This document shows, in pieces, positions 1 through 41,945 of a DNA stretch of 41,945 nucleotides. Position 1 is the first letter of the stretch; each line of letters opens with the position of its first letter. A model generated the notes under the pieces. That model was not told the origin of the DNA. It made no database searches and saw only the letters and a list, made by a program, of their open reading frames with translations. Source of the DNA: Acidobacteriota bacterium (GTDB lineage: Bacteria; Acidobacteriota; Thermoanaerobaculia; Gp7-AA8). The stretch covers positions 1-41,945 of the forward strand of contig QHVT01000034.1 in the NCBI GenBank assembly GCA_003223645.1, written 5' to 3'. Position numbers and translations under genes: made by a program.

Positions 1-447
1 TCCAGTTGAACTGAATAAGCTTGAAGCTCTGACATCAATCGTGAACGACTGATGCTATTTATTCGGTTACTGCTTTTTGTGTTTCAAGATTCGACAAGCG
101 AATCTCAAAAGGAATCACGTTTGCCTTCGTTGCTTTCCTATTCAGTTGTCAAGGAACCGCTGCTGCTGATCGCGTCGGATCGATGCTGAGGACGACCGCG
201 TCACTGCCGTTTCGTTCTCACCACCGGTCCCGCGCAAGGACTATCTACAACCTGATGCAACCGATTGTTATTTCAAGAGCTTACTGCTGATTCCGACTCG
301 CCGGCTTTTCGCGTCGGGATGGCTGTTAACTGGAAAGAGCGGGTGGTTATTTCAGCCGCTCGGACCGCACCGGCAGAGCCTGCCGGGGTTTCACGCGCGG
401 ACATGAGATAACACCAGCGCGCGCAGGACATTCCCGCGATCGCAACC
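1..447 (-). promoter_or_regulatory. Probable 16S rRNA operon leader (gene lies off the left edge)
   Basis: Read on the minus strand, the segment ends in TTCAACTGGA at position 1, the sequence that commonly runs directly into GAGAGTTTGATCCTGGCTCAG, the start of 16S rRNA. It also holds a boxA-like word (147-158). No coding frame was accepted here. A short perfect hairpin, CCGGCAG-AGC-CTGCCGG, lies at 370-386, about 60 bases past the stop of the next gene, and could end that transcript, although it has no U-run. I could not find a convincing promoter: TTGAAA and TAGATA occur near 245-278 on the minus strand but are 23 bases apart. The rRNA itself is outside the window, so this is inference from the flank. 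Confidence 0.6.
147..158 (-). promoter_or_regulatory. boxA-like antitermination word in the rRNA leader
   Basis: The minus strand reads GGTTCCTTGACA followed by ACTG. This resembles the boxA element (TGCTCTTTAACA in E. coli) bound by NusB/NusE in rRNA leaders. Its place, about 150 bases upstream of the presumed 16S start, fits that role. Identification rests on sequence resemblance only. Confidence 0.45.
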
Positions 448-2220
448 TCACGGCACGACCCAGCTCATCGCATCGGTGAGCCCGGCCTTCTGATCGGCGG
501 TGATCGCGAGATCCGCATCCTTTCCCGTCGGGTTCCAGGCGAAGAAGACGAACGTCCTCGCGCCGTACGTCTGAAACGCGCTCGTCGCGCTGGTCGACAC
601 CTGACTCCGCGTGAGCGGGCTCTTGCAGTCGACTTTGTTGCGGTTGAACTCGGCGATGTACAACGGCAAGCTCGTCCGCGAGCGCGCCGCGCTGAAGTCG
701 CTTGCCGGACTCCAGCTCTTTCCGCAGAAGCTGTTCGCGTAGCTGTCGAGCGCGAAAACGGAGTTGAAATTGCTGTTCATGAACGACAGCGACGAGCTGG
801 TATATCCGCGCCAGCGATCGGGCTCGGTGTCCGTCGAGCGCGGGAAGTAGAAGGGGTAGAGCTTGCTCGTGACGCCGGTCTGAGACATGCCGATCTCACG
901 CAGACGATCGCTCGCCGCTTTCACCATCGCCGTGATCGCGTAAGACAGCTCGTCTGCACGGAACGCCTGGAATGCGGCCGTAAACGTGGCCGGAAACGGC
1001 TTCGTGCCCTGGAGATCGTGCCACCTCTGCTGCGACGCGGCGTCGTTCGAGGTGAGCGTTGCCGACGGATACTGCACCTCATTCCCGGCCAGGAGCTCGT
1101 CGATCGCGCCATTGCTCGAGAAATGGTTGTACGCGCCGTCGTACGCCATCGCGTCGACGAAGGCGCGAATCCATGCGCGGATTTCCGTTCCCCATACCCA
1201 CGACGACGGACTGAATTTCAGGAACGCGTTCTGATCGTCGCTGACGATCTGCCCCTGCATGTTGCGCAGGCGATGCGGCTCATAGCTCGCCAATGCCCAC
1301 GACGGCACGTAATGCGCGCTGAGGAGCGGCGTCCACTTGATCCCCTTCGCCTCACACAGCCGCGCGAAGTCCTTGTACCACTGAAAATCGTACGCTCCCC
1401 GGCTACGCTCCGTCTCCGACCACGGCACGTCCAATTCCACGACCGCGCGCATCTCGCGTCCGTTGCCGGTGCGCACCGGCCGGTTCAAGGCGACCTCGCT
1501 CCTGAACTTGTCGAGAACGAGACTGATGTCGCTGATCGACATCCCATTGCGATAGAGAACGACGCCGACCTTGTATTGATCCGCGGCGGTCTTCGCACAA
1601 CTCTGCATCGAAGGGCTGGAGCAGAAATTCGGATCTCCGCATGCGAGCACGACAAAGCAATGACTCATCCCCGCGGCGAGTCCCGGCCACGTGTAGCTCA
1701 GCGACGTGAGGTCGCCGGTCTGTGCGTTCGTATTGACGTAGCGGACCTTGTAGCGCGTCGCGCCCGTCACGGCGTTCCACTTGACGGCGACCGACGATGC
1801 GGACGCGGCCGTCGCCGTCACGCCGGACGGCGCCGCCGGAATGTATCCGGCAGTCACAGCGACACTGCCCGACTGGTACGGATTCGTCGAGGAGAGCGCG
1901 TAATACGTGCGTGTGCCGCTCGTGAAGGTCCACGAGAACGGCACCGTGACGAAGAGCTTGCCCGCCGTCTGCGTCGCGGACGCGAGCTCGATGCCGTTCT
2001 GATAGAGGCGCATCGTGCCGGACAGCTGGAACGCGGTGCCGTCGTTCTTGCGGACGATCGCGCTGTGCGATGCGGTATCGATCTGCAGGCTGAGCACGGA
2101 TGGATAAACTCCATACGAGATCCCGGCCGGATTCGCGATATAGCCGATCGATTGGGCCGAAGCGCTCGTTGCAGCGAGCAAGACGGCGAAGACACAGCCT
2201 GCGATCCAGCGCGTATTCAT
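448..2220 (-). CDS. Secreted glycoside-hydrolase-like protein with Fn3 domain
   Basis: 590 residues. The start at 2220 has GGAGG six bases upstream and gives a clean signal peptide (MNTRWIAGCVFAVLLAATSASA-Q); the frame stays open further upstream but without support. After about 100 residues of beta-rich sequence comes a fibronectin type III-like domain (roughly residues 105-195, AAPSGVTATAAS...WNAV). The rest resembles a clan GH-A (beta/alpha)8 barrel: WSETERSRGAYDFQWYKDFA and KGIKWTPLLSAH recall GH14/GH42 enzymes. GNEVQYP could hold the acid/base Glu and YIAEFNRNK the nucleophile Glu. It probably acts on a polysaccharide outside the cytoplasm; the substrate is unknown. It could also be a non-catalytic member of the fold. 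Confidence 0.7.
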   Translation of the reverse strand: MNTRWIAGCVFAVLLAATSASAQSIGYIANPAGISYGVYPSVLSLQIDTASHSAIVRKNDGTAFQLSGTMRLYQNGIELASATQTAGKLFVTVPFSWTFTSGTRTYYALSSTNPYQSGSVAVTAGYIPAAPSGVTATAASASSVAVKWNAVTGATRYKVRYVNTNAQTGDLTSLSYTWPGLAAGMSHCFVVLACGDPNFCSSPSMQSCAKTAADQYKVGVVLYRNGMSISDISLVLDKFRSEVALNRPVRTGNGREMRAVVELDVPWSETERSRGAYDFQWYKDFARLCEAKGIKWTPLLSAHYVPSWALASYEPHRLRNMQGQIVSDDQNAFLKFSPSSWVWGTEIRAWIRAFVDAMAYDGAYNHFSSNGAIDELLAGNEVQYPSATLTSNDAASQQRWHDLQGTKPFPATFTAAFQAFRADELSYAITAMVKAASDRLREIGMSQTGVTSKLYPFYFPRSTDTEPDRWRGYTSSSLSFMNSNFNSVFALDSYANSFCGKSWSPASDFSAARSRTSLPLYIAEFNRNKVDCKSPLTRSQVSTSATSAFQTYGARTFVFFAWNPTGKDADLAITADQKAGLTDAMSWVVP

Positions 2221-2228
2221 GGACGACC

Positions 2229-2252
2229 TCCGTATTAAGACTTCAATACGGA
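2229..2252. promoter_or_regulatory. Inverted repeat overlapping the ribosome binding site of the secreted hydrolase
   Basis: TCCGTATT and AATACGGA form a perfect 8-base inverted repeat around an 8-base loop. The left arm overlaps the GGAGG Shine-Dalgarno of the downstream (minus-strand) gene that starts at 2220. In the RNA it would be a hairpin hiding the ribosome binding site; in DNA it could be an operator. Function is inferred from position only. Confidence 0.4.
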
Positions 2253-2344
2253 AGCGCGGCCAAATCCGTCTAGTCGGCGTTCTGCCTTTGCAGGTCGTCG
2301 CCCGGCGGTCCACCCGCGCCGGCGCGGACGCGACAAGAGAAGGG

Positions 2345-2373
2345 TCCGGCGCCCGAGGCGGGCGCCGCTCCAC
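2345..2373 (+). repeat. Half copy of the GTGGAG/CTCCAC twin-hairpin repeat
   Basis: CGGCGCCCG-AGG-CGGGCGCCG is a perfect 9-base hairpin followed by CTCCACAAGA. This matches the right half, and the flank, of the complete copies at 17067 and 17233, but with a different, still fully paired stem. A matching left half was not found. Confidence 0.6.
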
Positions 2374-2385
2374 AAGAGCTCGAAT

Positions 2386-2763
2386 CTACCCCTTCGGCTT
2401 TGGCGGAATCGGCTTCCCGTAGTCTCTCTCGTACGCCTTCCGCATCGCCTCGACGTGCGGGATGAGATCCGCGTGCGCCGGATCGCGAGCGAGCTCCTCG
2501 GCAGTGTAGTACACCTCCAGCGCCTTCTCGGTGGCCTGCGCGCGTGCGTATTCGATCGCCGACGAGACGTCCGCCGCCAGCGACTCGAGGCCGGCGGCGA
2601 TCGCGAGGTACTCGAACTCTTCCTCCGTCCGCGGCGCGAGGTCGTCGAGCATCATGCGCCCTTCGTCGCCGGAGCGCGGCTGCGCGTGTTCGATGTACGG
2701 AATCGACTTGCGCATCTCCGCAAGCTTCTTCAGGACGGCTTCGGCGTCCACCTTCTTCTTCAT
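2386..2763 (-). CDS. Small conserved-looking hypothetical protein, mostly helical
   Basis: 125 residues, charged and helix-rich (MKKKVDAEAVLKKLAEMRKS...), no signal peptide or membrane segment. The ATG at 2763 is preferred because GGGGAGG lies five bases upstream; a GTG at 2769 is in frame but would overlap that site. The product ends in a Pro/Lys tail (KPIPPKPKG). I do not recognise the family. The coding frame is credible from its codon pattern and ribosome binding site. Its promoter probably lies in the AT-rich stretch upstream (2881-3110). Confidence 0.65.
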   Translation of the reverse strand: MKKKVDAEAVLKKLAEMRKSIPYIEHAQPRSGDEGRMMLDDLAPRTEEEFEYLAIAAGLESLAADVSSAIEYARAQATEKALEVYYTAEELARDPAHADLIPHVEAMRKAYERDYGKPIPPKPKG

Positions 2764-2880
2764 GAGCACCTCCCCAAATGGCCGGCCGCGCCCACTACGC
2801 TCCGGCGATACCTACAAGATTACGCCACTTCCGCTGCGGTCGCGCCTGGCGGCGGAAGATGATCGTTCCCTTCCCTGTCT

Positions 2881-3110
2881 AATTAACTTGCTGACATTTG
2901 CGGTGATTTCGAATAGAAATGATACGGATTCAAACACAAATCATACTTCATTGGATAGAATCGCTTCATATTTGAATATAGTCCATATCTTTGCAGATCA
3001 TTTTTATGAATTTTTGAATCGAAGATATCAAAAGTTGTATATGATAGATCCGAAATTCTATCGAATGCCTGCGAATTCGTATAATTTGGATGCGATTCGC
3101 ATCTAGAGGA
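2881..3110. other. AT-rich intergenic island between divergent genes
   Basis: This stretch is strikingly AT-rich while everything around it is GC-rich. It separates the minus-strand gene starting at 2763 from the plus-strand gene starting at 3121, so it can hold both promoters. It contains a perfect TATAAT and several TATGAT/GATAGA-like words. No convincing gene was found: the frames that cross it have unlike codon use and no ribosome binding sites. It could be a promoter-rich control region or a scrap of foreign DNA. Confidence 0.5.
3057..3085 (+). promoter_or_regulatory. Candidate promoter for the 163-residue gene
   Basis: A perfect -10 word TATAAT is at 3080-3085. The best -35 position (3057-3062, TCTATC) is weak. 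Transcription would begin near 3092, leaving a leader of about 28 bases that includes the AGAGGAAAGG ribosome binding site. Low to moderate certainty because of the poor -35. Confidence 0.4.
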
Positions 3111-3120
3111 AAGGTGAGTC

Positions 3121-3612
3121 ATGAGCGATGTTCCCACCTCGGATGAGCCTCAAGCGAATCGATTTACGGCGGATGCAGTCCGTCGCCGGGAGCTGTTGCG
3201 CGCGCTCGTGGAGGACCTCGACGAGCCGGCGCCGCCGGCGCTGACCTCCATGGAGGTGCGCCTGGCCCGGCATACGCCGGTCGCGGCCCTGGAGAAAGCG
3301 GCGCTCTTCGTCGATGCCGTACCCGGATTCGGGGAGATGATCGACGTGACGGAGCTTCGGGAGGTGATCGCCTTCGAACTGGCGTACGACGGCGTACGCG
3401 TCGAGGCGATGGTGCTGGCACGCCGCATCGACCAGATCATCCTGCGCCGGAAACTGCGAGCCGTGAAAGCCGTTCGCGCGTTGTACAAAATCGCGAAAGG
3501 GTACGTGACCCTCGACGCCGGCGACGCCGCGCGCACGCACGTTGAAGCGCTCAAAAAGACCCTCGTACGGCCGGCGCGGCGGAGGAAAAAGAAGGCGGAG
3601 GAAACGGAGTAG
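3121..3612 (+). CDS. Hypothetical protein with basic C-terminal tail
   Basis: 163 residues beginning MSDVPTSDEPQANRF, with a good ribosome binding site (AGAGGAAAGG) upstream. The body is helical and acidic-to-neutral; the end is strongly basic (RPARRRKKKAEETE), which could bind nucleic acid. No signal peptide, membrane span or recognisable motif. It runs convergently towards the split RhiA-like gene, with a perfect hairpin between them. I do not recognise the family. Confidence 0.65.
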   Translation: MSDVPTSDEPQANRFTADAVRRRELLRALVEDLDEPAPPALTSMEVRLARHTPVAALEKAALFVDAVPGFGEMIDVTELREVIAFELAYDGVRVEAMVLARRIDQIILRRKLRAVKAVRALYKIAKGYVTLDAGDAARTHVEALKKTLVRPARRRKKKAEETE

Positions 3613-3680
3613 GCTCGAGACAGGGCCGCAGGCCGGGACAGGTCATCCTGAGCCAGCGCGCCACAGCACGCGCGACCTCT

Positions 3681-3715
3681 CGATGACGCCATCGAGATGT
3701 TCGATGGCGTCATCG
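3681..3715. terminator. Perfect 15-base stem hairpin between convergent genes
   Basis: CGATGACGCCATCGA and TCGATGGCGTCATCG pair without mismatch around the loop GATGT. The hairpin sits between the plus-strand gene ending at 3612 and the minus-strand gene ending at 3736, the expected place for a shared terminator. There is no clear T-run on either side, so intrinsic termination is likely but unproven. Confidence 0.6.
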
Positions 3716-3735
3716 GCACATCACAGCTTCGAGGA

Positions 3736-4389
3736 TCAGAGCTGCGCTTCCGGTGGCGGAGGAATCTCCATGGCCATCGGCAGCGGGTTCACTTCGATCG
3801 TCCAGGTGTAGTTGATGTTGAGCGTCGCGGTCATCGAGAAGATGTTCGGCGGGAACTCGATGTCCGCGGAATTCGGGAGCGGAGCCGGTCCGAGGATTTG
3901 CCGCGGTTTGACCTGTCCGAAGGCCACGCGATAGCGCGGACGCGGAGTGAACATGGTTTGTAGGTTCGGCACGGCTTGCACGATCATCGTGGGAGCGCCG
4001 GACATGCCGATCCCGGCCGAGAGCATGTCCGGCGGAACCGTCCCGTCGGCCGTGATCATGAGCGAGCCGGCCTGGCCTTGGCGCAGATCATCGAACGTCT
4101 AGACATCCCCTTGTTTCGTCAGCGTCACGTGATTCTCGGTGACGGGATCCGCGGGCCAGATCTGCGTTACGTCGAAGATCTCTCCCGGCGAGAGCTTCCC
4201 GGTCTCGCCCCAGACGAAGTTGTACTCCATCTGCCAACGGAAGTAGACGCGCGACGTCGCCGCGGCGGACTTCGTGAACCAGGCCACCGGCATGAGCGCG
4301 ATTTGTTCCTCGCTGCTGGCGGGCTGATACAGACAGAACGTGCCGTTCTGAGACGTGGCGTTCACGACGATCAATTCGTATTCAGGCAT
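3736..4389 (-). pseudogene. RhiA-like protein gene split by an in-frame amber codon
   Basis: Two open segments, 4389-4099 (96 residues, MPEYELIVVNATSQNGTFCLYQ...) and a continuation ending at 3736, are in exactly the same frame and separated only by one TAG at 4099-4101 (...KQGDV-stop-TFDDLRQGQAG...). Joined, they give about 217 residues. From memory, the joined sequence resembles the RhiA-like family: N-terminal TSQNGTFCLYQ, a SAGIGMSGAPTM motif and a C-terminal FPPNIFSMTATL. Homologues appear to have Tyr at the stop, one base change from TAG. The second half has an internal ATG (4059) but no ribosome binding site of note. It is either a recent pseudogene, a sequencing error, or a readthrough site. 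The rest of the frame is undamaged. Confidence 0.6.
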
Positions 4390-4433
4390 AGATCCATTCT
4401 ACGCGTTGTCGTCGCAGTGAGTTACACCGCAAC

Positions 4434-5624
4434 TCAACCCCGCCCCATCAACCGCACCAACAGCACCACCCCCACCACCACAATCACCACCTGCGATCCC
4501 ACCGCCCCACCCGCCCGATACGAATCGTACGCGAAGCCGGCCAGCGCGGGGCCGACGACCCGCGCGAGCGCGGTCATCGAGCTCGACACGCCGAGGATGC
4601 CGCCGCGGTGCTCGGCGGGGGCGACCTTGCTGATGTACGCGCTGAGCGCGGGATGGCAGGTTCCCTGGGCGATGCCCATGAGGCAGACGGCGACGATCAG
4701 TAAAGAGATGAGGAACAGCGGGACGAGCAGGAGGCCGGCGACGAGGGCGGCAGCGCCGAGGAGTGCCGTGGTCACGTCGCCGAATTTCGATGCGAGGCGA
4801 TGCAGGAGGCCGAGTTGCAGGGTGATGACGACCACGCCCATGAGTCCCATCAGGTAGCCGACTTCGCGCGCAGTCAGTGCGTAATGGTCGCGTCCGACGA
4901 GGACGAGGATCGGCGCGAGCGACGCGAGCGTGCACATGAGGATGGCCAATGCGAGTCCCGAAATGCGCAGTGCGCGCGTCTGAAAAAGGATCCGCCAGCT
5001 CGCGTTGTCGAACATCGACCAGCCTTTGGCGTGGGGTTTCGAGTCCGCCTTTAAGGACTCCGGCAATGCGAAGATCGCCATCAACAGAGCGATCGACGAC
5101 AGCGTGGCGGCGGCTGCGCCGGGAAGCACATTGGGGCGCAGGTGCATGTCCGTGCCGAAGCTCGACAACAGTCCGCCGAGGGGCGGGCCGAGGACAAGGC
5201 CGAGTCCGAAGGCCATGCTGATGCGGCCCATTTCTTTGGCGCGGTTTGCTTCGTCCGCGGTATCGGCGATATACGCCTGGGCTGCAGGAATGCTCGCCGA
5301 TGCAATCCCGGAAATGATGCGCGTCGCGAACAGCATCGCGACATTGTTCGCGAATGCGAAGCAGGTAAATCCGAGGACGTTGCCGAAGAGGCTGATCATC
5401 AGCACGGGGCGTCGTCCAATGCGATCGGATAAACGTCCCCACAATGGGGAAAAGAGAAATTGCATCAGTGAGAAACTGCCAAGGATGAGGCCGAGGGTCA
5501 TTCCGCTCGCGCCGTACTCTTTCGAGACGAAGGCGAGGATCGGCACGACGACGCCGAATCCCATCAGATCGATGAAGACGGTGAGGAAGAGGACGCGCAG
5601 CGGCCAGCGGGAGCCGATGCTCAT
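4434..5624 (-). CDS. MFS drug/metabolite exporter (TetA-like)
   Basis: 396 residues with twelve predicted membrane segments. The loop between segments 2 and 3 has the MFS signature GRLSDRIGRRPVL, and DLMGFGVVVPIL near the N-terminus resembles the opening of TetA-type proton antiporters. It sits in the inner membrane and probably exports a small molecule. The start ATG overlaps the stop of the upstream gene (ATGA at 5621-5624), so the two are translationally coupled and share the operator-covered promoter at 6836-6872. The substrate cannot be read from the sequence. Confidence 0.85.
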   Translation of the reverse strand: MSIGSRWPLRVLFLTVFIDLMGFGVVVPILAFVSKEYGASGMTLGLILGSFSLMQFLFSPLWGRLSDRIGRRPVLMISLFGNVLGFTCFAFANNVAMLFATRIISGIASASIPAAQAYIADTADEANRAKEMGRISMAFGLGLVLGPPLGGLLSSFGTDMHLRPNVLPGAAAATLSSIALLMAIFALPESLKADSKPHAKGWSMFDNASWRILFQTRALRISGLALAILMCTLASLAPILVLVGRDHYALTAREVGYLMGLMGVVVITLQLGLLHRLASKFGDVTTALLGAAALVAGLLLVPLFLISLLIVAVCLMGIAQGTCHPALSAYISKVAPAEHRGGILGVSSSMTALARVVGPALAGFAYDSYRAGGAVGSQVVIVVVGVVLLVRLMGRG

Positions 5625-6772
5625 GCCCTGAGGACGCGTTGGCGCGCGGGACGCGGCGCGTTTCTCTGCGTGCGCCGCGCGACCAGGGGAAGTTGACCGC
5701 GAACGAGCGCCGCGAACATCGGCTCGGCGACGGCGATCTCGTCGAGGACGCGCTCGCGTTTCGACGCCGCCATCTTGAGCAGCAGCGCTTCAATGCGCAA
5801 TGCGCTCACTTCATCTCCGCCCTGCTCGCCTGCCTCGGCGAACGCGGCGTGGTGCTGCAGGTCTCGCCGTCCGTCGCGATCGGCTTCCACGAACGCATGA
5901 ATCAATCCGCCGTGTCCGAGTTTCTCGATCGCCTCTCCCACCTCGGGTAACCAATGAGCGAACGCGCCGAGGGCGTGCAACATCTCGAGCTCGACACCGG
6001 CGCGGTCGTCGTGGAACAGCTTCACGAGATTGCGGACGCGCAGGAAACGATCGCCGCGCTCGTGTCCGGTGATGAGCGACGCGCGCAGCGGGTCGGCGAG
6101 CTCGGGGTGGAGTTGATTGAGATGCAGTTTGTTCGCGGAGGCGCGCACGATGCGGATCGCGCATTCGATCGGCGCGGCATGCACGGCGTTCCAGGCGACG
6201 ATCACGGGCGAGCGGTGAACCCACGACGCGTAGCCGCCCCACGGGTCTTCGAAGAGGTTCGCCGCGAGTGCCGCCTCCGCAGACGTCGCGGTGAGCATCC
6301 GCGCGGCGGTTTCATTGAGCGATCGATCGGCGCTGAACGGAATCAGGATGCGATCGACGTTCATGAGGCCGTTCAGCGTGAGCGACGCGGCGTCATGGAA
6401 AATGGAGAGATCGACTTCGGTGCCGTGCGCGTCCCAGATGACTCCCCAGCCGGCATTCCATAAGTCGCTGTCCTCGCCGCGCGCGCGCATGCGCGGATAG
6501 ATGTAACGCGGAAGGAAGCGCATCAGCGGGCCGTCGAGTGCGGTGCCGATTGCACGCACGAGATCCTGATCGACGAGACGGTCGGCGACGACGATCAGAT
6601 CGAAGTCGCGCATTTTCAACGCGCTGCCGGTGAAAAGGTGGTCCAGCAGCGCCGGCGCGCTGGAGCCGCCGATCGCGACTTTCGTCAGTCCGAAGTTGTC
6701 GCGCAATTCCGTCGCAACGAGCGAGAGAACGCCGGACAGCCTCCAGACGGGCAGGGCTTTCATCCTGTGCAT
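5621..6772 (-). CDS. Nucleotidyltransferase-fold protein of unknown role
   Basis: 383 residues. Residues 30-65 (VAIGGSSAPALLDHLF...MRDFDLIVVADRL) look like a polymerase-beta-type nucleotidyltransferase core as in tRNA CCA/poly(A) polymerases: a GGS motif followed about 25 residues later by a D-x-D (RDFDLI). A further acidic position (HGTEVDLSIF, about residue 125) could be the third carboxylate. The rest is helical, ending in a basic tail. It is the first gene of a two-gene operon with the MFS exporter. The start is uncertain: ATG codons at 6772 and 6763 are both possible and neither has a strong ribosome binding site. It could be a nucleotide-modifying enzyme or an inactive relative. Confidence 0.6.
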   Translation of the reverse strand: MHRMKALPVWRLSGVLSLVATELRDNFGLTKVAIGGSSAPALLDHLFTGSALKMRDFDLIVVADRLVDQDLVRAIGTALDGPLMRFLPRYIYPRMRARGEDSDLWNAGWGVIWDAHGTEVDLSIFHDAASLTLNGLMNVDRILIPFSADRSLNETAARMLTATSAEAALAANLFEDPWGGYASWVHRSPVIVAWNAVHAAPIECAIRIVRASANKLHLNQLHPELADPLRASLITGHERGDRFLRVRNLVKLFHDDRAGVELEMLHALGAFAHWLPEVGEAIEKLGHGGLIHAFVEADRDGRRDLQHHAAFAEAGEQGGDEVSALRIEALLLKMAASKRERVLDEIAVAEPMFAALVRGQLPLVARRTQRNAPRPARQRVLRA

Positions 6773-6835
6773 CGTTATTCAGTTTTTTGTGGGCTACCTG
6801 AGCGGATCGCTGACCAAAGCGATGAGGGACGTCGA

Positions 6836-6872
6836 ATGATATGTAAACAGTTACAGTTTGTAAACAGTTACA
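6836..6872 (-). promoter_or_regulatory. Promoter covered by a tandem operator (two 14-base near-palindromes)
   Basis: TGTAAACAGTTACA occurs twice in direct orientation (6842-6855 and 6859-6872), 17 bases apart; each copy is a TGTAA-N4-TTACA inverted repeat. On the minus strand, TTTACA (6859-6864) and TATCAT (6836-6841) form a -35/-10 pair with exactly 17 bases between them. The repeats overlap the -35 box and the spacer. This is the expected design of a repressor-controlled promoter for the nucleotidyltransferase-MFS operon. The regulator, perhaps TetR- or GntR-like, is not encoded next to it. Confidence 0.65.
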
Positions 6873-6873
6873 T

Positions 6874-7770
6874 CTAAGTTTTTTTCAAGACTAATTGCCA
6901 GTCTTTGCGTAGCAGCTGCGCACTGCCGCCGAGGATGGACATGAATGCATCGAGCGCGCGGCCGGGAGCGCGCGCCATCAGCCCCTCGGACACGTCGTCG
7001 ACGAGCGCGTAGTCGTCGAACATCACGATGCCGCCGGGACGCAGGACCGTCCACGCGAGCACCGCGTCCTGCAGCACGTCGCCGACTTTGTGCGAGCCGT
7101 CGACGTAGATGAAATCGAACTGCGAGTGCTGCAGCGTGCGGACGACGACCTGCGACGGTCCGATGAGCTTCGTCACGCGATCGGACGCGCCGGATGCGGC
7201 GATGTTGTGATCGAAGCGCGCCTCGAAGTAGCGCAGGAGGATGCTGGCCATCGGCACGGCGAACGGATCGACGCAGATGAGGCGGCTCGTCGGATGCGTG
7301 AGGATGTTGTCGAGGAACCAGCACGCGGACTGCCCTTCGAAGCATCCGATCTCGAGCGCGTGGACATTCGGCTGGTCTTTGAGCTCGCGGAGATCCTCGG
7401 CCCACTCTTTCGTGTGCGGCGTGACCCAGTCGTAGGAGAAGCGGTACTTCGAGTTCGGCAGCGGCGGATTGTCGGCGTAGAGGTCGTGCATCTGCCGAGA
7501 GATCATCCGCGCCGCCAGATCTTCGGTGCCGCCGTCGATCAGCCGGCGCATGGCCATGACCATGACGAAGCGCTGATCGTTGTGCTCTTCGACCGAGACG
7601 CTGCCGCGCACGAGCGAATCGGCGAGCTCGCCCGCGCGGCCGTCGGTCAACTGCTTGACCTTCTCGGCGGTCTGCAGCGACGTCCGTCCGTTTCCGAAAG
7701 TCTGAATCCATTCGGCGTGCAGCTCTCTCGCCTGGCGCGCCAGTCCCTGTTGTTTGTCCATCACGGCCAT
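6874..7770 (-). CDS. Class I SAM-dependent methyltransferase
   Basis: 298 residues. The Rossmann-type motif I is NVHALEIGCFEGQSACWFLD (about residues 132-151), followed by the acidic strand end ICVDPF, then FDFIYVDGSHKVGDVLQDA and LRPGGIVMFDDYAL, the pattern of the Methyltransf_24 family. The N-terminal 120 residues are a separate helical region. The ATG lies four bases after the stop of the sensor kinase (TAAACGATG), so it is co-transcribed with it. Substrate unknown; related proteins modify sugars, antibiotics or small secondary products. Confidence 0.8.
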   Translation of the reverse strand: MAVMDKQQGLARQARELHAEWIQTFGNGRTSLQTAEKVKQLTDGRAGELADSLVRGSVSVEEHNDQRFVMVMAMRRLIDGGTEDLAARMISRQMHDLYADNPPLPNSKYRFSYDWVTPHTKEWAEDLRELKDQPNVHALEIGCFEGQSACWFLDNILTHPTSRLICVDPFAVPMASILLRYFEARFDHNIAASGASDRVTKLIGPSQVVVRTLQHSQFDFIYVDGSHKVGDVLQDAVLAWTVLRPGGIVMFDDYALVDDVSEGLMARAPGRALDAFMSILGGSAQLLRKDWQLVLKKT

Positions 7771-7773
7771 CGT

Positions 7774-10700
7774 TTACGTCCGTCCCACTGCGTCTTTTCG
7801 CGGAGCCTGATCGGGGGCAACCGTCGTTCGCTGGTATTTGCGCGGCAGGATCACGATGAACGTGCTGCCGAGGCCTAGCTCACTCTCGACGCGAATAGTA
7901 CCGCGATGCATCTCCACGAAGCGCTTGACCAGGGCGAGACCGAGGCCGGTGCCCTGCGGGCGCTCCCCTTTCGCGCCGTGCGCCTGACGGAACTCCTGGA
8001 AGATCAACTCGTGATCTTTCGGATCGATGCCGACGCCCTGATCGGTCACGCGGATCTCGATCGCCTCCTGCGCCGGCAGATCGCGCGCGCTGACGGTGAC
8101 GGTCGACTTGTCGGGCGAAAACTTCACGGCGTTGGAGACGAGGTTGTAGAGGATCTGCTTGACGTGCGTCGGGTCGGCTTCGATGAGCGGCAGCTCCGTG
8201 GGGAGGTCGACGTCGATCGTGATCTCGCGCAGCGTGGCGACGCCTTTCATCACCGCCGCAATCTCGTCGACGATGTGATAGAGGATGATCGTCTCGGGCT
8301 GCAGGTCGGTGCGTCCCGCTTCGATCTTGGAGAGATCGAGGATGTTGTTGATGTGGCCGAGGAGATATTCGCCGGACGAGAGGATGTTCTGCAGGAAGCG
8401 GACGTGGCGCGGCTCGATGCGGTGCGACGTGTTCTCGATGAGCAGCTCGGAGAAGCCGATGATCGCGTTGAGCGGCGTGCGCAGCTCGTGGCTGGTGTTC
8501 GCGAGGAAGATGCTCTTGGCCTGACTCGCGGACTCCGCGCGCTCCAACGCGTCCTCCACCAGTTTCTCGTGGCGTTCCGCCTCGCGTCTCGCGGCTTCCG
8601 CTTCGTTCCGCGCCGCCTGCGCCTCCTGCAGCGCGCGCTCGGTGCGCTCTTTTTCTTCCGAGATCTGGCGCGTGCGGTCGTCCACGACGGCTTCAAGGTG
8701 CCGCGCGCGCTCGCGGCTGAGATGCAGACGCACGTTGTGCGCGCCGAGCAGGAGCGCGGCGACGGCGAGAATGCTCACGATCAGGAACCACTTGGTTTCG
8801 TAGAAGTGCGGCTTCAGCGTGAACGGCAATGCGCTGCCGCGCCACTGCACGCCGTCGCGCGATGACTCGAGCAGGAAGCGGTACTTGCCGCCCGGCAGAT
8901 TCGTGTACGACGCGACGCGCTTGCCGCCGCCGTCGATCCAGGCGTCGTCGTAATTCTCGAGGCGATAGCGGAAGTGCATGCGCTCGGGCGTCGCGAACGT
9001 GACGCCGCTGAACTCGAACTCGATGCGCTCGACGCCGGGAGGAATCGCGGCGAGCGCGCCGATGTCGGCAGGCTTGCCGTTGATGTCGACGTTCTCGATC
9101 ACCGGCGCGCGCAGCAGCGGCGCAGCAGTCGCCCCGCCTTGGAGCATGGCGACGCCTTTCGCGGTGGCGAACCAGATGCGGCCGTCGCGCGTGCGCAACG
9201 CCGAAGGCGTCGACGCGCCGTTGCACTGGCGGCTTCCGAGTCCGTCGTTCTCGTCGAAGAATCGCGAGACGACGTGCGCGCCGATCGCGTGATCGGCGAT
9301 CGCGTTCAGCTCACGCTTCGATGCCGCAAACACGCCGCGTCCGGTGCCGAACCACAATCGTCCGCGCCGGTCGTCGACGAGCGACAGGATTTTGTCGGTG
9401 GCGAGTCCGTCGCGCATCGTGATCACCGACGCTTTGCCGCCGCGGAAGCGGATCAAGCCGTCGCCGTCGGTGATGACCCACACGGTGCCGGGATCGTTGG
9501 CGTCCGCTTCGATCCCGAAGAGGCGATTCGACGGCAGCTCTTTCGGCGCGGCGTGCAGCGTGAACGTCGTGCCGTTGAATTCGGCGAGACCGAGTCCGGT
9601 GGCGAACCAGAGACGGCCATCGCCGCTCTCCGCGATCGCAAGCGCGTAGCCGGCGCCGATGCCGGGACGTCCGGCGAAATTCTCGATGCGTCCGTTTCGA
9701 TCGATGCGATTGACGCTGAAGTCGGTGGCGACCCAGACGTCGCCTTTGCGATCCTGATGGATGTCGCGAATGCCGTTGTTCGAGAGTCCGTCGGCGACGG
9801 TGAGGAGCTTCGTGGATCCGCCGGAAATGCGATAGAGGCCGTTCGAAGTGCCGATCCATCTCGTCACGTCCGCTGAGCGCGTGCCGTCAACTGAGTCTTC
9901 CATCGACAGAACGCCGGCCGGCGCGCCGGGCTCTTTGATCCAGCGATTGCCGTCCGAGCGATAGAGCCCGTCCGCTGCGCCGACCCAACGAATGCCGCCG
10001 CGGTCTTCGTAGATCGTGCGCACGAAGTCGTCTTCGAGTCCGTGCCTGCGATCCCAACTGATGAACATGCCGGCGCGGAATTGTTCGAGGCCGCCGTTGG
10101 AGCCGATCCAGAGACTGCCTTCGTCGTCTTCCGCGATCGCGCGGACGGTCGGATTCAAAAGGCCGTCGTCGATTCCGTACGACGCGATCTCACTGCCGTG
10201 CGCGCGGAACACGCCGTGGCTGTACGTGCCGATCCAGAGGTTCGCGTCGCGATCGCGATGCAGCGCGGTCACCTGATCGACGGGAAGTCCGGCGATGCGC
10301 TGGACGCGGCCGTCCGCGATGCGATCGAGTCCGGTCGCCGACCCGACGAGCATCGCGCTGCCGTCGGCCATCAGCGTGACGATGCGATCGTTCGACAATC
10401 CCGAGATGACGTCCGCGCGATTCGCTCCTTTGCGCAAACGGCTCAGCCCATCGGACGTCCCGATCCAGACGTCATCGCCCGACGCGGCGAGGGCGGTGAT
10501 CGGACTGACGGGAAGTCCGACGGAGACTTCTTCCGCGCGAGCGCCTCGCACGCGCACGAGTTTTCCGCGCGCGGTGCCGATCCAGACCGTGTCGTCGCGC
10601 GTGATGGCCATGCCGCTGATGCTGTCCGCGCCGCCGGGAATCGCGATCGCTTCGAACGTTCCGCCGCGATAGCGCATGAGACCCGCGGCCGTTCCGAGCC

Positions 10701-11010
10701 AGAGCGTTCCGCCGCGATCGAGCGCGAGCATGCGGATGGCGATGCTGAGCATTTCCGGCGACGTGGTGCGATCGAACACGCGGAACTCTTCGCCGTTGAA
10801 GCGCACGAGCCCTTCGTACGTCGCGAGCCAGAGATAACCGTCGCGCGTTTGCGCGATGCCGCGCACCGTTCCGTGCGGCAGTCCCTGCTCCACCGTCCAT
10901 GCGCGTCGAACGTATTGATTGATGGCGCGGTCCGCCGACAGCGCGGCGAGCTGCTCCGCCCCGAACAGCAGCACCAGCGCCAGGACCAGGAGACGAATGC
11001 GGCCGTTCAT
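7774..11010 (-). CDS. Sensor histidine kinase with Reg_prop propellers and Y_Y_Y domain
   Basis: 1078 residues. A signal/anchor segment (residues 7-27) is followed by about 14 two-component-propeller repeats (for example DGYLWLATYEGLVRFNG, DRGGTLWLGTAAGLMRYRG) that build two seven-bladed propellers in the periplasm. Next come a Y_Y_Y domain (about 650-735), one membrane span (about 744-765), a coiled coil, then HisKA with the phospho-accepting His841 in TSHELRTPLNAIIGF. The HATPase_c domain follows, with N box NLVSNAVKFS, G1 DQGVGID and G2 GTGLGLAL. There is no receiver or DNA-binding domain, so a separate regulator is needed and none is adjacent. This architecture often senses glycans, and also occurs widely in Acidobacteriota. 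It is followed by the coupled methyltransferase gene. Confidence 0.9.
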   Translation of the reverse strand: MNGRIRLLVLALVLLFGAEQLAALSADRAINQYVRRAWTVEQGLPHGTVRGIAQTRDGYLWLATYEGLVRFNGEEFRVFDRTTSPEMLSIAIRMLALDRGGTLWLGTAAGLMRYRGGTFEAIAIPGGADSISGMAITRDDTVWIGTARGKLVRVRGARAEEVSVGLPVSPITALAASGDDVWIGTSDGLSRLRKGANRADVISGLSNDRIVTLMADGSAMLVGSATGLDRIADGRVQRIAGLPVDQVTALHRDRDANLWIGTYSHGVFRAHGSEIASYGIDDGLLNPTVRAIAEDDEGSLWIGSNGGLEQFRAGMFISWDRRHGLEDDFVRTIYEDRGGIRWVGAADGLYRSDGNRWIKEPGAPAGVLSMEDSVDGTRSADVTRWIGTSNGLYRISGGSTKLLTVADGLSNNGIRDIHQDRKGDVWVATDFSVNRIDRNGRIENFAGRPGIGAGYALAIAESGDGRLWFATGLGLAEFNGTTFTLHAAPKELPSNRLFGIEADANDPGTVWVITDGDGLIRFRGGKASVITMRDGLATDKILSLVDDRRGRLWFGTGRGVFAASKRELNAIADHAIGAHVVSRFFDENDGLGSRQCNGASTPSALRTRDGRIWFATAKGVAMLQGGATAAPLLRAPVIENVDINGKPADIGALAAIPPGVERIEFEFSGVTFATPERMHFRYRLENYDDAWIDGGGKRVASYTNLPGGKYRFLLESSRDGVQWRGSALPFTLKPHFYETKWFLIVSILAVAALLLGAHNVRLHLSRERARHLEAVVDDRTRQISEEKERTERALQEAQAARNEAEAARREAERHEKLVEDALERAESASQAKSIFLANTSHELRTPLNAIIGFSELLIENTSHRIEPRHVRFLQNILSSGEYLLGHINNILDLSKIEAGRTDLQPETIILYHIVDEIAAVMKGVATLREITIDVDLPTELPLIEADPTHVKQILYNLVSNAVKFSPDKSTVTVSARDLPAQEAIEIRVTDQGVGIDPKDHELIFQEFRQAHGAKGERPQGTGLGLALVKRFVEMHRGTIRVESELGLGSTFIVILPRKYQRTTVAPDQAPRKDAVGRT

Positions 11011-11241
11011 CCCGAAGTGCGGACAAAGTAAACGGGTTGGTCGCGGGGGTCAACGGTGGAGCGCAAACGGGGATGCTCGACCGAAGTCTGATCGTGCATG
11101 TGATGGAGCTCGTTTTCGCGGTGACGCTGACCTGGGTTCCGGCATCGACGGTGCGTCGAGCAGATCGCCGGCGACTGCGACTACGCCGCGCAAACAACGA
11201 AGAGCGGCGCTCAGAGGTTGTGAAAAATTTCCAAGAGCTTT

Positions 11242-11335
11242 GTGGCGACCGCTGCCCTCAGCGGTCGCGGCGGCGCTACGCGCCGCTGGCGCCGCCATCG
11301 GCGGCGCTGTGACCGCTGAGGGCAGCGGTCACCAC
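11242..11335. repeat. Twin-hairpin repeat, GTGGCGACC type
   Basis: The outer arms pair over 25 bases with one mismatch (11242-11266 with 11311-11335). Each arm also folds on itself: GACCGCTG-CCCT-CAGCGGTC on the left and GACCGCTG-AGGG-CAGCGGTC on the right. Two more GC hairpins (GGCGC-TAC-GCGCC; GGCGCCGCC-ATC-GGCGGCGC) fill the middle. It has the same plan as the other twin-hairpin elements but an unrelated sequence. Confidence 0.75.
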
Positions 11336-11363
11336 AACACAACTTTTCAAGATTGACGCACTA

Positions 11364-11605
11364 CTAGGAGCCTGCGCGGCAGAAACGACGATCTCAGGCG
11401 CGTTGCGCCGCTCGAAGTCGCAGGTCGTGACGTGGCGACAAGCATGCCGCGAGGCGGAGCAATCCACGCAGCCGCCCGTGGCGGCTAGGAGCCTGCGCGG
11501 CGGAAACGACGATCTCAGGCGCGTTGCGCCGCTCGAAGTCGCAGGTCGTGACGTGGCGACAAGCATGCCGCGAGGCGGAGCAATCCACGCAGCCGCCCGT
11601 GGCGG
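11364..11605. repeat. Two-copy 121-base tandem repeat abutting the BMC operon stop codon
   Basis: Copies 11364-11484 and 11485-11605 differ at only one position (GCGGCAGAAA against GCGGCGGAAA). A third copy begins CTAG at 11606, which is also the stop codon of the last BMC-P gene. Each unit ends with a GCCGCC-CGT-GGCGGC hairpin, so the array could end or process the BMC transcript. The near identity points to recent duplication. Confidence 0.85.
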
Positions 11606-11857
11606 CTAGTCCGTGTACACATCGTCCACCACCCCCACCACCACCGACCGCACCGGCCCGTCCTTTGAGTCGAAGACCTGCCGCGCGCCGTTGCCTTCGT
11701 CGAGGACGAGGACGCGCTCGTCGGCGCCGGCGCCGACGGAGTCGGCGGCGATGAGGTAGTCGCCGTTGTCTTTCTCGATGACGAGGAGGCGCTTGCCTTC
11801 GTAGAAACGATGTTTGATCGTTCCGTGGATCTCGCCGATGACGCGTCCGAGAATCAT
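11606..11857 (-). CDS. BMC-P shell vertex protein (EutN/CcmL family), third copy
   Basis: 83 residues, MILGRVIGEIHGTIKHRFYEGKRL..., ending PVRSVVVGVVDDVYTD. This is the typical EutN/CcmL pattern: an N-terminal GRVIG strand, a central AADSVGAGADERVLV segment and a C-terminal VVGVVD strand. Five copies assemble into a pentamer that caps a vertex of the microcompartment shell. The start ATG overlaps the stop of the preceding BMC-P gene (ATGA), so translation is coupled. It is the last gene of the BMC operon. Confidence 0.85.
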   Translation of the reverse strand: MILGRVIGEIHGTIKHRFYEGKRLLVIEKDNGDYLIAADSVGAGADERVLVLDEGNGARQVFDSKDGPVRSVVVGVVDDVYTD

Positions 11858-12126
11858 GCGGTGATGTTGACTCCGTCGACGATGGCGATGATGGCGTGAT
11901 CGACCGGGACGAACGTCTCGTCGAGCGCGAGCGCGGCTTCGCGGCCGCCTTCGTACGAAACGAGCTCGCCGACGCCGGCCATGCGCGTGGCATCGGCGGC
12001 GACGAGGGCGCTGCCTTTCGGCTGCAGTTTCTTGTCGAGCGGCTGCAGGATGAGCAACGGAACCCCGCGGAGGCCCGGCGTGATGACGCACGGAACGACT
12101 TGTCCGATCACGCGGCCCAACAGCAT
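11854..12126 (-). CDS. BMC-P shell vertex protein (EutN/CcmL family), second copy
   Basis: 90 residues, MLLGRVIGQVVPCVITPGLRG...KKLQPKGSALVAADATRMAGVGELVSYEGG...DHAIIAIVDGVNITA. The EutN/CcmL fold signature is present throughout. It forms pentamers at shell vertices. The ATG shares a base with the stop of the upstream BMC-T gene (TGATG), and the gene overlaps the next BMC-P by four bases. Three different vertex proteins in one locus is common in BMC operons and may allow mixed vertices. Confidence 0.88.
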   Translation of the reverse strand: MLLGRVIGQVVPCVITPGLRGVPLLILQPLDKKLQPKGSALVAADATRMAGVGELVSYEGGREAALALDETFVPVDHAIIAIVDGVNITA

Positions 12127-12740
12127 CAGGCGATCTCCCCGTCGAGCTCGAGAAGCGGCGCGGCCTCGAAGCGCGTGGTCAGGATGATCTCGCGCTCGAC
12201 GACTTCGTGCGGCGCGGCGATCAGGCGATGCGAGAAGCCGCGCGGCGGCGGAGCGTAGCCGGTGCTGCCGCGCGCGAGGTCGGCGGCAACTTCGATGTCG
12301 TGCAGGTCGCCCGCGAAAAACGCGATGCCTTTTCCTGCGAGGCCGGTGTCGGAAAGCCGCAGTTCGAGGAGATCGACGGGCGTGCCTTTCAGCGCGGCTT
12401 CAGCGGAGCGCACGACGGATGCGGCGGTCTCCGTTTCGATGATGAGCAGCGATCCGGTCGACTTGTGGCGCGCGCCGAATGCGGCCTCGAAGAGTACGGG
12501 ATGCACGTCGGGAAGAAACGTGTGATCGATGATCGACGTGCCGACTTTCGCGAGCGCTTCTTCGAGCGACTCCGCGGTCGATCCCGTCGAGCCGCCGAAG
12601 ACGACGAGGTAGCGTCCGCGCGTGACGGTGCCGGCGCGGACGAATGCGATCGGCGCCTTCTTCAGAATCGCGTCGACGGCCCAGACTCCGGACGGGATGT
12701 CTTCGAAGTCGAGCACGGCGAGCGCCGGGGTTTTTTTCAT
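12126..12740 (-). CDS. BMC-T shell protein (tandem BMC domains)
   Basis: 204 residues from the ATG at 12740, MKKTPALAVLDFEDIPSGVWAVDAILKKAPIAFVRAG..., then a second BMC domain from about residue 100 (GSLLIIETETAASVVRSAEAALKGTPVDLLELR). Two fused BMC domains make a pseudo-hexameric trimer that tiles shell facets and often has a gated pore (the sort seen in Haliangium BMC-T). The frame is open upstream to 12818, but that part is only the translated hairpin at 12747-12836. The ribosome binding site is weak. It lies downstream of the aldehyde dehydrogenase. Confidence 0.88.
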   Translation of the reverse strand: MKKTPALAVLDFEDIPSGVWAVDAILKKAPIAFVRAGTVTRGRYLVVFGGSTGSTAESLEEALAKVGTSIIDHTFLPDVHPVLFEAAFGARHKSTGSLLIIETETAASVVRSAEAALKGTPVDLLELRLSDTGLAGKGIAFFAGDLHDIEVAADLARGSTGYAPPPRGFSHRLIAAPHEVVEREIILTTRFEAAPLLELDGEIA

Positions 12741-12746
12741 TGGTTC

Positions 12747-12836
12747 TCGTTTCGACGGCAGATGGCGGATGGCAGATGGCGGAAAAAACAAACGCGGTTC
12801 ATGTCTGCCATCCGCCATCTGCCATCTGCCATCGGA
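12747..12836. repeat. Word-repeat hairpin (GCAGATGGCGGATG) between BMC genes
   Basis: Short words such as GCAGATGGCGGATGGCAGAT are repeated in tandem on the left and reappear as complement on the right (CTGCCATCCGCCATCTGCC), around a loop of about 25 bases. The RNA would fold into a long hairpin in the 103-base gap between the aldehyde dehydrogenase and BMC-T genes. It could block decay or read-through so that shell and enzyme mRNAs are made in different amounts. Confidence 0.7.
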
Positions 12837-12842
12837 TTTTCA

Positions 12843-14309
12843 TCACGTGATCCTGAAGTGACCGACGACGACGCAGCGGCGCCAGCGCGAGAACGAATGC
12901 GGACCGGTCATGCCGTCGCCGGTGGGGCTGGCGATGGTGAACGAGCAGTAGCCTTCGCCGTCGAGCCCGAGGCCGGCTTGCGAGCGCCCGTTCTTCACGA
13001 AGATCGAGCAGTCGCACATCTTGGCCATGCGCGAGAGGTTGTCCATGTTCTTCGAGTGCATCACGGCCGTGTGCCTATTGCCGCCTTCGGCTTCGATCGC
13101 CAGATCGATCGCGCGATGCGCATTCGCCACGCGCGTCACCGGCATCACCGGCATCATCTGCTCGGTCCAGATCAGCGGATGGTTCTCATCGACTTCGACG
13201 ACGACGGAGCGGACCGAGTCGGGAACGTTCATCCCCATCTTGCCGAGGATCACCGACGCATTCTTGCCAACGAGGTTCTTGTCGATCCTCGCGCGCTGCC
13301 TCGGCCCGCGCATTTCCTCGAACACGACCTTCTCGAGTTGCGGCAGTTTTTCTTTCGGCAGCACGACCGCAAGGCCGGTCTGCGACATTGCGTTGAGAAG
13401 CGCGTCGGCCACGGAGGCGACGACGACCGTTTCTTTCTCGTCGGTGCAGATGATGTTGTTGTCGGTCGACGAGCCCATGATGATGTCGTGGGCGGCCTTG
13501 CCGATGTCGGCCGTCTCGTCGACGACGACCGGCGGATTGCCGGGGCCCGCGCAGATGGCGCGCTTGCCGCTCGTCATCGCGACCTTCACGACTTCGCCGC
13601 CGCCGGTGACGACGACGAGGCGCACGCCGGGATGCTTCATCAGCTCCTGCGCCGACTCGATCGTCGGAACGGCGATGCCGGTGACGACGTTCGGCGGTCC
13701 GCCGTTGGCCATGATCGCTTTGTTGATGAGCGCGATCGTCTGCATGCAGCAGTTTTTCGCGTAGGGGTGAACGTTGTAGACGACGCTGTTGCCGGCGGCG
13801 AGCATGCCGATGGTGTTGCAGATGATCGTCGACGTCGGATTCGTGACCGGCGTGATCGCTCCGATGACGCCGAACGGCGCGGGCTCGGTGAGCGTGAGTC
13901 CGTTGTCGCCGGTGACGGCGGCCGCCTGCAGATCTTCGAGTCCCGGCGTGCGGTCGGTGACGAGCGTGTTCTTCATCACCTTGTCTTCGTAGCGGCCGAA
14001 ACCCGTTTCTTCGTGCGCGGCCTTCGCGAGCGCGGATCCGTTCTCGCGCATCGTCGCGCGGATGGCCTCGATGATTTTTGCGCGCTGTTCGAGACGCAGC
14101 GCCGCGAATGCGACCTGCGCGACTTTCGCGGCGGCGACGGCTTCGTTGACGGTGGTGAAGACGCCGAGGTCGGAGCCGTAGGCGGGCGATGGTGACGGCG
14201 AGTAACCGGCGGGCTGAGAGCCCGCCGCTCCACCACCACCGCGAGAGATATCGGCGGCGATTTTCCGCGCGATCTCGTCGATTTCCTGATCGGTCAGTCG
14301 CGTAGCCAT
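12843..14309 (-). CDS. CoA-acylating aldehyde dehydrogenase, BMC-targeted (PduP/EutE-like)
   Basis: 488 residues. Residues 5-22 (LTDQEIDEIARKIAADIS) form an amphipathic helix of the encapsulation-peptide kind, followed by a Gly/Pro linker (residues 23-46) and then the dehydrogenase. PFGVIGAITPVTNPTST and the catalytic Cys288 in DNNIICTDEKETVVV match the PduP/EutE group, which oxidises acetaldehyde or propionaldehyde with NAD+ and CoA. In this locus the aldehyde would be acetaldehyde released by DeoC, giving acetyl-CoA inside the shell. The linker contains a half copy of the GTGGAG-type repeat (14208-14233). It lies eight bases after the BMC-P stop at 14318. Confidence 0.93.
   Translation of the reverse strand: MATRLTDQEIDEIARKIAADISRGGGGAAGSQPAGYSPSPSPAYGSDLGVFTTVNEAVAAAKVAQVAFAALRLEQRAKIIEAIRATMRENGSALAKAAHEETGFGRYEDKVMKNTLVTDRTPGLEDLQAAAVTGDNGLTLTEPAPFGVIGAITPVTNPTSTIICNTIGMLAAGNSVVYNVHPYAKNCCMQTIALINKAIMANGGPPNVVTGIAVPTIESAQELMKHPGVRLVVVTGGGEVVKVAMTSGKRAICAGPGNPPVVVDETADIGKAAHDIIMGSSTDNNIICTDEKETVVVASVADALLNAMSQTGLAVVLPKEKLPQLEKVVFEEMRGPRQRARIDKNLVGKNASVILGKMGMNVPDSVRSVVVEVDENHPLIWTEQMMPVMPVTRVANAHRAIDLAIEAEGGNRHTAVMHSKNMDNLSRMAKMCDCSIFVKNGRSQAGLGLDGEGYCSFTIASPTGDGMTGPHSFSRWRRCVVVGHFRIT
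14208..14233 (+). repeat. Half twin-hairpin repeat inside the aldehyde dehydrogenase linker
   Basis: CGGCGGGCT-GAG-AGCCCGCCG is a perfect 9-base hairpin directly followed by CTCCAC, the same plan as the right half of the repeats at 17067, 17233 and 27320, with a different paired stem. It encodes part of the Gly/Ala linker between encapsulation helix and enzyme, so it does not disturb a folded domain. Only half of the element is present. Confidence 0.55.
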
Positions 14310-14317
14310 CAGTCAGC

Positions 14318-14605
14318 TCACTTCTTGTACTTCTCGCAGTCGCCGACGCACCAACTGTCGACGATGGCGAGGATCACCGAGTCGACCGGACGTTTGTCGG
14401 TGACGGAGGTCTGGCGCGCGGAGCTTCCGGCGGCGATGAGGACGATCTCGTCCGGGCCGGCGCCGACGGCGTCCGCCGACACGAGCGCGGTTCCGGTCTC
14501 CTTCCCCTCTTCATCGAGAGGACGCACGACGAGGAGCTTGATCCCGTTGAGGCTCTCCTCCTTGCGCGTGGAGACGACGCTTCCCACGACTCTCGCGAGT
14601 TGCAT
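14318..14605 (-). CDS. BMC-P shell vertex protein (EutN/CcmL family), first copy
   Basis: 95 residues, MQLARVVGSVVSTRKEESLNGIKLLVVRPLDEEGKETGTALVSADAVGAG...SVILAIVDSWCVGDCEKYKK. Clear EutN/CcmL vertex protein. The C-terminal tail after the last strand carries two Cys and Lys residues not found in the other two copies of this locus. GAAGGG lies about nine bases upstream of the ATG. It sits between the BMC-H gene and the aldehyde dehydrogenase, the commonest position for a vertex gene. Confidence 0.9.
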   Translation of the reverse strand: MQLARVVGSVVSTRKEESLNGIKLLVVRPLDEEGKETGTALVSADAVGAGPDEIVLIAAGSSARQTSVTDKRPVDSVILAIVDSWCVGDCEKYKK

Positions 14606-14632
14606 GGCTCGGTTCCCTTCGCGGACTTCGCG

Positions 14633-14938
14633 TTACTTCGACTTGCCGGCCGGCGCGGGTGTGCCGCGTCCGAGCGGCATGACCACGTCGACCTGATCGT
14701 GCGGACGCGCGATCACGTGCACGGCGACGACGTCGCCCACGCGTCCCGCCGCGGTCTGCGCCGCGTCGCACGCCGCGCGAACGGCCGCGACGTCTCCGCG
14801 CACGATGATGGTCGTGTATCCGCCGCCGGTTTTCTCATACGAGACGAGCTCCACGCGCGCGGCCTTCACCGCGGCGTCGGCCGCTTCGACGACGGCCGCG
14901 AACGAGCGGGTTTCGATCATTCCAAGTGCATCGGTCAT
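14633..14938 (-). CDS. BMC-H hexameric shell protein
   Basis: 101 residues, MTDALGMIETRSFAAVVEAADAAVKAARVELVSYEKTGGGYTTIIVRGDVAAVRAACDAA..., a single BMC domain (Pfam 00936 type) with the LGMIETR N-terminal strand and the GDVAAVRAAC helix. It builds the hexamers of the shell facets. A strong AAGGAGG site five bases before the ATG suggests high expression, as expected for the main facet protein; it is the only BMC-H in the operon. The C-terminus is a short Pro/Gly/Lys extension. Confidence 0.95.
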   Translation of the reverse strand: MTDALGMIETRSFAAVVEAADAAVKAARVELVSYEKTGGGYTTIIVRGDVAAVRAACDAAQTAAGRVGDVVAVHVIARPHDQVDVVMPLGRGTPAPAGKSK

Positions 14939-14950
14939 GAATCCTCCTTA

Positions 14951-15057
14951 AAAGCAGAAATCAGAAAGCAGAAAGCAGAAATCGTTCTGCCGGCTGTTTG
15001 CTGATCTGCCTCGTTTTCATTTCTGCTTTCTGCTTTTTGCTTTCTGCTTTTCGTGCC
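14951..15057. repeat. Word-repeat hairpin (GCAGAAA) between BMC-T and BMC-H
   Basis: AGCAGAAATCAGAAAGCAGA and more copies of the word GCAGAAA on the left are matched by TTTCTGCTTTCTGCTTTTTG on the right, around an inner loop of about 45 bases. The long RNA hairpin fills nearly the whole gap between the BMC-T gene and the BMC-H ribosome binding site. A similar element lies at 25202-25323 and one of other wording at 12747-12836. Confidence 0.75.
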
Positions 15058-15681
15058 TCAGGCCTTGCCCTTGCGGCCACTGATACTTTCAATCGCTTGC
15101 TCGGCCGCCCGATATCCGACGTCGATGTCGCGCTCTTCGCCGCCGAGGAGCACGCGGCCGAAGCTGCCGAACGCGCGGACCTCGAGGACGTTGATGTTCG
15201 CGGCTTTCTCCGCCTCGTTCGCGGCGATCGCGGCGTAGCCGGCCGGCGCGCATTCGAGGACGTAGAGCGACTGGCCGGGCACGATCATGTCGCCGTGCCG
15301 CGTGCGGTTGATGAGCTGCGTGTGATAGTCGTGGATGTTGCGGATCACCTGGCTCGAGGTGATCTCCGGCTTGATACGCTCTTCTTCCTTGAGATTGAGG
15401 AGGTCGAGAATCGCGAGCCCGGCCTGCCGCACGTCGGCCTGCGAGTCGGAGTGCAGCTCCAGCATGCCGTAGAGGCGCTCGATGATCATCATGCCGGGAC
15501 GGACGTCCGTCGCTTTCAGCGCGGCGTCGGTGACGCGCATGATGTCCATGCCGGGCGCGACTTCGACGAAGAGCGATGCCTGTCCGGGAACGGGGAGAAA
15601 TCCCTGTGCGACCGTCCCCAGAAACGAGGCGAATTGCGGCTGGAGGCTGTCGATGAAGACGTAGCAGCGTAGCTCGCTCAC
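15058..15681 (-). CDS. BMC-T shell protein (tandem BMC domains)
   Basis: 207 residues with two BMC domains (about 1-100 and 105-205): SLFVEVAPGMDIMRVTDAALKATDVRPGMMIIERLYGMLELHS and later LYVLECAPAGYAAIAANEAEKAANINVLEVRAFGSFGRVLLGG. It forms trimers in the shell and is not close to the other BMC-T of the locus, so the two probably have different pores. The GTG start at 15681 lies three bases after the stop of the RpiB-DeoC gene, whose last codons (GGAAGAGG) supply the ribosome binding site, so the two are coupled. Confidence 0.92.
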   Translation of the reverse strand: MSELRCYVFIDSLQPQFASFLGTVAQGFLPVPGQASLFVEVAPGMDIMRVTDAALKATDVRPGMMIIERLYGMLELHSDSQADVRQAGLAILDLLNLKEEERIKPEITSSQVIRNIHDYHTQLINRTRHGDMIVPGQSLYVLECAPAGYAAIAANEAEKAANINVLEVRAFGSFGRVLLGGEERDIDVGYRAAEQAIESISGRKGKA

Positions 15682-15684
15682 TTC

Positions 15685-16950
15685 TTACCTCTTCCCGGCC
15701 ATCTGCGTGGCCTCTTGAAGAATGTTGACGCTGTTGGAGCTGCCGACGCGCGTCGCGCCGGCTTCGACCATCTTCATTAAATCGGCGTACGTGCGCACGC
15801 CGCCCGACGCTTTCACGCCGAGCTTGCGCGGCGCCACCGTGCGCGCCATGAGACGAATGTCCTCGACCGTCGCGCCGCCTTTGGAGAAGCCGGTCGACGT
15901 CTTCACGTAATGCGCACCGGCTTTCATCGCCAGCTCGCAGGCGCGCACTTTTTCTTCGTCGTTGAGAAGCGACGTCTCGATGATCACTTTGCAGAGCGCG
16001 CGCGCTTCGTTGCAGACTTCGACGACTCCGCGGATGTCGCGCGCGACGATGCGATCGTCTTTGCTTTTCAGCGCGCCGATGTTGATCACCATGTCGATTT
16101 CCTGCGCGCCTTCGCGCAGCGCGCGGCGCGCTTCGAGGAGCTTGATCTCCGGAGCCTGCGCGCCGAGAGGGAAGCCGACGACGGCGCAGACTTTGACGGG
16201 CGTACCGCGCACGAGCGCTTTCACTTTCGGCACCCATACGGCGTTGACGCAGACCGCGAAGAAGCCGTACTGCACCGCTTCTCTGCAGAGCTTCTCGATC
16301 TCTTCCGCGGTCGCTTCCGGTTTGAGGAGCGTGTGGTCGATGAGCTTCGCGACTTTGTCCGGCGGGAGCAGCGCGCCGGCAGGTGCGGCGCCGCCGCCCT
16401 GCGCAAGGATCTCCCGCACGCGATCCGTGATCCGCCCAATATCCTCGGCCGACAAGTCCTTGTCCGTGGGAACCACGCCGCTACGCCCTCCCCTTTTGTC
16501 GAGATCCCGGATCATTTTGACGCGCGCGCGATGCCGGTCGACGGTGCATTCGGTGTTGAGGAAAACGTCGACGATACGTTTCGCCGCCGGTACGTCGACC
16601 TGCCCCGCGCCGAGCGTCAAGACGTTCGCATCATTATGCTCGCGGCTGTTTCGCGCAAGTGCTTCGTTGTAGGCGGCGGCAGCGAGGATGCCGGGGACTT
16701 TGTTCGCCGTCATCGCCGAGCCGATTCCTGCGCCGTCGATCATGATGCCGAACCGCGCGCCGCCCGACGCGACGAGCTCCGCAACGGCTTTCGCGATTTT
16801 CGGATAATCGACGGGATCCTTGCTGTTCGTGCCGAGATCGCGGATCGAGTGGCCCTGCTCGCGAAGATGGTTTTTGAGCTGCTCTTTGAGCTCGAAGCCG
16901 CCGTGGTCCGCACCGAGAGCGATCGTCGCCAAGGCGGCGGAGATTACCAC
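15685..16950 (-). CDS. RpiB-DeoC fusion: pentose-phosphate isomerase fold plus deoxyribose-phosphate aldolase
   Basis: 421 residues from the GTG at 16950. Residues 10-150 are an RpiB/LacAB-type domain ([28 protein letters not shown]). At the place of the E. coli RpiB catalytic Cys65 (ICGTG) it has Asp, about residue 72, in MIDGAGIG. Residues about 205-415 are DeoC, with [25 protein letters not shown], Schiff-base Lys350 in YVKTSTGF and Lys380 in GVKASGGVR. The link includes [18 protein letters not shown], then a Gly/Ala stretch, very like the encapsulation helix of the aldehyde dehydrogenase. Predicted to cleave 2-deoxyribose-5-phosphate to acetaldehyde and glyceraldehyde-3-phosphate inside the BMC. 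The start is uncertain: a frame open to 17148 would translate repeats, and a TTG inside could also serve. Confidence 0.9.
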
Positions 16951-17066
16951 GTCCTTTCCGCGCCCCTCGTCCCGTGCCCGCGCCCGCGCCCGGGGCGGGC
17001 GGGGAACGTCGTCGGTTCGCCCGCCCGCCCCGGGCGCGGGAGCGGGCACGGGCGCGGATAAATCCA

Positions 17067-17137
17067 GTGGAGCGGCGGCCGCTTCGGCCGCCGGATTCTC
17101 GCGAGGGGTCGGCGGCCGAGAGCGGCCGCCGCTCCAC
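17067..17137 (+). repeat. Twin-hairpin repeat, GTGGAG/CTCCAC type, complete
   Basis: Outer arms GTGGAG and CTCCAC enclose two hairpins with identical stems, CGGCGGCCG-CTT-CGGCCGCCG and CGGCGGCCG-AGAG-CGGCCGCCG, separated by GATTCTCGCGAGGGGT. This is the reference copy for the type. Confidence 0.9.
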
Positions 17138-17232
17138 AAGACCGTCACGGCGGGTCGGCGCTAGCGTCAGTCGCTTCGCTCGCCCCGCCCCGGGCGCGGG
17201 AGCGGGCGCGGGAGCGGGCGCGGGATGATCCA

Positions 17233-17303
17233 GTGGAGCGGCGGCCGCTTCGGCCGCCGGATTCTCGCGAGGGGTCGGCGGCCGAGAGCGGCCGCCGCTC
17301 CAC
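17233..17303 (+). repeat. Twin-hairpin repeat, GTGGAG/CTCCAC type, second identical copy
   Basis: Identical over all 71 bases to the copy at 17067-17137, and part of the 98-base direct repeat, so it probably arose by local duplication rather than independent insertion. Confidence 0.9.
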
Positions 17304-17490
17304 AAGACCGTCACGGCGGGTCGGCCAAGGCGCGGGAGATTACGACGAGCGCTCCCGTGCCCGCGCCCGTGCCCGCTTCCGCGCCCGGGGTGGGCGGTGA
17401 GCGAAGCGACGACGTTCCCCGCCCGCCCCGGGCGCGGAAGCGGGCGCGGGCACGGGCGCGAGTGAATCCAGTGGAGCGGCGGGTCGGCCG

Positions 17491-18690
17491 CTAGCTGGCG
17501 AAACGACGCGCGAGTTGGAGCACGCTTCGATCGTCCTGCGGTTTGCCGACGATCTGAAATCCGAGCGGCAATCCGTTCGCATCGATGCCGCATGGGACGC
17601 TGATCGCGGGGAGGCCGTAGTAGTTCGCGAAGAGCGTGTTTTCCGGAGAGAGGGCCTGCGGATTTCCGCGTGCGTCTTCGATGCGCGGGACGGTGGTGGT
17701 CGTCGTCGGAAGAACGAGCAGGTCGATGTCTGCGAATGCGCGATCGGCGACCGAGGCGCGATCTTCTTTGATGTTTTCGAGATTGCGCGGATCGGCGGGT
17801 GGTACTTTCGCTTCGCGGAGCGAAACGCCGCGCAATTGTCCGACGGCGCGCTCGAATGCGTTTCGCACTTCCGCGTCCGCTTTGAAATTCGTGGCGACGC
17901 CGACGCGGAATTCGCGATCGGTTTCGAGCGGCGCGAATGATTTTTCCGTCAGGGCCTCGAGCATCATCGCGATGTCTTCGACACTGCGCGCGGTGATGCC
18001 GGCGTGACCGAGCCAGACGATCATCTCGTCGGGCGGCTGTGTGCCTTCGAGGATGCCGCTCATCGGGATGAGACCGTACGTCCCCTTGAATCCGAGGACG
18101 CCGCAACATGCGGCAGGCAATCGACACGATCCGATCGCGTCGGTGTCGAGCGTCGCGACGCACATCCCCGTCGCGACGGCCGCCGCCGATCCGCTCGATG
18201 AGCCGCCGGCGATGTAGTCGGGATCATGCGGATTGCGCACGGGACCGAAGAAACTCTCGAGTCCCGTCGTGCCCATCCCGAGTTGATGCATGTTCGTTTT
18301 GCCGACGATGATCGCGCCGGCTTGCTTCAGCATCGCGACCGCCGGCGCGTCTTTCTCGGGAACGCGATCTTTGAAGTGCTCGAACGCGCCGGTCGTCTTC
18401 ACGCCGGCGGTGTCGTAGAAGTCCTTGATCGCGATCGGAACGCCGTGCAGCGGTCCGGGAAACAGGTTGCTCGGTTGCGCAGTCGCGCTGTTGCGCAGCG
18501 CACGCCCCGTCGACCGCGTAACTGCGCGACCGCGCAACCATTCCGAGGTTTCCGCGTCGGCGTGTCTCGCGGCGTCGAGCGCCTCATCATGCAACACGGT
18601 GATGAACGCGTTGACACGCGGGTTGTGCTCGCGGATGTTCGCGAGGCACTGCTCGACGAGCTCGACGCTCTTGCGCTGACGCGCGTTCAC
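17491..18690 (-). CDS. Amidase-signature hydrolase, shortened and carrying an in-frame repeat
   Basis: 399 residues. Amidase signature: Lys in PIAIKDFYDTAGVKTTG, the cis-Ser loop AGGSSSGSAAAVA and nucleophile Ser in DTDAIGSCRLPAACCG, so the Ser-cisSer-Lys triad is present. It would hydrolyse an amide such as a small carboxamide; GatA is unlikely because no GatB/C is nearby. The protein is shorter than the usual 450-490: it begins at SVELVEQCLANI, lacking about 20 N-terminal residues, and the segment before the conserved LLVLPTTTTT appears to lack about 90. Residues about 50-75 (WLRGRAVTRSTGRALRNSAT) are encoded by a palindromic insert (18473-18539). The GTG start lies five bases after the kelch gene stop. 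It may be degenerate. Confidence 0.75.
   Translation of the reverse strand: MNARQRKSVELVEQCLANIREHNPRVNAFITVLHDEALDAARHADAETSEWLRGRAVTRSTGRALRNSATAQPSNLFPGPLHGVPIAIKDFYDTAGVKTTGAFEHFKDRVPEKDAPAVAMLKQAGAIIVGKTNMHQLGMGTTGLESFFGPVRNPHDPDYIAGGSSSGSAAAVATGMCVATLDTDAIGSCRLPAACCGVLGFKGTYGLIPMSGILEGTQPPDEMIVWLGHAGITARSVEDIAMMLEALTEKSFAPLETDREFRVGVATNFKADAEVRNAFERAVGQLRGVSLREAKVPPADPRNLENIKEDRASVADRAFADIDLLVLPTTTTTVPRIEDARGNPQALSPENTLFANYYGLPAISVPCGIDANGLPLGFQIVGKPQDDRSVLQLARRFAS
18473..18539. repeat. Twin-hairpin repeat inside the amidase gene
   Basis: Arms GGTTGCGCAGTCGCGC and GCGCGACCGCGCAACC pair with one mismatch. Inner TGCGCA...TGCGCA and CGCG...CGCG hairpins give the same outer-plus-two plan as the other repeats. 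It encodes about 22 extra residues just before the conserved GPLHGVPIAIKD of the amidase and leaves the frame open. Confidence 0.65.
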
Positions 18691-18695
18691 TCGAC

Positions 18696-20756
18696 TCAGT
18701 GACCGACGCCGGGATCGTCGAGCAGCGTCGGTCCGACCGGCTCATGCGCCGGCGCGGAACGATGCCGCAGTGGCGCATCCAGGCGCGGCGTCCAGCTCGT
18801 GCCGTTCCACACCCACGTGTCGGAGTAGTAGAAGCCGGCGTAGCCGCCGAAGAGCACGATCTCCTGCCGCACCGGATCGAAGGCCATCGCTCCGTTCTGC
18901 CGCGCGTACGGCGAAACGGTCGGATTGAGCTTCGTCCATGAGTTCGAAGCGCCGTCCCAGCTCCACGTGTCGTTGTCGTAGAACTGCGTGCGGTTGTCCG
19001 TCGCAGTGTCGAGCACCGAGTGCAGTCCGCCGAACAGCAGCAGCTTTCCGGTGCGCGGGTCGATCGCGATCTGCGCGCCGAAACGCTCGCCCGGCGTGTT
19101 GCTGACGTTGAGCTTCGTCCAGCCGTTTCCATCGAACGAATACATGTCGCTGTAGCGCGTGATGCGCTCGTCGATGCTGCCGCGTCCGAGACCGCTGTAG
19201 AAGATGGTCTTGTGCGCGAGCGGGTCGTACCACATCGCCATCGAGCTGCGGTTCGGCGGACGGTTCTTCTTCACTTCCGTCCAGTCGGTGCCGTCCCACG
19301 TCCAGGTGTCCTGGCGATAGTTCGTCTCGTCGAATCCGCCGAAGAGCACGGTCTTCTTGATGTTCTCGTCGTAGACCATGGCGGCGAGACGACGTGCGGT
19401 CGGCGTGTGCTTCGGCGTCGGCGTGGACCAGGCCGTGCCGTCGAACTCGAAGATTTCCGAGGAGCCGCTGCAGAAGACGACGAGCTTCGAGCGATCCACG
19501 TCGTATGAAGAGAGCGGTCCGTTACATTCGGTCGGCGCGTTCGCGAATCCGAGCGGGTACCAGAAGCCGTTCTTGTAGGCCCAGAAGCGGCGCTGCGCGT
19601 TGTTCGACGGATCGAAGTCGTCGAGGTAGAACGTGCCGAACTCGCTCAGCCCGCCGAAGAGCCACGCGGTGTTGGTCTTCGGATCGGTGCGGAACGATGC
19701 GAGCGAGCGCGGAGACGGACGGGTGAGGTCCTGCGGGAAGCGATAGCTGCCGGCCTGATAGAGGTTCGTCGATGATCGCGGCGAGCTGTCGAACGCGTTG
19801 AAGCCGCCGAAGTAGACGACGGCGTCGCGCAGCTGATCGTACGCGACTGCCTGCGCGGTCGCGCGTCCGGGGTTCGCGACGTCGGTCAGCTCTTTCCAGG
19901 TCGTGCCGTTCCACTCCCACGTCTGATCGATCGCGGAAGTCGTCGCGCTGCAGACGCCGCCGACGAGGACGATGTGATCGTTGCTGTTGCGATACGCGAC
20001 CGCCGCATCATTCGCGCAGTCGGGAAGTTTGTCCGGCGCGGGGCTCGGCGCGTTCCACGTCTTCGCGGCCGGATCGTAGATGAACATCTTCGTCGCCAGC
20101 GTGCTGTCGGCGCCGATGAGAACGACCTGATTGCGCGCGACGTCGTACGCGAGCTGCGGGAAACTCAGTTGCGGCCCGGCGCTGGTGGGGCTGACCTGCT
20201 GCCAGCTGGTGCCGTCGAACTCCCACGTGTCGTATTCGGCTTCGAACGATTTTCCGTCCGCGGTGCGATGCGTTCCGCCGAAGAGGATGATGCGATCGCG
20301 AACGGAGTCGTACGTCATCGCGAACATCTGCCGCGGGTCGGGCGCGTTCGCCGTGTTGATCTGGCTCCAGTTCGAGCCGTTCCAGATCCAGGTGTCGTTG
20401 AAGAGCGAGATTTCGCCGCCGAGCGTCGTCTTGGCGTGGCGGCCGCCGAAGAGCACGACGCGCGAGCGGAGCGAGTCGTAGACCATGCCGTGCGCGGTGC
20501 GCTCCTGCGGACTGTTGGCCGGAAAGACCTGCGTCCACGTGGCGCCGCTCCAGAGCCAGGTCTCGCGGCTATCGTAGGCGTGGCTGGTGCCGGTGTCGAA
20601 GGCGCTCTCGCCTCCGAACAGCACGCTCACCTTGTTCTTCGCGTCATACGCCATCCTCGCGTACGTCCTCGGCGACGGATGCGCAGCGAACGCGGCGCTG
20701 GCGAACAGCAGAACGGCAACGGCGGGAATCAATCGCTTCGGCGTGAGAACTCTCAT
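18696..20756 (-). CDS. Secreted kelch-repeat beta-propeller protein
   Basis: 686 residues with a signal peptide (MRVLTPKRLIPAVAVLLFASAAFA). The rest consists of about a dozen kelch-like repeats of the form ...MAYD...VVLFGG...DTWIWNG..W (for example RSRVVLFGGRHAKT, NDTWIWNGSNWSQ, KTVLFGGFDETNYRQDTWTWDG). Kelch repeats fold into beta-propellers that bind proteins or glycans; no catalytic galactose-oxidase residues could be identified. GAGG lies about ten bases before the start. It is likely periplasmic or extracellular. The amidase follows in the same transcript, but a functional link is not evident. Confidence 0.85.
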   Translation of the reverse strand: MRVLTPKRLIPAVAVLLFASAAFAAHPSPRTYARMAYDAKNKVSVLFGGESAFDTGTSHAYDSRETWLWSGATWTQVFPANSPQERTAHGMVYDSLRSRVVLFGGRHAKTTLGGEISLFNDTWIWNGSNWSQINTANAPDPRQMFAMTYDSVRDRIILFGGTHRTADGKSFEAEYDTWEFDGTSWQQVSPTSAGPQLSFPQLAYDVARNQVVLIGADSTLATKMFIYDPAAKTWNAPSPAPDKLPDCANDAAVAYRNSNDHIVLVGGVCSATTSAIDQTWEWNGTTWKELTDVANPGRATAQAVAYDQLRDAVVYFGGFNAFDSSPRSSTNLYQAGSYRFPQDLTRPSPRSLASFRTDPKTNTAWLFGGLSEFGTFYLDDFDPSNNAQRRFWAYKNGFWYPLGFANAPTECNGPLSSYDVDRSKLVVFCSGSSEIFEFDGTAWSTPTPKHTPTARRLAAMVYDENIKKTVLFGGFDETNYRQDTWTWDGTDWTEVKKNRPPNRSSMAMWYDPLAHKTIFYSGLGRGSIDERITRYSDMYSFDGNGWTKLNVSNTPGERFGAQIAIDPRTGKLLLFGGLHSVLDTATDNRTQFYDNDTWSWDGASNSWTKLNPTVSPYARQNGAMAFDPVRQEIVLFGGYAGFYYSDTWVWNGTSWTPRLDAPLRHRSAPAHEPVGPTLLDDPGVGH

Positions 20757-20868
20757 CCGTGAAGGTGCCTCGCAGCAAGACTAAGTATTTGAGACTTCGA
20801 CGAGTTGCCCGAACCGGAAGACCCGTGATGATAATTCCGACGATCCAGCGACAAAAAGGATACGGATG

Positions 20869-20930
20869 GAGTGGTGCGCGCCTCCGGCGCGCCTCTGAGG
20901 ACGAAGGCGCGCCGGAGGCGCGCACCACTC
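20869..20930. repeat. Twin-hairpin repeat, GTGGTG/CACCAC type
   Basis: The 25-base arms (20869-20893 and 20906-20930) pair perfectly round TCTGAGGACGAA. Each arm also forms its own hairpin: GCGCGCC-TCC-GGCGCGC and GCGCGCC-GGA-GGCGCGC. The element occupies the gap between the start of the kelch gene and the end of the NHLP-like gene. A clear relative lies inside the kgd gene (28589-28653). Confidence 0.9.
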
Positions 20931-20932
20931 GA

Positions 20933-21172
20933 TTACGCCTGCGGCGGCCGCACCCCGTACCGTTCGGCGATGCTCACCAGCTTCGTTTCGGCGTCGCCGC
21001 CGCTGCTCCCGCTGATCGAGGTGCGGATCCGCTCGATCTCCGCCATTTCGGCGTCTTCGAGAGCGAAGCCATGCGTCTTCAACGCGTCCTGCGGGCTGTC
21101 GATCAGGCGGCGGCGAAACTCGGGATGCTCGATCGCCCGGCGGACGATCGCGCCGATCATCTCATTGCGCAT
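20933..21172 (-). CDS. Small NHLP/Os1348-like protein (possible RiPP precursor relative)
   Basis: 79 residues from the ATG at 21172, which has GGAGGAGG eight bases upstream. The core, IVRRAIEHPEFRRRLIDSPQDALKTHGFALED, resembles the nitrile-hydratase-leader-like (NHLP) clan, in particular Os1348-type proteins: an F-R/x-L pair followed by a short loop and DALK-x-x-GF. After it comes a Gly/Ser stretch (SISGSSGGD) and a tail ending RYGVRPPQA. In the clan such proteins are RiPP leader peptides or stand-alone relatives. There is no obvious cleavage GG followed by a Cys/Ser/Thr-rich core, and no modifying enzyme next to it, so the RiPP reading is weak. The upstream frame is translated repeat. Confidence 0.65.
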   Translation of the reverse strand: MRNEMIGAIVRRAIEHPEFRRRLIDSPQDALKTHGFALEDAEMAEIERIRTSISGSSGGDAETKLVSIAERYGVRPPQA

Positions 21173-21191
21173 TCGTATTGCCTCCTCCGTA

Positions 21192-21253
21192 CGTGTAGCG
21201 CGGGCTTTCCAGCCCGCGCCCCGGAAGACAGGCTGGAAAGCCTGTCCTACACG
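21192..21253. repeat. Twin-hairpin repeat, CGTGTAG/CTACACG type
   Basis: Outer arms CGTGTAG and CTACACG enclose CGCGGGCT-TTCC-AGCCCGCG and ACAGGCT-GGAA-AGCCTGT. All three stems are perfect. It lies in the leader of the NHLP-like gene, ending about 20 bases before its ribosome binding site on the minus strand. Confidence 0.85.
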
Positions 21254-21281
21254 ACGGAGAAGGAGCAAGAGGGCTGCCGAG

Positions 21282-21351
21282 GTGGAGCGGCGGCCGCTCT
21301 CGGCCGTCGACCCTCGCGAAAAACCAGCGGCCGAAGCGGCCGCCGCTCCAC
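21282..21351 (-). repeat. Twin-hairpin repeat, GTGGAG/CTCCAC type, reverse orientation
   Basis: Read on the minus strand it matches the 17067 copy over its length, with the middle TTTTTCGCGAGGGTC in place of GATTCTCGCGAGGGGTC. Its last base coincides with the stop codon (TAG) of the outer-membrane protein gene. Position and strength suggest it could also act as that gene's 3' hairpin. Confidence 0.85.
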
Positions 21352-22652
21352 TAGATCCGGATGCGCACGGTCGCGAGATATTCGCGCAGATGTAACTTCA
21401 GCCTGCTGCCGACGTTGTGGCGCGTGCCTTCGATCGTCAGATCGATGTGGCGCTTCAATCCGATGCGGATGCCGCCGTCGAACTTCGTCCACTTCCACCA
21501 CATCGCCGGATCCGGCTGGATGAGCGCGGCTCCGACGAACCGGTTCGTGAGGCCGCTTGCGCGGACGGCGGGCTGAATCGTTTCGAAGAATGCGAATTTG
21601 AACGGGAACTCGTAGCCGAGCTCGCCCTCCCACCCTTCGCGCTGCAATCCGGCGAGATGCTGCTTCGTGAATTGCGCGATGAACGTGGCGCCGCGCCATT
21701 CGCTGTACAGCCGCCCGCCGTACTCCTCTTTCTTGCGGTCCTTCAGCGGAAGCCCGCCCTGATCGAACGGACCATTGAGGAGATCGATGTCGCCGCCGTA
21801 AAACGTGCCGGTGAGATTTTCCTGATCGGCCATCGAGCGGCGGTAATGAAATCCGATGAAGTCGAACCCCATCGTTTGATCCGCGCGCTGCCATCGATAC
21901 CCGACCGCCTGTCCCACCTGCACATGGTCGCTCTTGAAAAACAGCCCCTCGGCCTCGGCGTTGTAGAGGATCGGGAATCCCGGCCCGAGGTCGAACTGCG
22001 GCGGAGTCTTGCGCATGCCGGGCGTGCCGTTGTCGCCGGCCAGCGCGTTCGGATCGCGGAAGAACAGCGGATTCCCGTTGGCCGCGGAAACGCGCCAATA
22101 GAAATTGCGGCCGACCGAGCCGCCGACGATGCCCTGCACGTCTTCGAATCGATTGAACGCCGTCGCCGCGACGCCGTAGCTCTCGAGGAGGCGGATCGGC
22201 TGCCGCTCCATGTGCGGCGCTTTTCCGGCCTGCACGAAAAACGACGTTCCGGACGGACGCTCGAGAAAATCGGGATTCGGACCGATGCGGACGAACAATT
22301 CATCCGCGTCGATCTTCCGATCGCTCGTCGTCGGATTGCGACGATAGAGACCGCCGAAATGCACCTTCGCGCGCGCGGTCAGCCAGTCGCCGTACCCGAG
22401 GTCGAGCTGCAGCTCGGCGGTCTGAAACTCGACGTGACTGCCGGGATCGGGCGTTTTCAGAAAACCGGTCGTTTGTCCGGGCGGGAGAAATCCCGGCGGA
22501 AAGAGAAAGCGGACGGGATGCTGCTCGTTGTCACTCCAGCGATATCCGCCGCGAAGCTCGAGCTTGTGCTTGAACGTCCAGCTGTTTTGCGCGAACGCGG
22601 GCGACGCGAGCGCGACGAGCGTGCAGAGAATCGAAACCGGCCTGAACTGCAT
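21351..22652 (-). CDS. Outer-membrane beta-barrel protein (porin/alginate-export-like)
   Basis: About 433 residues with a signal peptide (MQFRPVSILCTLVALASPAFA-Q). The remainder alternates short hydrophobic and polar residues with many aromatic positions, as in transmembrane beta strands (KHKLELRGGYRWSD, FYWRVSAANGNPLFF, VGYRWQRADQTMGFDFIGFHYRR). It ends in REYLATVRIRI. The general pattern recalls large barrels such as alginate-export proteins, but substrate is unknown. Start codons at 22667 and 22652 are both in frame with no ribosome binding site; 22652 gives the more usual signal peptide. A truncated FAD-oxidoreductase gene begins just upstream on the other strand. Confidence 0.75.
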   Translation of the reverse strand: MQFRPVSILCTLVALASPAFAQNSWTFKHKLELRGGYRWSDNEQHPVRFLFPPGFLPPGQTTGFLKTPDPGSHVEFQTAELQLDLGYGDWLTARAKVHFGGLYRRNPTTSDRKIDADELFVRIGPNPDFLERPSGTSFFVQAGKAPHMERQPIRLLESYGVAATAFNRFEDVQGIVGGSVGRNFYWRVSAANGNPLFFRDPNALAGDNGTPGMRKTPPQFDLGPGFPILYNAEAEGLFFKSDHVQVGQAVGYRWQRADQTMGFDFIGFHYRRSMADQENLTGTFYGGDIDLLNGPFDQGGLPLKDRKKEEYGGRLYSEWRGATFIAQFTKQHLAGLQREGWEGELGYEFPFKFAFFETIQPAVRASGLTNRFVGAALIQPDPAMWWKWTKFDGGIRIGLKRHIDLTIEGTRHNVGSRLKLHLREYLATVRIRI

Positions 22653-22673
22653 GAGGCAGTTTAACATCGGTGC

Positions 22674-22814
22674 ATGAGCTCGGGACGCGTAGCGATCATC
22701 GGGGCGGGCGTATCGGGCCTGACGTGCGGGGTCGTTCTGCAGGAGCGCGGCTACGAAGTCGAGGTTCTGACCGAGATTGAGACGATGCAGACGACCGTCT
22801 TTAGAACCTCGTAA
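22674..22814 (+). pseudogene. N-terminal fragment of an FAD-dependent oxidoreductase (DAO type)
   Basis: 46 codons starting at ATG 22674: MSSGRVAIIGAGVSGLTCGV... This is the beta-alpha-beta dinucleotide fold with GAGVSG and the acidic end of strand 2 (VEVLTE), as in D-amino-acid oxidase/glycine oxidase proteins of about 300-400 residues. After some 38 residues the match stops, and the frame runs into the antisense of the 3' end of the TonB receptor gene, ending at 22814. The remainder of the oxidoreductase is absent from the window. It is a truncated remnant at a rearrangement junction. Confidence 0.75.
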
Positions 22815-25095
22815 GCACCGCCACCCTCACCCCCCGCGGCGCACCCGGCGAGATGTTCGTGTTGCTGTCGGCGTTCTTGTAGTACGTCGTGTCGAGCAGG
22901 TTCTCGACGTTCATCTGCAGCCGCACAGTGTCGGTCACGCGATAGAACGCAGCCGCGTCGAGCTCCGTGTAGCCGGGGAGCGTGACGGTGTTGTCGATGG
23001 CGGCGAACATATTGGTGCGGGCGACGATGCCGAGGGCGGTGGAGAGGCGGGAGGTGAGGTCGTAGTTGTTCCAGAGGGAGAAGGTGTGGTGCGGGACTTG
23101 TGCGACGGTTGCGCCGGCGCGCGCGGTGGCGGTGGCACTGGCGACGAAGGCGTCCTGCCAGGAGTAGCCGCCGGCGATGCTCCAGCGATTCGTGACGCGG
23201 CCGTTCACGCCGAATTCGAAGCCATTGGTGCGTTGGCCGCCGGTCTGCACGATGCGCGTCGGGTCGTTGGGGTCGGTCGAACGGGTATTGGTGCGGTCGA
23301 GGCGATAGACGGCGGTGGTTAGTGAGAATGAGCTCGATGCGTCCCATTTGGCGCCGAGCTCGTAATTCGTGAATTGCTCGGGCTTCAATTGTTCGGTGAT
23401 TGTCGTGAGCGACGAGAATTGATCGCCGGAACCCGGCAAATACGAAATACTGTAATTGCTATAGAGCGACAGCGCCTCTGTGGGCTTCACGACAATGCCC
23501 AAGCGAGGCGAGACGAGATTGTCGGCGCGGCTGAGGTCATCGCCGTTGCGATTGTTGTGGTAGTCGAGATCGAAACGATCGAAGCGCAGTCCGGCGACGA
23601 GTTGCAGATGCGGCGACACGGCGAATTGATCCTGCGCATAAGCGGCGGCAACGGTTGCGATCAAATGATTATTCGCGTCAGTTGCGCTTTGCCGGTAAGT
23701 GACAGGCGTTGTGACGATCGGATTGAGATACGGCGCGCTGATCGACGTCGCCGTAGTGTTGAAGAAACCGGTATTGCGGAAATTGTCGGTAGCCTGCCGG
23801 CCGAGCTCTGTTCCGGCGAGCAGCGTATGGCGTCCCAGGTTCCACGTCAGGTCGGTTTGATTGAAGAGGTTCTGCCGCTGCGTCGCGTTGTTGTATGCGG
23901 AGATCGACACACGGCTCTTGTCCACGCTGACTGCGCCGGGAACGTAATTTTGATAGAAGCGGTCGTAGTCGCCGAATTGTGTGTGATTACGAATCGATAG
24001 CGTTCCGATCGAATGATCGATCGACGCCGACGCGAGGTGCACGGTCGCGCGCACGCGGCTGTCGTCGGGATTGCCGTAATACGTCTCGATCGGCACGTCA
24101 GCGGGTTTGCCGGCGTAGGACGAAATCCCGCGATCGGCGCCACGGCCGTCGTGGAAGTATTCGTAGCCGAACGTGACCTTCGTCCGGTCGCTTGGGAGAA
24201 ACGTGAGCGATGGCGCGATGCCCTGGCGTTCGAGTTCGACGCCCTTTCGGAAGCTGTCGGATTTCTGATAAACGCCATTGAGGCGCAATGCGAGCTTGTC
24301 ATTGAGCGGCTGATCGAGGTCCGCGCTGACGCGGCGGTCGTTCCACGCACCGCCCTGAAGCCACAGTTCGCGCAATGGCGTGAAGCCCGCCTCCTTCGTC
24401 ACCCGATTGATGACGCCTCCGGCTCCCCCGCGCCCGAAGATCATCGCGTTCGGGCCCTTCAGCGCCTCGACGCGCTCGAGGTTGTAGAGATCGCGGTAGT
24501 ACTGCACGTCGTCGCGCACGCCGTCGACGAAGAAGTCGGCCGACGAGCTGTTGCCGCGCATGATCACCTGATCGCGATTGTTCTCCCCCTGATGCAGCAT
24601 CACGCCCGGCACGTAGCGCACGACGTCGCCGACGCTCGTCATCACCTGGTCCTGCATCAGCCGCCGCGTCACCACGGTGACGGACTGCGGCACGTCGCGC
24701 AACGGCGTCGCGGTCTTCGTCGCGCTGGTGATGTTCGGGACGACGTAACCGTCCGGCGCGCGCACCGTGATCGTGTCGCGCACGACGGTTTGCAGCACGA
24801 AATCGTGCGGCGTCATCCCGTCGATGACGCTCACTTCTTCGACGATCTCGTGCGCGTCATCGGCGACGCGAAGCACGTACCTGCCGGGATCGAGCGCGAG
24901 CGCGAAGTGTCCGTCCGCATCCGTCCGTGTCGTCTTCGTCGACGAGCCCGCGAACGCGCTGACGCTCGCATTGGCGATAGGAGCACCCGCCACGTCCACC
25001 GCCCGCCCCTCGAACTGCGCCGCCCACGCGGGAAGGGCGAGAAACGTGAGGATCACGAACCGGCCTAGTTGAGACTGAGTCTCAGTTGCTCTCAT
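22801..25095 (-). CDS. TonB-dependent siderophore receptor
   Basis: 764 residues. Signal sequence, then a carboxypeptidase-regulatory-like domain (about 25-95, FEGRAVDVAGAPIANASVSAF), a plug with TPLRDVPQSVTVVTRRLMQDQ, PGVMLHQGENNRDQVIMRG and GRGGAGGVINRVTKEAG, then a 22-strand barrel ending in an aromatic (RVAVLTRF). The plug resembles catecholate receptors of the Fiu/FhuA type. It imports ferric siderophore across the outer membrane using TonB energy; no TonB-ExbBD is in the window. The ATG at 25095 is preferred over the frame open to 25149, but no clear ribosome binding site is seen, and a Fur-like box overlaps codons 4-9, so the true start may be further downstream (e.g. a GTG near 25057). 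Confidence 0.92.
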   Translation of the reverse strand: MRATETQSQLGRFVILTFLALPAWAAQFEGRAVDVAGAPIANASVSAFAGSSTKTTRTDADGHFALALDPGRYVLRVADDAHEIVEEVSVIDGMTPHDFVLQTVVRDTITVRAPDGYVVPNITSATKTATPLRDVPQSVTVVTRRLMQDQVMTSVGDVVRYVPGVMLHQGENNRDQVIMRGNSSSADFFVDGVRDDVQYYRDLYNLERVEALKGPNAMIFGRGGAGGVINRVTKEAGFTPLRELWLQGGAWNDRRVSADLDQPLNDKLALRLNGVYQKSDSFRKGVELERQGIAPSLTFLPSDRTKVTFGYEYFHDGRGADRGISSYAGKPADVPIETYYGNPDDSRVRATVHLASASIDHSIGTLSIRNHTQFGDYDRFYQNYVPGAVSVDKSRVSISAYNNATQRQNLFNQTDLTWNLGRHTLLAGTELGRQATDNFRNTGFFNTTATSISAPYLNPIVTTPVTYRQSATDANNHLIATVAAAYAQDQFAVSPHLQLVAGLRFDRFDLDYHNNRNGDDLSRADNLVSPRLGIVVKPTEALSLYSNYSISYLPGSGDQFSSLTTITEQLKPEQFTNYELGAKWDASSSFSLTTAVYRLDRTNTRSTDPNDPTRIVQTGGQRTNGFEFGVNGRVTNRWSIAGGYSWQDAFVASATATARAGATVAQVPHHTFSLWNNYDLTSRLSTALGIVARTNMFAAIDNTVTLPGYTELDAAAFYRVTDTVRLQMNVENLLDTTYYKNADSNTNISPGAPRGVRVAVLTRF
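25070..25084. promoter_or_regulatory. Fur-like box (7-1-7 palindrome) at the siderophore receptor start
   Basis: TGAGACT-G-AGTCTCA is a perfect 7-1-7 inverted repeat. It matches the layout of Fur boxes such as TGAGAATnATTCTCA found before iron-uptake genes. It lies at the start of the siderophore receptor gene, where an iron repressor would be expected. The overlap with the annotated start codon region is unusual. Confidence 0.5.
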
Positions 25096-25201
25096 GAGGC
25101 GGACTGTGATGGTCTCAATGGAGATTGTCAAGTGGGACAGAACAGGCACGAATCAGGCGATACGAGCCAGAGATGATTGCGTGATCGTTCGCGCACCGGC
25201 C

Positions 25202-25323
25202 GGGAAAGCAGAAGGCAGAAGGCAGAAGGAAGAACTGAGAAACACGCCCAAACGACACGACTCCCGGTGGGCGGGTTTCTTACTTCTGCATTCTGCCCTC
25301 TGCCTTCTGCTTTCTGCATTCCT
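25202..25323. repeat. Word-repeat hairpin (GCAGAAGG) upstream of the siderophore receptor
   Basis: AAAGCAGAAGGCAGAAGGCA on the left pairs with CTCTGCCTTCTGCTTTCTGC on the right round a loop of about 70 bases that contains a CGCCCA/TGGGCG stem. It has the same wording as the element at 14951-15057 in the BMC operon. It lies between the AI-2E-type permease gene and the receptor gene, so it could separate their transcripts. Confidence 0.7.
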
Positions 25324-25384
25324 GTGCCGTGCGCGCACGAATGTGCCTCTCGCCGACGACATGAACAGCCGCAAAACGTGCCGG

Positions 25385-26470
25385 TCAGTCCGCCTTACGC
25401 AATAGCGTCCCCGCGCGGTCGACGTCCTGCCGGCGCTCGCGTCGCGAGACGAATGCCTCGTCGAACGCCACCTGCACGATCGCCGCGACGGGGATCGCGA
25501 TGATCGCGCCGGCGATCCCGAGGACCGAGGCGCCGATCATGAAGGCGATGAAGACGGCCAGCGGCGAGATCGACATCCGCCGCGACATGATCCGCGGCAC
25601 GAGCACGAGGTTTTCCAGTTTCTGGCTGAGCACCGCAAACGCGAGCACGGCCCAGAACTGCCAGTGCGAATGCAAGAGCGAGAGCGCCAGCGCGGGAATC
25701 GCGGCCAGCGTCGGGCCGATCATCGGAATGAACTCGCCGACGGCGGCGAGAATCGCGAGCGGCAGCGCGTAAGGAACGCGCAGCAGGAGAAACGCGACGA
25801 AGGTCGTCACGCCCATGATTCCCGAGAGCAGAAGTTGTCCCGATAGCCAGAGGCTCATCCGGTTCGCGACGCGAATCAGCGTGCGCCGGCGATCGCCGCG
25901 CACCTCGGGCGGATAGACGAGCAGCATCAAATTTCGCAATCGCTCGGCGTCGACGAGCATGTACGCGACCATGAACAGCACCGCCATCACCGACGCGATC
26001 GCCGTCGCGGCGTTGCGCATGTACGCGAACACCTGCGAGCGCGGCAGCTGAATTTTTCCGTGCAGCTCCTTGCGGATGAAGTTGACCGGCACGTACGGCT
26101 CCAGCGGCGCGAGGATGTTCCTCTCGATCAGCTGCGGCATCTGCGCGGAGAACTCGCGCGACTCCGCAACGACGCGCGGCAACACGAGGATCGCGAACAG
26201 CACGACGCCGACGAGCACCGGCAGGTAGACGATCATCACCGCCGGTCCGCGCGCGAGGCGTTTGTGGAACCAGAAGCGCCACAACAGGCGCACGCGATGC
26301 ACGGCCGGCGCGATGCCGGCGGCGATGATCGCGGCGATGAAGATCAGGACGAGAACGCCGCGCGCTTCCCACAAGAGCGCCAGTGCGAGTCCGAACGTGA
26401 TCACGATCAGCACTTTTCTCGTGAAGATCTCGAGCTCGCTGCGGCCGGGTTTGAGGATGTACGAGGCCAT
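25385..26470 (-). CDS. AI-2E family transporter (PerM/YhhT type)
   Basis: 361 residues, seven to eight predicted membrane segments, with the family pattern of a large loop after segment 3 and the conserved GEFIPMIGPTLAAIPA and later FIAFMIGASVLGIAGAIIAIPVAA motifs. Family members have been linked to autoinducer-2 export, sodium/proton exchange and glycan-precursor transport; the actual role here is open. The ATG overlaps the thioredoxin stop (TGATG), so both are made from one transcript in the order thioredoxin, transporter. Confidence 0.85.
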   Translation of the reverse strand: MASYILKPGRSELEIFTRKVLIVITFGLALALLWEARGVLVLIFIAAIIAAGIAPAVHRVRLLWRFWFHKRLARGPAVMIVYLPVLVGVVLFAILVLPRVVAESREFSAQMPQLIERNILAPLEPYVPVNFIRKELHGKIQLPRSQVFAYMRNAATAIASVMAVLFMVAYMLVDAERLRNLMLLVYPPEVRGDRRRTLIRVANRMSLWLSGQLLLSGIMGVTTFVAFLLLRVPYALPLAILAAVGEFIPMIGPTLAAIPALALSLLHSHWQFWAVLAFAVLSQKLENLVLVPRIMSRRMSISPLAVFIAFMIGASVLGIAGAIIAIPVAAIVQVAFDEAFVSRRERRQDVDRAGTLLRKAD

Positions 26471-26907
26471 CAGTGGAAGTAGCGCGTGATGGCGTTCTCG
26501 ATCTGCGCCTTCGGCACGGCGCCGGTGACGCGTCCGACTTCGGCGCCATTGCGGAAGAAGACCAGCATCGGAATGCTCTGCACGCCGAACGCGGCCGAGG
26601 TGCGCGGATTCTCGTCGACGTTCACCTTCGCGAAGTGAACGTCATTGCGTTCGGAAGCGAGCTGTTCGATCACCGGCGCGATGATGCGGCATGGACCACA
26701 CCAGCCCGCCCAGAAGTCGACGATGTAGTCGCCGTTGCCGATCATCGACTTGAAATTCGAATCGCTCAGCTCGACGGGATGTCCATTATGCGCGGCGGCG
26801 GCGGCGAGCGGCGTCTTGCATTGTCCGCAAACGGCCCTCTTGCCGCTGCCGAGGTCCGGCACGCGATTCAGCTGGCCGCAGGAAGCGCAACGGATGACAT
26901 CGCTCAT
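26470..26907 (-). CDS. trxC: Thioredoxin 2-like protein with N-terminal zinc motif
   Basis: 145 residues. N-terminal zinc motif C8-ASC and CGQC (residues 28-31) as in TrxC, followed by a thioredoxin domain with the active site FWAGWCGPCRIIAPV and the cis-Pro loop IPMLVFF. It reduces disulfides in the cytoplasm; the zinc module in E. coli TrxC modulates activity under oxidative stress. It is divergent from the GNAT gene with only 18 bases between them, so any separate promoters must overlap coding DNA. Confidence 0.9.
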   Translation of the reverse strand: MSDVIRCASCGQLNRVPDLGSGKRAVCGQCKTPLAAAAAHNGHPVELSDSNFKSMIGNGDYIVDFWAGWCGPCRIIAPVIEQLASERNDVHFAKVNVDENPRTSAAFGVQSIPMLVFFRNGAEVGRVTGAVPKAQIENAITRYFH

Positions 26908-26925
26908 GCCTCAGAATGTTGCGAA

Positions 26926-27729
26926 ATGCGGGCCGTCATCCGCACCGCCACGCGCGACGATCTCCCCTCGCTGCGCGCGCTCTTCGCGCGCGCGAATGAC
27001 GCGCCCTATGCGCTCGACGTGGTCGCCGAAGAGAAATGTTTCGGCGAGGGAATCGCCGGCGCGCCGGTGACGAGGATTTACGGCGACTTCGAAGGCGCAG
27101 CCGTGACGTGCGGGAAGTGGCTGCGAGTGCTGGTCGTCGATCGCGACGCGCGGCGCCGCGGCATCGGAAGCGCGCTCGTCGCCGACTCGAACGCGAGCGT
27201 GATTTTCGCGGAGCCGGGCAACTACTTCGTGCCGGGAGTGTTCGCGGAGGATGAAGGAACGCGCGCATTTTTTGCGCAACGCGGGTTCATCGAAAAAGCG
27301 TGGACATGGAACGTACACAGTGGAGCGGCGCCCGCTTCGGGCGCCGGGATCTCGCGAGACCTCGGCGGCCGAAGCGGCCGCCGCTCCACTGTCCTCGAAT
27401 TCATCGAACAGCACTTCGGAAAGATCTGGCGCTTCGAATGCTCCCGCGCGCTCGGCATCGTCACTTCTGAAGAAAACGGCGCGCTCACCGGCTTCGCCGC
27501 ATACGAAGCGAACAATCGCGGCCTCGGCGTGTTCGGCCCGACCGGCGTCGTGAAGTCGATGCGCGGGCGCGGGATCGGGCGCGAGCTGCTCCTTCAAGCG
27601 CTCGCGGAATTGCACGCGCTCGGCTACGAACGCGCGATCATTCCGTGGACGGACGCGCTCGATTTCTATCGCAAATCGTGTGGCGCGGAACCCGCACATC
27701 AGTTCGTTGCATTAGTATCCGCCCCGTGA
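26926..27729 (+). CDS. Two-domain GNAT acetyltransferase with in-frame repeat in the linker
   Basis: 267 residues from the ATG at 26926. Domain 1 (about 1-130) has the acetyl-CoA loop RDARRRGIGSAL and FFAQRGF; domain 2 (about 157-265) has SMRGRGIGRELL and ALDFYRKSCG. Tandem GNAT proteins often modify aminoglycosides, amines or protein N-termini; no substrate can be named. The linker (about residues 132-155, SGAAPASGAGISRDLGG...) is exactly the translation of a GTGGAG-type twin-hairpin repeat (27320-27389). The frame is kept and neither domain is interrupted. The stop overlaps the GTG start of the PAP2 gene (GTGA). Confidence 0.85.
   Translation: MRAVIRTATRDDLPSLRALFARANDAPYALDVVAEEKCFGEGIAGAPVTRIYGDFEGAAVTCGKWLRVLVVDRDARRRGIGSALVADSNASVIFAEPGNYFVPGVFAEDEGTRAFFAQRGFIEKAWTWNVHSGAAPASGAGISRDLGGRSGRRSTVLEFIEQHFGKIWRFECSRALGIVTSEENGALTGFAAYEANNRGLGVFGPTGVVKSMRGRGIGRELLLQALAELHALGYERAIIPWTDALDFYRKSCGAEPAHQFVALVSAP
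27320..27389 (+). repeat. Twin-hairpin repeat, GTGGAG/CTCCAC type, inside the GNAT gene
   Basis: Same orientation and layout as the 17067 copy. The left hairpin is CGGCGCCCG-CTT-CGGGCGCCG where the reference has CGGCGGCCG-CTT-CGGCCGCCG, so both sides of the stem changed together and pairing is kept. The right hairpin stem keeps the reference sequence. Confidence 0.9.
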
Positions 27730-28424
27730 AGAGTACGGCGAAGAAAAAACCGCTGCGCGCAGGCAAGCGCCGCCATCACTTCCTGCCGCTCGCCATCGGC
27801 CGCAGCGGCGGGGTGGTCCTCGGCGCGCTCGCGCTCTGGTTCTTCAAGAAACAGGCGGACAACGTCGTCGACGGCGACGCCGACAAGATGGACGCGCTGG
27901 TGATGGATGCCGTCCATCGCATCGACGACCCGGCGACGAACCAGGTGATGCACGCGATCACGCAGCTCGGCTCGCATTGGGCGATTGGCACCGCGGCCGG
28001 AGTCACTGCACTGATGATGTTGAGCCGCGGACGCAAACACGACGCGATGACGGTCGTCGTCTCGACCGGCGGCGCGATGGCGATCAACACGATTCTCAAG
28101 AACATCTTCCGTCGCGAGCGTCCGCGCGAGCTGGCGCGCAAGATCGCGCTGCCGAAGTCGCACAGCTTCCCGAGCGGACATTCTTTATTGTCCGCGGCGA
28201 CGTATCCGATCGTCGTGCATCATCTCGTCGAGCGGCATTCGCTTCCCGCGCAGGCGCTGGCGCATTCCGTCGCCGGCCTCACCATCCTCAGCGTCGGATT
28301 CTCGCGCGTCTATTTCGGCGTACACTTCCCGTCCGACGTTCTGGGAGGCTTCGCCGCCGGGTTCGCGTGGCTCGGTCTCACGTCGCTCTCGCATACCGCA
28401 GTCGAAGCGAACGAAAAAGAATAG
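27726..28424 (+). CDS. PAP2-family membrane phosphatase
   Basis: 232 residues from a GTG (27726) overlapping the GNAT stop. The three PAP2 motifs are complete: KNIFRRERP (K-x6-RP), FPSGHSL (PSGH) and SRVYFGVHFPSDVLGG (SR-x5-H-x3-D). Several membrane spans and a Lys/Arg-rich N-terminus (TAKKKPLRAGKRRHH) point to an inner-membrane enzyme acting on lipid phosphates such as phosphatidic acid or undecaprenyl pyrophosphate. The start of Kgd follows six bases after its stop. Confidence 0.88.
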   Translation: MKSTAKKKPLRAGKRRHHFLPLAIGRSGGVVLGALALWFFKKQADNVVDGDADKMDALVMDAVHRIDDPATNQVMHAITQLGSHWAIGTAAGVTALMMLSRGRKHDAMTVVVSTGGAMAINTILKNIFRRERPRELARKIALPKSHSFPSGHSLLSAATYPIVVHHLVERHSLPAQALAHSVAGLTILSVGFSRVYFGVHFPSDVLGGFAAGFAWLGLTSLSHTAVEANEKE

Positions 28425-28429
28425 GTGCT

Positions 28430-31400
28430 ATGTCCTCAGTATTCGGCGCAAACATCGCCTTCATCGAAGAGCTGTACGAGAAGTACCGCAACGACCCCCA
28501 ATCCGTCAGCACGAGCTGGCGGGAGTTTTTCGATGACTATCAGCCGCCGGCCGAGGAGGAGGAGCAGCCTCTCGCCGCGGTAGGTGGCGGAGTGGTACGC
28601 GCTTCCAGCGCGCCTCCTGTCCCCCAAAGCGCGCCGGAGGCGCGCACCACTCCAGCACCGCGCCCCACCGCCGTCCCCTCCCCCGCCGGCAATGCCGTTC
28701 CGCTTCGCGGCGCGGCGTCGAAGATCGTCGCGAACATGGAGACGTCGCTCTCCGTCCCCACCGCGACGTCCATGCGCAACATCCCGGTCAAGGTGCTCGA
28801 GGAAAACCGGCGCGTCGTCAACAGTCATCTCGCGAACAGCGGCCAGCCGAAGGCGTCCTACACGCACATCGTCGCGTGGGCGCTCGTGAAAGCGATCAAA
28901 GAGTTCCCGCGCCTCAACGCCGCGTTCGCGATGCAGGACGGCACTCCCGCGCGCATCGATCGCGAGGACGTGAACCTCGGCATCGCCATCGACATCGAGC
29001 GCAAAGACGGCTCGCGCTCGCTGCTCGTGCCGAACATCAAGGGCGCGAACCGGATGGATTTCGCGCAGTTCCTCAAGGCCTACAACGACGTCGTCCGCAA
29101 GGCGCGCAACAACACGCTCGAGATCGCGGACTTCGAAGGCACGACGCTCTCGCTCACGAATCCCGGCACCCTCGGCACCGCCGCGTCCGTGCCGCGTTTG
29201 ATGACATCGCAAGGTGCGATCATCGCGACCGGACAGATTGACTATCCCGCCGAATACTCCGCCGCCGACGAAGCCGTGCTCGCCGACCTCGGCATCTCGA
29301 AAGTGATGACCATGACGTCGACGTACGACCATCGCATCATCCAGGGCGCGGAGTCGGGCGCGTTCCTCGCGCGCGTGCACGAGCTGCTGTTAGGCGGCGA
29401 CAACTTCTACGACGACATCTATCGCGACCTTCGCATCCCCTACGAGCCGATTCGCTGGGCGAAAGACCGCCATCGCCTCGCCCTCGGGTCGACGACCTCC
29501 GACGAGATCGTCGCGCGCGAAGCCGCGGCGCTGCAGCTCATCAATGCCTACAGAGTGCGCGGACATCTCCTCGCCGATCTCGATCCGCTCGACTACAAAG
29601 TCTCCAAGCATCCCGAGCTCGATCCGCAGTTCTACGGCTTCACGCTGTGGGACCTGGACCGCGACTTCGTCTGCGGCGGCTTGTGCGGGAAGCAGACCGC
29701 GAAGCTGCGCGACATTCTGGACACGCTGCGCGAGACGTACTGCGGAAAAATCGGCCCCGAGTACATGCACATGATGGAGACGGTGCAGAAGCGCTGGCTG
29801 CAGGACCGCATGGAGCCGTCGCGCAACAAGCATCCGCTCGACGGCGCGACGAAGCGCCGCATCCTGATGAAGCTCAACGACGCCGAGGCGTTCGAGAAGT
29901 TTCTGCACACGAAGTACGTCGGACACAAACGCTTTTCGCTCGAAGGCGCGGAGTCCGTCATCCCGATGCTCGACTACCTCTTCAACGAAGCCGCAACTGA
30001 CGGCGTCGTCGAAGGCGTGATCGGCATGGCCCATCGCGGACGGCTCAACGTCCTCGCGAACACGCTCGGCAAATCGTACGAGCAGATCTTCCGCGAGTTC
30101 GAAGGCGACATCGATCCGAACTCCCGCGAAGGCTCCGGCGATGTGAAATACCACCTCGGCGCCGACGGCGCGCATCAGACGCCGTCCGGCGAGTTGATGA
30201 AGCTCACGCTGGCGTCGAATCCGTCGCACCTCGAAGCCGTCGACCCGATCGTCGAAGGCATGACGCGCGCGAAACAGAAACTGCTCGCCGACAAAAACCG
30301 CTCGTTCGTCCTTCCGGTCCTGCTGCACGGCGACGCCGCGTTCGCCGGGCAGGGCGTCGTCGCGGAGACGCTGAATCTCTCGCAACTGCGCGGCTATCGC
30401 ACCGGCGGCACGATCCACCTCGTCATCAACAACCAGATCGGATTCACGACCGGCCCCGAGGCCGCGCGATCGTCGTGGTATGCGACCGATGTCGCGAAGA
30501 TGGTGCAGGCGCCGATCTTCCACGTGAACGGCGACGACCCCGAGGCGTGCGTGCGCGCGATGAAACTCGCGTACGACTTCCGCCAGCAATTTCACAAAGA
30601 CGTCGTGCTCGACATCCTCTGCTATCGCCGCCACGGCCACAATGAAGGCGACGAGCCGTCGCTGACGCAGCCGAAGATGTACAAGCTGATCAAAGAACAT
30701 CGCTCGGTGCGCAAGATCTACACCGAACAACTCCTGCGCAAAGGCGACATCTCGCCCGAGGAAGCGGAGCGCTGGCTCGATCAGTTCCAGGCCAAACTGC
30801 AGGAGGCGTTCGATCGCACGAAAGAGCAGGAAGCGCCGCCCTCGCAGCGCGATCCGCTCTGGACCGACGAAGAAGTGACGGGCTATCAGAAAGAGCCGTC
30901 GCCCGACACCTCGATCACCGACGAAGTGCTCGCAAAAATCCGCGCGACGCTCAACGTGCCGGAAGGATTCACGCCGCATCCGAAGCTCAAGCCCGTGCTC
31001 GCGAAGCGGCAGGCGATGTCCGAAGGCAAAGAGCCGATGGATTGGGGCGCCGCGGAGTTCATCGCCTTCGGCTCGCTGCTCCTCGACGGATTCCGCGTGC
31101 GCTTGTCCGGACAGGACGTCGGCCGCGGCACGTTCTCGCATCGCCACGCGATTTTGTTCGACTATGTGACCGGCAACGGCATCGTCCCGCTCAACACGCT
31201 CGCACGCGACGCGAAGCCGGCGAACGTCAGCGATCCCGTTGTCGTCGACAACGCGCTGACACGCGAGACGAACGATCCCGACGCTGAAGTCAGCCTCGCC
31301 GTCTACGATTCGCTGCTCTCCGAATATGGAGTTCTCGGATTCGAGTACGGCTACTCCGTCTCCGATCCCGGCGCGCTCGTGGTCTGGGAAGCGCAGTTCG

Positions 31401-32122
31401 GCGACTTCATGAACGGCGCGCAGATCATCATCGACCAGTTCCTGTCGTCGGCCGAGGAGAAGTGGGGACAGCACAGCGGACTCGTGATGCTCCTGCCGCA
31501 CGGATACGAAGGACAGGGACCGGAGCATTCATCGGCGCGCCTCGAGCGCTTTCTCACCCTTTGCGCCGAAGGCAACATGCAGGTCATCTATCCGACGACG
31601 CCCGCGCAGTACTTCCACGCGCTGCGCCGTCAGATGAAGAACAACCCGCGCAAGCCGCTGATCGTCACCACGCCGAAGTCGCTGTTGCGGCACCCGATGG
31701 CCGTCTCGGCCGTCAACGAGTTGACCAACGGCCGCTTCGAGCCGGTGCTGCACGATGTCGCCACGAGCGACGAAGTGAAGCGCGTGATCCTCACGTCGGG
31801 CAAGGTCTACTACGACCTCAAACAGGCGCGCGACAAAGCGAACGCGAACGTCGCGATCCTGCGGCTTGAGCAGTTCTATCCCTTCCCGCAACCGATGATC
31901 GTCGAAGCGCTGAAGGGATATCCGAACGCGAGCGAGCTCGTTTGGGTGCAGGAAGAGCCGCGCAACATGGGCGCGTGGCCGTTCCTGCACGAGCGCCTCA
32001 CGGCGCTGCATTCAAACGTGCGCTACGTCGGGCGGCCGGTGGCGGCCGCGCCGGCGACGGGATCGCATCACCGGCACGAAGAGCAACAGAAGGCTTTGGT
32101 GGACGCGGCGATCAGTGGGTAG
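28430..32122 (+). CDS. kgd: Fused oxoglutarate decarboxylase/dehydrogenase E1 with E2 succinyltransferase domain
   Basis: 1230 residues. N-terminal E1-type helix (MSSVFGANIAFIEELYEKYRNDP), a Pro/Ala linker, an E2 acyltransferase domain (about 95-330; TSTYDHRIIQGAESGAFL with catalytic His), then the thiamine-diphosphate E1 dehydrogenase (GMAHRGRLNVLANTLGKS; GDDPEACVRAMKLAYDFRQQF; CYRRHGHNEGDEPSLTQP). This is the architecture of mycobacterial Kgd/corynebacterial OdhA, which decarboxylates 2-oxoglutarate and passes the succinyl group to CoA with a separate lipoyl-bearing E2 and E3. Neither partner is in the window. There is no lipoyl domain in this protein. Residues about 54-75 are encoded by a GTGGTG-type repeat. 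Confidence 0.95.
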   Translation: MSSVFGANIAFIEELYEKYRNDPQSVSTSWREFFDDYQPPAEEEEQPLAAVGGGVVRASSAPPVPQSAPEARTTPAPRPTAVPSPAGNAVPLRGAASKIVANMETSLSVPTATSMRNIPVKVLEENRRVVNSHLANSGQPKASYTHIVAWALVKAIKEFPRLNAAFAMQDGTPARIDREDVNLGIAIDIERKDGSRSLLVPNIKGANRMDFAQFLKAYNDVVRKARNNTLEIADFEGTTLSLTNPGTLGTAASVPRLMTSQGAIIATGQIDYPAEYSAADEAVLADLGISKVMTMTSTYDHRIIQGAESGAFLARVHELLLGGDNFYDDIYRDLRIPYEPIRWAKDRHRLALGSTTSDEIVAREAAALQLINAYRVRGHLLADLDPLDYKVSKHPELDPQFYGFTLWDLDRDFVCGGLCGKQTAKLRDILDTLRETYCGKIGPEYMHMMETVQKRWLQDRMEPSRNKHPLDGATKRRILMKLNDAEAFEKFLHTKYVGHKRFSLEGAESVIPMLDYLFNEAATDGVVEGVIGMAHRGRLNVLANTLGKSYEQIFREFEGDIDPNSREGSGDVKYHLGADGAHQTPSGELMKLTLASNPSHLEAVDPIVEGMTRAKQKLLADKNRSFVLPVLLHGDAAFAGQGVVAETLNLSQLRGYRTGGTIHLVINNQIGFTTGPEAARSSWYATDVAKMVQAPIFHVNGDDPEACVRAMKLAYDFRQQFHKDVVLDILCYRRHGHNEGDEPSLTQPKMYKLIKEHRSVRKIYTEQLLRKGDISPEEAERWLDQFQAKLQEAFDRTKEQEAPPSQRDPLWTDEEVTGYQKEPSPDTSITDEVLAKIRATLNVPEGFTPHPKLKPVLAKRQAMSEGKEPMDWGAAEFIAFGSLLLDGFRVRLSGQDVGRGTFSHRHAILFDYVTGNGIVPLNTLARDAKPANVSDPVVVDNALTRETNDPDAEVSLAVYDSLLSEYGVLGFEYGYSVSDPGALVVWEAQFGDFMNGAQIIIDQFLSSAEEKWGQHSGLVMLLPHGYEGQGPEHSSARLERFLTLCAEGNMQVIYPTTPAQYFHALRRQMKNNPRKPLIVTTPKSLLRHPMAVSAVNELTNGRFEPVLHDVATSDEVKRVILTSGKVYYDLKQARDKANANVAILRLEQFYPFPQPMIVEALKGYPNASELVWVQEEPRNMGAWPFLHERLTALHSNVRYVGRPVAAAPATGSHHRHEEQQKALVDAAISG
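28589..28653. repeat. Twin-hairpin repeat, GTGGTG/CACCAC type, inside kgd
   Basis: Clear relative of the 20869 element, with the same arms but a few changes on the left side (TACGCGCTTCCAGCGCGC) and a different middle. It encodes about 21 residues (VVRASSAPPVPQSAPEARTT) of the flexible linker between the N-terminal helix and the E2 domain, keeping the frame. Confidence 0.85.
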
Positions 32123-32141
32123 GGCGCGGTAGTATCTCCGC

Positions 32142-32969
32142 ATGCGCACCGCACGCTTGATTCTCCTGCTCGTTCTCTTTCCGTTGCAAGCGTTCGCCTG
32201 GGGAGCGAAGGGTCACGCGATCGTCGCCGAGCTGGCGGAACGCGGCCTCTCGCCGAACGTGGCGGCGCAGGTCCGGCAGCTGAACTTCGGCGCGCCGCTG
32301 CGCGACGTCGCTTCGCTGCCTGATGAGTGGCGCGCCGAGGAGACGAAAGGCAACCGCCCTGGCAACACCGGCTCGCTGCATTTCGCGAACACGCCGAACG
32401 AGCTGCTGACGTTCGACCGCGCGCGCGACTGCAAGGACGATCAGTGCATCATCGCGGGGATCGAGAAGTACGTCGCGGTATTGAAGGATCGGACGCAGCC
32501 GAACGACAAGCGCCGAGAGGCGCTCATCTTCGTCGTCCATCTCATCGGCGATCTTCATCAGCCGATGCATACCGCCGGCGGCATGGTCAAAGACGACACG
32601 ACCGGCCAGATGGTCCCCGACCTCGGCGGCAATCGCGTCAAGGTCCGCTTCCTCGGCATCGAAACGAACCTGCACAGCATCTGGGACTCAGGAATCATCG
32701 ATTGGGGCCCGGCGACCGTCGACGACTACGTCACTCAACTGCTGACGTACGAGATGCGCGGACGCTCCGTCGAAGAACTGCAGCGCGGCACCGTGCAGGA
32801 TTGGTTCGAGGAGTCGCACTACGCGGCGGCGCGCTACGCGTACGACATCGGCAACGGTGTTCTCGGCTCCGAGTATGCGAAGAAAAACATCGGGGTCGTG
32901 TACGAGAGACTGCTGCGCGGCGGACTGCGGCTGCGGAAGGTGCTCGAAGATGCGCTTTCGACGCCATAG
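32142..32969 (+). CDS. Secreted S1/P1-type nuclease
   Basis: 275 residues. Signal peptide (MRTARLILLLVLFPLQAFA) with cleavage before W, giving mature WGAKGHAIVAELAE; the N-terminal Trp is a zinc ligand in this family. Further ligands: HFAN, HLIGDLHQPMHTAGG and NLHSIWDSGIID. S1/P1 nucleases use three zinc ions to cut single-stranded DNA and RNA and to remove 3'-phosphates. The family is mostly known in fungi, plants and some bacteria. The end of the gene overlaps the next start by 20 bases. Confidence 0.9.
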   Translation: MRTARLILLLVLFPLQAFAWGAKGHAIVAELAERGLSPNVAAQVRQLNFGAPLRDVASLPDEWRAEETKGNRPGNTGSLHFANTPNELLTFDRARDCKDDQCIIAGIEKYVAVLKDRTQPNDKRREALIFVVHLIGDLHQPMHTAGGMVKDDTTGQMVPDLGGNRVKVRFLGIETNLHSIWDSGIIDWGPATVDDYVTQLLTYEMRGRSVEELQRGTVQDWFEESHYAAARYAYDIGNGVLGSEYAKKNIGVVYERLLRGGLRLRKVLEDALSTP

Positions 32970-33909
32970 TCAACTTCTTGTCCTTCTGCTCCTCTCCCTC
33001 GGCGCGCACGCCGCCGACGTCGTGCGCGCCTCGCACTGGGAGTTTCACAACAGCTTCTGGATGAGCCTTCACCAAACGCTCATCGACGACGCCATGCGCG
33101 AGCAGCCGCGCGACCTCGGCGCACTCAAGCCGGAAGAACAGACCGCATGGAACGAAGCCGTCGCCGCCTACAAAACCGCGGGCGGCAGCGGCGACATGAC
33201 GTTCTCGAAAACGATGGTCATCACGACCGACGGACTCACGCAAGTCGCGGACGATGCCGTCGACCCGATCATCGACGCACCCGTCGCCGACACCTTGAAA
33301 AAAGCCGCACCTATCTATCGCGCACACTGGTGGACCGCCGACGACAACGCGAACCGCTTCTTCATGGCCTACGCCGCCGCGATGATGCGCGAAGCCGGCG
33401 ACGAGCTCGTACGCGCTCACGAAAAGGTCTATCGCACTCCCTGGCCCGAGCGCATCCGCGTCTACGTCACCCCGTTCGCCGGCCCATACGGCGCCTACAC
33501 CACCTACGGCCTCGCCGGCGGCTGGATCACGACGATGTCGTGCCGCGACGAAGGCTACCAGGGCCTGCGCGCGCTCGAAATGCTCCTCCACGAAAGCTCC
33601 CACACCGTCGTCAACCCCAACCGCGGAACCGTCGCCGAAGCCATCGCCGCCGCATCGAAGAAGCGCAACATCCGTCAACCCCACGACCTCTGGCACGCGA
33701 TTCTGTTCGCAACATCGAGCGAGCTCACACGCCGCTACCTCGCGGAGCGAGGGACGAAATTCATTCCGTCGTCGGAGGATCTATTTACGCGGGCGTGGCC
33801 GTTTTACCGTACTGCCGTCGAGAATCATTGGTATCCTTACTTGTTAGGCGGGAGCGGGACGCTGGAAGAGGCGATTGATCGGGTGGTGGAGGCGATTCCG
33901 CGAAAGTGA
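32950..33909 (+). CDS. Secreted protein with HExxH-like zinc site
   Basis: 319 residues from the ATG at 32950, with a signal peptide (MRFRRHSQLLVLLLLSLGAHA). LEMLLHESSHTVV holds H-E-S-S-H, the short zinc-metallopeptidase motif; a downstream Glu in NRGTVAEAIAAA could be the third ligand. Aromatic-rich N-terminus (HWEFHNSFWMSLHQTL). I do not recognise a named family; a metallopeptidase activity is plausible but unproven. It overlaps the S1/P1 nuclease by 20 bases and its stop shares a base with the start of the PNP-STAND gene (TGATG), so the three are likely co-translated. Confidence 0.7.
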   Translation: MRFRRHSQLLVLLLLSLGAHAADVVRASHWEFHNSFWMSLHQTLIDDAMREQPRDLGALKPEEQTAWNEAVAAYKTAGGSGDMTFSKTMVITTDGLTQVADDAVDPIIDAPVADTLKKAAPIYRAHWWTADDNANRFFMAYAAAMMREAGDELVRAHEKVYRTPWPERIRVYVTPFAGPYGAYTTYGLAGGWITTMSCRDEGYQGLRALEMLLHESSHTVVNPNRGTVAEAIAAASKKRNIRQPHDLWHAILFATSSELTRRYLAERGTKFIPSSEDLFTRAWPFYRTAVENHWYPYLLGGSGTLEEAIDRVVEAIPRK

Positions 33910-36617
33910 TGGTTCAGAAAGCGGATGTTCTGATTGTGACAGTGACGCCGGTCGAAAGCCGCGCGGTGATCGAAGTCTTCAAAGAAGCAACAGGGAAGGA
34001 AGCAAAGCCCGAGTCGATCGCCGATGGTCATTACCTCGATCTCGGTGAAGTCAATGGCACTCGAGTCTTCATGGCGCTTTCCGGAATGGGCTCGGGCGGG
34101 ACCGGCGGTTCTCAGGAGCTCGTTCGCAAAGGCATCGAGGCGCTCTCGCCGTCGGCCGTGATCATGGTCGGCATCGCCTTTGGGATCGATGATAAGAAGC
34201 ACGCCATCGGCGACGTCCTCGTCGCGCATCGCATCATGTTGTACGACCTCCAACGCCGCGGCACAGACAAGGCCGGCAATCTCAAGGTCGTCGCGCGTGG
34301 AGACCGCCCCTCCTCTTCACCTCGGCTCTTCAATTGGCTTCGAATGGCAAGTCTGGCCTGGGACTCATCGAAAGGGAGAGTCGATTTCGGACTTTTCCTC
34401 TGCGGCGACCACCTGATCGACAACAAGAAATATCGCGCGCAGCTGCTCAAACTGGAGGCCGAAGCAATCGGCGGAGAGATGGAGGGAGGCGGCCTGTACG
34501 CCGCCTGTCAAAACGGCAAGGTCGATTGGATCCTCGTAAAAGCCATCAGCGACTGGGCAGATGGAAAAAAGGATGCCGACCGCGATGCGCGCCAACAGAA
34601 GGCTGCACGCAATGCGGCCGCGTTCGTGTTGCACGCGCTGCAACAAGCGCCGCTCAAAGGGGAGGAGACCGGCGAAGAGCAGAAGCCCGTTCCCTCTTCA
34701 CTGCCACCGCAGCCGTATTTCTTCGGACGCGAGAAAGAGCTCGCGTTCATTCAAGACGCGATTTCGCCCGAGGCACGGACGTGGGGAGCGTTGATTGATG
34801 GTCCAGGCGGCATCGGCAAGACCGCGCTGGCCGTACGTGCCGGCCAGCTCGCTACAGGCTTCGATCGCAAGATTTTTTTATCGGCGAAAGTGCGAGAGTT
34901 GACTGCGTCAGGTGAGCAGAAGCTCGAAGATTTCATGCTGCCGAATTACACGTCGCTGCTCACGGAACTGGGACGTGAACTAGGCGAAGAGGATATCGGA
35001 AAGATCGACCCAAGTGTGCGTGCTAATAAAGTGAGACGCGCGTTGGCTAATGTTCAGGCGCTGATTATCATCGACAACGTCGAAACATTCGAGGAACCCG
35101 AGCGCGTGCGGCTTTACCAATTTCTCTCGCGACTGCCGACCTCGAGTAAAGCGATTGTGACGAGCCGACGGCGTGCGGACATTGACGCGCGCGTTGTTCG
35201 CCTGGACCGACTAGAGCGTAAAGATGCGCTTGCACTCATGAATGAACTTGCGATCAACAACCGCGTTTTGCGCCAAGCCAGCGATAAAGAATGTAACGAT
35301 CTGTACGAAATTACGAATGGGAATCCACTACTGATTAAATGGGCCGTGGCACAGCTAGGCCGCGCGGCTAGCCAGTGCCGCACGATTGCGGATGCTTGTG
35401 CCTTCCTCGCCTCTGCACCGCGCGACAACGACAACGATCCTCTGGAGTACATCTTCGGCGACTTACTGGAAACGTTCAGCGAAAGCGAAACGGCCGTCTT
35501 GTCGGCTCTCGTGCACTTTACGCAACCCGCTCCCGTGAAATGGGTTGCAGACGTAGCGGGAATCGCGGAGCGCGCTGCCATCACCGCGCTGGAAGATCTA
35601 ACGGATCGGGCGTTGCTTGTGAGCACTGAAAGCGTACAAGAGTTTCTGCTGCCATCCTTGGCTGCCACGTTCTTGCGTCGCAAACGCCCGCAAGTTGTTT
35701 CGCAAACTGGCGGCCGGCTGACAGACCAAGTGTATGCGCTGGTACTGGAGAATGGCTTCAGAAACTACGAGCGGTTTCCAACGTTAGAGCGGGCATGGCC
35801 TGCCATCGCAGCGGCCTTACCACTCGTGATTCAAGGTATCAATGAACGCTTGCAGAAGTTGTGTGACGCATTGCGTTCCTTCCTTGAGTTTTCTGGTCGC
35901 CTGGATGAAAGCCTGTTTCTATTCCAGCAAGCCGAGGAAAAAGCACTGGCAAACAAGGATCTCTATAATGCCGGCTGGCGGGCGTATCACGCCGGCGCGG
36001 TTTACTTCGAGCGCAAACGCGCCGATGAGGCGATGGCCTGCGCAATTCGCTGCGCTACTCATTGGGAAAAAGCGCCAGGCATAACACGCGAAAAAGCAGT
36101 CGCTATCCGGCTACGCGGACAGGCTTATCAATTGAAAAAGGACTTCTCGTCAGCGATTGCAGCTAATCAGGAAGCCCTTGATCTATGGCGGGCGATTGCG
36201 CCGGAAAGCTCGGACGTTGCGATGGCACTGAACTCGTTAGCGGCAGTGAACCATAAGCGAGGCCACCATGCCGCTGCCGGACGCGACTACCGCGAGGCTT
36301 TGCGGATTGCGAAGGCAACTAAATATCGCGAAGGAATCGCTATTTACACCGGCAACCTCTCCGTACTAGCGCTTGATTGCGAAGAATGGACTACAGCTGA
36401 GGATTATGCACGCCAAGCTCTCGCTCTAAACGAAGAGCTTGGAAACAGTCAATTGATTGGATTGAATTGCGCAAGGATTGCTCGAGCGCTGACAAAACAG
36501 GGCAATGGTCAAGAAGCTTTATCGTACGCCCAACGCGCTGTCGAAATCCTCTCGAAATTGGCAATCCCAGATTCACTGGCCTACGCCTATGCCACCCTCA
36601 AAGAATGCGGCGGCTGA
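33909..36617 (+). CDS. NLR-like protein: nucleoside phosphorylase domain, STAND ATPase, TPR
   Basis: 902 residues. 1-240: PNP/UDP-phosphorylase or MTA/SAH-nucleosidase fold with VGIAFGIDDKKHAIGDVLVA, purine-site GGEMEGGGLYAAC (about 188-200) and the catalytic Asp in SDWAD (Asp215). About 265-500: NB-ARC/STAND ATPase with P-loop GPGGIGKT (298-305), Walker B ALIIIDN (about 382-388), AIVTSRRR and NGNPLLIKWAV. About 510-610: winged-helix-like segment. About 640-900: TPR repeats. Such proteins act as sensors: the repeats recognise a trigger, the ATPase oligomerises, and the N-terminal enzyme attacks nucleotides. PNP effectors of this kind cleave ATP in anti-phage systems such as Detocs. The second half is AT-richer than its neighbours, suggesting transfer. 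Confidence 0.88.
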   Translation: MVQKADVLIVTVTPVESRAVIEVFKEATGKEAKPESIADGHYLDLGEVNGTRVFMALSGMGSGGTGGSQELVRKGIEALSPSAVIMVGIAFGIDDKKHAIGDVLVAHRIMLYDLQRRGTDKAGNLKVVARGDRPSSSPRLFNWLRMASLAWDSSKGRVDFGLFLCGDHLIDNKKYRAQLLKLEAEAIGGEMEGGGLYAACQNGKVDWILVKAISDWADGKKDADRDARQQKAARNAAAFVLHALQQAPLKGEETGEEQKPVPSSLPPQPYFFGREKELAFIQDAISPEARTWGALIDGPGGIGKTALAVRAGQLATGFDRKIFLSAKVRELTASGEQKLEDFMLPNYTSLLTELGRELGEEDIGKIDPSVRANKVRRALANVQALIIIDNVETFEEPERVRLYQFLSRLPTSSKAIVTSRRRADIDARVVRLDRLERKDALALMNELAINNRVLRQASDKECNDLYEITNGNPLLIKWAVAQLGRAASQCRTIADACAFLASAPRDNDNDPLEYIFGDLLETFSESETAVLSALVHFTQPAPVKWVADVAGIAERAAITALEDLTDRALLVSTESVQEFLLPSLAATFLRRKRPQVVSQTGGRLTDQVYALVLENGFRNYERFPTLERAWPAIAAALPLVIQGINERLQKLCDALRSFLEFSGRLDESLFLFQQAEEKALANKDLYNAGWRAYHAGAVYFERKRADEAMACAIRCATHWEKAPGITREKAVAIRLRGQAYQLKKDFSSAIAANQEALDLWRAIAPESSDVAMALNSLAAVNHKRGHHAAAGRDYREALRIAKATKYREGIAIYTGNLSVLALDCEEWTTAEDYARQALALNEELGNSQLIGLNCARIARALTKQGNGQEALSYAQRAVEILSKLAIPDSLAYAYATLKECGG

Positions 36618-36620
36618 TGC

Positions 36621-37091
36621 CTACCCCAATAACGCCCGATGCCACGAATGCGCCGCCCGGCATTCCCACGCTCCGCTGCGCACGCGGCCCAATGTCTCGG
36701 CCGTCGTGTCGAACACGGTTGTATCGAATGTTGCCGCGTTCTTGAACTCGCCGCGGCCGACCGCTCGCACGTCGCCGGCGTCGCGCAAAAACACGCGGTT
36801 CGCGTCGAGGATGGCGACGTTCAGTTCGCGCTCGAGGGCGCGGAGGGTGTTGAACATGCGGTCGATGGAGCAGCCGGATTTTTCGGACTCTTCGTCGGCG
36901 GCGATGATGAGGAAGCTGCCTTCGCGGAGGTCGCGCGCGGCGCGGATCGGGGTGCCGTGCGCCGCCCATTGATCGAGGAATGCGTCCACCGATCGCAGCA
37001 GTGTCGTCTGTTTTTGCCCGTCGAGCGACGGGGAGATGCCGAAGATCCAGATTCGGGAGTCGTCGCTGAGCTGGTCGATGTTCACACGCAT
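36621..37091 (-). CDS. Small conserved protein ('ABC transporter ATPase'-named family without ABC motifs)
   Basis: 156 residues from the ATG at 37091: MRVNIDQLSDDSRIWIFGISPSLDG..., with FLDQWAAHGTPIRA, SFLIIAADEESEKSGCSID and LNVAILDANRVFLRD. These match, from memory, a small family mislabelled 'ABC transporter ATPase', with SGCSID as its hallmark; no Walker motifs are present. Function unknown. It runs convergent to the PNP-STAND gene (three bases apart) and divergent from TerB (25 bases apart). Frames extending further upstream have no support. Confidence 0.75.
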   Translation of the reverse strand: MRVNIDQLSDDSRIWIFGISPSLDGQKQTTLLRSVDAFLDQWAAHGTPIRAARDLREGSFLIIAADEESEKSGCSIDRMFNTLRALERELNVAILDANRVFLRDAGDVRAVGRGEFKNAATFDTTVFDTTAETLGRVRSGAWECRAAHSWHRALLG

Positions 37092-37116
37092 GATGCGATC
37101 AACGTAAACTCGCGGC

Positions 37117-37575
37117 GTGAGCATTTCCAGCATCCTCGATCGACTCACCGGCCGCACGTCCGAAGTGCAGCCGCGCGAGCGTCATGATCCGCTTCTCCTC
37201 GCCACCGCCGCCGTCCTGATCGAGATCGCGTACGCGGACGGCACGTTCTCGCCCGCCGAGGATGGGAACGTGGCGCAGTTTCTCGCGTCGCGGTTCTCGC
37301 TGAGGCCTGACGACACGCGCTCGCTGATGGAAGCGGCGGACGAGATCCGAAAGAGGACGGTCGATCACTTCGCGCTCACGCACTACATCCGCAAAAACAC
37401 GCCGCTCGAGGAGCGCATCGAGATCGTGAAGACGATGTGGCGCCTCGTCTACAGCGACGGCAAGCTCACCGACTATGAAGGCTATCTCGTCCGCAAGCTC
37501 GCCGATCTCCTCGGCCTGGAGCATCACGTGATGATCGACGCGAAGTCGGCGGTGCTGCGCGAGATGAATGTTTAG
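37117..37575 (+). CDS. TerB-like protein
   Basis: 152 residues from a GTG. All-helical protein with two acidic metal-binding-like motifs, IEIAYADGTFSPAEDGNV and VYSDGKLTDYEGYL, the duplicated D-G-x-(F/L)-(S/T)-x-x-E pattern of TerB domains. TerB proteins are cytoplasmic or membrane-linked and occur in tellurite and phage-resistance loci, but isolated copies like this are common and their role is unclear. The stop codon lies inside the left arm of the 37574 repeat. Confidence 0.8.
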   Translation: MSISSILDRLTGRTSEVQPRERHDPLLLATAAVLIEIAYADGTFSPAEDGNVAQFLASRFSLRPDDTRSLMEAADEIRKRTVDHFALTHYIRKNTPLEERIEIVKTMWRLVYSDGKLTDYEGYLVRKLADLLGLEHHVMIDAKSAVLREMNV

Positions 37576-37712
37576 TTTATCCCGCGCGCAGACGCGGGAT
37601 CTCCGGCTCCACCGGCAGGGCCACGCTCCGACAGGCGATCGCACATGCTTCGTCGCTCGCGCCGCTCGACGCGGGATCACCGGAGATCCCGCGTCTATGC
37701 GCGGGATAAACT
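37574..37712. repeat. Twin-hairpin repeat, AGTTTATCCCGCG type
   Basis: The 33-base outer arms (37574-37606 and 37680-37712) pair with one or two mismatches. Each arm also folds by itself: ATCCCGCG-CGCAGA-CGCGGGAT and ATCCCGCG-TCTATG-CGCGGGAT. The middle holds a further GACGCGGGATC word. It overlaps the terB stop and ends eight bases before the next gene start, so it may end or separate the transcripts. Confidence 0.85.
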
Positions 37713-37719
37713 GAAGACC

Positions 37720-38700
37720 GTGACCGAACACCACAGAGTCGCCGTGATCGGCGCAGGTCCGATCGGACTCGAGCTCGCCGTCGCGCTCAAGCAGGCGGGC
37801 ATCGAGTACGTGCAGCTCGATGCGTCGTCGATCGGCGCGACGATGGTCTGGTATCCGCTGGAGATGCTGTTCCATTCCAGCGCGGACCGTCTCGCCATCG
37901 CGGGCGTGCCGATCCAGATTCCCGATCAGCAGAAGCCGAAGCGCGAGGAGTACCTCGCCTATTTGCGCGCCGTCGCGCAGCAGTTCTCGCTGGACGTGCG
38001 GCTGTACGAGCGCGTGATCGATGCGCGTCGCCTCCTCGACGGCACGTTCGAGTTGCAGACGAACAAGAACGCGTATCAGGTCGACAACGTCGTCGTCGCG
38101 ATCGGCGCGATGCACGCGCCGCGGCTCCTCGGCATCCCCGGCGAGGATTTGCCGCACGTCAGTCATTACTTCCACGAGCCGCATGCGTACTTTGGCACGC
38201 GCGTCCTCGTCGTCGGCGGACGCAACTCCGCCGTCGAAGCCGCGATCCGCTGCCAGCGCGCCGGCGCGAACGTGACGGTCAGCTATCGCGGTCCGGAGAT
38301 CGATCCGAGCGTGAAGTTCTGGCTGCTGCCCGAGATCCGCGGCATGATCCGCGACGGCCGCGTGCACTTCCTCCCGCGCACCACGCCCGTCGAGATCCGC
38401 GAGCGCAGCGTCGTGTTCGACAACGGCGAGGAACATCCGTTCGACTTCGTCCTGCTGATGACCGGCTATCGGCAGGACCCGACGCTCTTCGAGATGCTGG
38501 GCGTCGATCTGCAAGGCGAGGCGCGCAAGCCGCGTTACGACGAATCGACGATGGAGACGAACGTACGCGGCGTCTTCATCGCCGGCACCGCGATCTCCGG
38601 ATCACCCGAGGAGAGAGTGCGCGTGATCGTCGAAGACTGCCACGTGCATGTGCCGCGGATCGTGGAAGCGCTGAAAGGCTCGGCTCCAATTGAGGGGTAG
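37720..38700 (+). CDS. YpdA-like FAD/NAD(P)H disulfide-reductase-family protein
   Basis: 326 residues from the GTG at 37720. N-terminal FAD fold VAVIGAGPIGLELAVALKQAG, then WYPLEMLFHSSADRLAIAGVPIQIP...KPKREEYLAYLRAVA, the pattern of the YpdA bacillithiol-disulfide reductase family, and an NADPH fold RVLVVGGRNSAVEAAI. There is no CxxC. The Cys that follows the GGGP motif in S. aureus YpdA is Ile here (GAGPIG), so the substrate or mechanism may differ. The C-terminal part ends with GVFIAGTA. No good ribosome binding site is seen; the longer frame to 37645 is translated repeat. Confidence 0.8.
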   Translation: MTEHHRVAVIGAGPIGLELAVALKQAGIEYVQLDASSIGATMVWYPLEMLFHSSADRLAIAGVPIQIPDQQKPKREEYLAYLRAVAQQFSLDVRLYERVIDARRLLDGTFELQTNKNAYQVDNVVVAIGAMHAPRLLGIPGEDLPHVSHYFHEPHAYFGTRVLVVGGRNSAVEAAIRCQRAGANVTVSYRGPEIDPSVKFWLLPEIRGMIRDGRVHFLPRTTPVEIRERSVVFDNGEEHPFDFVLLMTGYRQDPTLFEMLGVDLQGEARKPRYDESTMETNVRGVFIAGTAISGSPEERVRVIVEDCHVHVPRIVEALKGSAPIEG

Positions 38701-38767
38701 GAAATCCGGCCCGCGGGACACTCCTATATATATACGGGGTGAGTGCGTCCGTGGGAAAGGAAGTCCG

Positions 38768-40315
38768 ATGCGCATTGGAGTGCTCGAGATCCTCACGGAT
38801 GACGTGTCGCCGAGTTGGATCGGCAATGCCTACAACCTCCACATCCGCCGCGCCTACGCCAGCGTCACGCCGCAGGCGATCTCGGTGTGGTGCCGCGAGC
38901 TCGGTCACGAAGTGCACTATGCGACGTACTTCGGCCAGGGACGCGCCGAGGACGTCCTTCCGCACGATCTCGACGTCGTCTTCATGGCCACGTACACGCG
39001 CGCGAGCATGCTCGCCTACGCGCTGGCACGGATCTATCGCGCCCGCGGCGCCACGACAATCCTCGGCGGCGCGCACGCCACGGCATTCCCGACCGATAGC
39101 CTTCGTTTTTTCGACTTCGTCGTGCACGACTGCGACAAGGCGCTGATCGCGGGCATTCTCAAAGGCGAGCACCAGCCGGGAAGTCTGCTCTCGAGCGGAC
39201 ATCAGCTGAAGGATTTCCCGAGCGTCGAGCAGCGGCTGCCGGAAATCATGACCGCCAGCTTCCCGCGCGGGCGGCGCGGACTTCTCACCAATGTGCCGAT
39301 GCTGACCAGCGTCGGCTGCCCGTATCGCTGTAACTTCTGCGTCGACTGGAAGAACGACTACGCGATGTTACCGGGCGAGCGGTTGTCGGAGGACTTCCGT
39401 TTCGTCTCGGAAAAACTTCCCGGCGTCCTGCTGGCGATTCACGATCCCAACTTCGCGGTTCGATTCGATGACGTGCTGCAGCTGATGGAGCGCATCCCGC
39501 CGGGACGGCGCAATCCTTACGCGATGGAGAGCTCACTCGCGATCCTGCGCGGATCGCGCCTGCGCCGCCTGCAGGAGACGAACTGCGTCTACGCGGCGCC
39601 GGGCGTGGAGTCGTGGGTCGAGTACTCGAACAAATCGGCGGTCGGCGCCCGCGTCGGGCGGGAGAAACTGGAGAAAGTCGTCGAGCACTTCGAAGAGCTG
39701 CACGAGTACGTTCCCGGCCTGCAGGCGAATTTCATTTTCGGCACCGACGGCGACATCGGCAGCGAGCCGGTGGAGCTGACGTGCGAGTTCATCCGCCGGC
39801 TTCCGTTCGTCTGGCCGACGATCAACATTCCGGTCCCGTTCGGCGGGACGCCGCTCTACGACCAGTTCATCGCGGAGCAGCGCGTGCTGGAGGCGATGCC
39901 GTTCGCGTTCTATTACGCCCCGTACGTCGTCGTGCGTCCGCTGCACTACTCGACGCTGGAGCTGTACGACAACCTGATCCGGATGCACGGAACGATCGCG
40001 TCGATGCGGCTGTTGGCGCGGCGTCTGCGCGCGTCGAGCAACAGCGCGAGATTCGCCGCCATGTATCTCTTCCGCGGCCTCTCCGAGGTGGGCGTCGTGA
40101 GAGAGCTGCGCAAGCTTCGGAACCGCATCGCCGCAGACCGCGAGCTGCTCGCGTTCCACGAAGGCACGCGCACCGCGCTGCCGGCGTACTACCGCGGCCT
40201 GATGAAAGAGAGACTCGGCCGGTTCGCAGAGGTGTTGAGCGAGGAGGATCTGACACCGCGACTGGAGCCGGTTGCCGAGGCGCCGGGGCGGCAGGTCGCG
40301 GTCGTAGGTTCGTGA
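38768..40315 (+). CDS. B12-binding-domain radical SAM enzyme
   Basis: 515 residues from the ATG at 38768, with AGGAAG just upstream. Residues 1-150 resemble a cobalamin-binding Rossmann domain (ELGHEVHYATYFG, DLDVVFMATYTRASMLAYALA, TTILGGAHATAFP); the DxHxxG motif of base-off binders is not seen. The radical SAM core has C-P-Y-R-C-N-F-C (CxxxCxxC) for the 4Fe-4S cluster, near residue 182. C-terminal helical extension of about 150 residues. Enzymes of this layout methylate or rearrange unactivated carbons in lipids, tetrapyrroles or peptides. A run TATATATATA at 38725 upstream may hold its -10 box. Substrate unknown. Confidence 0.88.
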   Translation: MRIGVLEILTDDVSPSWIGNAYNLHIRRAYASVTPQAISVWCRELGHEVHYATYFGQGRAEDVLPHDLDVVFMATYTRASMLAYALARIYRARGATTILGGAHATAFPTDSLRFFDFVVHDCDKALIAGILKGEHQPGSLLSSGHQLKDFPSVEQRLPEIMTASFPRGRRGLLTNVPMLTSVGCPYRCNFCVDWKNDYAMLPGERLSEDFRFVSEKLPGVLLAIHDPNFAVRFDDVLQLMERIPPGRRNPYAMESSLAILRGSRLRRLQETNCVYAAPGVESWVEYSNKSAVGARVGREKLEKVVEHFEELHEYVPGLQANFIFGTDGDIGSEPVELTCEFIRRLPFVWPTINIPVPFGGTPLYDQFIAEQRVLEAMPFAFYYAPYVVVRPLHYSTLELYDNLIRMHGTIASMRLLARRLRASSNSARFAAMYLFRGLSEVGVVRELRKLRNRIAADRELLAFHEGTRTALPAYYRGLMKERLGRFAEVLSEEDLTPRLEPVAEAPGRQVAVVGS

Positions 40316-40512
40316 GCGACTCCCGATGCCATCTGCTTCGGCGCGATCATCCGCCGCCTCCGCGAAGAGCGCGGATGGACGCTGGTCAAGATTCTCAATC
40401 TCGCTGAAGTCTTCGGAATCGACGGCGCTGACATCGTGCGCGAGGTCGAGCAGCAGCGGCGAGCGCGAAAAAAACAGCTCGCGGCGAAGAAGTCAGCCCT
40501 CACGTGTTCGTG
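40316..40512 (+). pseudogene. Remnant of an XRE-type HTH regulator with its recognition helix deleted
   Basis: Directly after the radical SAM stop and in the same frame, the DNA reads DAICFGAIIRRLREERGWTLVKI then LNLAEVFGIDGADIVREVEQQRRARKK... to a TGA at 40512. The first part is helix 1 and the start of helix 2 of an XRE helix-turn-helix; the second part is its C-terminal helix 5 and beyond. About 25-30 codons for the middle helices are missing between 'VK' and 'ILNLAE', and there is no start codon. It is a deleted remnant that cannot bind DNA. It overlaps the end of the agmatinase gene on the other strand. Confidence 0.6.
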
Positions 40513-41492
40513 AGCAGCGCAAACCCGATCATCTTGTACAGCAGCCGCGCGCCGACGTTGGCGTCCCACTCGGTGTCGCCGGGGGCGACTTCGCAGAGGT
40601 CGAGGCCGACGATGCGTTTTTTTGCGCGGACGATTGCGCGCAGGACGCCGATCGCTTCGTTCCACGAGAGGCCGCCGGGAACGGGAGTGCCGGTGCCGGG
40701 GCAGAGGGTGGGATCGAGGCCGTCGATGTCCCAGGAGAGGTACACGTCGTTCGGGAGGGCGGCGACGATTTCGTCGGCGATCTTCGCGAACGGAACGCCT
40801 TGCTCTTTGCGCGTTGCGAGGTCGGGGTCGTAGAACGTGACGATGCGGCCGTTGGAGCCGTCGATCATCGCGCGCTCGGATTGACCGAGGTCGCGGACGC
40901 CGAACTGGACTAGCTTCGCGACGCCGTCGATCTTCGTCATCACGTTGTGAAAGATCGAGGCGTGCGACCAGGTGAAGCCTTCGTACGCGTCGCGGAGATC
41001 GGCGTGGGCGTCGAGGTGGAGGATGCCCAGGCCGGGATATTTTTCGGCGTGCGCGCGGATGGCGCCGAAGGGAACGGAGTGATCGCCGCCTAACGTGACG
41101 GCGATCTTGTTCGCGTCGAGGAGAGCGCGGGTTTGTTTGTAGACCCACGCGTTGACGCGATCGCCGTACGCGTTCACCTTCGCGACGGCGGGACGCTTCT
41201 GGTGCGCGAGCTTCTTCGCTTCGCGATTCCAGCGCACGATGTTTTCCGGGACGTCGAGCATGGCGATGCCGGCTTCGAAGGGACGCCCCGTCTCATGATC
41301 GAAGAGGTCGACTTGCTTCGATGCCTCGAGCACGGCCTCGGGGCCGCGCGACGTGCCGCCGCCGTACGACGTCGTTGCTTCGTACGGCACCGGCACGACG
41401 ACGACGCGCGATTCTTCCGGCGTGAACGGGAGTCCGTAGATGCCGCTCCCCTCGCCTGCCGCGGCGTCGGGATCGAACTGGTGCGGCAGCAT
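40500..41492 (-). CDS. speB: Agmatinase/arginase-family ureohydrolase
   Basis: 330 residues. All manganese-ligand motifs are present: GGDHSVPFGA, LHLDAHADLRD and SWDIDGLDPTLCPGTGTP. The N-terminal part (DPDAAAGEGSGIYGLPFTPEESRVVVVPVPYE) is typical of bacterial agmatinases. The enzyme releases urea from agmatine (giving putrescine) or a related guanidino compound; agmatinase is favoured over arginase on general pattern only. The ATG at 41492 shares a base with the stop of the upstream gene (TGATG); an in-frame TTG at 41495 is the alternative. Confidence 0.88.
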   Translation of the reverse strand: MLPHQFDPDAAAGEGSGIYGLPFTPEESRVVVVPVPYEATTSYGGGTSRGPEAVLEASKQVDLFDHETGRPFEAGIAMLDVPENIVRWNREAKKLAHQKRPAVAKVNAYGDRVNAWVYKQTRALLDANKIAVTLGGDHSVPFGAIRAHAEKYPGLGILHLDAHADLRDAYEGFTWSHASIFHNVMTKIDGVAKLVQFGVRDLGQSERAMIDGSNGRIVTFYDPDLATRKEQGVPFAKIADEIVAALPNDVYLSWDIDGLDPTLCPGTGTPVPGGLSWNEAIGVLRAIVRAKKRIVGLDLCEVAPGDTEWDANVGARLLYKMIGFALLTNT

Positions 41493-41782
41493 CAATCCAT
41501 GTCCATCGGATTGATGTACTTCTCATCCGATTTTTCCGCGCGCTCCATCGCCTCCTTGAACTTTTCCTCGAGGATGCGCGCGCGGTCTTTCTGACTCTCG
41601 ATCTGCCGATCGAAACGCTTGGCGGCCTCGCTCTTCTGCGACTCGAGACCGGCGACCATCGACTCCAGCGTGCCCGTCGTCCGCACTTCCTTCGCCTTGT
41701 GCAGCAACACTTCGCCGCTCAAGCGGTCGACGACGAGCGTCGCCTCGCAGCAGGGGCAGATGATTTCGAAGTTCTTGGCCAT
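41492..41782 (-). CDS. Small CxxC/coiled-coil protein co-transcribed with the agmatinase
   Basis: 96 residues. N-terminal half has a single CPCC motif (FEIICPCCEATLVVDRLSGEVLLH), half of what a zinc ribbon needs, so a dimer would be required for a full site. The C-terminal half is a charged helix likely to form a coiled coil (residues 45-90, many Glu/Lys). It ends YINPMDMD. AGGAT lies upstream of the ATG. Its tight coupling to the ureohydrolase suggests a linked role, but no function is known to me. Confidence 0.75.
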   Translation of the reverse strand: MAKNFEIICPCCEATLVVDRLSGEVLLHKAKEVRTTGTLESMVAGLESQKSEAAKRFDRQIESQKDRARILEEKFKEAMERAEKSDEKYINPMDMD

Positions 41783-41829
41783 TGGTAGATCCTGTTAGTC
41801 CTTTCGCAAATTTGCAATCGGAGGCACAA

Positions 41830-41945
41830 GACCCCCTTTCAAACCGTGCGTGCGGATTTCCCGCACACGGCTTACCGGTGTTCTCTCGGAAAGCGACATT
41901 ACGCAACCTCGGGGTATCGAACGGTTCCGCGCAGGCGATGTAACC
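41830..41945 (-). other. Group II intron-like RNA segment at the right edge
   Basis: On the minus strand GCCGTGTGCGGGAAATCCGC and ACGCACGGTTTGAAAGGGGG follow one another, a strong hairpin with a GAAAT loop. This sequence is typical of bacterial group II introns near their intron-encoded protein, and its spurious translation (AGNPHARFERG) is seen in many of them. No reverse transcriptase lies between it and the gene starting at 41782, so the intron is either truncated or lies beyond the right edge. Confidence 0.5.

Follow-up and report, generated by a model that had tools for sequence, protein, structure and literature searches.

What is a long palindrome doing in the middle of an open reading frame, and what did its arrival cost the protein encoded there? 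The window analysed here, 41,945 nucleotides from an acidobacterial genome (the whole of contig C24; the genome comprises 6.38 Mb in 51 contigs and is 96.7% complete), raises this question at positions 27320–27389 of its forward strand. These 70 nt lie in a gene of the same strand, likely bounded by positions 26926 and 27729, that encodes a tandem GNAT acetyltransferase of 267 residues. Pfam GNAT families match the frame in two stretches, homologues concur, and the solved fold nearest to the predicted structure is 5kf2, a tandem GNAT glucosamine N-acetyltransferase (TM 0.77 on the query). Codons 27319–27390, which cover the palindrome, account for 24 residues.

The element opens with GTGGAGCGGCGCCCGCTTCGGGCGCCG, its two ends are GTGGAGCGGC...GCCGCTCCAC, and it is laid out as 27 + 16 + 27 nt. 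Its left REP (27320–27346, forward strand) is made of a GTGG tag and a hairpin, in the variant with GCGCCCGC...GCGGGCGC arms; the same 27-mer is also present beside the RAYT transposase gene described below. A 16-nt spacer (27347–27362, forward strand), with a short palindrome of its own around TCTCGCGAGA, separates it from the inverted right REP (27363–27389, reverse strand). This is the variant with GCGGCCGC arms, and an identical 27-mer adjoins the RAYT gene. Inverted-repeat analysis of the window extends the arms to 27317–27392, 38 nt each and 89% complementary, and the RNA of the 70-nt element has a predicted fold of -62 kcal/mol. The conserved unpaired tetranucleotide at the 5′ foot of each REP, GTGG at both ends, and the inverted pairing of two REPs into one long hairpin are the marks of a REPIN and, judged by this anatomy, the element in the GNAT gene is one. 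It is not extragenic, being in frame inside a coding ORF. We take extragenic location to be typical of REPINs rather than defining, since published REPs also occur in genes.

The element is far from alone. The pattern GTGGAGCGGC-N45-60-GCCGCTCCAC has at least 162 matches in the genome and none when it is read backwards, which rules out a chance palindrome. Three more full REPINs of the family are found on the forward strand of the window, one at 21282–21351, which our scoring does not place in frame within a gene, and two (17067–17137 and 17233–17303) that form the first and second members of a tandem pair with a 166-bp unit. Among 17 other genomes of the bacterial family, 15 have no match to the pattern, while G008 and G009 have one each, with a different internal sequence. 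In our sample the nearest 70-mers differ from the GNAT copy at one or two positions, and this copy is apparently young. The window holds further repeats: a 121-bp unit in two head-to-tail copies that are 99% identical (11364–11605), and two other long inverted repeats of other sequence (11240–11337 and 37571–37715). A second GTGG-tagged REP family (GTGGTGCGCGCCTCCGGCGCGC) is also present. One member (28619–28654) lies just downstream of the GNAT gene, in a gene that looks to us to be of 2-oxoglutarate dehydrogenase type, where it is read in frame within low-complexity sequence close to the N-terminus; positions 20866–20933 hold an inverted pair, and copies are found in coding ORFs of L127 (2349) and L037 (2507).

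A candidate for the mobilizing enzyme is at hand. A profile search with PF01797 (Y1_Tnp) matches one protein in the genome (the assembly being 96.7% complete, a second RAYT could be missing), and this protein reaches 103.5 bits with NCBIfam model NF047646 (REP-associated tyrosine transposase), whose cutoff is 80. Its sequence contains HVH and a downstream Tyr-Ile-x-x-Asn-Pro stretch, which we take to be the RAYT motifs. REPINs stand before its gene, over its 3′ end and after it, so that a cognate RAYT is flanked by the very repeats that it would move. The RAYT frame even ends in a REPIN (L009:1879–1965), which encodes its C-terminal tail, and the REPIN upstream of the gene (L009:1314–1383) is placed between the arms of a 13-bp inverted repeat, CTCGACACGTCCT...AGGACGTGTCGAG. 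The GTGG tag is also found beside the RAYT genes of several relatives, where other REPs are tagged GTAG. When full REPINs with matching ends were sought beside the RAYTs of relatives, this strict test gave a single one outside the present genome, of low complexity, and a test for single-REP hairpins was used instead. The sister genome G001 yielded neither this REPIN nor any RAYT match.

The bases that adjoin the tag point in the same direction. Of 148 flanks, 52 have CT directly 5′ of GTGG and 27 have CA, while 45 have CC one base further out. The published TnpA-REP enzymes have CT as their cleavage site; the Marinomonas enzyme also uses CA, and with its tag changed to GTGG it cuts at CA and CC, in the part of the report that we draw upon (PMC8266576). 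The flanking bases are non-random, and of the kind expected for TnpA-REP cleavage, but under the guide model, in the same partial source, CT goes with GTAG and would not be expected beside GTGG (PMC8266576). An isolated observation may be added here: at the ABC-F copy (L006:1501–1570) the hexamer AAGCGA is present on both sides, possibly a short target duplication, and none is seen at the 21 other copies compared with it.

What, then, happened to the host protein? The original prediction saw the complete element inserted in frame between two acetyltransferase domains, both left intact. The element, the frame and the two GNAT stretches are as predicted; the second domain is not intact, its start having been replaced. 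Related genomes provide 15 GNAT homologues, 14 from the same family and one from the same order; L026 and L027, which match only in part, are outside this set. The 14 named records are titled Acidobacteriota, Acidobacteria or Thermoanaerobaculia, which bears out the idea of a dispersed palindrome read in frame inside a protein in a phylum other than that of Rickettsia. Homologues had been expected to lack exactly this segment. Instead, all 15 have a linker of similar length and unrelated sequence, and this looks like replacement. A linker peptide common to the homologues, which if found in distant species without a palindrome would have argued against the insertion of an element, is ruled out: the peptides differ, and three of the 15 (L014, L020 and L022) bear other GTGG-tagged palindromes. 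Between Asn129 and Phe164, both conserved, the REPIN-bearing protein has 34 residues and its homologues 26 to 39 (five of them 32), so that the REPIN occupies the place of a native segment. In the relatives, domain 2 begins within the segment replaced here, which takes in the linker, beta strand 1 of that domain and the beginning of its first helix. AlphaFold2 places a strand at residues 144–146 and a helix at 149–163 in the relative L017, with a confidence of 96–97 in this region; in the REPIN-bearing protein it retains, at low confidence, a short strand within the REPIN-encoded residues (142–145), followed by a helix from residue 152, with confidences of 71 and 61 over residues 131–150. The residues that are invariant in the family (an invariance computed with the protein itself included) are retained. 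The comparison is one between relatives rather than strains, the nearest palindrome-free GNAT being about 63% identical outside the linker.

Other copies are read as protein as well. We examined 74 of the at least 162 REPINs, 44 of them on loci from the head of the listing and the rest from the window, the RAYT locus and matches similar to the GNAT copy. With genic calls made mostly by our own codon-usage score, trained on the sampled loci, rather than by a gene caller, the lower score cut gives 20 of the 74 in frame between flanks that both show a coding signal, and the higher cut gives 16 (11 and 9 among the 44). In-frame palindromes inside unrelated protein-coding genes are what is seen with the Rickettsia palindromic elements (RPEs). 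Besides GNAT, the hosts include five that we named by reading their sequences: methionyl-tRNA formyltransferase (FMT, also from PDB matches), the alpha subunit of electron-transfer flavoprotein (ETF-alpha), the E2 of a 2-oxoacid dehydrogenase, an ATPase of the ABC-F type and an ArsA-like ATPase in two parts. In the five others, as in GNAT, homologues from the family align on both sides of the REPIN. Its site is a variable loop-like segment in FMT and ETF-alpha; in GNAT, E2, ABC-F and ArsA it appears as a variable stretch between conserved blocks, which we read as domains. A REPIN in L100 lies between a binding-protein part (where the listed PDB matches end at or before residue 421) and a permease part (with a match from 457), which fits a site between domains and says nothing on length. 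In L124 one long PDB match, 8tn2 (query 132–439 to chain 80–385), extends across the REPIN, the net difference being 2, and is too distant to count. A PDB sequence search with the L112 and L008 proteins gave no match.

The composition of the element makes such readings easy. All six frames are open in 67 of the 74 REPINs, to be compared with a mean of 26.1 and a maximum of 43 in 500 palindrome-preserving shuffles, and with 470 of 4000 random segments from the sampled loci. It could then be argued that the open frame in GNAT is an accident of a stop-poor, GC-rich element, and that the gene is dying, its second domain wrecked. REPINs are indeed stop-poor by nature, this one covers the first strand of domain 2, and the confidence of the model drops there from the 96–97 of native L017 to 61–71. 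Several facts weigh against this explanation, which we find improbable. Openness hardly differs between the three phases (436 of 444 frame tests are open), yet a single one, giving a peptide of small residues, holds 15 of the 20 in-frame REPINs (p = 1.7e-4). REPINs are also found in FMT and E2 genes that are the only close copies in the genome, the next E2 relative being 40% identical. Finally, the identity between the REPIN-bearing GNAT and the 14 homologues from the family (51–59%) is comparable to that between L017, one of these, and the others (50–67%).

Have the same segments been hit elsewhere? Palindromes were scored at four thresholds in 90 coding sequences, orthologues or relatives of the six proteins (L177 is a paralogue in the same genome; the set is without L022, which was not located, and the fragmentary L232–L235). 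At a score of at least 15, ten palindromes fall in the aligned linker windows (9,201 nt) and none in the other 99,024 nt (p = 2e-11, uncorrected and with homologues treated as independent, as for all thresholds). The counts inside and outside are 13 and 2 at a score of at least 12, 19 and 26 at 10, and 29 and 82 at 9. Of the ten strong palindromes, four are in E2, three in ArsA and one each in GNAT, ETF-alpha and ABC-F, that is in five of the six proteins; FMT has none, its relatives showing only a weaker palindrome, with a score of 10. The tag is GTGG in seven, GTAG in one (L184) and neither in two from ArsA (L227 and L230).

The provenance of some of these palindromes can be traced. Two of the ten exactly match repeats beside the RAYT of their own genome. 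In G012 one and the same 27-nt REP occurs in the GNAT linker, in the ABC-F linker and beside the RAYT. A REP tagged GTAG in the E2 linker of G011 recurs unchanged beside a RAYT of that genome. A 54-nt GTGG...CCAC REPIN in the GNAT linker of G015 has 63 two-strand matches in G015, some of which flank a RAYT fragment of contig C482 at either end, and G008 has in its GNAT linker a weaker GTGGGGCGC hairpin that resembles one beside its RAYT. The elements mostly differ between genera; a GTGGCGCCGGC type is nevertheless common to the E2 of G007, the ArsA of G012 and the FMT of G009, and is found beside a RAYT of G003. The variable linkers of this bacterial family thus seem to be recurrent landing places of REPs. 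Might the hairpin be kept for a role in the messenger, for example slowing ribosomes between domains during folding? The stability of the predicted RNA fold between the two GNAT domains would suit such a role, as would the presence of other REPINs in variable segments between conserved blocks. Against it, most relatives have a palindrome-free segment at the position of the GNAT linker, and tolerance accounts for the location without any function; we regard an RNA role as very improbable.

It remains to ask whether the palindromes were added to the linkers or took their place. Lengths were compared in 17 palindrome-bearing segments from five proteins, 'palindrome-free' meaning that no stem scores 9 or more; ArsA, too variable, is excluded, and untagged stems scoring 9–10 (L015, L173, L188, L190 and L194) are in neither group. 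Relative to the nearest palindrome-free relative, the difference in residues is +2, +1, +3 and +1 for GNAT, +1 and -1 for ETF-alpha, +1, +9, +1, +1, -1 and -2 for E2, +2, +5 and +7 for ABC-F, and +15 and +13 for FMT. The change is thus of three residues at most in 12 of the 17, and in 10 of the 14 with elements of at least 50 nt; the other three (L014, L022 and L201) are single REPs of 22–29 nt, which say little on replacement. Median gains over palindrome-free relatives are +2 for GNAT, +1.5 for ETF-alpha, +2 for E2, +4 for ABC-F, +15.5 for FMT and, from one relative only, +10 for ArsA. In most of the linkers measured, the palindromes would therefore seem to replace sequence rather than lengthen it.

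Plain insertion into a linker, with a near-constant length due to coincidence or to slow later trimming, is the obvious competing account, and has points in its favour. Coding REPs in tolerant linkers have been published as insertions, as the part of that study considered here describes them (PMC3733652). FMT is genuinely lengthened, by 15 residues here and 13 in G009, which counts against replacement as a universal rule. Linkers vary in length in GNAT, E2 and ArsA: the E2 linker of a relative of the same genus, L188 (82% identical), is 12 residues longer, and the ArsA linker, 10 residues longer than that of its sole palindrome-free relative and equal to or shorter than others, is too variable to judge. 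Yet insertion alone should have given GNAT about 24 extra residues, and the gain over its three nearest palindrome-free relatives is 2. The ETF-alpha relatives (18 of them, three close, at about 65–69% identity, and the other 15 at about 33–37%) differ among themselves by at most two residues, and the gain with the REPIN is 0 to +2; the REPINs in the ETF-alpha of G003 and in the GNAT of G015 change the length by -1 and +1. The youthful look of the GNAT copy leaves little time for trimming. For GNAT and ETF-alpha, simple insertion is rejected on lengths, and for the phenomenon as a whole we think plain insertion doubtful.

We consider it very probable, in the end, that the REPIN is moved in trans by the only RAYT found, that it is translated in tolerant linkers, where in GNAT it has replaced a native segment, and that similar events recur in other genera. 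The RAYT would carry the REPIN as single-stranded hairpin DNA, the transposition step being one that we infer. A stop-free copy that reaches, in the right phase, a linker or loop able to tolerate it would yield a short segment rich in Ala, Gly, Ser and Arg, and the gene would survive. In GNAT the native linker, with the first strand of domain 2, would have given way to the copy, for a net gain of about two residues. Comparable events, mostly with other REP families, would have hit these segments in the orthologues of other genera, the sites presumably being selected by the tolerance of linkers and loops, not by sequence targeting. Two routes to replacement may be conceived: strand exchange at two cleavage sites on a single-stranded template, or insertion followed by a quick compensating deletion under selection for length, a deletion that a 70-bp insert would need in any case to restore the frame. 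Because the GNAT copy differs by only one or two bases from its nearest sister copies, we lean towards an overwriting in one step or nearly so. A bolder view, which we entertain only tentatively, would make of RAYT-moved REPINs a linker-exchange system, where the single-stranded hairpin replaces a stretch of the template, linkers of the same proteins are swapped repeatedly for any stop-free palindrome that the RAYT of the genome happens to spread, and the palindrome-free linkers are in part decayed earlier ones.

How does this compare with what is known? REPINs and their RAYTs are an established system, and in the portion of the work used here Pseudomonas REPINs are counted in extragenic space (PMC3116915). 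Like the systems of Pseudomonas, Stenotrophomonas and Escherichia coli, the present one combines an inverted pair of tagged hairpins, a high copy number, a Y1 transposase flanked by repeats and C-rich dinucleotides that go with the tag. It departs from them in its tag (GTGG for the usual GTAG), in its acidobacterial host and in the fact that about a quarter of the sampled copies are in coding frames, by contrast with those extragenic counts (PMC3116915). Coding REPs and the tolerance of linkers were already known. A study of 2013, as far as the excerpts considered here go, describes in-frame REP dimers with GTAG or CGTC tags that encode 20–30 residues of numerous unrelated proteins, in bacteria that include Opitutus terrae, Thauera and Rickettsia conorii, proposes that flexible linkers and loops are tolerant and likely harmless places, and reports different REPs at about the same recB site in two Xanthomonas species (PMC3733652). 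The in-frame REP dimers and the tolerant linkers and loops are alike here; those cases are, in the same excerpts, insertions (PMC3733652), whereas we see mostly length-neutral substitutions, recurring at the same segment in five of six proteins.

The best-known coding palindromes, the RPEs, are described in the available part of their account as elements of about 150 bp, in frame in many unrelated proteins, with fusions created by insertion (PMC10969869). RPE-4 and RPE-6 have been counted among CGTC-tagged REPs, and CGTC repeats were tabulated without association with a transposase, within the extent of the text at hand (PMC3733652). Our element would work like the RPEs in that a palindromic repeat is translated in frame inside many unrelated proteins (PMC10969869, in the same part). 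It is set apart, as these partial descriptions go, by its 70 bp against insertions of about 150 bp, by GTGG against the CGTC of RPE-4 and RPE-6, and by its cognate RAYT. We make no claim that it is an RPE, its anatomy being that of a REPIN. In the open-licence literature, judged by titles and the first lines of abstracts, we found no earlier report of REPs overwriting linkers without change of length, or of their recurrence in linkers across genera.

This wider pattern, recurrence and overwriting, is more interesting than the single GNAT case. The length-neutral pattern makes of insertion versus exchange by RAYTs a testable question. It also follows that 'repetitive extragenic palindromes' can be coding, and that the variation of linkers between orthologues may in part be the work of mobile DNA. 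A concrete route would thus be open to selfish DNA for writing new protein sequence without breaking genes, and it would have been taken in parallel in several genera, at homologous positions.
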